Source: an uncultured Lachnospiraceae bacterium (lineage in GTDB: Bacteria; Bacillota; Clostridia; Lachnospirales; Lachnospiraceae). Taken from it: a stretch of DNA of 43,716 nucleotides. The position numbers were made by a program, and so were the translations under genes. The stretch spans positions 1 through 43,716 of the forward strand of contig CAMOGQ010000011.1 in the NCBI GenBank assembly GCA_946614165.1, written 5' to 3'. Below, in pieces: positions 1-43,716 of this stretch. Position 1 is the stretch's first letter. The number at the start of each line of letters is the position of its first letter. Under the pieces are notes generated by a model. It was not told where the DNA came from. It did not search any database and saw only the letters and a program-made list of their open reading frames with translations.

Positions 1-580
1 CGAGGGCGACGGCGCCTTCTACGGTCCCAAGATCGACCTGCAGATCAAGGACGCCATTGGAAGAGAGTGGCAGTGCGGCACCATCCAGCTGGACTTCCAG
101 CTGCCTCACAACTTCGGCCTGACCTATCAGGACGCCGACGGAACACTGAAGCAGCCCGTCGTTATCCACAGGGCCATCTTCGGATCCCTGGAGAGATTCA
201 TCGGCATCCTGATCGAGAACTACAAGGGCGCCTTCCCCTTCTGGCTCAGCCCTTACCAGGTGGCCATCGTTCCCATCCGCACAGAGCACAACGCCTATGC
301 GGAAAAGATCTATAAGGACCTGGAAAACATGGGCCTTCGCGTGGAGGCTGACTATTCCGACAAGAACATGAATACCAAGATCAAGAACTTCAAGCTTATG
401 AAGGATCCCTACATCGTGGTAGTCGGCGACAAGGAAGCCGAGGAAGGCACTGTCTCCATCAATGTCCGCGGCCAGAAGAACCAGATGCGGAATGTGCCTC
501 TGGACAAGTTCTACGCCATGTGCCGGAAGATGAACGAAGAGCATATGCAGGAGCTGATCGCATCCGCCGACCAGATCTGA
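1..580 (+). CDS. thrS: Threonyl-tRNA synthetase, C-terminal part (5' truncated by window edge)
   Basis: Charges tRNA-Thr with threonine in the cytosol. The open frame runs from base 2 without a start, so only the last ~192 residues are present. Visible are the end of the class II catalytic core (GDGAFYGPKID, GREWQCGTIQLDF) and the motif 3 region HRAIFGSLERFIGILIE, whose Arg contacts ATP. The C-terminal anticodon-binding domain begins near FWLSPYQVAIVPI and ends at base 580. All motifs match the family closely and the end is at the usual place. Two hairpins follow directly, so this is probably the last gene of its transcript. The N-terminal TGS and editing domains lie outside the window and cannot be judged. 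Confidence 0.97.
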   Translation, partial: EGDGAFYGPKIDLQIKDAIGREWQCGTIQLDFQLPHNFGLTYQDADGTLKQPVVIHRAIFGSLERFIGILIENYKGAFPFWLSPYQVAIVPIRTEHNAYAEKIYKDLENMGLRVEADYSDKNMNTKIKNFKLMKDPYIVVVGDKEAEEGTVSINVRGQKNQMRNVPLDKFYAMCRKMNEEHMQELIASADQI

Positions 581-590
581 ACACAGAAAT

Positions 591-642
591 GAGGCCTTTG
601 GCCTCCCTGAAAGAAAGCAGCTGCAGATTTGCGGCTGCTTTC
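591..642 (+). terminator. Tandem hairpins after thrS
   Basis: Two inverted repeats follow the thrS stop: GAGGCC-TTT-GGCCTC at 591-605, and a 9-bp perfect stem GAAAGCAGC/GCTGCTTTC at 613-621 and 634-642 followed by the mixed tract TCTTAT. The second is the better terminator candidate, but its T-tract is poor. Confidence 0.6.
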
Positions 643-887
643 TCTTATGAGATGAAGATCATTTTCCGGTCCTGTCTGACATTTTTGGCGGGTGTTGTCT
701 TTTTGCTGTAAATTGCCTTTAAAATGGCGTATTAATTTGTTACAAAAGTATTTAGCTTTTTTTGTACATATATTATAATCTAATAATGTGGTGGCCTGCG
801 TGCTGTCACAGGGCTCTTTATGGGCCTTTGGAGCGGCTTTGCAGCCGCCCCGCAGCAGCAAAGCACATGACCCGGAGGGTTAAAATC
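643..887 (+). promoter_or_regulatory. Gene-free stretch with probable promoter of the barnase operon
   Basis: No convincing gene lies between the thrS terminator and 888. A perfect -10 TATAAT is at 774-779. The -35 position at 17-bp spacing (751-756, TTTAGC) is poor, so the promoter is only moderately supported. The predicted leader is about 100 nt. An ATG at 762 is in frame with the downstream gene but lies upstream of the -10 and has no ribosome binding site. Confidence 0.45.
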
Positions 888-1457
888 ATGAACATCAGAA
901 AACTCATTCTCCCTGTTCTGGCCGGCATTATGACATGGGCCATTTCCCTTTCGGGATGCGGCGGCCCTGAGCCTGTCCAGGAGAGCGTTCATCTGGAAAT
1001 AACGGACGCAGAGCCCGAAGAAGAGGTGCAGGAGAATATACCGGAAGCCGGACAGGAAGAGGACCCCTCGCCGGAGGAAGAGCCCGTCATCGAAGTCCTG
1101 GAAAGCACGGACCAGATCGATTATGACGGCGTCTATACCACAAAGGAGGACGTGGGCCTCTACCTTTATACCTACGGGGAGCTTCCTTCCAATTTCATGA
1201 CCAAGAAGGAGGCCAGGGCCCTGGGCTGGCAGGGCGGTTCTCTGGAAGAATACGCACCCGGCTTCTGCATCGGGGGAGATTATTTCGGCAACAACGAAGG
1301 CATCCTTCCCGAGGGCAGCTATCATGAATGCGACATAGACACCCTGTACTCGAAAAAGGGAAGGGGCGCAAAGCGCATAGTCTATTCCGATGACGGCAGG
1401 ATCTACTATACGGAAGACCATTATGAGACCTTCGAGCTTCTGTACGGCAAAGAGTGA
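888..1457 (+). CDS. Lipoprotein-anchored barnase-family ribonuclease
   Basis: Predicted guanyl-specific extracellular RNase of the barnase (microbial N1/T1) family, tethered to the outer face of the membrane. The 189-residue product starts at ATG 888, behind GGAGGG at 874. Residues 1-24 form a lipoprotein signal ending in the lipobox LSGC, with Cys24 as lipidation site. Residues 27-75 are a Glu/Pro-rich linker. The RNase domain spans about 80-189. Barnase catalytic residues can be matched by motif: Lys106 (MTKKEARALGW), Glu147 (HECDID), Arg159 and Arg163 (GRGAKRIVYS) and His178 (EDHYETF), so the enzyme should be active. A barstar gene follows 19 bases later. Known barnases are freely secreted; the lipid anchor is the odd feature. 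The fold and anchor are read from the sequence; a role as toxin or as surface nuclease is inference. Confidence 0.92.
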   Translation: MNIRKLILPVLAGIMTWAISLSGCGGPEPVQESVHLEITDAEPEEEVQENIPEAGQEEDPSPEEEPVIEVLESTDQIDYDGVYTTKEDVGLYLYTYGELPSNFMTKKEARALGWQGGSLEEYAPGFCIGGDYFGNNEGILPEGSYHECDIDTLYSKKGRGAKRIVYSDDGRIYYTEDHYETFELLYGKE

Positions 1458-1476
1458 TCAGGAAAGGACTTAAGTC

Positions 1477-1776
1477 ATGGAAGAAAACAGAGAGAGGGAA
1501 GGCCGTAACATTTATATCATAGATCTGAGTGACGTCAGCGACAGAAAAGGCCTGCATGACAGGATCCAGGAGGTGCTGCCCCTGCCGGACTATTACGGCA
1601 GAAATCTGGATGCCCTCTATGATGCCCTGACCGAGTTCGGAAACGGCTGGGACGTCAGGTTCACAGGCTGCGGTCTGATCCGCGAGTGCCTGCCGGCCTA
1701 TATGGATGCTCTCGGAAGGCTCTGCAGACAGGCCCGGGAGGAAATGGAGAATCTGACCGTTACCTTTGAGGACTGA
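1477..1776 (+). CDS. Barstar-family ribonuclease inhibitor
   Basis: A 99-residue cytosolic protein of the barstar family, the tight inhibitor of barnase. The family core LPDYYGRNLDALYDALTEF (residues 36-54) is clear; its Tyr-Tyr-Gly, Asn-Leu-Asp and acidic residues correspond to the helix that plugs the barnase active site. The start at ATG 1477 follows GGAAAGG at 1461-1467. It has no signal peptide. It sits immediately after the RNase gene, in the classic effector-immunity order, and is very probably co-transcribed with it. It would protect the cell from RNase that stays in or re-enters the cytosol. Confidence 0.93.
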   Translation: MEENREREGRNIYIIDLSDVSDRKGLHDRIQEVLPLPDYYGRNLDALYDALTEFGNGWDVRFTGCGLIRECLPAYMDALGRLCRQAREEMENLTVTFED

Positions 1777-1796
1777 AGGTCCGGAAGGAAGAAGAT

Positions 1797-2507
1797 ATGA
1801 GCACAGACCGCAGAATACTGATCATAACAGATATTCACGGCTGCCTGGACGAATGCCAAAAGCTCCTGGCAGCCCTACGGTTCAATGAGGAAGAGGATAC
1901 CCTGATCAACCTGGGGGATACCATCGACAGAGGGCCCCAGATCTACGAGACCTTTGAATTTCTCTACGGGCTGAAGGAAAGAATGGGCGACAGGCTGGTC
2001 CTGATCAGGGGAAACCATGAGCAGATGATGCTGGACGCCACCGACAAAAACGACCCCGACCGGAAAAGCTGCAAAGACCTCTGGTATATGAACAGCGGAG
2101 AGAAGACCGTCTACTCCTTCGTGAACCACAAGCATAAGATCCAGGAATACAGAGAATGGTATGAAAGCATGCCCTTCTATTACCAGAACGACAGATTTAT
2201 CTGCGTCCACGCTTCCCTGACGGACGAGGATCCCGGGAAGAACACGGCGGAGACCATGATCTGGGGAAGGGATACTTCCTACGGCGGCAAGCTGGTCATG
2301 ACGGGACATACGCCCTATAAATCCCCCATGTATTTCAGGGGAGACGGAGCCTATGCGGTCCTGGAGACCGGAAAGAAATACTACCTGGAGAAAACCGGGA
2401 TGATTGCGCTTGACACAGGCTGTGTCTTTGGATATTCTCTGACGGGAATGGCCATTGAAGGCGACCTGTTTTATCTTGAAAGCATCAAATCAAACGTTAA
2501 AAAATGA
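1797..2507 (+). CDS. PPP-family metallophosphoesterase (serine/threonine phosphatase or ApaH/PrpE-like)
   Basis: A 236-residue cytosolic phosphoesterase with the complete calcineurin-like metal-site set: DIHG (residues 12-15), GDTIDRG (about 41-47), RGNHE (about 75-79), a further His in CVHASL and GHTPY near residue 172. These bind two divalent metals. The length and motif order fit PPP-type protein phosphatases and the related dinucleotide-polyphosphate hydrolases; the sequence alone does not choose between them. It starts at ATG 1797 after GGAAGGAAG and lies 20 bases behind the barstar gene, then 13 bases ahead of a secreted wall hydrolase. Its substrate is unknown. Confidence 0.88.
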   Translation: MSTDRRILIITDIHGCLDECQKLLAALRFNEEEDTLINLGDTIDRGPQIYETFEFLYGLKERMGDRLVLIRGNHEQMMLDATDKNDPDRKSCKDLWYMNSGEKTVYSFVNHKHKIQEYREWYESMPFYYQNDRFICVHASLTDEDPGKNTAETMIWGRDTSYGGKLVMTGHTPYKSPMYFRGDGAYAVLETGKKYYLEKTGMIALDTGCVFGYSLTGMAIEGDLFYLESIKSNVKK

Positions 2508-2520
2508 AGGGAGCAGACAT

Positions 2521-3339
2521 TTGAGTTATTTAAGAAGAGTGTTCATGATGCTGATGATCGCTGTGATGGCTGCAGCAATGATTCCCCAGGGAGCCGCGGC
2601 TGCCCAGACCGCTGAAGAAGAGACGGATACCGGCGAAGCTTCCTCCTATGAGGTGCCAGCCACCGGCAAGCACGGTTTCAGGACCATCAAGGGCAAGCGC
2701 TACTATTATAAGAAGAACGGCAAGCTGGCCACCGGCTGGACGAAGATCTACAACAATCTCTACTACATGGGCAAGGACGGTGTCGTCCGGACCGGATGGA
2801 AAAAGATCAGCGGAAACGACTGCTATTTCAATTTCCGCGGCAGACTGGTCTTTAAGGGAACCAAAACGGATGCCAAGGCACAGCAGCTGCAGTTCATCGA
2901 AACGATCGCCCAGGGCATCAATAAGCACGCTGATAAATATCATATCTGCTGCTATTCGGGCGTGATCGGCCAGGCCATTCTGGAATCCGGCTGGGGCAGG
3001 TCCGTTCTTGCCAGCAGATACAACAATTATTTCGGACTCAAGTGCGGCAGCTCCTGGAAGGGCAGAAGCGTCAATTTAAAGACCATGGAGGAATACTCCG
3101 CAGGCAAGACTTCGGTGGTCTTTGACTATTTCAGGGTCTATAAGACGCCCGCTGCCGGCATCAAGGGATTCTTTGAATTCATCGATACGCCCAGATACGC
3201 AAATCTCAAGAATGTCAAGGATCCCGACCGCTATCTGGATCTTGTCAAGAAGGACGGTTATGCCACATCCAGCTCCTACGTGAGCGTTGTGTCCAGCATC
3301 ATCCGCTACAACAACCTGAAAGCGTATGACCCCTATTGA
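2521..3339 (+). CDS. Secreted GH73-like N-acetylglucosaminidase with wall-binding repeats
   Basis: Predicted peptidoglycan hydrolase. The best start is TTG 2521, 7 bases after AGGGAG (2508-2513); the in-frame ATG at 2455 lies inside the upstream gene. The 272-residue product has a signal peptide (about 1-28, rich in Met/Ala, ending near AAAA), then aromatic glucan/choline-binding-type repeats (about 52-110: GKRYYYKKNGKLATGW, NLYYMGKDGVVRTGW, NDCYFNFRGRLVF). A glucosaminidase domain fills 118-268, with AILESGWG giving Glu155 as likely catalytic acid and SRYNNYFGLK typical of the family. It should cleave the GlcNAc-MurNAc backbone during growth or separation. The order, binding repeats before the catalytic domain, is common in Clostridia. 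Confidence 0.9.
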   Translation: MSYLRRVFMMLMIAVMAAAMIPQGAAAAQTAEEETDTGEASSYEVPATGKHGFRTIKGKRYYYKKNGKLATGWTKIYNNLYYMGKDGVVRTGWKKISGNDCYFNFRGRLVFKGTKTDAKAQQLQFIETIAQGINKHADKYHICCYSGVIGQAILESGWGRSVLASRYNNYFGLKCGSSWKGRSVNLKTMEEYSAGKTSVVFDYFRVYKTPAAGIKGFFEFIDTPRYANLKNVKDPDRYLDLVKKDGYATSSSYVSVVSSIIRYNNLKAYDPY

Positions 3340-3410
3340 ATTCGGAGCGGAAAAAGAGTATCTTATAAAAGATATTTGACAACATACATTTTTGAATCGG
3401 ACGTTAACTT

Positions 3411-4904
3411 ATGAATCATAATGAAAAGAATGGGACAAATTATGTCCTGCTGGGACTGCGGATCGCCCTCCCGGTAATACAGCTGATCCTTTCTGCGGCA
3501 TTTGTGTTTTACGTATGGCAGACACAAATGATTCCGGACAGGTATGTCGTGGCGGCCGGCTGTGTATTGGCCATCCTGCTGATCTTTACCGTGGCAGTCT
3601 CTTCCATGAAAAACCGTTTCTGGGGGATTGGAACGGTTCTGTGTCTTGTGATGTGCATCCTCTTGGGAGGAGCCTACTTTTACGTGAACAAGGCCCTGAA
3701 CCTGCTGGAGCAGTCCAGGCAGACCTACAATACCAGTGACATGATCGTCATGGTCAGGGAAGACAGCAAAGCCGAGAACCTTTATGACGCCGCCGACTAT
3801 CTCTTCGGCGTTCAGACAGGCGTGGACAGGGAGAATACGGAACTCATGCTGGAGGATATCCGCAAGGAACTGGGCGAGGAAATCCAGGTCCGTGAGTATC
3901 CCACCCTTCTGGATATGGCCCAGGCCCTTCTGCAGGGCGAAGTGGGGGCTGTCGTCTACAACAATTCCTACTACGGACTGATCGCCGACGCAGTGGAGAA
4001 CTTTGAGGAAAAGTCCAGGGAGATCTATCGTTACGGAATCCATACCGAACTGACTGTGGAAGAAGTGGAAGTGGGAGAGCCCTTCAATATCCTTCTTTCC
4101 GGTGTCGATACCAGAAACGAACAGATCGAGAACAGTCTGAGCGACGTCAACATCATCGCCACCATCAATCCCAAGACCAAAAAGGTCATTCTGACCACCA
4201 CGCCCCGTGACTATTACGTGACCCTTCCCGGAATTTCCGGTACCCAGAGGGATAAGCTGACCCATGCCGGCATTTACGGCGTGGAGGCCTCCAAGGCGGC
4301 CATCGAGAACCTTTACAACATCGACATTTCCTATTATGTCAGGGTGAACTTCAACACCACCTGGAGAGTCGTGGACGCTCTGGGAGGCCTGGATCTCTAC
4401 GTGGAGAAGGACTTCATTCCCTTTACGGACAGCGAGATCTCTTTCCAGAAGGGATGGACCCACCTGGACGGCCGTCACGTTCTGGCCTATGTACGTGAGC
4501 GCTACGCTTTCGACGACGGCGACAATGCCCGCGGAAGGAACCAGGAGATCGTCCTGTCGGCTCTGATCGACAAGGCCATGTCCCCTGCCATCATTACCAA
4601 CGCCAATCAGCTGCTGAACAAGCTGGCAGGCACCTTTGAGACGGATCTTCCGGATGAAAAGATCTCCGAGCTGATCAACCAGCAGCTGATGGATTCCACT
4701 CCCTGGAAGGTCTACAGACAGGGCGCCGGCGTGGGAACGGGCGATTCGCAGCCTACCTATTCCGGAGGCTCGCAGCCTCTCTACGTCACCTGGCCCGACT
4801 ACGAAAGCTGCAGACGGTGTTCCGCAAGGATCCGTATGATCTTCGACGAACGTCCCGAGAAGGATGAGGCGGAGACGGGCGATGAGGAAAACGCCGTTAA
4901 ATAA
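3411..4904 (+). CDS. LytR-CpsA-Psr (LCP) family wall-polymer ligase
   Basis: LCP enzymes move teichoic acids or capsular polymers from the undecaprenyl lipid to peptidoglycan. The 497-residue protein has three hydrophobic segments near the N-terminus (about 13-36, 44-64, 70-90), an extracytoplasmic accessory region (about 95-215) and the LCP domain from about 225. The domain shows LLSGVDTR, DVNIIATINPKTKK, TTPRDYYV, DKLTHAGIYG, GGLDLYVEKDF, HLDGRHVLAYVRER and NARGRNQE, including the Arg residues that bind the lipid phosphate. The ATG at 3411 has no clear ribosome binding site. It follows the GH73-like gene, so the two may be made together during wall growth. A strong terminator ends the run. 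Confidence 0.92.
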   Translation: MNHNEKNGTNYVLLGLRIALPVIQLILSAAFVFYVWQTQMIPDRYVVAAGCVLAILLIFTVAVSSMKNRFWGIGTVLCLVMCILLGGAYFYVNKALNLLEQSRQTYNTSDMIVMVREDSKAENLYDAADYLFGVQTGVDRENTELMLEDIRKELGEEIQVREYPTLLDMAQALLQGEVGAVVYNNSYYGLIADAVENFEEKSREIYRYGIHTELTVEEVEVGEPFNILLSGVDTRNEQIENSLSDVNIIATINPKTKKVILTTTPRDYYVTLPGISGTQRDKLTHAGIYGVEASKAAIENLYNIDISYYVRVNFNTTWRVVDALGGLDLYVEKDFIPFTDSEISFQKGWTHLDGRHVLAYVRERYAFDDGDNARGRNQEIVLSALIDKAMSPAIITNANQLLNKLAGTFETDLPDEKISELINQQLMDSTPWKVYRQGAGVGTGDSQPTYSGGSQPLYVTWPDYESCRRCSARIRMIFDERPEKDEAETGDEENAVK

Positions 4905-4918
4905 ATTGGATCAAAAAA

Positions 4919-4949
4919 ACAGATCTGCGGTGCAGGTCTGTTTTTTTTT
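4919..4949. terminator. Bidirectional rho-independent terminator after the LCP gene
   Basis: Stem ACAGATCTGC (4919-4928) pairs with GCAGGTCTGT (4932-4941) with one wobble, loop GGT, followed by nine T. Seven A precede the stem, so it can also act on the minus strand. Confidence 0.9.
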
Positions 4950-5008
4950 GCGGGTATATTCTGCGGGGATCTGAGGCCAAGTCCCGGCAGGGGCCTCGGA
5001 AAAGCATG

Positions 5009-5045
5009 AAAAAAGCCATATGCGGCGCCCTGCCGCGTATGGCTT
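5009..5045 (-). terminator. Terminator of the PAP2 gene
   Basis: A 14-bp stem (5013-5026 with 5032-5045, one wobble) with a 5-base loop. On the minus strand it is followed by six T (A 5009-5014 on the plus strand). It lies 26 bases past the PAP2 stop. Confidence 0.88.
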
Positions 5046-5070
5046 TATAAGTGTCTGTATGTACCCGGGG

Positions 5071-5787
5071 TCAGATCCTGCCGGCAGCGCGCCTGCGGAC
5101 CCTTGCAGTGGCCCTTACGGGGCTGTATACGAAGCCCAGCCTGTAGACCAGGATATAGATCATGGCGGAGAGAGCGAAGGCTACCAGCACGTCCGATACG
5201 GAATGCTGCTTGATGAACATGGTGGAGAGGATGATCAGGACGCCCTGCAGAAGCAGAAGACCTTTCACGATCCTGGACCGTTTCATAAATTCCGTATTGG
5301 TATGGACCACAGCGATCATAATGCCTATGGAGTTATATACGTGGATGCTGGGCGTCAGGTTAGTAGGCGTATCGCTGCTGTAGATCATCTGCACCAGGTC
5401 GGTGAAGATGTTCTGTCTGGGCATGACCTCCGGCCTGAGAAAGTGTATGTTGGGGAAAACGATGGAAATGAACAGGAAAGCGCCCATTCCGATGGCCAGA
5501 TAAGTGGCTGTCTTATGATAGTTTTCCTCATCCGCGATCAGAAGATACACGGTATACAATGCAACATAGAAAAACCAGGCAAGGTAGGGGAGTATAAATA
5601 TTTCGCAGAAGGGGATCACGTCATCTGCCGCCATATGGATGACGGTAAAGTGAAGCCGGTTCCATCTTTCGATCAGAAAGAAGATGGCAAGATAGCCTGC
5701 TGTAAAGACCATCATCGGGACTGCAGTCCTGATTCTGGGACTGATCACATCCTTCCATACACGGGCATGCTCGGAATGTGTATTCAT
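5071..5787 (-). CDS. PAP2-family membrane phosphatase
   Basis: A 238-residue integral membrane protein of the PAP2 (phosphatidic acid phosphatase type 2) superfamily, which dephosphorylates lipids such as phosphatidate or undecaprenyl pyrophosphate. About six hydrophobic helices are visible. Motif 2 is PSIH (146-149) and motif 3 is HSVSD (His195, Asp199); motif 1 appears only as a reduced LRPE at 117-120. The start ATG at 5787 follows GAGGT on the minus strand. It is a single-gene transcript convergent with the surface operon. The substrate is not determined; undecaprenyl-phosphate recycling would fit the neighbouring wall genes but is inference. Confidence 0.85.
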   Translation of the reverse strand: MNTHSEHARVWKDVISPRIRTAVPMMVFTAGYLAIFFLIERWNRLHFTVIHMAADDVIPFCEIFILPYLAWFFYVALYTVYLLIADEENYHKTATYLAIGMGAFLFISIVFPNIHFLRPEVMPRQNIFTDLVQMIYSSDTPTNLTPSIHVYNSIGIMIAVVHTNTEFMKRSRIVKGLLLLQGVLIILSTMFIKQHSVSDVLVAFALSAMIYILVYRLGFVYSPVRATARVRRRAAGRI

Positions 5788-5843
5788 TTTTTACCTCATA
5801 TAACAGTTTTGGGGTGACGATCAGTTATCAATTGTCTTTATAT

Positions 5844-5872
5844 TTTATACAACTCCTTTTCTTTTCTTTCAA
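5844..5872 (-). promoter_or_regulatory. Promoter of the PAP2 gene
   Basis: On the minus strand TTGAAA (5872-5867) and TATAAA (5849-5844) are 17 bp apart, about 57 bases upstream of the PAP2 start. Confidence 0.65.
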
Positions 5873-6036
5873 TAGGCCCTTTTTGTTAATCTGTATCTAA
5901 TTTCGTACAATATGCTTTGCCCTCATGCAGAGAGGCTTTCCCCCAAAAGCCGGAGAGGCCTTAAATTTTCCGAGATTATGGTAATTCTGACGTAAATCAA
6001 CAGTTATAAGGCGGATTTGTATATAAATATAGGTTA

Positions 6037-6065
6037 TTGCATAAATGGGACCCTTTTGCTATACT
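6037..6065 (+). promoter_or_regulatory. glyA promoter
   Basis: TTGCAT (6037-6042), 17-bp spacer, TATACT (6060-6065), with an extended -10 TG at 6057-6058. Predicted transcript start is near 6072. Confidence 0.85.
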
Positions 6066-6132
6066 CTGAAAAGTGCGTATAACAGATTATGCATCTATCA
6101 AGTCATCAATACCGAAGCACAGGAGGATAAGA

Positions 6133-7371
6133 ATGTATTCACTTGATGAAGTAAAGAGGACAGATCCCGAAATCGCAGCAGCTATCGAGCAGGAGATCCA
6201 GAGACAGAACGACCATATCGAACTGATCGCTTCCGAGAACTGGGTCAGCAAGGCTGTTATGGCTGCTATGGGCAGCCCCCTTACCAATAAATATGCGGAA
6301 GGCTATTCCGGCAAGCGCTACTACGGCGGATGCAAGGTCATCGATGTGATCGAAACACTTGCCATCGAACGTGCCAAAGAGCTTTTCTGCTGTGAGTATG
6401 CCAACGTACAGCCTCATTCCGGCGCTTCCGCAAACCTGGCCGTGGAATTCGCCATCTTAAAGCCCGGCGATACCCTGATGGGCATGAACCTGAACCAGGG
6501 CGGTCACCTGACCCATGGCAGCAGCGCCAATATTTCCGGCACCTACTTCAACATTGTTCCCTACGGCGTTGATGAGAACGGTTTTATCGACTACGACGAG
6601 CTGAAGAGACTGGCCATCGAGCATAAGCCCAAACTGATCATTGCCGGCGCTTCCGCCTATGCCAGGACCATCGACTTTAAAAAGTTCCGTGAAGCGGCAG
6701 ATGCCTGCGGCGCGGTCCTGATGGCAGACATCGCCCATATCGCAGGTCTGGTGGCAGCCGGACTCCATCCCAGTCCCTTCCCCTATGCGGACGTGGTCAC
6801 CACTACTACCCACAAGACTCTGCGCGGCCCCAGAGGCGGCATGATCCTTTCCAATGCAGAGACCGCAAAGAAGTACAACTTCAACAAAGCAGTCTTCCCC
6901 GGCACCCAGGGCGGCCCTCTGGAGCATGTCATCGCGGCCAAGGCTGTCTGCTTCAAGGAAGCACTGGATCCTTCCTTCAAAGTCTATCAGCAGAATATCC
7001 TGGACAATGCCCAGGCCCTCTGCAAAGGACTGCAGAAGAGGGGCATCGAGATCGTTTCCGGCGGTACCGACAACCATCTGATGCTGATCGACCTGACAAA
7101 GCAGGATCTGACCGGCAAGGAAGTGGAAAAGTGGCTGGATGAAGCCCACATCACCGCCAACAAGAATACTATCCCCAACGAGACCAGATCTCCCTTCGTC
7201 ACCAGCGGCATCCGTCTGGGTACGCCCGCTGCGACTTCCCGCGGCCTGAACGCGGAAGACTTTGACGAAGTGGCAGAAGCCATCGCTCTGGTCATCAACA
7301 AAAAGGAAGAGGGAATCGTGCCTGCCCGCGAGATCATTGCCGGCATCACAGCCAAATATCCTCTGATCTGA
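6133..7371 (+). CDS. glyA: Serine hydroxymethyltransferase
   Basis: A PLP enzyme that converts serine and tetrahydrofolate to glycine and 5,10-methylene-tetrahydrofolate, feeding one-carbon units to purine, thymidylate and methionine synthesis. The start ATG 6133 lies behind AGGAGG (6121-6126); an in-frame ATG at 6073 sits almost at the predicted transcript start and is less likely. The 412-residue length is normal. Recognisable are [11 protein letters not shown] near residue 40, [13 protein letters not shown], the PLP lysine in [14 protein letters not shown], and the C-terminal [22 protein letters not shown]. It is a single-gene unit with its own promoter and terminator. Confidence 0.98.
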
Positions 7372-7386
7372 TGAATGCAATTGAAG

Positions 7387-7414
7387 GCGCCCGGAATGAT
7401 CCGGGCGCTTTCTT
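7387..7414 (+). terminator. glyA terminator
   Basis: GCGCCCGG (7387-7394) pairs with CCGGGCGC (7401-7408), 6-base loop, followed by TTTCTT. Confidence 0.88.
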
Positions 7415-7470
7415 CGTGAGAGAGCCTCCAGCTGAAGGCCCAGGCCGGACGATAAATTGTGTGATATTTG

Positions 7471-7519
7471 AATGAAATAATAGGTAATTGTGTATATAAG
7501 ACTGAAATAACAGATAATT
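7471..7519. repeat. Paired imperfect direct repeats, 30 bases apart
   Basis: Copies at 7471-7489 and 7501-7519 match at 16 of 19 positions, with shared core TGAAATAAYAGRTAATT. They start exactly 30 bases apart, about three helical turns, and end 22 bases before the -35 at 7542. The geometry suggests an operator pair; no regulator is identified. Confidence 0.55.
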
Positions 7520-7541
7520 TAAATATTTAACCATAAATTTA

Positions 7542-7570
7542 TTGACAAATAAGAGGCTTTATTATATAGT
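7542..7570 (+). promoter_or_regulatory. Near-consensus sigma-A promoter with no protein gene behind it
   Basis: TTGACA (7542-7547), 17-bp spacer, TATAGT (7565-7570), one mismatch in twelve. Predicted transcript start is about 7577. It faces a region with no credible reading frame. Confidence 0.85.
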
Positions 7571-7576
7571 ATTCTC

Positions 7577-8058
7577 AACAGAAGAGAAGATCTTCTGAAT
7601 ATATCCAAGAAAGGAAGGTAAACTCCACATCATTACAAACTTTACAATTTCTTCCGTTACAAAGGCTGTATCGATTTAAGTACACTTAAATGTGATGAAG
7701 ATCCTGTAAATTTCAGTTATATCTAAATTGAAAATCTGATGATGGCAACTCAGAATAAAAATAATGAAAGTACCGTATAAGAATTCAGATCAGGTATAAT
7801 ACATAAGAAATTTTACATGGACACCACAATACAATCAGTATAAAAAAAGACGTGGAAAGAAAAGATCCGGCATAGACAAAGCAGAAGAGAAGAAAGGTTC
7901 GGAGGTAAACAAACCATTGGATAACGTAAATTAGGAAAGGGTATTAGTCGAGATGATTGATACCCTTTCCGTATGTCCGGAAACAGGAAAGATGTATGAA
8001 AAGCATGAAAGAAAAATAACGCAGCAGTCCGGGATTCCAGACTGCTGCGTATTTTTTT
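7577..8058 (+). ncRNA. Candidate non-coding transcript (promoter to terminator, no ORF)
   Basis: A promoter close to consensus (7542-7570) and a strong terminator (8019-8058) enclose about 480 bases that are far more AT-rich than the neighbouring genes and have stops in all plus-strand frames. Only peptides of a dozen or so codons without ribosome binding sites can be drawn before 7950. One good Shine-Dalgarno (GGAGGT at 7901) is followed only by a five-codon frame. A perfect 11-bp inverted repeat (GGAAAGGGTAT at 7934-7944 with 7960-7970) lies near the 3' end. A 71-codon frame starting at 7953 runs through the terminator into the antisense of the next gene and is not believed. No match to RNase P, tmRNA, SRP or 6S RNA was recognised. 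An unrecognised RNA, a long leader or decayed sequence are all possible. Confidence 0.45.
8019..8058. terminator. Bidirectional terminator shared with the activase gene
   Basis: An 11-bp perfect stem (8019-8029 with 8040-8050). Seven T at 8052-8058 serve the plus strand; five A at 8014-8018 serve the minus strand, where the 8072-12316 gene ends. Confidence 0.88.
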
Positions 8059-8071
8059 GCCCTGTCCGGGC

Positions 8072-11000
8072 TTATTTTTTATTTTTCCTGTGCAGGTTCT
8101 TCTGGGCTGTGGCCAGCATCAGCTTGATGCGGTTGAGCTGGTTGACCTCGGAAGCGCCGGGATCATAGTCGATGGCCGCTATATTGGACTCGGGATAAAG
8201 CTTTCGGATCTGCTTGATGACGCCCTTGCCCACGATGTGGTTGGGAAGGCAGCCGAAAGGCTGGATGCAGACGATGTTGGGAACACCGCTCTTTATGAGT
8301 TCCACCATCTCGCCGGTCAGGAACCACCCTTCACCGGTCTCGTTGCCGATGGAGACTACGGGCTCTGCGTATCTGACCAGTTCAAAGATGCTGGCGGAGG
8401 GCTCGAAGTGCCTGCTCTTTGCATACTCCCTGTTTATGGGCTTTAAGAGCGTTTCGATCAGGTGGATGGCTGCATTGCAGATCAGGGCCGTTCTCTTGCT
8501 GGTGCCCAGATTTTCGGCCTTATAGACCTGATTGTAGAAGCAGTAGAGCATGAATCCCATCAGATCCGGCACCACGGCTTCCGCTCCTTCGTGCTCCAGC
8601 AGATCCACCAGGTGGTTGTTGGCCGCCGGCGCGTATTTGACCAGGATCTCGCCCACGATGCCTACCCGGGGCCTGCGCTCCTCGTAGATGGGGATCCTGT
8701 CGAATTCGCGGATCATTTCCCTGCAGAAGCGGTAGACCATGGGGATGTTGACGCCCCGCATCTCGATCAGGAAGCGGGTGCATCTCTTCAGCCATTTCTG
8801 ATGAACTCTTTCCACTTCGCCCTTATGCTTTTCGTAGGGCCGCATGCGGTAGATGCATTTCATCATGACGTCGCCGAAGACCAAACCCACCGCACAGCGG
8901 GAAAGTGCCTTGAAGCCGATCTTGAAGCCCGGGTTTTCCTCCAGGCCGGACAGATTGGCGGAAATGACGGGAATCTGTTCCAGGCCCGCCTTGGCCAGGG
9001 CCCTCCGGATAAAGCCCACGTAGTTGGAGGCCCTGCAGCCGCCGCCGGTCTGGGACATGAGAACAGCCACCTTATTCAGGTCATATTTGCCCGAATCCAG
9101 GGCTTCCATGATCTGTCCCACTACAAAGAGGGAAGGATAGCAGGCATCGTTGTTGACGTATTTAAGACCGTAATCCACGGCCTTGCGATTGTCGTTGGGC
9201 AGGATGACCACCTTGTAGCCGCAGCTGCTCAGGGCGGGCTCCAGCATGTCGAAATGGACAGGAGACATCTGAGGGCAGAGGATGGTGTAGGAATCTCGCA
9301 TTTCCTCCGTAAACACCACTTTCCGGATGGCCTCGGACCGGATGGTCCTCTTTGCCTTCTTATTGTCGCGGATCCGGATGGCGGCGATCAGGGATCTGAC
9401 ACGGATCCTGGCGCTGCCCAGGTTGTTGACTTCGTCGATCTTCAGGCAGGTATAGATCTTGTCGGAACCCGAAAGGATATCCTGTACCTGGTCGGTGGTA
9501 ACGGCGTCCAGGCCGCAGCCAAAGGAATTGAGCTGGATCAGGTCCAGATCGTCCCTGGTCTTCACATAGGAAGCGGCGGCATAAAGCCTGGAGTGGTACA
9601 TCCACTGGTCCAGCACCACGATGGGACGCTCGGGCCTGCCCAGGTGGGAGATGGAATCTTCCGAAAGAACGGCGATGCCGTAGGAATTGATCATTTCCGG
9701 AATACCGTGGTTGATCTCGGGATCGATATGATAGGGACGGCCTGCCAGGACGATGCCCTTGACATGGTTGTCCTCCATGTAATGAAGGATCCTCTCGCCT
9801 TCCTTCTGAATATCCAGATGCACCTGATTCAGTTCCGTCCAGCCTTCATGGACGGCCTGGCTGATCTCCTCAGAGGGAATATCGGAAAATTCCCGGATCA
9901 TGGCTTCCCGGACGGTATCCTCGCTGGTAAAGGCCATGAAGGGATTGCGGAAATCCACCTCGCCCCTTCCGATCTCTTCCACGTTGTTGCGGATGTTCTC
10001 GGAGTAGGAGGTGACGATGGGGCAGTTGTAGTGGTTGTCGGCTTCTTTTGTCTCCGTGCGCTCATAGAAAAGAGCGGGATAGAAGATAAAGTCCACCTTC
10101 TGACTGATCAGCCACATGATATGGCCGTGAGCGATCTTGGCCGGATAGCAGGCGGATTCGCTGGGGATGGACTCGATGCCCATCTCGTAGATCTTATGGG
10201 TGGACAGGGGCGAAAGCACGACCCTGTAGCCCAGCTTTGTAAAGAAGGTATGCCAGAAGGGATAGTTCTCGTACATGTTGAGGACCCGGGGGATGCCCAC
10301 GGTGCCCCTGACGGCCTGGTCCCTGCGCAGGGGCCTGTAGCCGAAGATCCTTCTGATCTTATATTTGTAGATGTTGGGAACGTTGTTTTCCGTCAGTTCC
10401 TTTCCCAGGCCTCTTTCACAGCGGTTGCCGGAAATATATTCCCTGCCGCCGCTGAAGTGGTTGACGGTCAGGCGGCAGTTGTTGGTGCACTTGCCGCAGC
10501 TGCGAAGAGAAGTCTCGAAGGTCAGGTTCTCGATCTCCTCCAGAGACAGCATGGTGGTGGGAACGGATCTGTCGTAGCGCTCCCTGGCGATCAGGGCAGC
10601 ACCGAAAGCGCCCATGATGCCGGCAATGTCGGGACGGATGACTTTGCCGTCCGCAATGGTCTCCAGAGCCCGGAGCACGGCGTTGTTATAGAAGGTTCCG
10701 CCCTGGACTACGATGTTGCGTCCCAGCTGGGAGGCGTCGGACACCTTGATGACCTTGAACAGGGCGTTTTTGATGACCGAATAGGCAAGGCCGGCGGAAA
10801 TATCCGCCACTTCGGCTCCTTCCTTCTGGGCCTGCTTGACGCGGGAGTTCATGAACACGGTGCAGCGTGTGCCCAGATCGATGGGATGCTGGGCGAATAG
10901 GGCGGCCTGGGCGAAGTCCTGGACGGAATAATCCAGGGATTTTGCGAAGGTCTCTATAAAGGAGCCGCAGCCGGAGGAGCATGCCTCGTTCAGAAGGACA

Positions 11001-12316
11001 TTGTCCACGGCGTGATTGCGGATCCGGATACATTTCATGTCCTGTCCGCCAATATCCAGGATGCAGTCGACCTCGGGATTAAAGAAGGCGGCGGCATAGT
11101 AGTGGGCGATGGTCTCCACCTCTCCTTCGTCCAGCAGGAAGGCTGCCTTCAGAAGGGCTTCGCCGTAGCCGGTGGAGCAGCTGCGGACAATTTTCGCGTC
11201 GGAGGGAAGAATGGAACGGATCTCCTTCACGGCCCTGATGGCAGTCATCAGGGGGCTTCCGTTGTTATTGCTGTAGAAGGAGTATAAAAGGGTGCCGTCC
11301 CTGCCCACGATGGCCAGCTTGGTGGTGGTGGAGCCGGCGTCTATGCCCAGGAAGCACTCCCCGTGGTAGTCCGCAAGAGATCCCTTCCGGACGGTGGCTT
11401 TGCTGTGACGGGCCAGAAACTCCTCGTATTCCTCCTTTGTCTCGAAAAGAGGCTCCATACGGCCGATCTCGAACTCCATTTTGAAATCGCCGGACAGACG
11501 GGAGGCCATCTCCGCCAGAGAAAGGAAGTTGTCTTCCTTTGCGTTCATGGCGGAACCCATGGCAGCGAACAGATGAGAGTTGTCCAGGTCGATGGTGTGC
11601 TCTTCATCCAGCTTCAGAGTGCGGATAAAAGCGGCCTTCAGCTCCGTCAGAAAGTGCAGGGGACCGCCCAGGAAGGCCACATGGCCCCGGATGGGCTTGC
11701 CGCAGGCCAGTCCGCTGATGGTCTGGTTGACCACAGACTGGAAGATGGAAGCCGACAGGTCTTCCCTGGTGGCTCCGTCGTTGATCAGAGGCTGGATATC
11801 GGATTTGGCAAAAACGCCGCATCTGGCCGCAATGGTATAAAGAGAGCGGTAGCTCTTTGCATACTCGTTCAGACCGGCGGCATCCGTCTGCAGAAGAGAT
11901 GCCATCTGGTCAATAAAAGAACCTGTGCCGCCGGCACAGATACCGTTCATACGCTGTTCGACATTGCCGTTTTCGAAGTAGATGATCTTTGCGTCTTCGC
12001 CGCCAAGTTCAATGGCGACATCCGTTTTGGGAGCGATCTCCTCAAGAGCGGTGGAGACGGCTACGACTTCCTGTACAAAGGGGACCTTCAGGTAATTGGC
12101 CAGCGTCAGGCCGCCGGAACCTGTGATGACGGGATGGACGGTGACATTGCCGATCTGATCCTGTGCCTCGGCCAGCAGGTCGTAGAGTGTTTTCCGGATA
12201 TCCGCATGATGCCTTCTGTAATCCGCGAACATCAGGGAATGGGCGGGATCCAGAACGGCGATCTTGACAGTTGTCGAACCTATATCAATTCCAAGTGTAA
12301 AATCTGTTGAAATCAC
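8072..12316 (-). CDS. Fused acyl-CoA dehydratase activase (BcrA/BadF/HgdC-type) and dehydratase-like protein
   Basis: A 1,414-residue protein of the family annotated as 2-hydroxyacyl-CoA dehydratase activase. It starts at GTG 12316, 7 bases after AGGAG on the minus strand. Two ASKHA-type ATPase domains are visible: residues about 5-260 (GIDIGSTTVK, Cys127 in GICAGGTGSF and Cys166 in AARCGVFAK, the spacing of the HgdC Fe-S ligands) and about 321-590 (GIDAGSTTTK, SSGCGSF, GTRCTVFMNSR). A Cys-rich stretch follows (CGKCTNNC, then another Cys about 24 residues on). Next come a DUF2229-type region (GIPRVLNMYENYPFWHTF) and a C-terminal region with HgdB-like features (QTGGGCRASNY, QPFGCLPNHIVGKG). 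Classical activases are about 260 residues and homodimeric. ATP-driven electron transfer is expected by family; the substrate is unknown. No separate dehydratase subunits are adjacent. Confidence 0.9.
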   Translation of the reverse strand: MISTDFTLGIDIGSTTVKIAVLDPAHSLMFADYRRHHADIRKTLYDLLAEAQDQIGNVTVHPVITGSGGLTLANYLKVPFVQEVVAVSTALEEIAPKTDVAIELGGEDAKIIYFENGNVEQRMNGICAGGTGSFIDQMASLLQTDAAGLNEYAKSYRSLYTIAARCGVFAKSDIQPLINDGATREDLSASIFQSVVNQTISGLACGKPIRGHVAFLGGPLHFLTELKAAFIRTLKLDEEHTIDLDNSHLFAAMGSAMNAKEDNFLSLAEMASRLSGDFKMEFEIGRMEPLFETKEEYEEFLARHSKATVRKGSLADYHGECFLGIDAGSTTTKLAIVGRDGTLLYSFYSNNNGSPLMTAIRAVKEIRSILPSDAKIVRSCSTGYGEALLKAAFLLDEGEVETIAHYYAAAFFNPEVDCILDIGGQDMKCIRIRNHAVDNVLLNEACSSGCGSFIETFAKSLDYSVQDFAQAALFAQHPIDLGTRCTVFMNSRVKQAQKEGAEVADISAGLAYSVIKNALFKVIKVSDASQLGRNIVVQGGTFYNNAVLRALETIADGKVIRPDIAGIMGAFGAALIARERYDRSVPTTMLSLEEIENLTFETSLRSCGKCTNNCRLTVNHFSGGREYISGNRCERGLGKELTENNVPNIYKYKIRRIFGYRPLRRDQAVRGTVGIPRVLNMYENYPFWHTFFTKLGYRVVLSPLSTHKIYEMGIESIPSESACYPAKIAHGHIMWLISQKVDFIFYPALFYERTETKEADNHYNCPIVTSYSENIRNNVEEIGRGEVDFRNPFMAFTSEDTVREAMIREFSDIPSEEISQAVHEGWTELNQVHLDIQKEGERILHYMEDNHVKGIVLAGRPYHIDPEINHGIPEMINSYGIAVLSEDSISHLGRPERPIVVLDQWMYHSRLYAAASYVKTRDDLDLIQLNSFGCGLDAVTTDQVQDILSGSDKIYTCLKIDEVNNLGSARIRVRSLIAAIRIRDNKKAKRTIRSEAIRKVVFTEEMRDSYTILCPQMSPVHFDMLEPALSSCGYKVVILPNDNRKAVDYGLKYVNNDACYPSLFVVGQIMEALDSGKYDLNKVAVLMSQTGGGCRASNYVGFIRRALAKAGLEQIPVISANLSGLEENPGFKIGFKALSRCAVGLVFGDVMMKCIYRMRPYEKHKGEVERVHQKWLKRCTRFLIEMRGVNIPMVYRFCREMIREFDRIPIYEERRPRVGIVGEILVKYAPAANNHLVDLLEHEGAEAVVPDLMGFMLYCFYNQVYKAENLGTSKRTALICNAAIHLIETLLKPINREYAKSRHFEPSASIFELVRYAEPVVSIGNETGEGWFLTGEMVELIKSGVPNIVCIQPFGCLPNHIVGKGVIKQIRKLYPESNIAAIDYDPGASEVNQLNRIKLMLATAQKNLHRKNKK

Positions 12317-12375
12317 TTAATTTCTCCTAAAATGCCTTCTGTATTCGATAAATAAATCCGGCTAAGGAAGGTTGT

Positions 12376-12402
12376 ATTATAAATCTTTACAGTCAGATGC
12401 AA
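12376..12402 (-). promoter_or_regulatory. Possible promoter of the activase gene
   Basis: On the minus strand a perfect TATAAT (12381-12376) lies 60 bases upstream of the GTG start. TTGCAT (12402-12397) precedes it at a short 15-bp spacing, so the -35 is uncertain. Confidence 0.45.
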
Positions 12403-12480
12403 TTATATGACAGAGGTCCTAAAAAAGCAAACGAACAGATTGTGCAAAATCTAAAAGAATCATGAATTAAATTTGGTCAG

Positions 12481-12509
12481 TTTACTTTATTATCGGTCAA
12501 TGTTAAAAT
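12481..12509 (+). promoter_or_regulatory. Promoter of the rhomboid-like gene run
   Basis: TTTACT (12481-12486), 17-bp spacer, TAAAAT (12504-12509), 57 bases before the start codon. Confidence 0.6.
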
Positions 12510-12566
12510 ATCACGACAGCCGGAATCACAATAGGGACAAAGTGTTTATTTTGAGGAAATTAAGAT

Positions 12567-13481
12567 ATGAGCGATTTTGAAAGAAAATTCAGGCGGTATG
12601 CCATACGGAATCTGTCATCCGTACTGATCGGATTCTATATTTTGGGCTATGTGATCCTTGCCATAACGCCGGGCCTTATGAATTACCTGACCCTGGACCC
12701 CTACAAGATCATTCACTTCCAGATCTGGAGGCTGGTGACATGGCTTCTGAATCCTCCCACGGGCTTCAGCAGCGGACAGGACATTCTCTTTATCGGCATC
12801 ATGCTCTTTTTCTATTACAGCATAGGAACGTCGCTGGAAAGGGTATGGGGGACCTGGCGCTACAACGTATTTATTATGACCGGCATTCTGCTGACCATAG
12901 GCATGGCTTTTCTGTGGATGATCTGGTGCTTTGCCATGGGCATCGGTTCTTCCGCCTATATAGATGAATACTTTGCTTCGGCGGCTCTGCAGTCTTTTTC
13001 TACCTATTATATCAGTATGTCCATTTTCCTGGCCTATGCCCTGACCTTCCCGGAAGCCCAGGTGCTGATCATGTTCATTATTCCGGTCAAGGTCAAATGG
13101 CTCGGTATCCTGGATCTGGTATACCTGCTGTACTGCATGCTCCGTTATCCCGCGCCTTACCGCTTTGCCATCGCCGCCGCTCTGATCAACGTCCTGATCC
13201 TGTGGCTGAAGGCCGGCGGCTGGATGCGGATCTCGCCTGCCCAGGTCAGAAGAAGGAACAGCTTCAGAAGGAGCGTCAGAAGCGCTTCGCCGGCCCAGGG
13301 AAAAGCGAGAGCCCTGCACCGCTGCGCCATCTGCGGAAGGACAGACCAGGACAATCCAAATCTGGAATTCCGTTACTGCTCCAAATGCGAGGGCGGCTAT
13401 GAATACTGCTCCGATCATTTATTTACCCACGTTCACGTAAAGGCGGGCGAAACGCCCCGTATTCAGGCTCCCGGAAGGTAA
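12567..13481 (+). CDS. Rhomboid-like membrane protein with C-terminal zinc ribbon, probably not a protease
   Basis: A 304-residue membrane protein starting at ATG 12567 behind GAGGAAA. About six hydrophobic segments are seen (15-36, 71-86, 98-122, 145-160, 164-188, 196-214). SLERVWGTWRYNVF (89-102) resembles the conserved loop before rhomboid TM3, and YALTFPEAQVLIMFIIPVKVKW (157-178) resembles the TM4-TM5 region. The rhomboid GxSG serine motif is replaced by YYISMS near 147-152 and no catalytic His in a late helix was found, so it looks like a pseudoprotease. A basic cytosolic segment leads to Cys253, Cys256, Cys271, Cys274 and Cys281 with His284, His288 and His290, a likely zinc site. Function unknown; it is the first gene of a run with the sigma-like protein. 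Confidence 0.75.
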   Translation: MSDFERKFRRYAIRNLSSVLIGFYILGYVILAITPGLMNYLTLDPYKIIHFQIWRLVTWLLNPPTGFSSGQDILFIGIMLFFYYSIGTSLERVWGTWRYNVFIMTGILLTIGMAFLWMIWCFAMGIGSSAYIDEYFASAALQSFSTYYISMSIFLAYALTFPEAQVLIMFIIPVKVKWLGILDLVYLLYCMLRYPAPYRFAIAAALINVLILWLKAGGWMRISPAQVRRRNSFRRSVRSASPAQGKARALHRCAICGRTDQDNPNLEFRYCSKCEGGYEYCSDHLFTHVHVKAGETPRIQAPGR

Positions 13482-13511
13482 GCCGGGAGGATAAGAAGGT
13501 CCATAACCGGT

Positions 13512-14270
13512 ATGAGTGACACAATTAAAAAAGAACAGTTATTTTTACAGAAGCTCCAGTCTCTGGTGGCGGACGCCAGAAAAAAGGGCAATACCGTCAG
13601 CGAAGAGGAGATCTCTGAGCATTTCAGTGATCTGGACCTGTCTTCCGAACAGATGGACCAGGTCAGAGCCTATCTTGCGTCCCAGAAGATCGGCGTTGGA
13701 GAACCCCTCCAGTATGAGGACGTGATCACGGAGGAAGAGCATGACTATATGGAGGACTATGAGGCCATGATCTCGGCCATTTCTCCTCTTCCGGAGGGTG
13801 TCCTGCACGCTGTAAAGCTTTCCGCCATGGCAGGAGACAGGGACGCCCAGTCCAGACTGACGGAGGCCATGCTGCAGAAAGTCATCGATATCGCCAGGCT
13901 CTATGCGGGCCAGGGCGTTCTCATGGAGGACCTGATCGGAGGAGGCAACGAAGCCCTGACGGTGGGCGTGACACTTCTGGGCCCTCTGGAAAAGGCGGAG
14001 GAAGTAGAAGGCTTTCTGGGCAGAAGGATCATGGATGCCATGGAGGACCTGATCGCCGCCAATATGGATGACAGGGCAGGCGACAAAGCCGTGGAGGACA
14101 GGGTCAACAAAGTGGCCGACAAGGCAAGAGAGCTTGCGGAAGAACTGATGCGCAAGGTCACGCCCCAGGAGCTGGCCGCGGAAGGAGAACTGACCCTGGA
14201 GGAGATCCTGGAGGCCGTCCGCTTTTCCGCAAACAAAATCGAGGACCTTGATACAGAACAGGGATCCTGA
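13512..14270 (+). CDS. Sigma-70-like protein lacking promoter-recognition regions
   Basis: A 252-residue acidic protein. Residues 10-65 resemble region 1.1 of primary sigma factors (a helical fold ending KKIGV-like at QKIGVGEP). Residues 111-150 closely resemble regions 2.1-2.2 (DAQSRLTEAMLQKVIDIAR, then LMEDLIGGGNEAL, compared with the usual LxDLIQEGNxGL). The aromatic-rich 2.3-2.4 segment that melts and reads the -10 is replaced by a Glu/Ala-rich stretch. Residues 195-243 resemble region 3 (RKVTPQELAAEGELTLEEILE). There is no region 4 helix-turn-helix. It could bind RNA polymerase core without directing it to promoters. It starts at ATG 13512, 30 bases after the rhomboid-like gene. The family assignment is pattern-based and the function is inference. 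Confidence 0.65.
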   Translation: MSDTIKKEQLFLQKLQSLVADARKKGNTVSEEEISEHFSDLDLSSEQMDQVRAYLASQKIGVGEPLQYEDVITEEEHDYMEDYEAMISAISPLPEGVLHAVKLSAMAGDRDAQSRLTEAMLQKVIDIARLYAGQGVLMEDLIGGGNEALTVGVTLLGPLEKAEEVEGFLGRRIMDAMEDLIAANMDDRAGDKAVEDRVNKVADKARELAEELMRKVTPQELAAEGELTLEEILEAVRFSANKIEDLDTEQGS

Positions 14271-14284
14271 CCCGGAGCATGGTA

Positions 14285-14704
14285 ATGAACGATAAATACG
14301 AAGATTTCAAGTATGTCATAGCGGATCTCAGCAGGATCTATTTCGGAGCCAGATACAGCTACAGGGAGCTGACCGCCAGCGAAGACGTCAGCTTCAAGCT
14401 GCGCATGATCTTCAGGACCTGGATGCTTTCGGAGGTGGAAGAGGATACTACTCTGGAAAGTCATCTCTTTTATCTGGAAAAGGATTCCGTATCCTATGAC
14501 GTCTATCATCAGCTGGGGGCTAAGGTAAGGGTCGCCTATCCGGTCTGGAAAAACAGATTCGGAAAGCGGGAGAAGATCTATCAGGAAAAGATCCTTTTCC
14601 TGTCGGAGCTCTGCGCCCTGTCTCCCCAGGAGAAGCAGAAAAGGGAGTTCCTGATCCGGGAGCTGCAGATCTCCAAGCTCAGGCTCATGCAGTTTGCCCT
14701 CTGA
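14285..14704 (+). CDS. Conserved-looking protein of unknown function next to the sigma-like gene
   Basis: Not recognised. A 139-residue, soluble, mostly helical and charged protein without signal peptide or Cys motif. Two in-frame ATGs exist; GGAG at 14274-14277 lies 1 base before ATG 14279 but 7 bases before ATG 14285, so 14285 is chosen. The C-terminus (LSPQEKQKREFLIRELQISK) may form a coiled coil. It follows the sigma-like gene by 14 bases and precedes a terminator, so it is probably co-translated and may be a partner of that protein. Confidence 0.7.
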   Translation: MNDKYEDFKYVIADLSRIYFGARYSYRELTASEDVSFKLRMIFRTWMLSEVEEDTTLESHLFYLEKDSVSYDVYHQLGAKVRVAYPVWKNRFGKREKIYQEKILFLSELCALSPQEKQKREFLIRELQISKLRLMQFAL

Positions 14705-14739
14705 GGGGCAGGCGGCTGCCGGACAAAATGAAAGGGAAT

Positions 14740-14771
14740 AGTCGGGTGCGGATCGGCACTCGACTTTTTTT
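14740..14771 (+). terminator. Terminator before recA
   Basis: AGTCGGGTGC (14740-14749) pairs with GCACTCGACT (14756-14765) with one wobble, 6-base loop, then seven T. Confidence 0.88.
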
Positions 14772-14850
14772 ATGGGACTTAGTATACTTGGCTTGATGTT
14801 TTGAGAAGGCGGACCGGACAGCAAGATCAGCAGAAAACAATGAATAAAAT

Positions 14851-14864
14851 CGAACAGATGTTGT
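14851..14864. promoter_or_regulatory. Upstream LexA (SOS) box of recA
   Basis: CGAACAGATGTTGT matches the Gram-positive consensus CGAACRNRYGTTYC at 12 of 14 positions. It ends 9 bases before the recA -35 and would be a second, weaker LexA site. Confidence 0.6.
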
Positions 14865-14873
14865 ATTTTCTGC

Positions 14874-14902
14874 TTGCATGGACGGGCGGCCGGTGTTATA
14901 CT
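14874..14902 (+). promoter_or_regulatory. recA promoter
   Basis: TTGCAT (14874-14879), 17-bp spacer, TATACT (14897-14902). Predicted start is near 14909, inside the main LexA box. Confidence 0.85.
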
Positions 14903-14908
14903 CAAACA

Positions 14909-14922
14909 TGAACGAACGTTCC
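14909..14922. promoter_or_regulatory. Main LexA (SOS) box of recA
   Basis: TGAACGAACGTTCC matches CGAACRNRYGTTYC at 13 of 14 positions. It covers the predicted transcription start, the usual position for LexA repression. Confidence 0.85.
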
Positions 14923-14948
14923 GAAAAAATGTTCAAGAAGGAGTCAGA

Positions 14949-16016
14949 ATGAAAGAAATGAATCGTGAAGATAAACAGAAGGCACTGGATGCCGCCATCG
15001 TACAGATCGAGAAACAGTACGGCAAGGGATCGGTCATGAAGCTGGGCGATTCCGGAAATGCCATGAATGTAGAGACAACGCCCACCGGCTGCCTGTCCCT
15101 GGACATTGCTCTGGGTCTTGGCGGTATTCCCAGAGGAAGGATCATCGAGATCTACGGTCCCGAGTCCTCCGGTAAGACTACGGTCACCCTGCATATGATC
15201 GCAGAGATCCAGAAGAGGGGCGGAATCGCGGGCTTTATCGATGCGGAGCATGCCCTGGATCCCGTCTATGCCTCCAATATCGGCGTTGATATCGATAATC
15301 TTTATATTTCCCAGCCCGATTCCGGCGAGCAGGCCCTGGAGATCACCGAGACCATGGTCCGCTCCGGCGCCATCGATATCGTTGTGGTGGACTCTGTGGC
15401 GGCCCTGGTTCCCAAGGCCGAGATCGACGGCGACATGGGAGATTCCCACGTAGGCCTGCAGGCCCGCCTTATGTCCCAGGCCCTCCGCAAGCTGACGGCC
15501 GTCATCAGCAAATCCAACTGCTCCGTGGTCTTTATCAACCAGCTGCGTGAAAAGGTCGGCGTCATGTTCGGCAATCCCGAGACCACTACCGGCGGCCGTG
15601 CCCTGAAGTTCTATTCCTCTGTCAGAATGGACGTCAGAAGGATCGAATCCATCAAGCAGAGCGGAGAAGTGATCGGCAACCGCACCAGGATCCGCGTGGT
15701 CAAGAACAAGATCGCTCCGCCTTTCAAGGAAGCCGAGTTCGATATCATGTTCGGCAGAGGCATCTCCTATGTGGGCGACGTGCTGGATCTGGCCGCCAAG
15801 GTGGATATCGTCAACAAGAGCGGCGCCTGGTACAACTACAAGGGCAACAAGATCGGCCAGGGCCGGGAAAATGCCAAGAAGTATCTGGAAGACCATCCGG
15901 AGGTCCTTTCCGAGATCGACAGAGGCGTCAGGGAATATTATAACCTGGATCCCGACGGAGCCATGGTGGTGCCCGAGAAGGATTCCGAGGATGATACGCC
16001 TCTCTTCAATATTTAA
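14949..16016 (+). CDS. recA: Recombinase RecA
   Basis: The ATP-dependent strand-exchange protein of homologous recombination and co-protease for LexA. Start ATG 14949 follows AAGGAG (14938-14943); the in-frame ATG at 14874-14876 does not exist as a usable start because that stretch is the promoter. The 355-residue product has the Walker [10 protein letters not shown], Walker [11 protein letters not shown], loop L2 [22 protein letters not shown] and the C-terminal acidic tail. Residue content and length are typical. The gene carries its own promoter and two LexA boxes, and recX follows 15 bases downstream. Confidence 0.99.
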
Positions 16017-16031
16017 GACTGCTGATAAAAA

Positions 16032-16646
16032 ATGACTGTTAAGACGATCACTGCCCAGGGCAGGACAAAAGTCAGAGTAGAGCCCGAGGAAGGAGAGTCC
16101 TTCGTGATCAGTAAGAAGGACGCCTTTCTCCTGGGGATCAATGAGGGGGCACTTCTGGAGCCGGATGTATGCGCGGAGATCGCGCAGATCCTGCGAAAGG
16201 AGTGCCTTCGCAGATGCGGTATGCTGCTCCAGTCCAGGGATTATTCCGAAAAAGCCCTGGAGGACAGGCTTTCCATGGCCGGATTCCCCTCCTCCGTATA
16301 TAAAAAGGTCATCGGGGAACTGAAATCGGCCGGCTATGTGAACGAGGACAGGATGGCGGAGGATTATGTCCGCTGTCACATAAAGGACCGGAGCCGGACC
16401 AGAATCGAAAATGATCTGGCAGGAAAGGGCCTTCCCGAGGAATGCATCAGGAGAGCCTTTGAAAAGGCCGGAGAGGAATGGGACCTTGAGACGGCAGAAC
16501 GGGAGCAGATCAGGAAGCTGCTTGAGAAGAAGGGATACGACCCCGAAAAGGCCGGCTGGGAAGAGACCATGAAGATCAGGGCCTTTCTCTGCAGGAAGGG
16601 TTATTCCGGGGAAGCGGTCCGCTCTGCGATGCATGGAGACTTCTGA
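16032..16646 (+). CDS. recX: RecX, modulator of RecA
   Basis: RecX binds the RecA filament and limits its activity. The 204-residue helical protein has the family pattern of three-helix repeats: CGMLLQSRDYSEKALEDRL, VIGELKSAGYVNEDRMAEDY, then RSRTRIENDLAGKGLPEE and a C-terminal FLCRKGYSGEAV. The start ATG at 16032 has no clear ribosome binding site and may depend on coupling to recA, 15 bases upstream. Being behind the recA promoter it should share SOS control. A terminator follows. Confidence 0.92.
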   Translation: MTVKTITAQGRTKVRVEPEEGESFVISKKDAFLLGINEGALLEPDVCAEIAQILRKECLRRCGMLLQSRDYSEKALEDRLSMAGFPSSVYKKVIGELKSAGYVNEDRMAEDYVRCHIKDRSRTRIENDLAGKGLPEECIRRAFEKAGEEWDLETAEREQIRKLLEKKGYDPEKAGWEETMKIRAFLCRKGYSGEAVRSAMHGDF

Positions 16647-16667
16647 TTTCACAGAAAACAGGAAAAG

Positions 16668-16695
16668 CCGGTCCGGGCCATGGACCGGTTTTTTT
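16668..16695 (+). terminator. recA-recX terminator
   Basis: CCGGTCC (16668-16674) pairs with GGACCGG (16682-16688), followed by seven T. Confidence 0.85.
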
Positions 16696-16967
16696 AAGCC
16701 GATCGGAAAAAGAACCGAAAAAGTGCGGCAAAGCGTCCGCTTTCTGCTATAATTTCCTTAAGGAAAACAAAGGCGGTCCGGGTATGTATGGGCTCTGCGT
16801 CCGCCGTGCCGGATGAAAGGCGCCTTCCGGGACGCTCTTTCCGGAAAAAAGAAAAAACTTATCAGACGCCCTATCGTCCCGGAAAAACCACGAAAATACG
16901 CCGAAAAAACCCAAAATCCGGGTCCCCCGGGACGGCCCCGGAGGGCTTCATGGGCCCTTTCTTTTTC
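16696..16967 (+). other. Gene-free structured region upstream of rny
   Basis: No credible protein gene; a 73-codon frame at 16788 lacks a ribosome binding site and has Arg/Pro-rich low-complexity content. An extended -10 TGCTATAAT (16745-16753) is present without a clear -35. Downstream are GC-rich pairings, e.g. GGCGG/CCGCC near 16771-16804 and GGGACG/CGTCCC around 16829-16881, separated by A-rich stretches. An AGGGC/GCCCT hairpin followed by TTCTTTTTC near 16943-16968 looks like a terminator. It may encode a short structured RNA. Confidence 0.4.
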
Positions 16968-16996
16968 TTGACATTCGGAATATTTCAGAATAAGAT
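16968..16996 (+). promoter_or_regulatory. rny promoter
   Basis: Perfect TTGACA (16968-16973), 17-bp spacer, TAAGAT (16991-16996). The predicted leader is about 107 nt. Confidence 0.8.
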
Positions 16997-17024
16997 AAAA
17001 ATGTTGTGAAACTGTTAATTAGAT

Positions 17025-17062
17025 TGCATCATTATGTCAATGTCTGTGAGACATATGATGCA
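17025..17062 (+). promoter_or_regulatory. Hairpin in the rny 5' leader
   Basis: TGCATCATTATGTC (17025-17038) pairs with GACATATGATGCA (17050-17062): 13 pairs with one bulged T and an 11-base loop. No T-tract follows, so it is not a terminator; it could affect leader stability or be a processing site. Confidence 0.6.
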
Positions 17063-17094
17063 TTCTATGCAGATAATGCAATGAAAACTAAATA

Positions 17095-17107
17095 AGGAGG
17101 TGCTCCT
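17095..17107 (+). promoter_or_regulatory. Shine-Dalgarno of rny inside a perfect inverted repeat
   Basis: AGGAG-GTG-CTCCT: the ribosome binding site can fold onto the CTCCT that separates it from the ATG at 17110. The stem is only 5 bp, so any effect on translation would be mild. Confidence 0.55.
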
Positions 17108-17109
17108 GT

Positions 17110-18657
17110 ATGCTACCAGCAATAATAGCAGTGCTTGCAACACTGGTGATTGCTGTTCCGGTCACCTACTATGCCACTTCTAAGTATGAAAAGAAGATGA
17201 CACAGACGACTATCGGAAATGCAGAAGAGAAAGCACGGGCGATCATTGACGAGGCCCTCCTTTCTGCGGAAGCTCAGAAGCGTGAGGCACTCCTGGAGGT
17301 CAAAGAGGAATCCATCAGATCCAGAAACGAGCTGGAAAAGGAGATCCGCGACCGCAGGAACGAGGTGCAGCGCAACGAGAGAAGGATCCAGCAGAAGGAA
17401 GAAGCCATTGACCGCAAGACCGATGCTCTCGAACGCAAGGAACAGAGTCTTTCATCCAAGGAAGAGACACTGCGCAGGCAAAAGGAAGAAATTTCCAAAC
17501 TGAACGAGCAGCGCGTACAGGAACTCGAACGAATTTCAGGATTAACCTCCGAACAGGCAAAAGAATACCTTTTAAAAATTGTTGAAGACGACGTCAAACA
17601 CGATTCTGCCATCATGATCAAGGAAGCAGAGGCAGCGGCAAGAGAGGAAGCGGAAAAGAGAGCCCGTGAAATCGTTGTCGGCGCCATCCAGCGCTGTGCC
17701 GCAGATCATGTCGCAGAAGCAACCATTTCTGTAGTCCAGCTGCCCAGCGACGAGATGAAGGGCAGGATTATCGGACGTGAAGGCAGAAATATCCGCACTC
17801 TGGAGACAATGACAGGCGTGGACCTGATCATTGACGATACTCCCGAGGCGGTGGTCATTTCCGGTTTTGATCCCATCCGGAGAGAGATCGCCCGCATCGC
17901 TCTTGAAAGACTGATCGTGGACGGCCGTATTCATCCCGCCAGGATCGAAGAAATGGTCGAAAAGGCAAAACGCGAAGTCGATACCAAAATCAAGGAAGAA
18001 GGCGAAGCGGCCACTCTGGAAGTCGGCGTGCACGGCATTCATCCCGAACTTGTCAGACTTCTGGGCAAACTCCGTTATCGTACAAGCTATGGCCAGAACG
18101 CTCTCAAGCATTCCATCGAAGTTGCCCAGCTTTCCGGACTGATCGCCAGTGAGTTCGGACTGGACGTGCGTCTTGCCAAGCGTGCCGGTCTCCTGCATGA
18201 TATCGGCAAGGCAGTCGACCACGAAATGGAAGGATCCCATGTACAGCTCGGCGCGGATCTCTGCCGCAAGTACAAGGAATCCCAGACCGTGATCAATACG
18301 GTCGAATCCCATCACGGCGATGTGGAAGCCACAAGTCTGATCGCATGTATCGTACAGGCGGCAGATACCATCTCCGCGGCGCGTCCCGGTGCCCGCAGAG
18401 AGACCCTGGAGACTTATACCACCAGGCTTAAACAGTTAGAAGAGATCACCAACAGTTTTAAAGGCGTCAGCAATTCTTATGCCATTCAGGCAGGCAGAGA
18501 AGTTCGTGTCATGGTAGTTCCTGAGCAGATCAATGACACTGAAATGGTCTTACTGGCCAGAGAGATTTCCAAGAAGATCGAGAACGAAATGGAATATCCC
18601 GGACAGATCAAGGTCAATGTAATCCGTGAATCCAGAGTAACCGATTACGCAAAATAA
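17110..18657 (+). CDS. rny: Ribonuclease Y
   Basis: The membrane-anchored endoribonuclease that starts bulk mRNA decay in many Firmicutes. The 515-residue protein has an N-terminal membrane segment (about 2-22), a long charged coiled coil (about 35-170), a KH RNA-binding domain (about 205-270, with [15 protein letters not shown]) and an HD domain (about 335-425) with [21 protein letters not shown] and ESHHGD supplying the metal-binding His/Asp residues. Length and order are standard. It has its own promoter, a hairpin leader and terminator, so it is expressed alone. Confidence 0.98.
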
Positions 18658-18673
18658 AAATTCAGACAACCAG

Positions 18674-18714
18674 AAAGCGGTAAAACCCCGGCGGTTTTAT
18701 CGCTTTTTGTTTTT
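18674..18714 (+). terminator. rny terminator
   Basis: A 14-bp stem with one wobble (18674-18687 with 18693-18706), 5-base loop, then TTTTTGTTTTT. Confidence 0.9.
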
Positions 18715-18777
18715 GCCGTCCCTTTTCTGTGCTAGTATGGAAATGGAACAGTCACCTGTACGGGAAAGGATGAAGTC

Positions 18778-19644
18778 TTGAAAGAGGGCAGTATTGAGGA
18801 ATATCTCCTGTATCTGCAGGAACAGAAACACAGCAGTCTCTCGACCCTTCAGGGATACAGATGCGATCTGGATCAGCTTCTCCTGTGGGCGGAAAACAGA
18901 GGCCTGAGGAGCCTTGGAGAGATTTCTTCCACGGAGCTGGAAGCCTGGATGGAAGATATGGACCGGGAAGGCAGGGCGCCCAGAACTATTAAGAGGAAGT
19001 TCACTACGGTTAAGGGCTACTTTTCCTGGCTGCAGGAAAAGGGAATCCTGAGGATAAACGCAGCCCTGAATCTGCAGCTTCCGGAAGAGGAGGAGAAGGT
19101 CAGAGTCCTTTCCCTGGAGGAAATCTCGGCCATCCTGAATGACCCTGATCCCTCGGACTGGCAGGGGGCAAGGGACAAGGCACTTCTGGAGCTTCTGTAC
19201 GGGAGCGGCCTCAAGACCAGCCAGGTCATCTCTCTCCAGGTGAGGGACATAGACCTGCAGGTGTCCTGCGTCATTATGCCGGGAGAGGGGGAACATGAGC
19301 GGATCGTTCCCTTCGGGGACAGGGCCAGGAAAGCCCTTCTCCGCTATATCTCCATGATGAGGAACCGTTTTTCGGGTCCCGATCAGATCCTTTTCATCAG
19401 CCGGGAGGGCCAGGCCCTCAGCCGGCAGAGCATCTGGAAAATCGTGAAAAAGCACGCGGAAAACGCCGGAATCAGGAAAAATGTATCTCCCGGTCTATTA
19501 AGGAGCTCTCTGGCGGTCCATCTGCTGGAATACGGAGCCGACCCGGAAAGCGTCAGGGATATCCTGGGACACGGCAGCGCGGCCTCCACAAGACGCTACG
19601 ATCTGACAGGAAAAGGAAGGCGCAGGGGCCCGACTCCCAAATGA
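18778..19644 (+). CDS. Tyrosine-recombinase (XerC/D-like) protein with degenerate active site
   Basis: A 288-residue protein with the two-domain layout of Xer recombinases: SAM-like N-terminal domain (about 5-90) and catalytic fold (about 108-280). It starts at TTG 18778, 7 bases after AAGGA. Of the six catalytic positions, the first Arg is Lys146 (GSGLKTSQ), the beta-hairpin Lys appears to be Glu170 (GEGEHERIV, usually GKGxKER), and the box II His is Gly239 (SPGLLRSS, usually PHxLRHS). Arg242, His265 (LGHGS) and the nucleophile Tyr274 (TRRYDLT) remain. It may bind DNA and cleave poorly or not at all. It lies between rny and glgA with no integrase-like context or att repeats, so it is probably a chromosomal paralogue rather than a mobile element. 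Confidence 0.85.
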   Translation: MKEGSIEEYLLYLQEQKHSSLSTLQGYRCDLDQLLLWAENRGLRSLGEISSTELEAWMEDMDREGRAPRTIKRKFTTVKGYFSWLQEKGILRINAALNLQLPEEEEKVRVLSLEEISAILNDPDPSDWQGARDKALLELLYGSGLKTSQVISLQVRDIDLQVSCVIMPGEGEHERIVPFGDRARKALLRYISMMRNRFSGPDQILFISREGQALSRQSIWKIVKKHAENAGIRKNVSPGLLRSSLAVHLLEYGADPESVRDILGHGSAASTRRYDLTGKGRRRGPTPK

Positions 19645-19723
19645 TTCTGAAGTCTTTGTCATCTTTTTTGGAAAAAACAGGTAAAAAAACAATAAAAGTG
19701 TACAATTTATAATTCGAATCATG

Positions 19724-19729
19724 TATAAT
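19724..19729 (+). promoter_or_regulatory. Possible -10 of glgA
   Basis: Perfect TATAAT about 94 bases before the glgA start; the -35 position (TACAAT at 17-bp spacing) is poor. A second TATAAT lies at 19708-19713. Weak support. Confidence 0.4.
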
Positions 19730-19822
19730 ATAGTCAATAATAAACAATGCCGCAGATAAAACAGCAGTAGTGTTTAAGAAGATATTGATAAAATTATTAA
19801 TTGTTACAGGGGGATTCAACAG

Positions 19823-21274
19823 ATGAAGAATATTCTTTTTGTTGCATCAGAAGGCGTTCCGTTCATTAAGACCGGCGGACTTGCAGACGTTGTCGGCTCA
19901 CTGCCGAAGGACATTGATAAAGAATACTATGATGTCCGTGTCATTATTCCTAAATATTCCTGCATGAAGCAGGCTATGAAAGACAAGATGGAATATGTCA
20001 CGCACTTCTATATGGATTATCACTGGAAGAGCGAATACGTCGGCATCCTGACAGCAGAAGTGGACGGCGTCAAATTCTACTTTGTTGACAACGAAGGCTT
20101 CTTCACCAGTGAAAAGCCTTACACAGACGATCCGCTCTTTGAGATCACAAGATTTGCTTTCTTCTCAAAGGCTGTTCTTTCTGCGCTTCCCGTGATCGGC
20201 TTCAGACCCGACCTGATCCACTGCCATGACTGGCAGACCGGCCTTGTTCCCGTATATCTGAAGGAAAGATTCGCCGCCAACGAATTCTATCACGGCATCA
20301 AGACTGTCATGACCATTCATAACCTGAAGTTCCAGGGCAAGTGGAACGTACAGGATGTGGAAGACATCACCGGTCTTTCCGCTTACTATTTCACACCCGA
20401 CAAGCTGGAAGCCTATAAGGATGCCAACCTCCTGAAGGGCGGCCTGGTCTATGCAGACGCACTGACCACCGTTTCTCCTACCTATGCGGAAGAGATCAAG
20501 ACACAGTTCTACGGTGAAGGTCTGGACGGCCTGCTGAACGCAAGAGCCAACGACCTGCGCGGTATCATCAACGGTATCGACTACACAGACTTCAGCCCCG
20601 AGAACGACAAGAAGATCCCTCAGCCCTACAATGTGGAGAACTTCCGCAAGGAAAAGGTCAAGAACAAACTGGCTCTGCAGAAGGAGCTGGGCCTGAAGCA
20701 GGACGAAAAGGTATTCATGATCGGTATCGTTTCCCGTCTGACAGACCAGAAGGGCTTCGACCTGATCGCCTATGTTCTTGAAGAGATCCTTTCTCTGGAT
20801 GCCATCCAGATGGTGGTCCTGGGCACCGGCGAAGAGCGCTATGAGAACATGTTCCGTTACTTCGACTGGAAGTACAATGACAAGATCTCTGCCAACATCT
20901 ATTATTCCGACGAGCTGTCCCATAAGATCTATGCAGCATCCGATGCATTCCTTATGCCTTCTCTGTTCGAGCCCTGCGGACTCAGCCAGCTGATGTCCCT
21001 GAAGTACGGCACACTGCCCATCGTCAGAGAGACCGGCGGTCTGAAGGATACGGTCCAGCCTTACAACGAATACGAAGGCACCGGCACCGGCTTCACATTC
21101 GCAAACTACAATGCGCATGAGATGATGCATGTGATCCGCTATGCGGAGCAGGTCTTCTATGATGACAGGAAGTCCTGGGACAAGATGGTGGAGCGCGCCA
21201 TGAACGCAGACTTCTCCTGGAAGGTATCTGCAGGCAAGTATCAGGAGATGTATGACTGGCTGATCGGCGGCTGA
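19823..21274 (+). CDS. glgA: Glycogen (starch) synthase, GT5 family
   Basis: Transfers glucose from ADP-glucose to growing alpha-1,4-glucan. The 483-residue protein begins at ATG 19823 behind GGGGG and has the ADP-glucose signature KTGGLADVVGSLP (residues 15-27), HCHDWQTGLVP, TIHNLKFQG, the GT-B C-terminal domain with GIVSRLTDQKGFDL, and the catalytic FEPCGLSQL with ETGGLKDTV. Length matches bacterial GlgA. No glgC, glgD, glgB or glgP lies next to it, so the pathway's other genes must be elsewhere. It is a single-gene transcript with a strong terminator. Confidence 0.97.
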   Translation: MKNILFVASEGVPFIKTGGLADVVGSLPKDIDKEYYDVRVIIPKYSCMKQAMKDKMEYVTHFYMDYHWKSEYVGILTAEVDGVKFYFVDNEGFFTSEKPYTDDPLFEITRFAFFSKAVLSALPVIGFRPDLIHCHDWQTGLVPVYLKERFAANEFYHGIKTVMTIHNLKFQGKWNVQDVEDITGLSAYYFTPDKLEAYKDANLLKGGLVYADALTTVSPTYAEEIKTQFYGEGLDGLLNARANDLRGIINGIDYTDFSPENDKKIPQPYNVENFRKEKVKNKLALQKELGLKQDEKVFMIGIVSRLTDQKGFDLIAYVLEEILSLDAIQMVVLGTGEERYENMFRYFDWKYNDKISANIYYSDELSHKIYAASDAFLMPSLFEPCGLSQLMSLKYGTLPIVRETGGLKDTVQPYNEYEGTGTGFTFANYNAHEMMHVIRYAEQVFYDDRKSWDKMVERAMNADFSWKVSAGKYQEMYDWLIGG

Positions 21275-21306
21275 TCTTCTGACTCCATCTGATAAAAGCA
21301 GACCCG

Positions 21307-21344
21307 AAGAGGTATGAGGAAATGTTTCCTCATACCTCTTTTTT
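21307..21344 (+). terminator. glgA terminator
   Basis: A perfect 16-bp inverted repeat (21307-21322 with 21325-21340) followed by a T-tract to 21344. Confidence 0.93.
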
Positions 21345-21424
21345 GTTCGGAGAAGTACCAGGGGCCGGAAGCCGGGCAGGGAATTTACAGACGCAGCCGG
21401 GCATGTTAATTCATAAATCGGGAC

Positions 21425-21452
21425 TTTCCATTTTTATGATTCATGCTATAGT
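21425..21452 (+). promoter_or_regulatory. Promoter of the flippase gene
   Basis: TTTCCA (21425-21430), 16-bp spacer, TATAGT (21447-21452) with extended -10 TG at 21444-21445. Confidence 0.6.
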
Positions 21453-21494
21453 TGTAAATGACAAAATATGTGTTTTTCTTACATGAGGTTATAG

Positions 21495-23150
21495 ATGAAC
21501 GACAACAACCAAAAGGGCGGGATCATGGTCCAGGCCAGTATACTGGCGGCCGCCAGTATCATCGTGAGGATCATAGGCATTCTCTACCGGTCCCCCCTGA
21601 CTGCCATAATCGGAGACGAAGGAAACGGCTACTACGGCTTTGCCTACAATATTTATGCCATTGTCCTCATGGTCTCTTCCTACAGCATTCCCCAGGCCAT
21701 ATCCAAGCTCATGGCGCAGAAGATGGCCATGGGAGAATACAGGAACGCCCAGAGGGTCTTCCGCTGCACCATGGCCTATGCGGTGGCGGTGGGCGCTCTT
21801 TCCAGCATCCTGCTCTTTTTCGGAGCCGGCCTTCTGGTCCCGCCCAGCACGGTGCCGGTCCTGCGCATGTTCGCCCCCACCATATTTTTCTTTGCCATCC
21901 TGGGCGTCCTCAGAGGATACTTTCAGGCGGACCAGAACATGGCGCCCACTTCGGTATCCCAGATCCTGGAACAGATCGCCAATGCGGTGGTCAGTATCGG
22001 CGCCGCCTGGCTCTTCATGCATCTGCTGGCAGGAGACGACCCTCACGAGCAGGCAGTCTACGGTGCCATGGGCTCCGCCCTGGGAACGGGGAGCGGCGTC
22101 ATAGCGGCCCTTATTTTCATGTCCCTTCTCTATTTCGCGTCCAGGAAGCGCTTCCGCAGGAGAATCCGGCATGACAGGACCGGAAAGCTGGATCCATGGC
22201 CCGGCATTCTGCGGGATACGGTCCTGGTCATCACCCCTTTTATTCTGAGCGGCTTTATCCTGAATCTGACCACGACCGTCAACCAGACCATCTATTCCAA
22301 TGTCATGATCGGCATGAAGGGGATGGATGAAATTGAGATTTCCACTGCCTACGGTATTTTCTCCAATAAGGCGGTGGTCATTTCCAACATACCCATTTCC
22401 ATCGCCACGGCCCTGGCAACGGCCGTGATCCCCAACATTTCCGCTGCTTATGCGGTATTTGATCTGGAGGAGACCAGAAGAAGGGTCATTGCGGCCATCC
22501 GCTTTGTGCTGGTGGTATCCGTTCCCTGCGCGGCGGGCCTCTGCGTCCTGGCAAAACCCGTGACCATGCTGCTCTTTCCCCAGTGGTCTTCCCTGGACCA
22601 GGCTTCCCGCCTTCTTGCCATGCTGTCCGTAACGGTGGTCCTGTATTCCGTATCCACCATTACCAATGCGGCTCTTCAGTCCATTGGCCGCATGTCCATG
22701 CCGCTGGTCAGTGCCGGCATTGCCCTGATCGGACAGACCATCATCCTGGTCATCCTGCTTCTTACCACAGACATGGGCGTCTATGCCCTGGTGGTGGTCA
22801 GTATTATCTATTCCGGCATGATCTTTGCCCTCAACCAGTTCTTCCTGCGAAGGTACCTGGACCCCAGGGCGGACCTAATTAACGTGCTGGGAAAGCCCTG
22901 CCTGGCGGCCCTTGTCATGAGCATCACCTGCAGGCTGGTCTATTCCCTGATCATGATCTTCTGCGAAGCCATGGGACTGGGACGCTACAGCAGCAACCTG
23001 GTCTGCCTGGTGCCCTCGATCCTGGCCGCGGTGGTCATGTATTTCTTTGTCCTGATCCGGATCGGGACCCTTTCTAGAGAGGATATCCTGAATTTCCCCA
23101 AGGGGAAACTGCTCCTGAAGACCTTCAGAAGGCTTGGATGGATGAGATAA
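21495..23150 (+). CDS. MOP-superfamily lipid flippase (SpoVB/MurJ-type polysaccharide exporter)
   Basis: A 551-residue membrane protein with about 14 hydrophobic segments across its length, the pattern of MOP-superfamily flippases that move undecaprenyl-linked precursors across the membrane. The N-terminus (ASILAAASIIVRIIGILYR, then IGDEGNGYYGFAYNIYAI) is typical of the SpoVB branch, which in Bacillus acts in spore cortex synthesis and overlaps in function with MurJ. It begins at ATG 21495 after GAGG. No other sporulation gene is nearby, so a vegetative role in lipid II or wall-polymer export is equally possible. It stands alone between two terminators. Confidence 0.88.
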   Translation: MNDNNQKGGIMVQASILAAASIIVRIIGILYRSPLTAIIGDEGNGYYGFAYNIYAIVLMVSSYSIPQAISKLMAQKMAMGEYRNAQRVFRCTMAYAVAVGALSSILLFFGAGLLVPPSTVPVLRMFAPTIFFFAILGVLRGYFQADQNMAPTSVSQILEQIANAVVSIGAAWLFMHLLAGDDPHEQAVYGAMGSALGTGSGVIAALIFMSLLYFASRKRFRRRIRHDRTGKLDPWPGILRDTVLVITPFILSGFILNLTTTVNQTIYSNVMIGMKGMDEIEISTAYGIFSNKAVVISNIPISIATALATAVIPNISAAYAVFDLEETRRRVIAAIRFVLVVSVPCAAGLCVLAKPVTMLLFPQWSSLDQASRLLAMLSVTVVLYSVSTITNAALQSIGRMSMPLVSAGIALIGQTIILVILLLTTDMGVYALVVVSIIYSGMIFALNQFFLRRYLDPRADLINVLGKPCLAALVMSITCRLVYSLIMIFCEAMGLGRYSSNLVCLVPSILAAVVMYFFVLIRIGTLSREDILNFPKGKLLLKTFRRLGWMR

Positions 23151-23157
23151 AAAAAGA

Positions 23158-23193
23158 AGAGCGGCTGCGCGTTGCAGCCGCTCTGTTGTTTTT
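23158..23193. terminator. Bidirectional terminator between flippase and citrate synthase genes
   Basis: An 11-bp perfect stem AGAGCGGCTGC/GCAGCCGCTCT (23158-23168 with 23174-23184), then GTTGTTTTT on the plus strand; seven A upstream (23149-23155) give a T-run on the minus strand. Confidence 0.9.
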
Positions 23194-23205
23194 AATGAAG
23201 AATGA

Positions 23206-24564
23206 TCAGCGTTTTTCCATGGGAATGAATTTCTGGAATTCGCCCACGTACTTGGTGGCGGGACGCATGATTTTTCCGTCGTAGAGACGGTTCTCCAGGT
23301 TGTGGGCGATCCAGCCGGTGACCCTGGCAATGGCGAACAGGGGGGTAAAGAGGTCGGAAGGGATGCCCAGCATGTCGTAGGCAAAGCCGGAGTAGAAGTC
23401 CACGTTGGTGGGGATCACCCTGCCCTTCTTCTCCATGACCTGTTCCTTGACGGTCTCTTCGAAGGCCTTGTAGAATTCGAACTTGTGCATGCAGTCCTTA
23501 TCCTCTGCCAGCTTTCTGCACAGGTCCCGGATCAGCTCGCAGCGGGGATCCGAAAGCGTGTAGACGGCGTGGCCGAAGCCGTAGACAAGGCCGGAGTGAT
23601 CGTAATAGTCCCCGTCCAGGATCCTTGTGACGATCCCCCTGAGAACATCTTTGTCGCGGGAATAATCCGTATCCGCAATGACCTGTTCCATCATTCTTGC
23701 CACGGAGATGTTGGCGCCGCCGTGCTTGGGGCCCTTCAGAGATCCGATGGAGCCGCAGATGGAAGAGTAGAGGTCCGTGCCGGTGGAGCCCATGACGACG
23801 GTGGTGAAAGTGGAGTTGTTTCCTCCGCCGTGGTCCGCGTGGATGACCAGAAGGGCGTCCAGCAGGTTGGCTTCCCTTTCGGTGAACTTACCGTCGGCAC
23901 GCAGCATATAAAGGATGTTCTCGGCAATGGAATACTCCGGTCTGGGATAATGGATGACCAGGGAGTGCCGGTAGAACTCATGGATCTTGGCCTGGTAGCC
24001 GTAGCAGGCAATGGAAGGGAACTTGGCGATCAGATTCATTCCCTTGAGCAGAGTCTCGTAGACATCGACTTCGTCCGGATTTTCATCGTAATTGTAGAGG
24101 GTCAGGGTGGCGGTCATCAGTCCGTTCATCAGGTTTTTGGTGGGATTGCGGAGCAGTTCGCCTACCAGGAAGTCGTTGGGCAGCTCGTAGCGCTGGGCCA
24201 GACAGTGTTTGAAATCCTCGAAGGTATGTCTGTTGGGCAGATAGCCGAAAAGAAGCAGGAAGGCAGTCTCTTCGTAGCCGAAATTGCCCCTGCGGTTCCT
24301 GACCAGATCGTAGATGCTGTATCCCCTGTAAAGGAGTTCGCCTTCGCAGGGCGCCACATTGCCTTCGCTGTCCTTGGTATAGCCGATAACGTCGGAGACC
24401 TTGGTCAGACCGATCCTGACGCCGGTGCCGTCCTCGTTGCGGAGACCTTTCTTGACGTTGTATTCCTTGAAAAGAGGGTTGGGGATATCTGTGAATACGG
24501 AGGATTTTCCGTAAAATCTTGCAAGGATGCTGTCGTCGTTAAATCTGCGGTTATAATCGTTCAT
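23206..24564 (-). CDS. Citrate (or 2-methylcitrate) synthase
   Basis: Condenses acetyl-CoA (or propionyl-CoA) with oxaloacetate. The best start is ATG 24564, behind GGAAAGG; an upstream in-frame TTG at 24582 overlaps that ribosome binding site. The 452-residue protein carries the three catalytic residues in context: His in KGPKHGGANI, His in YGFGHAVYTL and Asp in PTNVDFYSGF. At about 450 residues it is longer than the classic ~370-430-residue bacterial enzymes because of an N-terminal extension, as in other Clostridia. No aconitase or isocitrate dehydrogenase is adjacent. Citrate versus methylcitrate use cannot be decided; glutamate precursor supply is the likely role in an anaerobe. Confidence 0.93.
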   Translation of the reverse strand: MNDYNRRFNDDSILARFYGKSSVFTDIPNPLFKEYNVKKGLRNEDGTGVRIGLTKVSDVIGYTKDSEGNVAPCEGELLYRGYSIYDLVRNRRGNFGYEETAFLLLFGYLPNRHTFEDFKHCLAQRYELPNDFLVGELLRNPTKNLMNGLMTATLTLYNYDENPDEVDVYETLLKGMNLIAKFPSIACYGYQAKIHEFYRHSLVIHYPRPEYSIAENILYMLRADGKFTEREANLLDALLVIHADHGGGNNSTFTTVVMGSTGTDLYSSICGSIGSLKGPKHGGANISVARMMEQVIADTDYSRDKDVLRGIVTRILDGDYYDHSGLVYGFGHAVYTLSDPRCELIRDLCRKLAEDKDCMHKFEFYKAFEETVKEQVMEKKGRVIPTNVDFYSGFAYDMLGIPSDLFTPLFAIARVTGWIAHNLENRLYDGKIMRPATKYVGEFQKFIPMEKR

Positions 24565-24612
24565 TACAGAGTACCTTTCCAAAATCGTATATTTGTATAC
24601 AACTTAAGCGGG

Positions 24613-24621
24613 ATTATATCA
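24613..24621 (-). promoter_or_regulatory. Extended -10 promoter of the citrate synthase gene
   Basis: On the minus strand TGATATAAT (24621-24613) is a perfect -10 with extended TG; the -35 is poor. The predicted leader is about 40 nt. Confidence 0.6.
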
Positions 24622-24817
24622 TAAAGATCTGCCTTAGGAAACAGGTTTTGGAAATCTTGCTGAAAAATTTCGCCCGAAATATAGCGTTTTGTCCAGTCAT
24701 TGTATGTTAGAATAAGTTTAACTTACAGGAATTCCCTCTTTTTGGGATGCCCGGAAGGATATGTTTTGCTTTTGATGTGATGGAAGTCATTTTGCCGATC
24801 GGCGGAGGTGATGCTTT

Positions 24818-25603
24818 ATGATGCCCAAATACTCTGAAGACCCCAACAGAATGTATCATATACAGACCGCAAAGGGAGAAGTCGGAAAATACGTCATGAT
24901 GCCCGGAGATCCGGGACGCTGCGAGAAAATCGCGGCCTATCTGGACGATCCGGTCCTTGTCATGCAGAACCGTGAATATACCACCTATACAGGCAGCCTG
25001 GACGGCGTAAAGGTCTCCGTTACTTCTACTGGGATCGGAGGAGCATCCGCCTCCATCGCCATCGAGGAACTGGTCCGCTGCGGGGCGGATACCTTTATCA
25101 GGGTCGGAACCTGCGGCGGCATGCAGCTGGATGTACAGAGCGGAGACCTGGTGGTGGCCACCGGGGCCGTCCGCATGGAAGGGACCACCAGAGAGTACGC
25201 TCCCATCGAGTATCCCGCAGTGGCTGACTTTACGGTCACAAACGCCCTTGTAGAGGCCTGCGGAAAGCTGGGTGCAGGCTGCCATACCGGGGTGGTCCAG
25301 TGCAAGGACGCCTTCTACGGCCAGCACTGCCCCGAGCTGATGCCCGTTTATTACGAACTCCAGAACAAGTGGGAAGCCTGGCTTCGGATGGGGTGCCTTG
25401 CCTCCGAAATGGAATCCGCGGCCCTCTTCATCGCCGGCTCATTCCTCCGCGTTCGGGTGGGGACCGTCCTGATGGTGGTGGCCAATCAGGAAAGAGCAAA
25501 GAGAGACCTTCCCAATCCTGTGGTCCATGACACCGACCGGGCCATCCGGGCAGCCGTGGAGGCCATCCGGATCCTGATCAGAAAGGACGGGGGAAATGCC
25601 TGA
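24818..25603 (+). CDS. udp: Uridine phosphorylase-type nucleoside phosphorylase
   Basis: A 261-residue PNP/UDP-family enzyme that splits a nucleoside, most likely uridine, into base and ribose-1-phosphate. Signatures: [12 protein letters not shown] with the phosphate-binding Gly/Arg, [25 protein letters not shown], and the ribose-binding [17 protein letters not shown] precedes two adjacent ATGs (24818, 24821). Its last 8 bases overlap the cytidine deaminase gene, so the pair forms a pyrimidine-salvage unit: deamination of cytidine to uridine, then phosphorolysis. Uridine preference rests on this context and family resemblance. Confidence 0.88.
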
Positions 25604-26021
25604 TAAAGAGACAATAAGAGAACTGATCATGCGGGCCATGGGCATGATGAAGATGTCCTATATCCCCTACAGCCACTTTTCCGTAGGGGCTGCCCTGCTG
25701 ACGGAAAGCGGAGAGATTTATACCGGCTGCAACATCGAGAACGCGGCCTACAGCCCTTCCGTATGCGCCGAAAGAACTGCCTTTTTCAAGGCGGTCAGCG
25801 AAGGCCATACCTCCTTTAAGGCCATCGCGGTCACGGGAGGAATGAACCGGAAGGCGGAGGATTTCTGCACGCCCTGCGGCGTCTGCCGCCAGGTCATGAA
25901 CGAATTCTGCGACCCGGAGACTTTTCTTGTCATTTCCGCCGTAAGCCCGGACAGCTACAGAGTCTTTACCCTCAAGGAGCTTCTTCCCTGCGGCTTCGGT
26001 CCCGACAATCTTAAAAACTGA
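25596..26021 (+). CDS. cdd: Cytidine deaminase
   Basis: A zinc enzyme converting cytidine and deoxycytidine to uridine and deoxyuridine. The 141-residue protein has the complete signature: [17 protein letters not shown] (zinc Cys and catalytic Glu) and [12 protein letters not shown] (two zinc Cys). Early [13 protein letters not shown] and the length of a homotetrameric CDA are typical. Its start overlaps the 3' end of the phosphorylase gene by 8 bases, implying translational coupling. Confidence 0.96.
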
Positions 26022-26030
26022 GGATATAAC

Positions 26031-26360
26031 GTGACAGTCAACTGTAAGAATTTCGCAAATCTCATACCGGATTTTCTCTCTGACAGGCTGGATGACGAGG
26101 AGCTGTCCGACTTCCTGAACCATCTGGACTCCTGTCCGGACTGCAGGGAGGAGCTCTCCACCCAGTACCTTCTCTACGAGGGCATGGCCAGACTGGAAAC
26201 GGGCGGTCCCTTTGATCTGGAAAAGGAACTGGAGGAAGTGAACAGGACGGCCAGAAAGCGCCTGGCCTTCAGACAGAGGCTTTTCAGCATCGCAGCCGCC
26301 CTGGAAATCGTGACCCTGGCTCTGGCCATCGTTACGGCTTATGTGCTCCTGGCCATGTAA
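26031..26360 (+). CDS. Zinc-finger (anti-sigma-like) single-pass membrane protein
   Basis: A 109-residue protein with a putative zf-HC2 zinc-finger domain: Cys5, then HLDSCPDC near residues 32-39 giving the His-x3-Cys-x2-Cys pattern of ZAS-type anti-sigma factors. A basic stretch (TARKRLAFRQR) precedes one C-terminal membrane helix (about 85-107). It starts at GTG 26031 after GAGGA, 9 bases behind cdd, and is followed by polA. No ECF sigma gene lies beside it, which is unusual for an anti-sigma factor; it may serve a remote sigma or another role. Confidence 0.75.
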   Translation: MTVNCKNFANLIPDFLSDRLDDEELSDFLNHLDSCPDCREELSTQYLLYEGMARLETGGPFDLEKELEEVNRTARKRLAFRQRLFSIAAALEIVTLALAIVTAYVLLAM

Positions 26361-26408
26361 GGGCCGGGCAGCCTGAACGGAATGAGACTTACCTGTAAGG
26401 ACAATACA

Positions 26409-29147
26409 ATGGATAAAAAGAAACTGGTACTGATCGACGGACACAGCATACTCAACCGGGCATTCTACGGAATGCCGGATCTGACAAACAGCAAAGGCGT
26501 GCATACCGGAGCCGTCTACGGCTTCCTCAACATCATGCTGAAGCTGGTGGAAGAGGAAAAGGCGGACTATCTGACTGTGGCCTTTGACGTACACGCCCCC
26601 ACCTTCCGTCATGACTTTTACAGCGAATACAAGGGGACCAGAAAGCCCATGCCCGAAGAGCTGAGACAGCAGGTCCCTCTGATGAAGGAAGTCCTTCACG
26701 CCATGGGCATCGTCACCTGTGAACAGGCGGGCCTGGAAGCGGACGATATCCTGGGAACTCTGGCCAAAAAGGCGGAGAAGCGGGGCATGGAGGTGGCCCT
26801 GGTATCGGGAGACAGAGACCTGCTGCAGATCGCTTCCGACCATATCTGCGTCCGCATTCCCAGGACCAGGCAGGGACAGACCACGGTGGACAGCTTCCAC
26901 GCTTCGGACGTTCTGGAAAAGCTCCAGGTCACCCCGGCCCAGTTCATCGACGTGAAGGCCCTTATGGGAGACAGCTCCGACAACGTGCCCGGGGTTCCCA
27001 AGGTGGGAGAGAAGACCGCCACCCAGCTGATCGTGGAATACGGTTCCCTGGACGGGGTCTATGAACACATCGACCAGATCAAAAAGCCTGCCCTGAAGAA
27101 GAACCTGTCCGAAAACGAGGACCTGGCCAGAAAGAGCCGCTTCCTGGTGACCATAAAGACCGACTGTGACCTGGAACTGGATGAAGAAAAGGCGGCAGTG
27201 GGAAATTTCTATACCCCGGAAGCCTTTAAGATCTTTACGGAACTGAATTTCAAGAATCTCCTGACCCGGTTCGATACGGGGACCATGGAGAAAAAGGAAG
27301 AAGAAAAGACAAAGGAAATCCGGATCCTGAAGGAAAAAGGAGCCTTTTTTGCCTGGGCGGAGGGCTTTGCCTCCAGGGCCCTTTCCGGAAAACCTGTGTC
27401 CGCCGGTTTTTTCCCCGTTTATGACCCCGTCCGCTTCGGGACGGGAGAAGTCCAGCAGGCAGTAGGAGCGGCAGTCTGCGACAGTGAAGGAATTTATTAC
27501 TTTGCGGGGCCTTCCGTTACAGAGGACCTGGGACAGGGACTTGCCCTGATCCGGGAGGCCCTTGTGAAAGCGGCCGGAGAGAAGGGAGAGGAAGAATCCT
27601 TTATCGTAAGCTTTGGCATCAAGCGCCAGTATCCCTTCTGGCAGATCGACAGAAACTCCTTTGCGGGCGGGATCCGGCTGGAAGGACTTCTGGATCTGCA
27701 GATCATGGCCTATCTGATCAATCCCTTAAAGAACGATTACGAGCCCGAGGAAGTCATTACGGAATATATGGGAGGGGCCCTGGAGACCAGAAAGCAGATC
27801 TTTGCCAAAATGACCTGGAAGGAAGCGGCCTCCGGGAAGGAAGAGGCCCTGACCGCCTATGCCTGCCGCCTGGCGGAGGGCTTTTACGGAGCGGGTGAAA
27901 AGGTCCTTCATAAGCTTAAGGCCGATCAGATGTGGGACCTTTACAGGACCATGGAAAGGCCCCTGACCTATGTCCTCTATGACATGGAAAGGATCGGCAT
28001 CCGCATCAATCCCCAGGCCCTGAAGGAATACTCTTCCAGACTGGAGGGCAGGATCGGAGAGCTGGAAGCCGGAATCTATCAGGCTACGGGCCAGATTTTC
28101 AACATCGCTTCTCCCAAGCAGCTGGGCCAGATCCTCTTTGAGGAAATGGGGATCCCCGGCGGGAAAAAGACAAAGACCGGCTACTCCACGGCGGCGGACG
28201 TTCTGGAAAAGCTGGCACCGGATTATCCGGTGGTGGCGGATATCCTGGAATACAGGGGCCTTACCAAGCTCAAATCCACCTATGCGGACGGCCTGACCGC
28301 CTATATCACCCCGGATATGAGGATCCATACCACCCTGAACCAGACCATTACTGCCACGGGAAGGATCTCCTCCACGGACCCCAACCTGCAGAACATCCCC
28401 ATGAAGACAGAGCTGGGACGGCAGATCCGCAAAGCCTTCATTCCCGCTGACGGACAGACCTTTACCGACGCCGACTATTCCCAGATCGAGCTCAGAATCC
28501 TGGCCCACATGTCCGGCGACAGCGAGCTGATCGAAGCCTACAGGGAGAATAAGGACATCCATGCCATCACGGCCTCCAAGGTCTTCCACGTGCCCTTCGA
28601 CCAGGTGACCTCCATCCAGAGGCGCAACGCCAAGGCGGTCAACTTCGGCATCGTATACGGCATTTCCTCCTTCGGTCTGAGCCAGGGCCTGTCCATCTCC
28701 AGGAAAGAGGCGGCGGAATATATCGAAGCATATTTTAAGACCTATCCCGGCATCAAGGCTTTCCTGGACGGCCTGGTAAAGAGCGCCAGGGAAACGGGCT
28801 ATGCCCTGACCATGTTCGGAAGAAGGAGACCCGTTCCGGAGCTGAAGTCATCCAACTTCATGCAGAGGTCCTTCGGAGAGCGTGTGGCCATGAATTCTCC
28901 CATCCAGGGATCCGGGGCGGACATCATGAAGACCGCCATGATCTCGGTCTGGGAGGAGATCAGGAGAAGAAATCTGAAGTCCGAGCTGATCCTGCAGATC
29001 CACGACGAACTCCTGGTGGAAACGGCTCCCGGAGAAGAGGAGACAGTAAAGAAGCTTCTGGAAGAAAAAATGAAAGCGGCCGCAGCCCTCAGGGTCTCTC
29101 TGGAAACAGACGTCCATGCGGGTACGGACTGGTATGAGGCAAAATAG
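26409..29147 (+). CDS. polA: DNA polymerase I
   Basis: Repair and Okazaki-fragment polymerase. ATG 26409 is chosen because AAGGA lies 7 bases before it; an in-frame ATG at 26382 has none. The 912-residue protein has a 5'-3' exonuclease domain (1-~290: LIDGHSILNRAFYG, EADDILGTLA, GDSSDNVPGVPKVGEKTA), a middle domain (~300-510) without the DxE residues of an active 3'-5' proofreading site, and a polymerase domain with motif A DADYSQIELRILAHMSGD, motif B RRNAKAVNFGIVYGIS and motif C QIHDELLVE. Loss of proofreading is common in Firmicutes PolA. coaE follows 3 bases after the stop. Confidence 0.98.
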   Translation: MDKKKLVLIDGHSILNRAFYGMPDLTNSKGVHTGAVYGFLNIMLKLVEEEKADYLTVAFDVHAPTFRHDFYSEYKGTRKPMPEELRQQVPLMKEVLHAMGIVTCEQAGLEADDILGTLAKKAEKRGMEVALVSGDRDLLQIASDHICVRIPRTRQGQTTVDSFHASDVLEKLQVTPAQFIDVKALMGDSSDNVPGVPKVGEKTATQLIVEYGSLDGVYEHIDQIKKPALKKNLSENEDLARKSRFLVTIKTDCDLELDEEKAAVGNFYTPEAFKIFTELNFKNLLTRFDTGTMEKKEEEKTKEIRILKEKGAFFAWAEGFASRALSGKPVSAGFFPVYDPVRFGTGEVQQAVGAAVCDSEGIYYFAGPSVTEDLGQGLALIREALVKAAGEKGEEESFIVSFGIKRQYPFWQIDRNSFAGGIRLEGLLDLQIMAYLINPLKNDYEPEEVITEYMGGALETRKQIFAKMTWKEAASGKEEALTAYACRLAEGFYGAGEKVLHKLKADQMWDLYRTMERPLTYVLYDMERIGIRINPQALKEYSSRLEGRIGELEAGIYQATGQIFNIASPKQLGQILFEEMGIPGGKKTKTGYSTAADVLEKLAPDYPVVADILEYRGLTKLKSTYADGLTAYITPDMRIHTTLNQTITATGRISSTDPNLQNIPMKTELGRQIRKAFIPADGQTFTDADYSQIELRILAHMSGDSELIEAYRENKDIHAITASKVFHVPFDQVTSIQRRNAKAVNFGIVYGISSFGLSQGLSISRKEAAEYIEAYFKTYPGIKAFLDGLVKSARETGYALTMFGRRRPVPELKSSNFMQRSFGERVAMNSPIQGSGADIMKTAMISVWEEIRRRNLKSELILQIHDELLVETAPGEEETVKKLLEEKMKAAAALRVSLETDVHAGTDWYEAK

Positions 29148-29150
29148 AAA

Positions 29151-29759
29151 ATGACCAGAATAATCGGCGTAACCGGCGGCGTAGGCTCCGGAAAATCGGA
29201 GATCCTTTCCTTTCTGCAGAAGAACTGCAACTGCGGAATCCTAAAGAGCGACGATGCGGCCAGAGATCTGGAAAAGAAAGGACAGGCCTGCTACGGGCCT
29301 GTCGTTTCCATTCTGGAAGAACATCCCACGGGAAGACCCCTTCTGGACGAAAACGGAGAGATCGATTCCGGGGAAATGGCCGCCAGGATCTTCGAAGACA
29401 GAAATCTTCTCAGGAAGATCAATCAGGTGGTGCATCCGGCCGTCATTGAGTATATAATGAATACCATTGCAAAGGAGCGGCAGGAGAATATCCATGACTT
29501 TTTCTTCCTGGAGGCTGCCCTGCTGATCGAGACCGGATTTCTTGATGTGGTCGACAGCATGTGGTATATCTACTGCGACGGGAAGGAAAGGAGAAGACGG
29601 CTGAAGGCCTCCAGGGGCTATTCGGACGAAAAGATCGACAAAATCATGGCGGCCCAGCTTTCGGACGAAAAATTCCGGGAATGCTGCGACGTGGTCATCG
29701 ACAACAGCGCTTCTCTTGCCTATTCGGAAGAACAGATCAGAAAGGCACTGAATTTATGA
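29151..29759 (+). CDS. coaE: Dephospho-CoA kinase
   Basis: Catalyses the last step of coenzyme A synthesis, phosphorylating the 3'-hydroxyl of dephospho-CoA. The 202-residue protein has the P-loop GVTGGVGSGKSE near the N-terminus, the SDDAARDL segment where the family has its base residue, and the LLIETGF and LKASRGYSDEKI lid region. ATG 29151 lies 3 bases past polA with only a weak ribosome binding site, so coupling is likely; its stop overlaps the walJ start as ATGA. Confidence 0.95.
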   Translation: MTRIIGVTGGVGSGKSEILSFLQKNCNCGILKSDDAARDLEKKGQACYGPVVSILEEHPTGRPLLDENGEIDSGEMAARIFEDRNLLRKINQVVHPAVIEYIMNTIAKERQENIHDFFFLEAALLIETGFLDVVDSMWYIYCDGKERRRRLKASRGYSDEKIDKIMAAQLSDEKFRECCDVVIDNSASLAYSEEQIRKALNL

Positions 29760-30553
29760 GATTTGAAAGTATTGCCAGCGGAAGCAGCGGCAATTGTATT
29801 TATATAGGCTCGGATACCACCCATGTCCTCATCGACGTGGGGATCAGCCGCAAGAGAACGGCGGATGCCCTGCACGACCTGGACCTGGATCTGAGGGACA
29901 TTAACGGGATCTTTCTCACCCATGAGCACAGCGACCACATCACGGGTCTTCCCGTCATAGCCAAAAAGACGGACATGCCCATCTATGCCACGGAAGGGAC
30001 CATCTTTGAGATACTGAGGATGTCAAAGTTCCAGGAGATCGATCCGGCCCGTTTCATTCCCGTCAGGGCGGACGAAAAGGTGATCGTGGGAGACCTGGTG
30101 GTGGACCCCATGAAGATCTCCCACGACGCTGCGGAGCCCGTGGGATACAGAGTCCGCTACGGGTCCAAAAAGGCCTGCGTCTGCACGGACCTGGGGTGCT
30201 ACAGCGACTATACGGTGGAGTGCCTGAAGGATTCGGACGTGGTCCTGATCGAAGCCAACCACGACGTCAACATGCTGCAGGTGGGGCCCTATCCCTATCC
30301 TCTCAAGCAGAGGATCCTGGGACGGAGAGGACACCTGTCCAATGTCAGCAGCGGACAGCTCCTTTCCAGGATCCTGAACGACCATATGAAGGGGATCTTT
30401 CTGGGGCATCTGAGCCAGGAGAACAATCTGCCGGAGCTGGCCTATGAGACCGTCAGGGTGGAACTGATGGACGCGGAGAGCCGCTACAGGGCGGAGGACC
30501 TTCCCATCCGTGTGGCAGACAGAAAGAAAGTCTCGGGACTGGTGGAATTCTGA
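29756..30553 (+). CDS. walJ: WalJ/YycJ-type metallo-beta-lactamase-fold hydrolase
   Basis: A 265-residue protein with the family's characteristic N-terminus FESIASGSSGNC, the metal-binding HEHSDHITG (residues about 59-67), a downstream SHDAAEPVGYR, TDLG with metal-binding Asp, and LIEANHD. Members are 5'-3' nuclease-type hydrolases linked in Bacillus and streptococci to the WalRK wall-stress locus and to DNA repair. Here there is no walRK; instead it overlaps coaE (ATGA) in a run behind polA. The exact substrate is not known from sequence. Confidence 0.92.
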   Translation: MRFESIASGSSGNCIYIGSDTTHVLIDVGISRKRTADALHDLDLDLRDINGIFLTHEHSDHITGLPVIAKKTDMPIYATEGTIFEILRMSKFQEIDPARFIPVRADEKVIVGDLVVDPMKISHDAAEPVGYRVRYGSKKACVCTDLGCYSDYTVECLKDSDVVLIEANHDVNMLQVGPYPYPLKQRILGRRGHLSNVSSGQLLSRILNDHMKGIFLGHLSQENNLPELAYETVRVELMDAESRYRAEDLPIRVADRKKVSGLVEF

Positions 30554-30604
30554 TCCCGATTTGCCTAAAGAAGAGCCGTTTTCAGGCAGGAAGAGGTTTA
30601 GTTT

Positions 30605-30880
30605 ATGAAAAGAGCTATCATTACCGTCGTAGGAAAGGACACCATAGGCATCATCGCCGGAGTCTGCGGATATCTGGCCCAGAACCGGATCAACATCCTG
30701 GATATCTCCCAGACCATTGTTTCCGGCTATTTCAACATGATGATGATCGTGGACGTCAGCGGGCTTGAAAAGTCCTTCGGAGACATGGCGGACGAACTGG
30801 CGGCCCTGGGCCGTGATCAGATCGGCGTGCAGATCAAGTGCCAGAAGGAAGAAATCTTCGATCTGATGCACAGGATCTGA
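30605..30880 (+). CDS. ACT-domain protein (UPF0237)
   Basis: A 91-residue stand-alone ACT domain. The start [18 protein letters not shown] and the middle [19 protein letters not shown] fit the ligand-sensing beta-alpha-beta pattern found in PurU and GcvR. It likely binds an amino acid. Start ATG 30605 follows GGAAGAGG. It is followed 25 bases later by a UPF0210 gene, and the two are an established conserved pair, but their joint function is not known. Confidence 0.9.
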
Positions 30881-30905
30881 CGGGGAAGCGGGAAAGGATA
30901 CAGGC

Positions 30906-32270
30906 ATGATCAACTTTTCGGAAGTCAGCGAAACAAATGCCATGATCGAAAAGGAGAACCTGGATGTCAGGACCATAACCATGGGCATCTCTCTCCTGGA
31001 CTGCATCGATTCCGATCTGGAAACGCTGAAGAAAAATATATACGACAAAATCTACAAAAGCGCAAAAGACCTGGTCAGGACGGGAGAGGAGATCTCCCAT
31101 GACTACGGGATCCCCATCGTGAACAAGAGGATCTCGGTGACGCCCATTGCCCTGATCGGGGGAAGCGCCTGCCGCAGCACGGACGATTTCGTGGAACTGG
31201 CCCTGACCCTGGACAGAGCGGCCAGAGACGTGGGCGTCAACTTCCTGGGAGGCTATTCCGCTCTGGTCTCCAAGGGAATGACCGGGGCCGACAGGCTCCT
31301 GATCGAGTCCATTCCAGACGCCCTCTCAAGGACAGAGTTCGTCTGCTCTTCGGTCAATGTGGGTTCCACCAGGACCGGCATCGACATGGACGCCGTCAGG
31401 CTTCTTGGCAGGGTGATCCGGGAGACGGCCGAAAAAACGGCCGACAGGGATTCCCTGGGCTGCGCCAAGCTGGTGGTATTCTGCAATGCCCCGGACGACA
31501 ACCCCTTTATGGCAGGTGCCTTCCACGGGGTCACGGAAGCGGACAGGATCCTCAACATAGGCGTCAGCGGACCCGGCGTTGTCAAAAAGGCCCTGGAATC
31601 GGTCCACGGGGAGAGCTTTGAGGTCCTTTGCGAAACTGTGAAAAAGACGGCCTTCAAGGTCACGAGGGTAGGACAGCTGGTAGCCAGGGAAGCTTCCCAG
31701 CGCCTGGGCGTCCCCTTCGGCATCATCGACCTGTCCCTGGCGCCCACTCCCGCCATCGGAGATTCCGTGGCGGACATCCTCTGCGAGATGGGACTGGAAT
31801 ACGCGGGCGCTCCCGGCACCACGGCGGCCCTGGCCCTTCTGAACGACCAGGTCAAAAAGGGCGGCGTTATGGCATCCTCCTATGTGGGCGGCCTCTCCGG
31901 CGCCTTTATCCCGGTCAGTGAAGACCAGGGCATGATCGACGCCGTAAAGGCCGGCGCTCTGACCCTGGAGAAGCTGGAAGCCATGACCTGTGTATGCTCC
32001 GTAGGGCTTGATATGATCGCTCTTCCCGGCGACACAAAGGCTTCCACCATTTCCGGCATCATCGCCGACGAGATGGCCATCGGCATGGTCAACCAGAAGA
32101 CCACCGCCGTCCGCGTCATCCCCGTGATCGGAAAGGGAGTGGGAGAACAGGTGGAATTCGGAGGACTTCTGGGCTATGCGCCCATCATGAGCGTCAATCC
32201 CTTCTCCTGCGAGGAATTCATTGCCAGGAAAGGCAGGATCCCTGCGCCCATCCACAGCTTCAGGAACTGA
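30906..32270 (+). CDS. PFL-family protein (UPF0210, DUF711)
   Basis: A 454-residue cytosolic protein of the UPF0210/DUF711 family, distantly related by fold to glycyl radical enzymes but lacking a clear C-terminal glycyl radical motif. Recognisable stretches include [46 protein letters not shown] and [11 protein letters not shown]. Length is standard. It forms a pair with the upstream ACT-domain gene, which may sense its ligand. The catalytic activity of the family is unestablished, so none is assigned. Confidence 0.92.
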
Positions 32271-32327
32271 TAAGGTAAAAATGTATCAGTAAAATGTCAC
32301 TAATATTTACGTTTTTGACTTTTACAT

Positions 32328-32356
32328 TTGGCAATTCTGCCCGGATAGACTATAAT
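32328..32356 (+). promoter_or_regulatory. Promoter of the fructokinase gene
   Basis: TTGGCA (32328-32333), 17-bp spacer, TATAAT (32351-32356), about 79 bases upstream of the start. Confidence 0.82.
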
Positions 32357-32434
32357 ATTTCCAGAAAGTGTTAAATGCAGTGACGGTTTGACGCTTGCAT
32401 AACAATTATCCATGAATGGAAAGGTGGTAATATT

Positions 32435-33421
32435 ATGGGATTTGAAAAAACCATTGACGTAACGGCGCTTGGCGAGCTGCTGATCGACTTTACGGATCAC
32501 GGTATCAGTGATCAGGGCAACCCCGTTCTGGAAGCAAATCCGGGCGGCGCACCCTGCAACGTTCTGGCCATGCTCAATAAGGTAGGCATGAAGACTGCCT
32601 TCATCGGCAAGGTCGGCAATGACATTTTCGGCCGCATGCTGAAGAAGAGGACCGAGGCGGAAGGCATCGACATGAGCGGTCTGGTCATGGACGAAGAGAT
32701 CCATACCACGCTTGCTTTCGTTGAAAAACTTCCCAACGGCGACAGGGACTTTTCCTTCTACCGTAAGCCCGGCGCTGATATCATGCTGACAAAAGACGAA
32801 GTCCTTGCCCACAGGGATCTGATCGAAAAGGCAAAGATCTTCCACCTGGGCACTCTGTCCATGACAGACGAGCCTGCCAACGAGGCCACCGTGGAAGCCC
32901 TTAAGATCGCTAAGGAAGCCGGCTGCATCATTTCCTTCGACCCCAACCTCCGTCCCCCTCTCTGGGATACGGAAGAGCACGCCAAGGAAAAGATCCGCTA
33001 CGGACTGGGCCTGTGCGACGTCCTGAAGATCTCCGACAACGAGATCGAATTCATGACCGGCGAAAAGGACCTGGACAAGGGCATCCACATGCTGATCGAC
33101 GAGTACAAGATCCCTCTGGTATTCGCCACCTACGGACCCGACGGCTCCAAGGCCTTCTATAAGGGAATCGAAGTGTATGTGGAAGGCTTCGCAAATCCCA
33201 ATACCATCGAGACCACCGGCGCAGGCGACACCTTCTGCGGCAGCGCTCTCTACCACATCATCAAAAACGGCGGCATCGAAGGCTTCGACGAGGAGTCCCT
33301 GAAGGCTCTTCTGACCTATGCAAACGCTGCAGCTTCTCTGATCACCACCAGAAGAGGCGCTCTCAGCGTCATGTCCACCGAGGAAGAAATCCTGGCCTAC
33401 AAGGCATCCTACGGCCGTTAA
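32435..33421 (+). CDS. scrK: PfkB-family carbohydrate kinase, probably fructokinase
   Basis: A 328-residue ribokinase-type sugar kinase. It begins with ALGELLIDFT, has the substrate-site NPGGAPCNVLAML with two adjacent Gly, FDPNLRPPLW in the core and the catalytic and anion-hole motif ETTGAGDTFCG, whose Asp is the base. The GGAPCNVA-like and FDPNLR signatures fit fructokinases best, giving fructose-6-phosphate from fructose and ATP. It has its own promoter and terminator; no sucrose hydrolase or transporter is adjacent, so fructose specificity is only probable. Confidence 0.88.
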   Translation: MGFEKTIDVTALGELLIDFTDHGISDQGNPVLEANPGGAPCNVLAMLNKVGMKTAFIGKVGNDIFGRMLKKRTEAEGIDMSGLVMDEEIHTTLAFVEKLPNGDRDFSFYRKPGADIMLTKDEVLAHRDLIEKAKIFHLGTLSMTDEPANEATVEALKIAKEAGCIISFDPNLRPPLWDTEEHAKEKIRYGLGLCDVLKISDNEIEFMTGEKDLDKGIHMLIDEYKIPLVFATYGPDGSKAFYKGIEVYVEGFANPNTIETTGAGDTFCGSALYHIIKNGGIEGFDEESLKALLTYANAAASLITTRRGALSVMSTEEEILAYKASYGR

Positions 33422-33475
33422 GAGCCCGGGAACAGGGATCCTTCGGCCATCCTGATTCACAGGGGAAGTATTTAA

Positions 33476-33514
33476 GAGAGTCCGGGACACAGGTCCCGGG
33501 CTCTCCCTTTTTTT
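33476..33514 (+). terminator. Terminator of the fructokinase gene
   Basis: A 13-bp stem with one wobble (33476-33488 with 33493-33505), 4-base loop, then CC and seven T. Confidence 0.9.
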
Positions 33515-33518
33515 CTTC

Positions 33519-33547
33519 TTGCAAAAGAGCAGAAGACCGTATATAAT
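33519..33547 (+). promoter_or_regulatory. tRNA-Gly promoter
   Basis: TTGCAA (33519-33524), 17-bp spacer, TATAAT (33542-33547). Predicted start is about 7 bases before the tRNA. Confidence 0.85.
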
Positions 33548-33560
33548 TCAATTCGTACCT

Positions 33561-33631
33561 GCAGGTATAGTACATCGGTAGTATGCCAGCTTCCCAAGCT
33601 GGAGAGACGGGTTCGATTCCCGCTACCTGCT
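33561..33631 (+). tRNA. tRNA-Gly (anticodon CCC)
   Basis: A 71-base cloverleaf. Acceptor GCAGGTA (33561-33567) pairs with TACCTGC (33624-33630). D-stem GTAC/GTAT, anticodon stem CCAGC/GCTGG around loop TTCCCAA with CCC at 33593-33595, T-loop TTCGATT with a stem of four pairs. The 3' CCA is not encoded, so it must be added after transcription. It reads GGG codons. Confidence 0.95.
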
Positions 33632-33638
33632 TTTAAAA

Positions 33639-33682
33639 TGCCGGGAATGACGAAGAGAGTCCATTTCCGGCACTTTTGTTTT
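33639..33682 (+). terminator. Terminator after tRNA-Gly
   Basis: TGCCGGGAATG (33639-33649) pairs with CATTTCCGGCA (33662-33672) with a wobble, followed by TTTTGTTTTA. Confidence 0.7.
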
Positions 33683-33764
33683 ATTCTGTGACTGCCAGGT
33701 GACAAAAACCCCCTCCTTCCCTTTTCCGGGGAGGTACCGGGACGCTTCCTGCCATCTTTATGGT

Positions 33765-33793
33765 TTGCAAAGGAAAATACTTTGTTCTATCAT
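33765..33793 (+). promoter_or_regulatory. Promoter of the licD gene pair
   Basis: TTGCAA (33765-33770), 17-bp spacer, TATCAT (33788-33793), giving a leader of about 83 nt. Confidence 0.6.
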
Positions 33794-33882
33794 TAAGTCT
33801 GTAAAGGCAGAAGAATAAGAAGAGAGGATCTGCTTCCGGGGCGGACGCAGTGCCCTCCTTCCGTTTGAGAAAGGTAAACTGA

Positions 33883-34710
33883 ATGAGAAAAGAACTCGGA
33901 CTTGCCCAGATCAAAGAAACAGAGTTTTCCCTGCTCTGCGCCTTTGATGATTTCTGCAGAGAAAACGGGCTTTATTATACACTGTGCGGAGGCACTCTTC
34001 TGGGAGCGGTCCGCCACAAAGGCTTCATCCCCTGGGACGACGACATCGATGTCTTCATGCCCAGGCCCGATTATGACAGGATCCTGGAGGGAAAGGATCT
34101 GAAGACAGAAGGCCTTCCTTCTTATATGAAGATCGTCAGCTGGAGGACCGGAGAATCCATTTATCCCTTCATCAAGCTGGTGGATACCAGGACATACCTG
34201 GATAAGAAATATACGGACGCCGGCGAAAAGGCGGAGCATATCTGGATCGATATCTTCCCCGTGGACGGCCTGCCCGAAACAAGAAGCGAAGTGGAAAAGC
34301 TCTATAAGAAGGTGATCTTCCACAGAAAGCTGATCCTTCTCAAGTACGCCAAGTCCGGAGAAGGAAAGACGGCCCTGAAAAAGGCACTGAAGCCCCTGAT
34401 CAAACCCTTCATTTCCCTCATGGATCCCGTAAAAATGTGCGAGAACCTCAATAAGGAATCCAATGTAAGGGACTTTAACGCCAGCCCCCATGTGGGAGGC
34501 GTCCTCTGGGGCTACGGCCCTCAGGAGAGGATGGACAAAGCTTCCTTTTTAAAGAGCACGCCCGTGGAGTTCGAGGGCAGGACCTTCCCTGCTCCCTCCA
34601 ACTACCATGAATATCTGACAGGGCTCTATAAGGACTACATGCAGCTTCCGCCGGAGGACCAGCGGATGACCCACGATATGACAGCTTATCTTGAAGAAGA
34701 AGGAGACTGA
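33883..34710 (+). CDS. LicD-family phosphotransferase
   Basis: A 275-residue member of the LicD family, a nucleotidyltransferase-fold group that transfers phosphocholine or other phospho-polyols to surface glycans. The family core is clear: YTLCGGTLLGAVRHKGFIPWDDDIDVFMPR (about residues 28-57), in which GGTLLG and the DDDID cluster form the metal and nucleotide site, followed by WIDIFPVDGLP near 123. Start ATG 33883 follows AGAAAGG. It is 5 bases ahead of a galactofuranosyltransferase-like gene, so both probably modify one wall or capsular polymer. The group transferred is unknown. Confidence 0.9.
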   Translation: MRKELGLAQIKETEFSLLCAFDDFCRENGLYYTLCGGTLLGAVRHKGFIPWDDDIDVFMPRPDYDRILEGKDLKTEGLPSYMKIVSWRTGESIYPFIKLVDTRTYLDKKYTDAGEKAEHIWIDIFPVDGLPETRSEVEKLYKKVIFHRKLILLKYAKSGEGKTALKKALKPLIKPFISLMDPVKMCENLNKESNVRDFNASPHVGGVLWGYGPQERMDKASFLKSTPVEFEGRTFPAPSNYHEYLTGLYKDYMQLPPEDQRMTHDMTAYLEEEGD

Positions 34711-34715
34711 ACGCT

Positions 34716-35798
34716 TTGAAATACTTTATCCAGGAACTGCAGGATGACGAAGGCCTGCAGAAGACAGCCGGCATAAAGGCCAGAGACGACGTGGACAACA
34801 TCCTTGCTTCCATGGGCTATATGCCTCTGCGCATCGTTGTGGACCAGAACAAAAGAAAAGAGGCAGGAAGCCTTGAAAGCCTGAAGATCCATTATGACAT
34901 CGGACGGATCTGGAAAGAGGCCCTGCAGGATCTGGGAAAGGGAGACACTCTGGTGATCCAGTTCCCGGTCAGCAGCCACTCTGTCATGATCGCCCGTCAG
35001 GTCAGGAGATGCCAGAAGAGAGGGACCAGGATCGTTCTTCTGATCCACGACCTGGAGACCCTCCGCGTCCTGACAAGGGACGATATCAAGCCCTGGGTCA
35101 GGGCCAGGATCCTGATGGAAGAGGGCGACCTGTTAAAGAGGGCGGACTGCATCATCGCCCATAACCGGCATATGAGAAAGAAGCTCATGGAGATGGGCTA
35201 TAAGGGAGAGAGGATCATCAGCCTGAAGATCTTTGACTACCTGATCCCCGGAGCGGAGGAAGGAAGGAGCCTTGACAGAGAGCGGAACAGGAACATGCCC
35301 CTGATCATCGCAGGCGCCCTGCTCCGCCACAAGGCGGGATATATCTATGAACTGCCCGCAGACCAGACCTTCAACCTCTACGGCAAGGGCTATGAGGAAG
35401 AGGGAAAGGAAAATATCTTCTACCACGGAGCCCTGATGCCGGACGACCTTCCCTTTGAACTGGAAGGAAGCTTCGGCCTTGTGTGGGACGGCAGCACCGC
35501 CTCCACCTGCGCGACCGGCTACGGGGAATATCTGAAGATCAACAATCCCCACAAGACTTCTCTCTATCTGGCTTCCCAGATCCCGGTCATCATCTGGAAA
35601 GAGGCCGCTCTGGCAGAGTTCGTGGAGCATTACGGATGCGGCTTTTCCGTGGCGTCCCTCTCCGAGATCCCTGCAAGGATCGCTGCCATGACGGATGAAG
35701 AATATCAGGAGATGCTGCAGAACTGCCGGAAGATGTCAAAGCGCCTCCGGGCCGGCTGGTATACCAGGCAGGCTCTGGAAGAGGCGGATCCTGTCTGA
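34716..35798 (+). CDS. Galactofuranosyltransferase-like glycosyltransferase
   Basis: A 360-residue GT-B-type protein. It starts at TTG 34716, 10 bases after AGGAG (34701-34705). The N-terminal half has GDTLVIQFPV and IVLLIHDLETLR; the C-terminal half has GLVWDGSTASTC, YLKINNPHKTSLYL and IPVIIWKEAALAEFV, the pattern of beta-1,6-galactofuranosyltransferases of capsule and cell-wall glycan loci in Firmicutes. It is expected at the inner membrane face using a UDP-sugar. The sugar identity is inferred from resemblance only. It is coupled to the licD gene upstream and has no further glycan genes after it, which makes this an isolated two-gene decoration module. Confidence 0.85.
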   Translation: MKYFIQELQDDEGLQKTAGIKARDDVDNILASMGYMPLRIVVDQNKRKEAGSLESLKIHYDIGRIWKEALQDLGKGDTLVIQFPVSSHSVMIARQVRRCQKRGTRIVLLIHDLETLRVLTRDDIKPWVRARILMEEGDLLKRADCIIAHNRHMRKKLMEMGYKGERIISLKIFDYLIPGAEEGRSLDRERNRNMPLIIAGALLRHKAGYIYELPADQTFNLYGKGYEEEGKENIFYHGALMPDDLPFELEGSFGLVWDGSTASTCATGYGEYLKINNPHKTSLYLASQIPVIIWKEAALAEFVEHYGCGFSVASLSEIPARIAAMTDEEYQEMLQNCRKMSKRLRAGWYTRQALEEADPV

Positions 35799-35817
35799 AT
35801 AAAGAAGCGGAAGCTGT

Positions 35818-35864
35818 AAAAAAGGCTGTTCCAGCGGTCGCTATTGACCGCAGGAACAGCCTTT
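35818..35864 (-). terminator. xpt terminator (also able to act on the plus strand)
   Basis: A long stem AAAGGCTGTTCC-A-GCGGTC with its complement (35821-35864), loop GCTATT. On the minus strand it is followed by six T (A 35818-35823). The plus side has only TTTG, so it is weaker in that direction. Confidence 0.85.
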
Positions 35865-35892
35865 GTCTGTGTGTAGAGCCTTATAGGAAGCA

Positions 35893-36471
35893 TCAGGTCC
35901 CGGGACGGAAGACCAGGGACTGATCGTCCATCCGGTCGATGACAGCGCAGCTGACGATATCGTAGCCCCGGCTTCGCAGATCATCGCCCCCTCCCTGGAA
36001 GCCTTTTTCGATGGCGATTCCGATGCCGGCCACCTGGGCCCCGGCGGTATGACAGATGCTGATCAGGGCTTTCATGGCTTCGCCCCTGGCCATAAAGTCA
36101 TCCACCAGAAGGACTCTGTCCCGGGAGGTCAGGAATTCTTTTGACAGGGTGATGTTGAAGTTGCGCTTGTGGGTGTAGGAATGGCAGGTGGAAACGTAAA
36201 CGTCGTCTTCCGGGTTCACTTTTCTGGACTTCTTTCCAAAGACCACGGGGACGCCGAAGCAGAGGGCCGCCATACAGGCGATGGGAATGCCGGAGGTCTC
36301 AATGGTCACGATCTTTGTGATGCCCGCGTCCCTGTAGTGTTCGTAAAATACCTTTCCGATCTCTCCCAGGAAAGCCAGATCCAGCTGATGATTCAGAAAG
36401 CTGTCCACTTTCAGAATCTCCCCGGGGCGGACCTGACCGTCTTTCAGGATACGTTCTTCCATAAACTTCAT
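35893..36471 (-). CDS. xpt: Xanthine phosphoribosyltransferase
   Basis: Purine salvage: joins xanthine to PRPP to make XMP. The 192-residue type I PRTase has the N-terminal LRVDSFLNHQ-like segment (LKVDSFLNHQLDL), the TIETSGIPIA region and the PRPP loop RVLLVDDFMARGEAM (about 119-133). The start ATG 36471 follows AAAGGAG on the minus strand. In many Firmicutes xpt is under a purine riboswitch; the short leader here, about 50 nt from the predicted start, has no room for one. No pbuX follows. Confidence 0.95.
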   Translation of the reverse strand: MKFMEERILKDGQVRPGEILKVDSFLNHQLDLAFLGEIGKVFYEHYRDAGITKIVTIETSGIPIACMAALCFGVPVVFGKKSRKVNPEDDVYVSTCHSYTHKRNFNITLSKEFLTSRDRVLLVDDFMARGEAMKALISICHTAGAQVAGIGIAIEKGFQGGGDDLRSRGYDIVSCAVIDRMDDQSLVFRPGT

Positions 36472-36526
36472 AGCCGTTCTCCTTTGCTTCTGTCAAATCT
36501 AAAGCGGGTTGCCGATACCTGTATTT

Positions 36527-36555
36527 ATTTTAACAGGCTCCGTTTGTCTGAACAA
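36527..36555 (-). promoter_or_regulatory. xpt promoter
   Basis: On the minus strand TTGTTC (36555-36550), 17-bp spacer, TAAAAT (36532-36527). Confidence 0.6.
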
Positions 36556-36582
36556 TCCGTACTTTCGCCATTCCGGCATGTC

Positions 36583-36591
36583 TGTTATAAT
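36583..36591 (+). promoter_or_regulatory. Extended -10 promoter of the pyruvate kinase-like gene run
   Basis: TGTTATAAT (36583-36591) is an extended -10 with perfect TATAAT; the -35 at 17-bp spacing is TTTCGC. It faces away from the xpt promoter. Confidence 0.6.
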
Positions 36592-36669
36592 CATCTGTGG
36601 ATAAAAACAAGACAGTTTGCACCTGCCTGACCTGCTTTACGGGCAGCGGCAAGGAAAGCGTGACAGAGA

Positions 36670-37668
36670 ATGATCGATATATACGGTACACTGGGACCTT
36701 CCTGCAGCAATGTAAAAACGCTGGAGGAAATGTTTGACGCGGGCATGACCGGGATCCGGGTCAATCTTTCTCATGCGGGTCTGAGGGAGAGCGCGGACAG
36801 GATGGAGCTGCTCCATACCGCCGCCAGGGCCAGAGGCATTACTCCCCAGATCCTCATCGATCTCCAGGGGCCCGAGCTCCGTGTGGGCCGGCTGAAAGAA
36901 CCGGTCAGCATGAAGGAGGGCGGGAAAGTCCTCCTGGGAGAGGGAGGCATCCCTGTGCCGGCCATCGTTCTGGAACATATCCGGGAAGGCAACGAGATCC
37001 TCATGGACGACGGAAGGATCCTTCTTAAGGTCCTTTCCGCAGGGGAAGAGAGGGCCGGAGCCCTGGTCCTTCGGGGCGGACTTCTGCAGAGCAGGAAAAG
37101 CATTGCCGTCCACGGGGTAAAGATCCATCCTCCCACCATGACAGAGGAGGACCGGAGAAATATCGCCGATGCGGTCGCCTTCGGGGTCACGGGGATCATG
37201 CAGCCCTTTGTCCGAAACAGGCAGGATCTGGTGGAGGTAAAGGCGGCGCTGAAGGAAGCGGGTGCGGAAAGCCTTACCCTGATCGCCAAGATCGAGAACC
37301 GGGAAGGCATGAAAAAGCTTCCCGAGCTCCTGAAGGAAGCGGATATGATCTGCATTGCCCGGGGAGACCTTGGCAACGACATGGATCTGTGGAACCTGCC
37401 CGCGGCCCAGAAGGAAATAGCAAAGGCCTGCCTGGAGGCGGGGGTGCCCTATTTCGTGGCCACCCAGATGCTGACCAGCATGGAGGAAAGGGCGGTGCCC
37501 ACCAGGGCGGAGGTATCGGATATCTTCAATACGGCGGCCGACGGGGCTTCCGGCGTCATGATCACAGGAGAATCCGCCGTGGGAAAATATCCCGTGGAAG
37601 CCATCCGCTACCTGGCCAATACGGCCAGAGCCGGAGAGGAATACAGAAAAAAGCAGATGAAAGGCTGA
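36670..37668 (+). CDS. Short pyruvate kinase-like protein without the C-terminal domain
   Basis: Resembles pyruvate kinase (PEP + ADP to pyruvate + ATP) but is 332 residues, against about 470-590 for the family. The barrel (A) and capping (B) domains are present: IYGTLGPSCSN, GIRVNLSHA, LIDLQGPELRVG, IAKIENREGM with the catalytic Lys and metal Glu, IARGDLG with metal Asp, FVATQMLTSM and GESAVGKYPVEA. The protein ends directly after this, so the allosteric C domain is absent. DLQGPELR replaces the usual DTKGPEIR, changing a K+-site residue. AAGGAAAG lies 11 bases before ATG 36670. The ending is clean, not frameshifted: no C-domain remnant follows. It may be an unregulated or divergent kinase; a canonical pyk may exist elsewhere. 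Confidence 0.82.
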   Translation: MIDIYGTLGPSCSNVKTLEEMFDAGMTGIRVNLSHAGLRESADRMELLHTAARARGITPQILIDLQGPELRVGRLKEPVSMKEGGKVLLGEGGIPVPAIVLEHIREGNEILMDDGRILLKVLSAGEERAGALVLRGGLLQSRKSIAVHGVKIHPPTMTEEDRRNIADAVAFGVTGIMQPFVRNRQDLVEVKAALKEAGAESLTLIAKIENREGMKKLPELLKEADMICIARGDLGNDMDLWNLPAAQKEIAKACLEAGVPYFVATQMLTSMEERAVPTRAEVSDIFNTAADGASGVMITGESAVGKYPVEAIRYLANTARAGEEYRKKQMKG

Positions 37669-37675
37669 AGGGCGC

Positions 37676-38584
37676 ATGGAAATACTTGAGACCAGAGGCT
37701 TCTGGTATAAGGGCAACATGCATATGCATACCACCAGGTCGGACGGGGCCCTGGATCCGGAGGAGGCTGTCCGCCTCTACCGGGAGGCAGGCTATGATTT
37801 CATAGCCCTGACGGACCACAGGAGGGTCAATTCCCTGGAGGAATACGAAGATTTCGTTATACTGAACGGGGCCGAGTGGGATACCGGAAATCTGCGCAGC
37901 ATTCCCGTATACCACATCGTGGGCGTAGGCATGAAGGAGAACATGCCCGATGTATACGGCATGGCCCTCTACAGGAGCGGCAGGCAGCCCACACCCCAGG
38001 AGATCATAGATGCCATCAACGAAGCCGGGGGAGCGGCCATCCTGGCCCATCCCGCCTGGTCCGTCATGACGGCGGAGGAGATGATGAATCTGAGGGGCCT
38101 TGCGGCCGCGGAGATTTACAACACCGTTTCCGGCCTTCCCTGGAACCCGGACAGGGCGGATGCCTCCGTCTATTTCGATATCTGGGCCAAGAACGGAAAA
38201 CTGGTCCCCTGCATGGCGGCGGACGACGCCCACCACTACGACGGAGACCAGACAAGGTCCTTTACCATGGTCAATGCCCCGGAGCTGACCAGGAACGGGA
38301 TCATGTATGCCATAAGGAGAGGAAACTTTTATGCCAGCCAGGGCCCCCGCTTCGAAAGGATCTCCTACGGAGAGGGGACCGTCAGCGTACAGTACAGCCC
38401 GGATGTGGATCTGGTATATTTTGTGACCAACACTCCCTGGGGAGACGACAATATACAGCAGGCGGACGAAGACTGCATTGCACAGTACAGGGCCGGCAGG
38501 ACCGACACGTTCTGCAGGATCGTCCTGATGGACAGGCAGGGAAGGAAGGCATGGTCCTCTCCATTTTCCCTGCGGGGGAGGTAG
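37676..38584 (+). CDS. PHP-domain metal-dependent phosphoesterase
   Basis: A 302-residue protein with the PHP-domain motifs: NMHMHTTRSDG (residues 14-24), ALTDHRR (about 43-49), ILAHPAWS (about 122-129) and MAADDAHHYDGD (about 181-192), which supply a di- or trinuclear metal site. PHP enzymes act as phosphoesterases on nucleotides, histidinol phosphate or DNA ends; this protein resembles the stand-alone hydrolases rather than HisK or polymerase X. Start ATG 37676 is 7 bases behind the pyruvate kinase-like gene, so the two are co-transcribed. The substrate is unknown. Confidence 0.87.
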   Translation: MEILETRGFWYKGNMHMHTTRSDGALDPEEAVRLYREAGYDFIALTDHRRVNSLEEYEDFVILNGAEWDTGNLRSIPVYHIVGVGMKENMPDVYGMALYRSGRQPTPQEIIDAINEAGGAAILAHPAWSVMTAEEMMNLRGLAAAEIYNTVSGLPWNPDRADASVYFDIWAKNGKLVPCMAADDAHHYDGDQTRSFTMVNAPELTRNGIMYAIRRGNFYASQGPRFERISYGEGTVSVQYSPDVDLVYFVTNTPWGDDNIQQADEDCIAQYRAGRTDTFCRIVLMDRQGRKAWSSPFSLRGR

Positions 38585-38588
38585 AAAG

Positions 38589-39056
38589 ATGAGATGTCCC
38601 TATTGCGGTAAAGACAATACCAGAGTCGTGGATTCCAGACCGGTGGAAGAGGATAATTCCATCCGCAGAAGAAGAGTCTGCGACATCTGCTCCAGACGCT
38701 TCACCACCTATGAAAAGATCGAGACCATTCCCATGATCGTCATTAAAAAGGACAATAACCGGGAGACCTACGACAGGGCCAAGATCGAGGGAGGCATACT
38801 CCGTGCCTGCCATAAGAGGCCTGTTTCCATGGCCCAGATCCGGAAGATGGTCTATGAGATCGAAACAGAGATCTTTGACCGTGAGGAAAAGGAGATCGAT
38901 TCCAAGGAGATTGGCGAAATGGTCATGGACAGACTGCATGACCTGGATCCGGTGGCCTATGTGAGATTTGCTTCGGTCTACCGCGAATTCAAGGATGTGG
39001 AGACCTTCATGGACGAACTGAAAAAGGTCCTGAACAGCGAAACCGCCAGAAAGTAA
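38589..39056 (+). CDS. nrdR: Transcriptional repressor NrdR
   Basis: Represses ribonucleotide reductase genes when dATP is high. The 155-residue protein has the N-terminal zinc ribbon (CPYCGKDNTRVVDSRP and CDICSRRFTTYEKIE, four Cys) and an ATP-cone domain from about residue 47 (VIKKDNNRETYDRAKIEGGI). Start ATG 38589 follows GGAGGTAGAAAG, which overlaps the end of the PHP gene. The ribonucleotide reductase targets lie outside this window. Confidence 0.98.
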   Translation: MRCPYCGKDNTRVVDSRPVEEDNSIRRRRVCDICSRRFTTYEKIETIPMIVIKKDNNRETYDRAKIEGGILRACHKRPVSMAQIRKMVYEIETEIFDREEKEIDSKEIGEMVMDRLHDLDPVAYVRFASVYREFKDVETFMDELKKVLNSETARK

Positions 39057-39065
39057 GGAGGTCCC

Positions 39066-39950
39066 ATGGACAGAAGCATGATCGACGGAAGGACTGCCGT
39101 TTACGGCCTTATGGGAGACCCGGTGGAACATACCCTGTCCCCGGCCATCCATAACACCATGGCGGATCTGACCGGCATGAACCTGGCCTATCTGCCCTTT
39201 CACGTTCCCGCGGGATGCGATCTGGGAGTAGTGCTGAAAGGGGCCCATGCCCTGGGGATCCGGGGCATGAACGTGACGGTGCCCCATAAAAAGGCCGTCA
39301 TGCCCTTCCTGGAAAGGATCAGCCCTGAGGCCGGGGCCGCAGGAGCCGTCAATACCCTGGTCCGTACGGAGACAGGATACGAGGGCTTTAATACCGACGT
39401 ACTTGGCCTTTCGGAGAATATTTCGGAGGCCGGGGTCTCCCTGACCGGGAAAAAGGTGGTTCTGATCGGAGCCGGCGGGGCCGCCAGGGCGGCGGCCTAT
39501 CTCTGCGGAAGAGACAGGGCCGGGAAGCTTTATATAGCAAACAGGACCCTGGAGAACGCGGAAAGGCTCAGGAAGGAAGTGCAGGGGACCTGGCCGGACC
39601 TTCCCGTGGAAGTTATGCCCATGGAGGACCTTGGCGCTTCCGGGGAAAGAGATCTGATCGCCTTCCAGTGCACCAGCGTGGGGCTTTACCCCGCCTGCGA
39701 CAGGGCCCCTGTGACAGACCCAGCCTTCTACAAAAGACTGATCCATGCCTTCGATACCATCTACAGACCGGAAAAGACTCTGTTCATGAAGATGGCGGAG
39801 GAAGCCGGAGCCGGCACTGCGGGAGGCCTCGGAATGCTGCTCTGGCAGGGGCTGAAGGCTTATGAGATCTGGACCGGAATCCGGGCGGACAAAGACCAGG
39901 CCCTGCAGATCCGGTCCCGCCTGGAAGCATTTCTGAAGGAAGAGGGATAA
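39066..39950 (+). CDS. aroE: Shikimate dehydrogenase
   Basis: Reduces 3-dehydroshikimate to shikimate with NADPH. The 294-residue protein has YGLMGDPVEHTLSPAIHN with the substrate-binding SxS-like Ser, MNVTVPHKKAVMPFL with the catalytic Lys, NTLVRTETGYEGFNTDVLG, the nucleotide-binding IGAGGAARAAAYL and a C-terminal GLGMLLWQGLKAYEIWTG. AAGGAGG precedes ATG 39066. First of three adjacent shikimate-pathway genes (aroE-aroK-aroQ). Confidence 0.97.
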   Translation: MDRSMIDGRTAVYGLMGDPVEHTLSPAIHNTMADLTGMNLAYLPFHVPAGCDLGVVLKGAHALGIRGMNVTVPHKKAVMPFLERISPEAGAAGAVNTLVRTETGYEGFNTDVLGLSENISEAGVSLTGKKVVLIGAGGAARAAAYLCGRDRAGKLYIANRTLENAERLRKEVQGTWPDLPVEVMPMEDLGASGERDLIAFQCTSVGLYPACDRAPVTDPAFYKRLIHAFDTIYRPEKTLFMKMAEEAGAGTAGGLGMLLWQGLKAYEIWTGIRADKDQALQIRSRLEAFLKEEG

Positions 39951-39955
39951 GGCGG

Positions 39956-40480
39956 ATGCAGGAAGGAAATATCATACTTACGGGATATATGGGCAGCGGA
40001 AAGTCCACGGTGGGAAGGGCCCTGGCCTCTCTTGCCGGCATGACCTTCCAGGACCTGGACCTTCTTCTGGAGGAAAGGTCCGGCATGTCCGTAAGCCGGA
40101 TCTTTGAGCTGGAGAGCGACAAAGGCTTCAGGGACAGGGAAAGCGCCCTGATCCGGGACCTTATAAATGAGGGCAGGACCGGCATGGTCTACGCCACGGG
40201 GGGAGGCGCTCCCCTCAGGGAAGAAAACAGAAAGCTCCTGAAGCGCCTTGGGCGCGTTATCTGGCTGGACGTAACCGCAAAGACGGTCACGGAAAGGCTT
40301 GCGGGCGCATCGGACAGGCCCCTCCTTATGAGGCCGGACAGGGAAGAGGCGATCAGGGCCATGCTGGAAGAGCGGCGGAGCGCCTACGCTTCCTGCGCGG
40401 ACAAAAGGGTCTGCGCGGACGGAAAGCGCCCGGAGGAAATAGCCCGGGAGATCCTTTCCCGGGAGGAGGGATGTGAATGA
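39956..40480 (+). CDS. aroK: Shikimate kinase
   Basis: Phosphorylates shikimate at the 3-hydroxyl. The 174-residue P-loop protein has GYMGSGKSTVGRALA, the shikimate-binding DLDLLLEE and RDRESALI, and YATGGGAPLREENR with the Gly-Gly-Gly site, then the lid Arg in DRPLL. ATG 39956 lies 5 bases after aroE, and its stop overlaps the aroQ start (ATGA), so translation of the three is coupled. Confidence 0.97.
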   Translation: MQEGNIILTGYMGSGKSTVGRALASLAGMTFQDLDLLLEERSGMSVSRIFELESDKGFRDRESALIRDLINEGRTGMVYATGGGAPLREENRKLLKRLGRVIWLDVTAKTVTERLAGASDRPLLMRPDREEAIRAMLEERRSAYASCADKRVCADGKRPEEIAREILSREEGCE

Positions 40481-40914
40481 AGATACTTGTCATCAACGGC
40501 CCCAATCTCAACTTCCTGGGGATCCGGGAAAAGGGGATCTACGGGGAAAAGAGCTATGAGGACCTGCTTTCCATGATCCGGAAAAAGGCGGATGAGATGG
40601 GAACGGAAGTCGACTGCTTCCAGAGCAACCACGAGGGTGCCATCATCGACAGGCTCCAGGAGGCCTATTTCGAAAAGGTGGACGGGATCGTCATCAATCC
40701 CGGTGCCTACACCCACTATTCCTACGCCATTCACGACGCCCTGAAGGCCCTTTCCATGACCAAGGTGGAGGTCCATATCTCCGACGTGGACGCCAGGGAA
40801 GCCTTCCGCCATGTGTCCGTGACCCTTCCGGCCTGCGATCATCAGATCAAGGGAAAAGGCCTTTACGGCTACCTGGAAGCCATGGATTACATAGCGGCTA
40901 AAAAACAGGGTTGA
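40477..40914 (+). CDS. aroQ: 3-Dehydroquinate dehydratase, type II
   Basis: Converts 3-dehydroquinate to 3-dehydroshikimate. The 145-residue dodecameric-type enzyme shows INGPNLNFLGIREKGIYG with the catalytic Tyr, FQSNHEGAIIDRLQ with Arg and Glu, INPGAYTHYSYAIHDAL with the catalytic His-Tyr region, and VEVHISDVDAREAFRHVS. Overlaps aroK by 4 bases. The efp promoter begins over its stop codon. Confidence 0.98.
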   Translation: MKILVINGPNLNFLGIREKGIYGEKSYEDLLSMIRKKADEMGTEVDCFQSNHEGAIIDRLQEAYFEKVDGIVINPGAYTHYSYAIHDALKALSMTKVEVHISDVDAREAFRHVSVTLPACDHQIKGKGLYGYLEAMDYIAAKKQG

Positions 40915-40939
40915 AAATTGTAGAATGTCATTGTAAAAT
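40911..40939 (+). promoter_or_regulatory. efp promoter overlapping the aroQ stop
   Basis: TTGAAA (40911-40916), 17-bp spacer, TAAAAT (40934-40939). It lets efp be made independently of the aro genes. Confidence 0.75.
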
Positions 40940-40980
40940 TGTTACAGTTTATTTGCGATATTTTCAGGAGGTATATACTT

Positions 40981-41538
40981 ATGATTTCTGCCAGTGAATT
41001 CAGAAACGGCATCACGATTGAAAAGGATGGCAGCGTTTTAGAAGTTGTAGAATTCCAGCATGTTAAACCCGGCAAAGGCGCCGCATTTGTCAGAACCAAG
41101 TTAAAAGACATCATCAACGGCGGTGTGACCGAGACTTCCTTCAGACCCACTGAAAAATTCCCTCAGGCCCGTATCGAGAAGAAGGAATATCAGTATCTGT
41201 ATCTGGACGGCGATCTCTATGTATTTATGGACACAGAGACCTACGATCAGATCTCCCTGGGCAAGGAAATCGTCGGCGACAGCATGAAGTTCGTCATTGA
41301 GAACGACATGGTAAAGGTCAGCTCCTACAACGGTACTCCTTTCTCCATCGAGCCCCCTATGTTCGTAGAGCTGGAGATTACAGAGACAGAACCCGGCTTC
41401 AAGGGCAACACAGCCACAGGCGCTACAAAGCCCGCCATCGTGGAGACCGGCGCGCAGGTCATGGTTCCTCTGTTCGTCAACATCGGCGACAGGATCAAGA
41501 TCGACACCAGAACCGGCGAGTATCTGTCCAGAGCTTAA
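40981..41538 (+). CDS. efp: Translation elongation factor P
   Basis: Relieves ribosome stalling at polyproline. ATG 40981 follows AGGAGG; an in-frame ATG-less extension to 40939 is ignored. The 185-residue, three-domain protein has the tip loop VKPGKGAAF with Lys32 at the position that enters the peptidyl-transferase site, and the C-terminal [17 protein letters not shown] signature. No genes for the EpmA/EpmB-type lysylation system are adjacent, and a Lys rather than Arg tip excludes EarP-type rhamnosylation. Confidence 0.98.
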
Positions 41539-41552
41539 TCAGCAGATTCATT

Positions 41553-41589
41553 CAAAAGACAATGGACCGGGTCCATTGTCTTTTGTTTT
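41553..41589 (+). terminator. efp terminator
   Basis: A 15-bp perfect stem (41553-41567 with 41571-41585), loop CGG, then TTTT. Confidence 0.88.
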
Positions 41590-41600
41590 GGAACAAAAAC

Positions 41601-41629
41601 TGGACAAGACCAGAAGGGTATGTTAATAT
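41601..41629 (+). promoter_or_regulatory. Probable tRNA-Arg promoter
   Basis: TGGACA (41601-41606), 17-bp spacer, TAATAT (41624-41629), about 47 bases before the tRNA. Confidence 0.6.
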
Positions 41630-41675
41630 ATCTCTGCTGTGATTCCGGTCGCATAGAAGGACTGCAGCAGAATCA

Positions 41676-41747
41676 GCACCCGTAGTCTAATGGATAGAAC
41701 GTAGGCCTCCGACGCCTTTAATGCAGGTTCGAGTCCTGTCGGGTGCA
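41676..41747 (+). tRNA. tRNA-Arg (anticodon CCG)
   Basis: A 72-base cloverleaf. Acceptor GCACCCG (41676-41682) pairs with CGGGTGC (41740-41746). Anticodon loop CTCCGAC with CCG at 41709-41711, T-loop TTCGAGT on a five-pair stem. The D-stem is weak (one C-A mismatch and one wobble). The 3' CCA is not encoded. It reads CGG, a rare codon here beside the preferred AGA/AGG. Confidence 0.93.
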
Positions 41748-41751
41748 CTTT

Positions 41752-41803
41752 AAAGCCACAGCTTTTCCGTTTTCTGGATACGGATCAGGTGTGGCTTTGT
41801 TTG
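41752..41803 (+). terminator. Hairpin after tRNA-Arg
   Basis: AAAGCCACA (41752-41760) pairs with TGTGGCTTT (41790-41798), with an inner TCCGT/ACGGA stem, then GTTTG. The long interior loop makes it a moderate terminator. Confidence 0.55.
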
Positions 41804-41839
41804 AATGTGCGGCATTTTTTCTGCCGCAGGGAGGTCAGT

Positions 41840-42979
41840 ATGTTTGGAATCGGTAAACTGAATGTTGTGATTCTGGGTACAGGATATATGGCGGGCCTTA
41901 TGGCGGAGACCATCCGGGGGACCGGCATCGCGAAAATCTGCGCTGTGGGTTCCAGGAACTATGAACGGGCCCGTGAATTCGCGAAAGAGTACGGCTTTAA
42001 GAAATATTACGGATCCTATGAAGAGGCAGTGGACGATCCAGAAGCGGATCTGGTCTATATCGCCACTCCTCATACGGTCCATTACGAAAATGTAAAAATG
42101 GCTCTGGAGCATGGGAAAAATGTCCTGTGCGAAAAGCCCTTTGCCCTCAACGCGGCCCAGGCGGAGGAACTCTTTGCCCTGGCCCGGGACAGGAAGCTTT
42201 TCTGCCAGGAAGCCATGTGGATCCGTTTCCTGCCCTTCTATGAGCAGATCCTGAACGTTCTGCGAAAGGGAACCATCGGAGAACCTGTCATGCTGACCGC
42301 CAATCTTGGCTACAACGTGGGCAGGGTGAGCCGTATGGTGGAGCCTGAGCTGGGCGGCGGCGCCCTGCTGGATTCGGGCGTATGCCTGCTGAACCTGGCC
42401 TCCATGATCTTCGGAGACGATATTATCCGGATCAATTCCCACTGCACCTATACGGACAGGGGGCTGGATGCCCAGGAGACCGTTACCCTCCGCTACAGAG
42501 ACGGAAAAATGGCCGAGCTGACGTCATCCATGACCGGGATCAGCGACAGAAGAGCCGTCATATGCGGCACCGAAGGCTATATTGTGATCGACAATGTCAG
42601 CAACTTCGAAGGCCTGGACGTTTTCGACTCTTCCTACAACAGGGTCGTCACCTATAAGAGACAGAAGCAGAAGACCGGCTATGAATATGAGCTGGAAGCC
42701 TGCGCGAAGGCCATTCACAAGGGTGAGAAGGAATGCGCCCAGATGCCCCAGTCCCAGACCATGTCTGTCATGCACATGCTGGACTATATCAGACAGCAGC
42801 TGGGCATCGTATTTCCTCAGGAGGTGCCTCAGGAAGAAGCCCCCGCAAAGGAAGTCTCTCCGGCAACAGCGCCCTATGAGGAGAAGACTCCCGCCGAAGC
42901 AGCTCCCGCGGCAGAAGCTGCCCCCGAGGAAGAAGCCGCGGCCGGAGGGGATCCTGCCTTTACAGAAATATCGGAGTAA
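41840..42979 (+). CDS. Gfo/Idh/MocA-family NAD(P)-dependent oxidoreductase with acidic C-terminal tail
   Basis: A 379-residue protein starting at ATG 41840 behind AGGGAGG; an in-frame ATG at 41789 lies inside the tRNA terminator hairpin. The N-terminal Rossmann domain has VVILGTGYMAGLMAE and the family's CEKPFALN (EKP, with the Lys contacting cofactor and substrate). A C-terminal alpha/beta domain has GGGALLDSGVCLLNLA. Family members oxidise or reduce sugars and related compounds; the substrate is not known. The domain ends near residue 330, and the last ~50 residues are an unusual Glu/Ala/Pro-rich tail. It is closely followed by mnmA. Confidence 0.88.
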   Translation: MFGIGKLNVVILGTGYMAGLMAETIRGTGIAKICAVGSRNYERAREFAKEYGFKKYYGSYEEAVDDPEADLVYIATPHTVHYENVKMALEHGKNVLCEKPFALNAAQAEELFALARDRKLFCQEAMWIRFLPFYEQILNVLRKGTIGEPVMLTANLGYNVGRVSRMVEPELGGGALLDSGVCLLNLASMIFGDDIIRINSHCTYTDRGLDAQETVTLRYRDGKMAELTSSMTGISDRRAVICGTEGYIVIDNVSNFEGLDVFDSSYNRVVTYKRQKQKTGYEYELEACAKAIHKGEKECAQMPQSQTMSVMHMLDYIRQQLGIVFPQEVPQEEAPAKEVSPATAPYEEKTPAEAAPAAEAAPEEEAAAGGDPAFTEISE

Positions 42980-42983
42980 TAAA

Positions 42984-43716
42984 TTGAAGAAAAAAGTTGT
43001 CGTTGGAATGTCGGGAGGCGTGGACTCCTCCGCAGCAGCCCTGCTTTTAATGGAAGCGGGCTATGAAGTCATCGGCGCCACCATGCTCTTCTGGAGGGAT
43101 CCGCAGAGCCTGAAGGCGGCAGAGGAAAGGTGCGGCGGAGAGGATGCGGCAGGGGACGCCGCAGCGGTCTGCTCTGTTCTTGGCATTCCCCATCACGTAT
43201 TGGATTTCCGGGATGAATTCCGGGAAAGAGTCGTTTCCTATTTCGCCGGCGAATATCTCAGGGGCCGCACCCCCAATCCCTGCGTGGTCTGCAACCGCCA
43301 TGTCAAATGGGATGCCCTGATGAAGGCCTGCGGTCTTCTGGGGGCGGACTATGCGGCTACGGGCCACTATGCCAGAATCGACCGTCTGGAAAACGGCAGG
43401 TGGACCGTCATGAATTCCGTTACGGCCAGAAAGGACCAGACCTACGCCCTCTTCAACCTGACCCAGGACCAGCTCTCCAGGACACTGATGCCTGTGGGGT
43501 CCTATGAAAAGGATCAGGTCCGGGAGATGGCCAGAAAGGCCGGCCTGCCTGTGGCGGACAAGGCGGAGAGCATGGAGATCTGCTTTATTCCCGACAATGA
43601 TTACGCTGCCTTCCTGGACAGATTTGCGGAAGGGAAGGTCCCCGGCCCCGGCCGCTTTGTCTGGAAGGACGGACAGGACCTGGGCCCTCACAGGGGAATC
43701 ACCCACTATACCATAG
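42984..43716 (+). CDS. mnmA: tRNA-specific 2-thiouridylase MnmA (3' truncated by window edge)
   Basis: Adds sulfur to U34 of tRNA-Lys, -Glu and -Gln. The start is TTG 42984, 7 bases after GGAG (42973-42976) and 4 bases past the oxidoreductase stop. The 244 residues present include the PP-loop VVVGMSGGVDSSAAALLL at the N-terminus, the catalytic Cys in RTPNPCVVCNRHVKWDAL, the GHYARI segment and the second catalytic Cys in KAESMEICFIPDNDY, with KDQTYAL between them. No frameshift is seen; the frame is open to the last base, and about 110-120 residues are expected beyond. Confidence 0.96.
   Translation, partial: MKKKVVVGMSGGVDSSAAALLLMEAGYEVIGATMLFWRDPQSLKAAEERCGGEDAAGDAAAVCSVLGIPHHVLDFRDEFRERVVSYFAGEYLRGRTPNPCVVCNRHVKWDALMKACGLLGADYAATGHYARIDRLENGRWTVMNSVTARKDQTYALFNLTQDQLSRTLMPVGSYEKDQVREMARKAGLPVADKAESMEICFIPDNDYAAFLDRFAEGKVPGPGRFVWKDGQDLGPHRGITHYTI

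Follow-up and report, generated by a model that had tools for sequence, protein, structure and literature searches.

A barnase with a predicted lipid anchor and an adjacent barstar in an uncultured Lachnospiraceae bacterium and its relatives

In textbooks, barnase and barstar stand for the pairing of a secreted enzyme with its inhibitor. The stretch of DNA analysed here (43,716 nucleotides; hereafter the window) corresponds to contig C11 in an assembly of 288 contigs and 3.78 Mb from an uncultured Lachnospiraceae bacterium, with a genome completeness of 87.65%. It encodes a barnase with the N-terminus of a lipoprotein, followed by a barstar (Table 1). This raises the question of what a ribonuclease held on the outside of the cell would be used for and whether such an arrangement is restricted to this strain. 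A sequence-only reading of the locus had offered three answers, namely use against neighbours by contact, degradation of extracellular RNA, or defence.

Table 1 Features of the barnase-barstar locus. Positions refer to the window; E-values are from profile searches.
Feature	Position	Strand	Basis
Shine-Dalgarno-like GGAGGG of the barnase gene	874..879	+	Read directly; its end lies 8 nt ahead of the ATG
Lipobox barnase gene, 189 aa	888..1457 (stop 1455-1457)	+	PF00545, E 4.4e-16
Predicted type II signal peptide, residues 1-23	888..956	+	Strict Gram-positive lipobox pattern
Lipobox LSGC, residues 21-24	948..959	+	Sequence and pattern; Lgt/LspA in genome
Cys24, predicted to be lipidated	957-959	+	Lipobox pattern
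Acidic low-complexity linker, 55 aa, net charge -20	960..1124	+	
Barnase catalytic domain, residues 80-189, net charge -9	1125..1454	+	
Catalytic-domain residues Glu147 (E73) and His178 (H102); Cys127 and Cys148	within 1125..1454	+	
Shine-Dalgarno-like GGAAAGGA of the barstar gene	1461..1468	+	Read directly
Barstar gene, 99 aa	1477..1776	+	PF01337, E 5.1e-17

The start codon of the barnase gene (ATG at 888) was picked on the basis of the ribosome-binding site and the signal peptide, which has a basic N-terminus and an uncharged hydrophobic core. Together with the lipobox and the lipidation enzymes encoded in the genome (one copy of Lgt and two of LspA), these are the features of a bacterial lipoprotein, in contrast to a classical secreted barnase with a signal peptide and no membrane anchor. 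Lipoboxes were scored with what we take to be the strict Gram-positive pattern and with a looser pattern of our own, while transmembrane (TM) and cleaved N-termini were sorted by eye. The LSGC motif, to which the sequence-only reading had drawn attention, fits the strict pattern, as do 110 of 215 barnases whose N-terminus resembles a signal peptide (loci below L248). Shuffling of the N-termini yielded on average 0.25 strict fits in 215 (maximum 2 in 200 rounds), and shuffling of residues 11-30 yielded 4.3 (maximum 11), both far below the observed number. The lipobox in signal-type barnases is not a matter of chance. As a background, the 295 gene proxies taken from 400 kb of this genome included 7 that fitted the strict pattern and 74 more with another hydrophobic N-terminus.

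The C-terminal part of the protein is a barnase domain. The PF00545 match covers residues 96-184, and the solved barnase 1bse_A aligns with residues 84-183 (E 1e-22). In the numbering of what we assume to be the barnase reference sequence, K27, E60, E73, R83, R87, H102 and Y103 are all present, in agreement with the earlier claim of an intact active site; the position of R59 is occupied by Asn in the window and by Tyr in most relatives. K27, E73, R83, R87, H102 and Y103 are each kept in 68-69 of 70 lipobox barnases. The profile match and the residues E73, R83, R87 and H102 assign the protein to the barnase family, and the preserved site suggests that it would be active as an RNase.

A cysteine follows the catalytic Glu directly in 208 of 219 signal-type barnases. 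Of these 208, 107 have a further cysteine at the position of barnase S50, which never occurs without the first (counted by sequence motif, not by alignment). The window barnase contains both (Cys127 at 1266-1268, Glu147-Cys148 at 1326-1331), so that a C127-C148 disulfide may form. Neither cysteine is found in the two classical-type barnases L240 and L241. L240, obtained in the phylum draw, is a near-copy of the solved barnase 1a2p (E 5.9e-71). It lacks lipobox and linker and was scored as non-lipobox by the same rule, which supports the contrast with freely secreted classical barnases drawn earlier; no barstar was found in the approximately 1.5 kb examined beside L240 or L241. The window barnase shares the catalytic domain and the active-site residues with the classical Bacillus system (1a2p, 1b27) but differs from it in the lipobox, the 55-residue linker, the acidic domain, the cysteine after the catalytic Glu and the adjacent barstar.

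The barstar gene begins 19 nt past the barnase stop codon, just as the sequence-only reading had it, and the two genes are the single matches to PF01337 and PF00545 in profile searches of the genome. Solved barstar chains match residues 20-54 (E 3.3e-6). Asp45 and Asp49 correspond to barstar D35 and D39. In the known complex, these two aspartates sit in the barnase active site, and they are the sole invariant columns among 41 aligned barstars drawn from 132 lipobox-linked ones. No signal peptide was seen in 1477-1776. The PF01337 match, the two aspartates and the signal-less N-terminus identify a member of the barstar family, which has the inhibitor family and the key residues in common with classical barstar and would be expected to inhibit the window barnase.

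Only part of what had been said about the linker stood up. An acidic linker of roughly the estimated 50 residues is present, and its acidic fraction of 0.36 lies above the median of strict-lipobox barnases. The acidic fraction after the lipobox Cys, however, has a median of 0.22 in 100 strict-lipobox barnases versus 0.22 in 18 other lipobox proteins encoded at the loci retrieved (p 0.57), and the charge of the linker is uncorrelated with that of the domain (rho 0.07, p 0.39). For both reasons, we rejected the acidic linker as a special trait. Linker length in 72 lipobox barnases of the family has a median of 58 residues and ranges from 20 to 133.

The pair is surrounded by core genes, which in the window comprise the end of thrS, recA, rny, polA and the pyruvate kinase gene; by our reading of the list of open reading frames, a serine hydroxymethyltransferase-like ORF is probably also present. 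A mobile origin was considered and rejected, as the window barnase had no match in 50,697 phage records and matched 11 plasmid records, each with less than 60% identity. A promoter scan of 560-3450 called nothing upstream of 888, and its total number of calls equalled the shuffle level; the gap ahead of the barnase gene contains a TATAAT at 774-779, where the scan made no call. An Rfam search over 1-8000 gave no match. A calcineurin-like phosphoesterase gene (1797-2507) lies 20 nt past the barstar gene. Its closest NCBIfam models are ApaH/PrpE-like, all below the cut-off, and it has a weak PADLOC match to PDC-S10 (E 3.4e-5); it was found again in 3 of 144 clustered loci. A glucosaminidase gene with choline-binding repeats (2521-3339) also lies downstream of the pair, and the window contains a LicD-family gene (33883-34710); together they may indicate phosphocholine on the cell wall.

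To what extent related bacteria carry the same form was analysed at the level of family, class and phylum. In the family draw, PF00545 was found in 93 of 397 genomes. The 98 family sequences, four of which stem from the class draw and which do not include the window itself, comprise 51 with a strict lipobox, 21 with a loose one, 20 with another hydrophobic N-terminus and 6 with none. The lipobox share accordingly depends on the rule applied (strict alone 51/98; strict and loose 72/98; an earlier rule 70/95). After removal of L051 and L089, 90 signal-bearing family sequences were scored as 71 lipobox, 13 TM-looking and 6 cleaved-looking, and 5 more were signal-less. The class draw revealed the domain in 57 of 391 genomes, some of them in the window's own family; outside the window's family and order (n=54), 17 sequences carry a lipobox, 14 another hydrophobic N-terminus and 23 are signal-less, one of the latter (L204) being cut by a contig end. 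In the phylum draw the domain was present in 19 of 398 genomes, and 7 of the 18 sequences scored have a lipobox and 11 another hydrophobic N-terminus. A collection of named sequences contained at least 581 confirmed relatives; the 80 that most resembled an alignment of 23 lipobox barnases were retained. A lipobox occurs in 74 of these 80, which is no estimate of frequency since the set was chosen by similarity. Many titles among the best 80 of at least 581 refer to ruminant or horse gut, Lachnospiraceae, Oscillospiraceae and cultured Butyrivibrio.

The search for lipobox, barnase and barstar in succession, which had been proposed as a check, was successful: a barstar is encoded directly downstream in 64 of 72 family and 68 of 74 named lipobox sequences, and none was found within 600 nt in the remaining 8 of 72 family sequences. 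When the neighbours of 144 loci (81 named or window, 63 family) were clustered, a barstar cluster appeared in 73, which is a minimum since barstars diverge. After it came clusters of 19 loci (opposite-strand ORFs), 11, 10 and 9. Barstar is by far the commonest neighbour of these barnases. As many related bacteria carry the same form, the predicted tethered barnase is not a one-off of this strain but a widespread variant of the textbook pair. Some family members deviate in other respects. In L089, the barnase domain is split across two reading frames beside an intact barstar match, and in the secreted-looking L005, L055 and L062 the stretch that separates the signal peptide from the barnase domain resembles, by eye, an Ig-like (BIG-type) repeat.

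A quick tree of 248 sequences and 115 columns had few supported forks. L051 and L089 (truncated or split) and L204 were dropped beforehand, L207 and L239 were excluded as duplicates, L242 and L243 yielded no barnase ORF, and L181 was moved by hand from the hydrophobic to the lipid class. Lipid and TM states required at least 22 changes on this tree (35 TM sequences), and the starred branches alone force 4 changes for lipid N-termini and 3 each for TM and cleaved ones. The type of anchor therefore changed more than once. We also considered that the tether was kept while its chemistry was swapped. This was unsupported, as the 7 changes between anchored and free states for 12 free sequences are comparable to the 22 changes for 35 TM sequences; with so few free sequences, the tree indicates no firmer hold on the tether than on its chemistry. 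Signal-less barnases stand apart (2 changes).

Anchored barnase domains tend to be acidic. The median net charge of the domain is -6 in lipid-type family members (range -17 to 4) and -7 in TM-type members, with -9 in the window. It is +2 to +7 in 6 secreted copies from other families of the phylum and +3 to +6 in 5 signal-less family copies, while secreted copies inside the family have a median of -1.5 (range -13 to 0). Four genomes of the phylum draw carry two barnase copies: a lipobox and a secreted-looking copy in G840 (L232, L245) and G1139 (L234, L244), a TM-looking and a secreted-looking copy in G878 (L238, L246), and two secreted-looking copies in G1080 (L240, L247). G840 and G1139 belong to another family of the phylum, and each of their copies has its own barstar, which offers a natural side-by-side comparison. 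Domain charges of the lipobox and secreted copies are -5 and +4 in G840 and -4 and +4 in G1139; the pair in G878 has +1 and +3. As an adaptation, the charge difference is inseparable from ancestry, with 3 independent pairs on supported branches, and ancestry accounts equally well for the data. Basic charge has been linked to the toxicity of RNases that enter cells (PMC4278273), so an acidic enzyme would fit a role in which it stays at home.

Taken together, we consider it reasonably probable that the pair is a surface-tethered RNase that cuts extracellular RNA at the membrane, with a cytosolic barstar for self-protection. The prebarnase would be exported, Lgt would attach a lipid to Cys24 and LspA would then cleave before this residue. 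The folded RNase would be held on the outer face of the membrane by the flexible 55-residue linker and cut extracellular RNA near the cell, while the barstar encoded by the next gene would remain in the cytosol and block any barnase that folded prior to export. The tether would most likely benefit the cell by keeping the enzyme and its cleavage products close, so that extracellular RNA is used privately and not shared. Degradation of RNA outside the cell is the simplest of the options offered earlier; the observation made in the sequence-only reading is confirmed, its interpretation partly supported. Because co-occurrence was neutral for salvage and slightly negative for LXG delivery, we consider the anatomy, a tethered RNase with barstar as safety catch in the cytosol, to be likely, whereas private use of extracellular RNA is our best guess. 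In particular, PF02872, a 5'-nucleotidase domain that could act on the products of an RNase, was present in 45 of 89 genomes with signal-type barnases and in 133 of 308 others (p 0.23); this lack of association leaves a salvage reading unconfirmed. As lipoproteins of Gram-positive bacteria can be released from the cell, the tethering may be transient.

A surface-attached nuclease has a precedent in Nuc2 of Staphylococcus aureus, which is active on the cell surface (PMC3994088). As predicted for the window barnase, it is a membrane-tethered version of a nuclease better known in secreted form (Nuc); an outward-facing catalytic domain of the window barnase is a prediction from sequence. Nuc2 differs in having an unrelated SNase domain and an N-terminal signal anchor instead of a lipid, and the accessible text of that paper mentions no inhibitor. 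Among the matches listed in a search of the open-access literature, no paper on a lipid- or membrane-anchored barnase or RNase was recognisable by title or start of abstract.

The membrane could also be a mere staging point, from which the RNase is freed by linker cleavage or in vesicles and diffuses like classical barnase. The long low-complexity linker with its very variable length would suit such a release, and a free form appears workable because six family members look directly secreted; an anchor in 84 of 90 signal-bearing family sequences, however, exceeds what a mere export signal needs, and we think this explanation unlikely.

We give still less credence to a contact weapon, in which the lipid-anchored RNase would pass to or enter touching neighbours with the barstar as immunity protein. 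The sequence-only reading had correctly stated that no delivery genes (LXG, PT or WXG100) accompany the pair, none being recognised beside it, and had proposed that the anchor might itself be the delivery mode. A lipobox, a nuclease and an adjacent inhibitor in toxin-then-immunity order are compatible with this, as are barstars that are more variable (23-54% identity to that of the window) than the barnase domains (50-78%). However, the Pfam scan of the barnase returned PF00545 only, leaving the low-complexity linker and no second domain, and the genome, within its 87.65% completeness, revealed neither WXG100 (all 22 first-look candidates scored) nor LXG (7 of 9 candidates scored). Over the 397 genomes, LXG was if anything rarer with signal-type barnases (3/89 versus 31/308, p 0.052), and neighbour clustering added nothing in favour. 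Moreover, polymorphic toxins place a variable toxin behind a constant N-terminus and depend on a delivery domain or type VII genes, whereas here the RNase domain is conserved between genera and the linker is the variable part. Exchange through outer membranes needs an outer membrane, and the window's family is monoderm. The core-gene setting likewise does not suggest a weapon. Lipoprotein nuclease toxins do exist, and the nearest one we met is SitA of myxobacteria, a lipoprotein that likewise carries its nuclease at the C-terminus and is paired with an immunity protein (PMC8546572). SitA toxins have conserved N-terminal escort domains and rely on TraAB-dependent outer membrane exchange, in contrast to the short variable linker of the window barnase. 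The polymorphic Tox-Barnase/Imm-Barstar toxins (PMC3482391) resemble the window in the order of barnase domain and barstar, but the window pair has no delivery domain and is present in a single copy. The same source describes simple barnase-barstar pairs as a possible incipient toxin-immunity order, and the lipoboxes in its accessible text concern Amoebophilus effectors and Imm65, with barnase not among them.

Defence, the third use proposed earlier, would mean an envelope barrier at which the RNase destroys foreign RNA, such as RNA phage genomes or vesicle RNA, before entry; apart from the predicted location at the membrane surface it found no backing, as neither barnase nor barstar had a PADLOC match and the setting is one of core genes, and we hold it to be highly improbable. 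An ordinary cytosolic toxin-antitoxin or phage-borne module is hardly credible given the signal peptide and lipobox, the missing phage matches and the separate tree branches of the signal-less relatives (L090-L094), even though pairs whose barnase lacks a signal peptide are also found in the class (23 of 54 sequences, most with a presumed MuF remnant). Signal-less barnases from other families of the class (L254-L276) have a barstar downstream in nearly all cases, and most carry an N-terminal Trp/Cys-rich stretch (W/CxxC/HPxCRC) that looks like a remnant of a MuF phage head protein.

A surface-tethered RNase that cuts extracellular RNA remains our preferred reading of the window pair. As a tentative extension, which we regard as possible rather than probable, a barnase tethered by lipid or TM helix could be the normal form in gut and rumen Clostridia, serving private RNA digestion as an acidic, non-invasive enzyme with barstar as safety catch, and the secreted form of Bacillus would be the special case. 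If the tethered form is usual in a large group of gut anaerobes, the role of the pair would be testable in culturable hosts; the named matches include strains of Butyrivibrio and Schaedlerella (best 80 of at least 581). RNA digestion at the cell surface would then be a trait to seek in gut and rumen communities.
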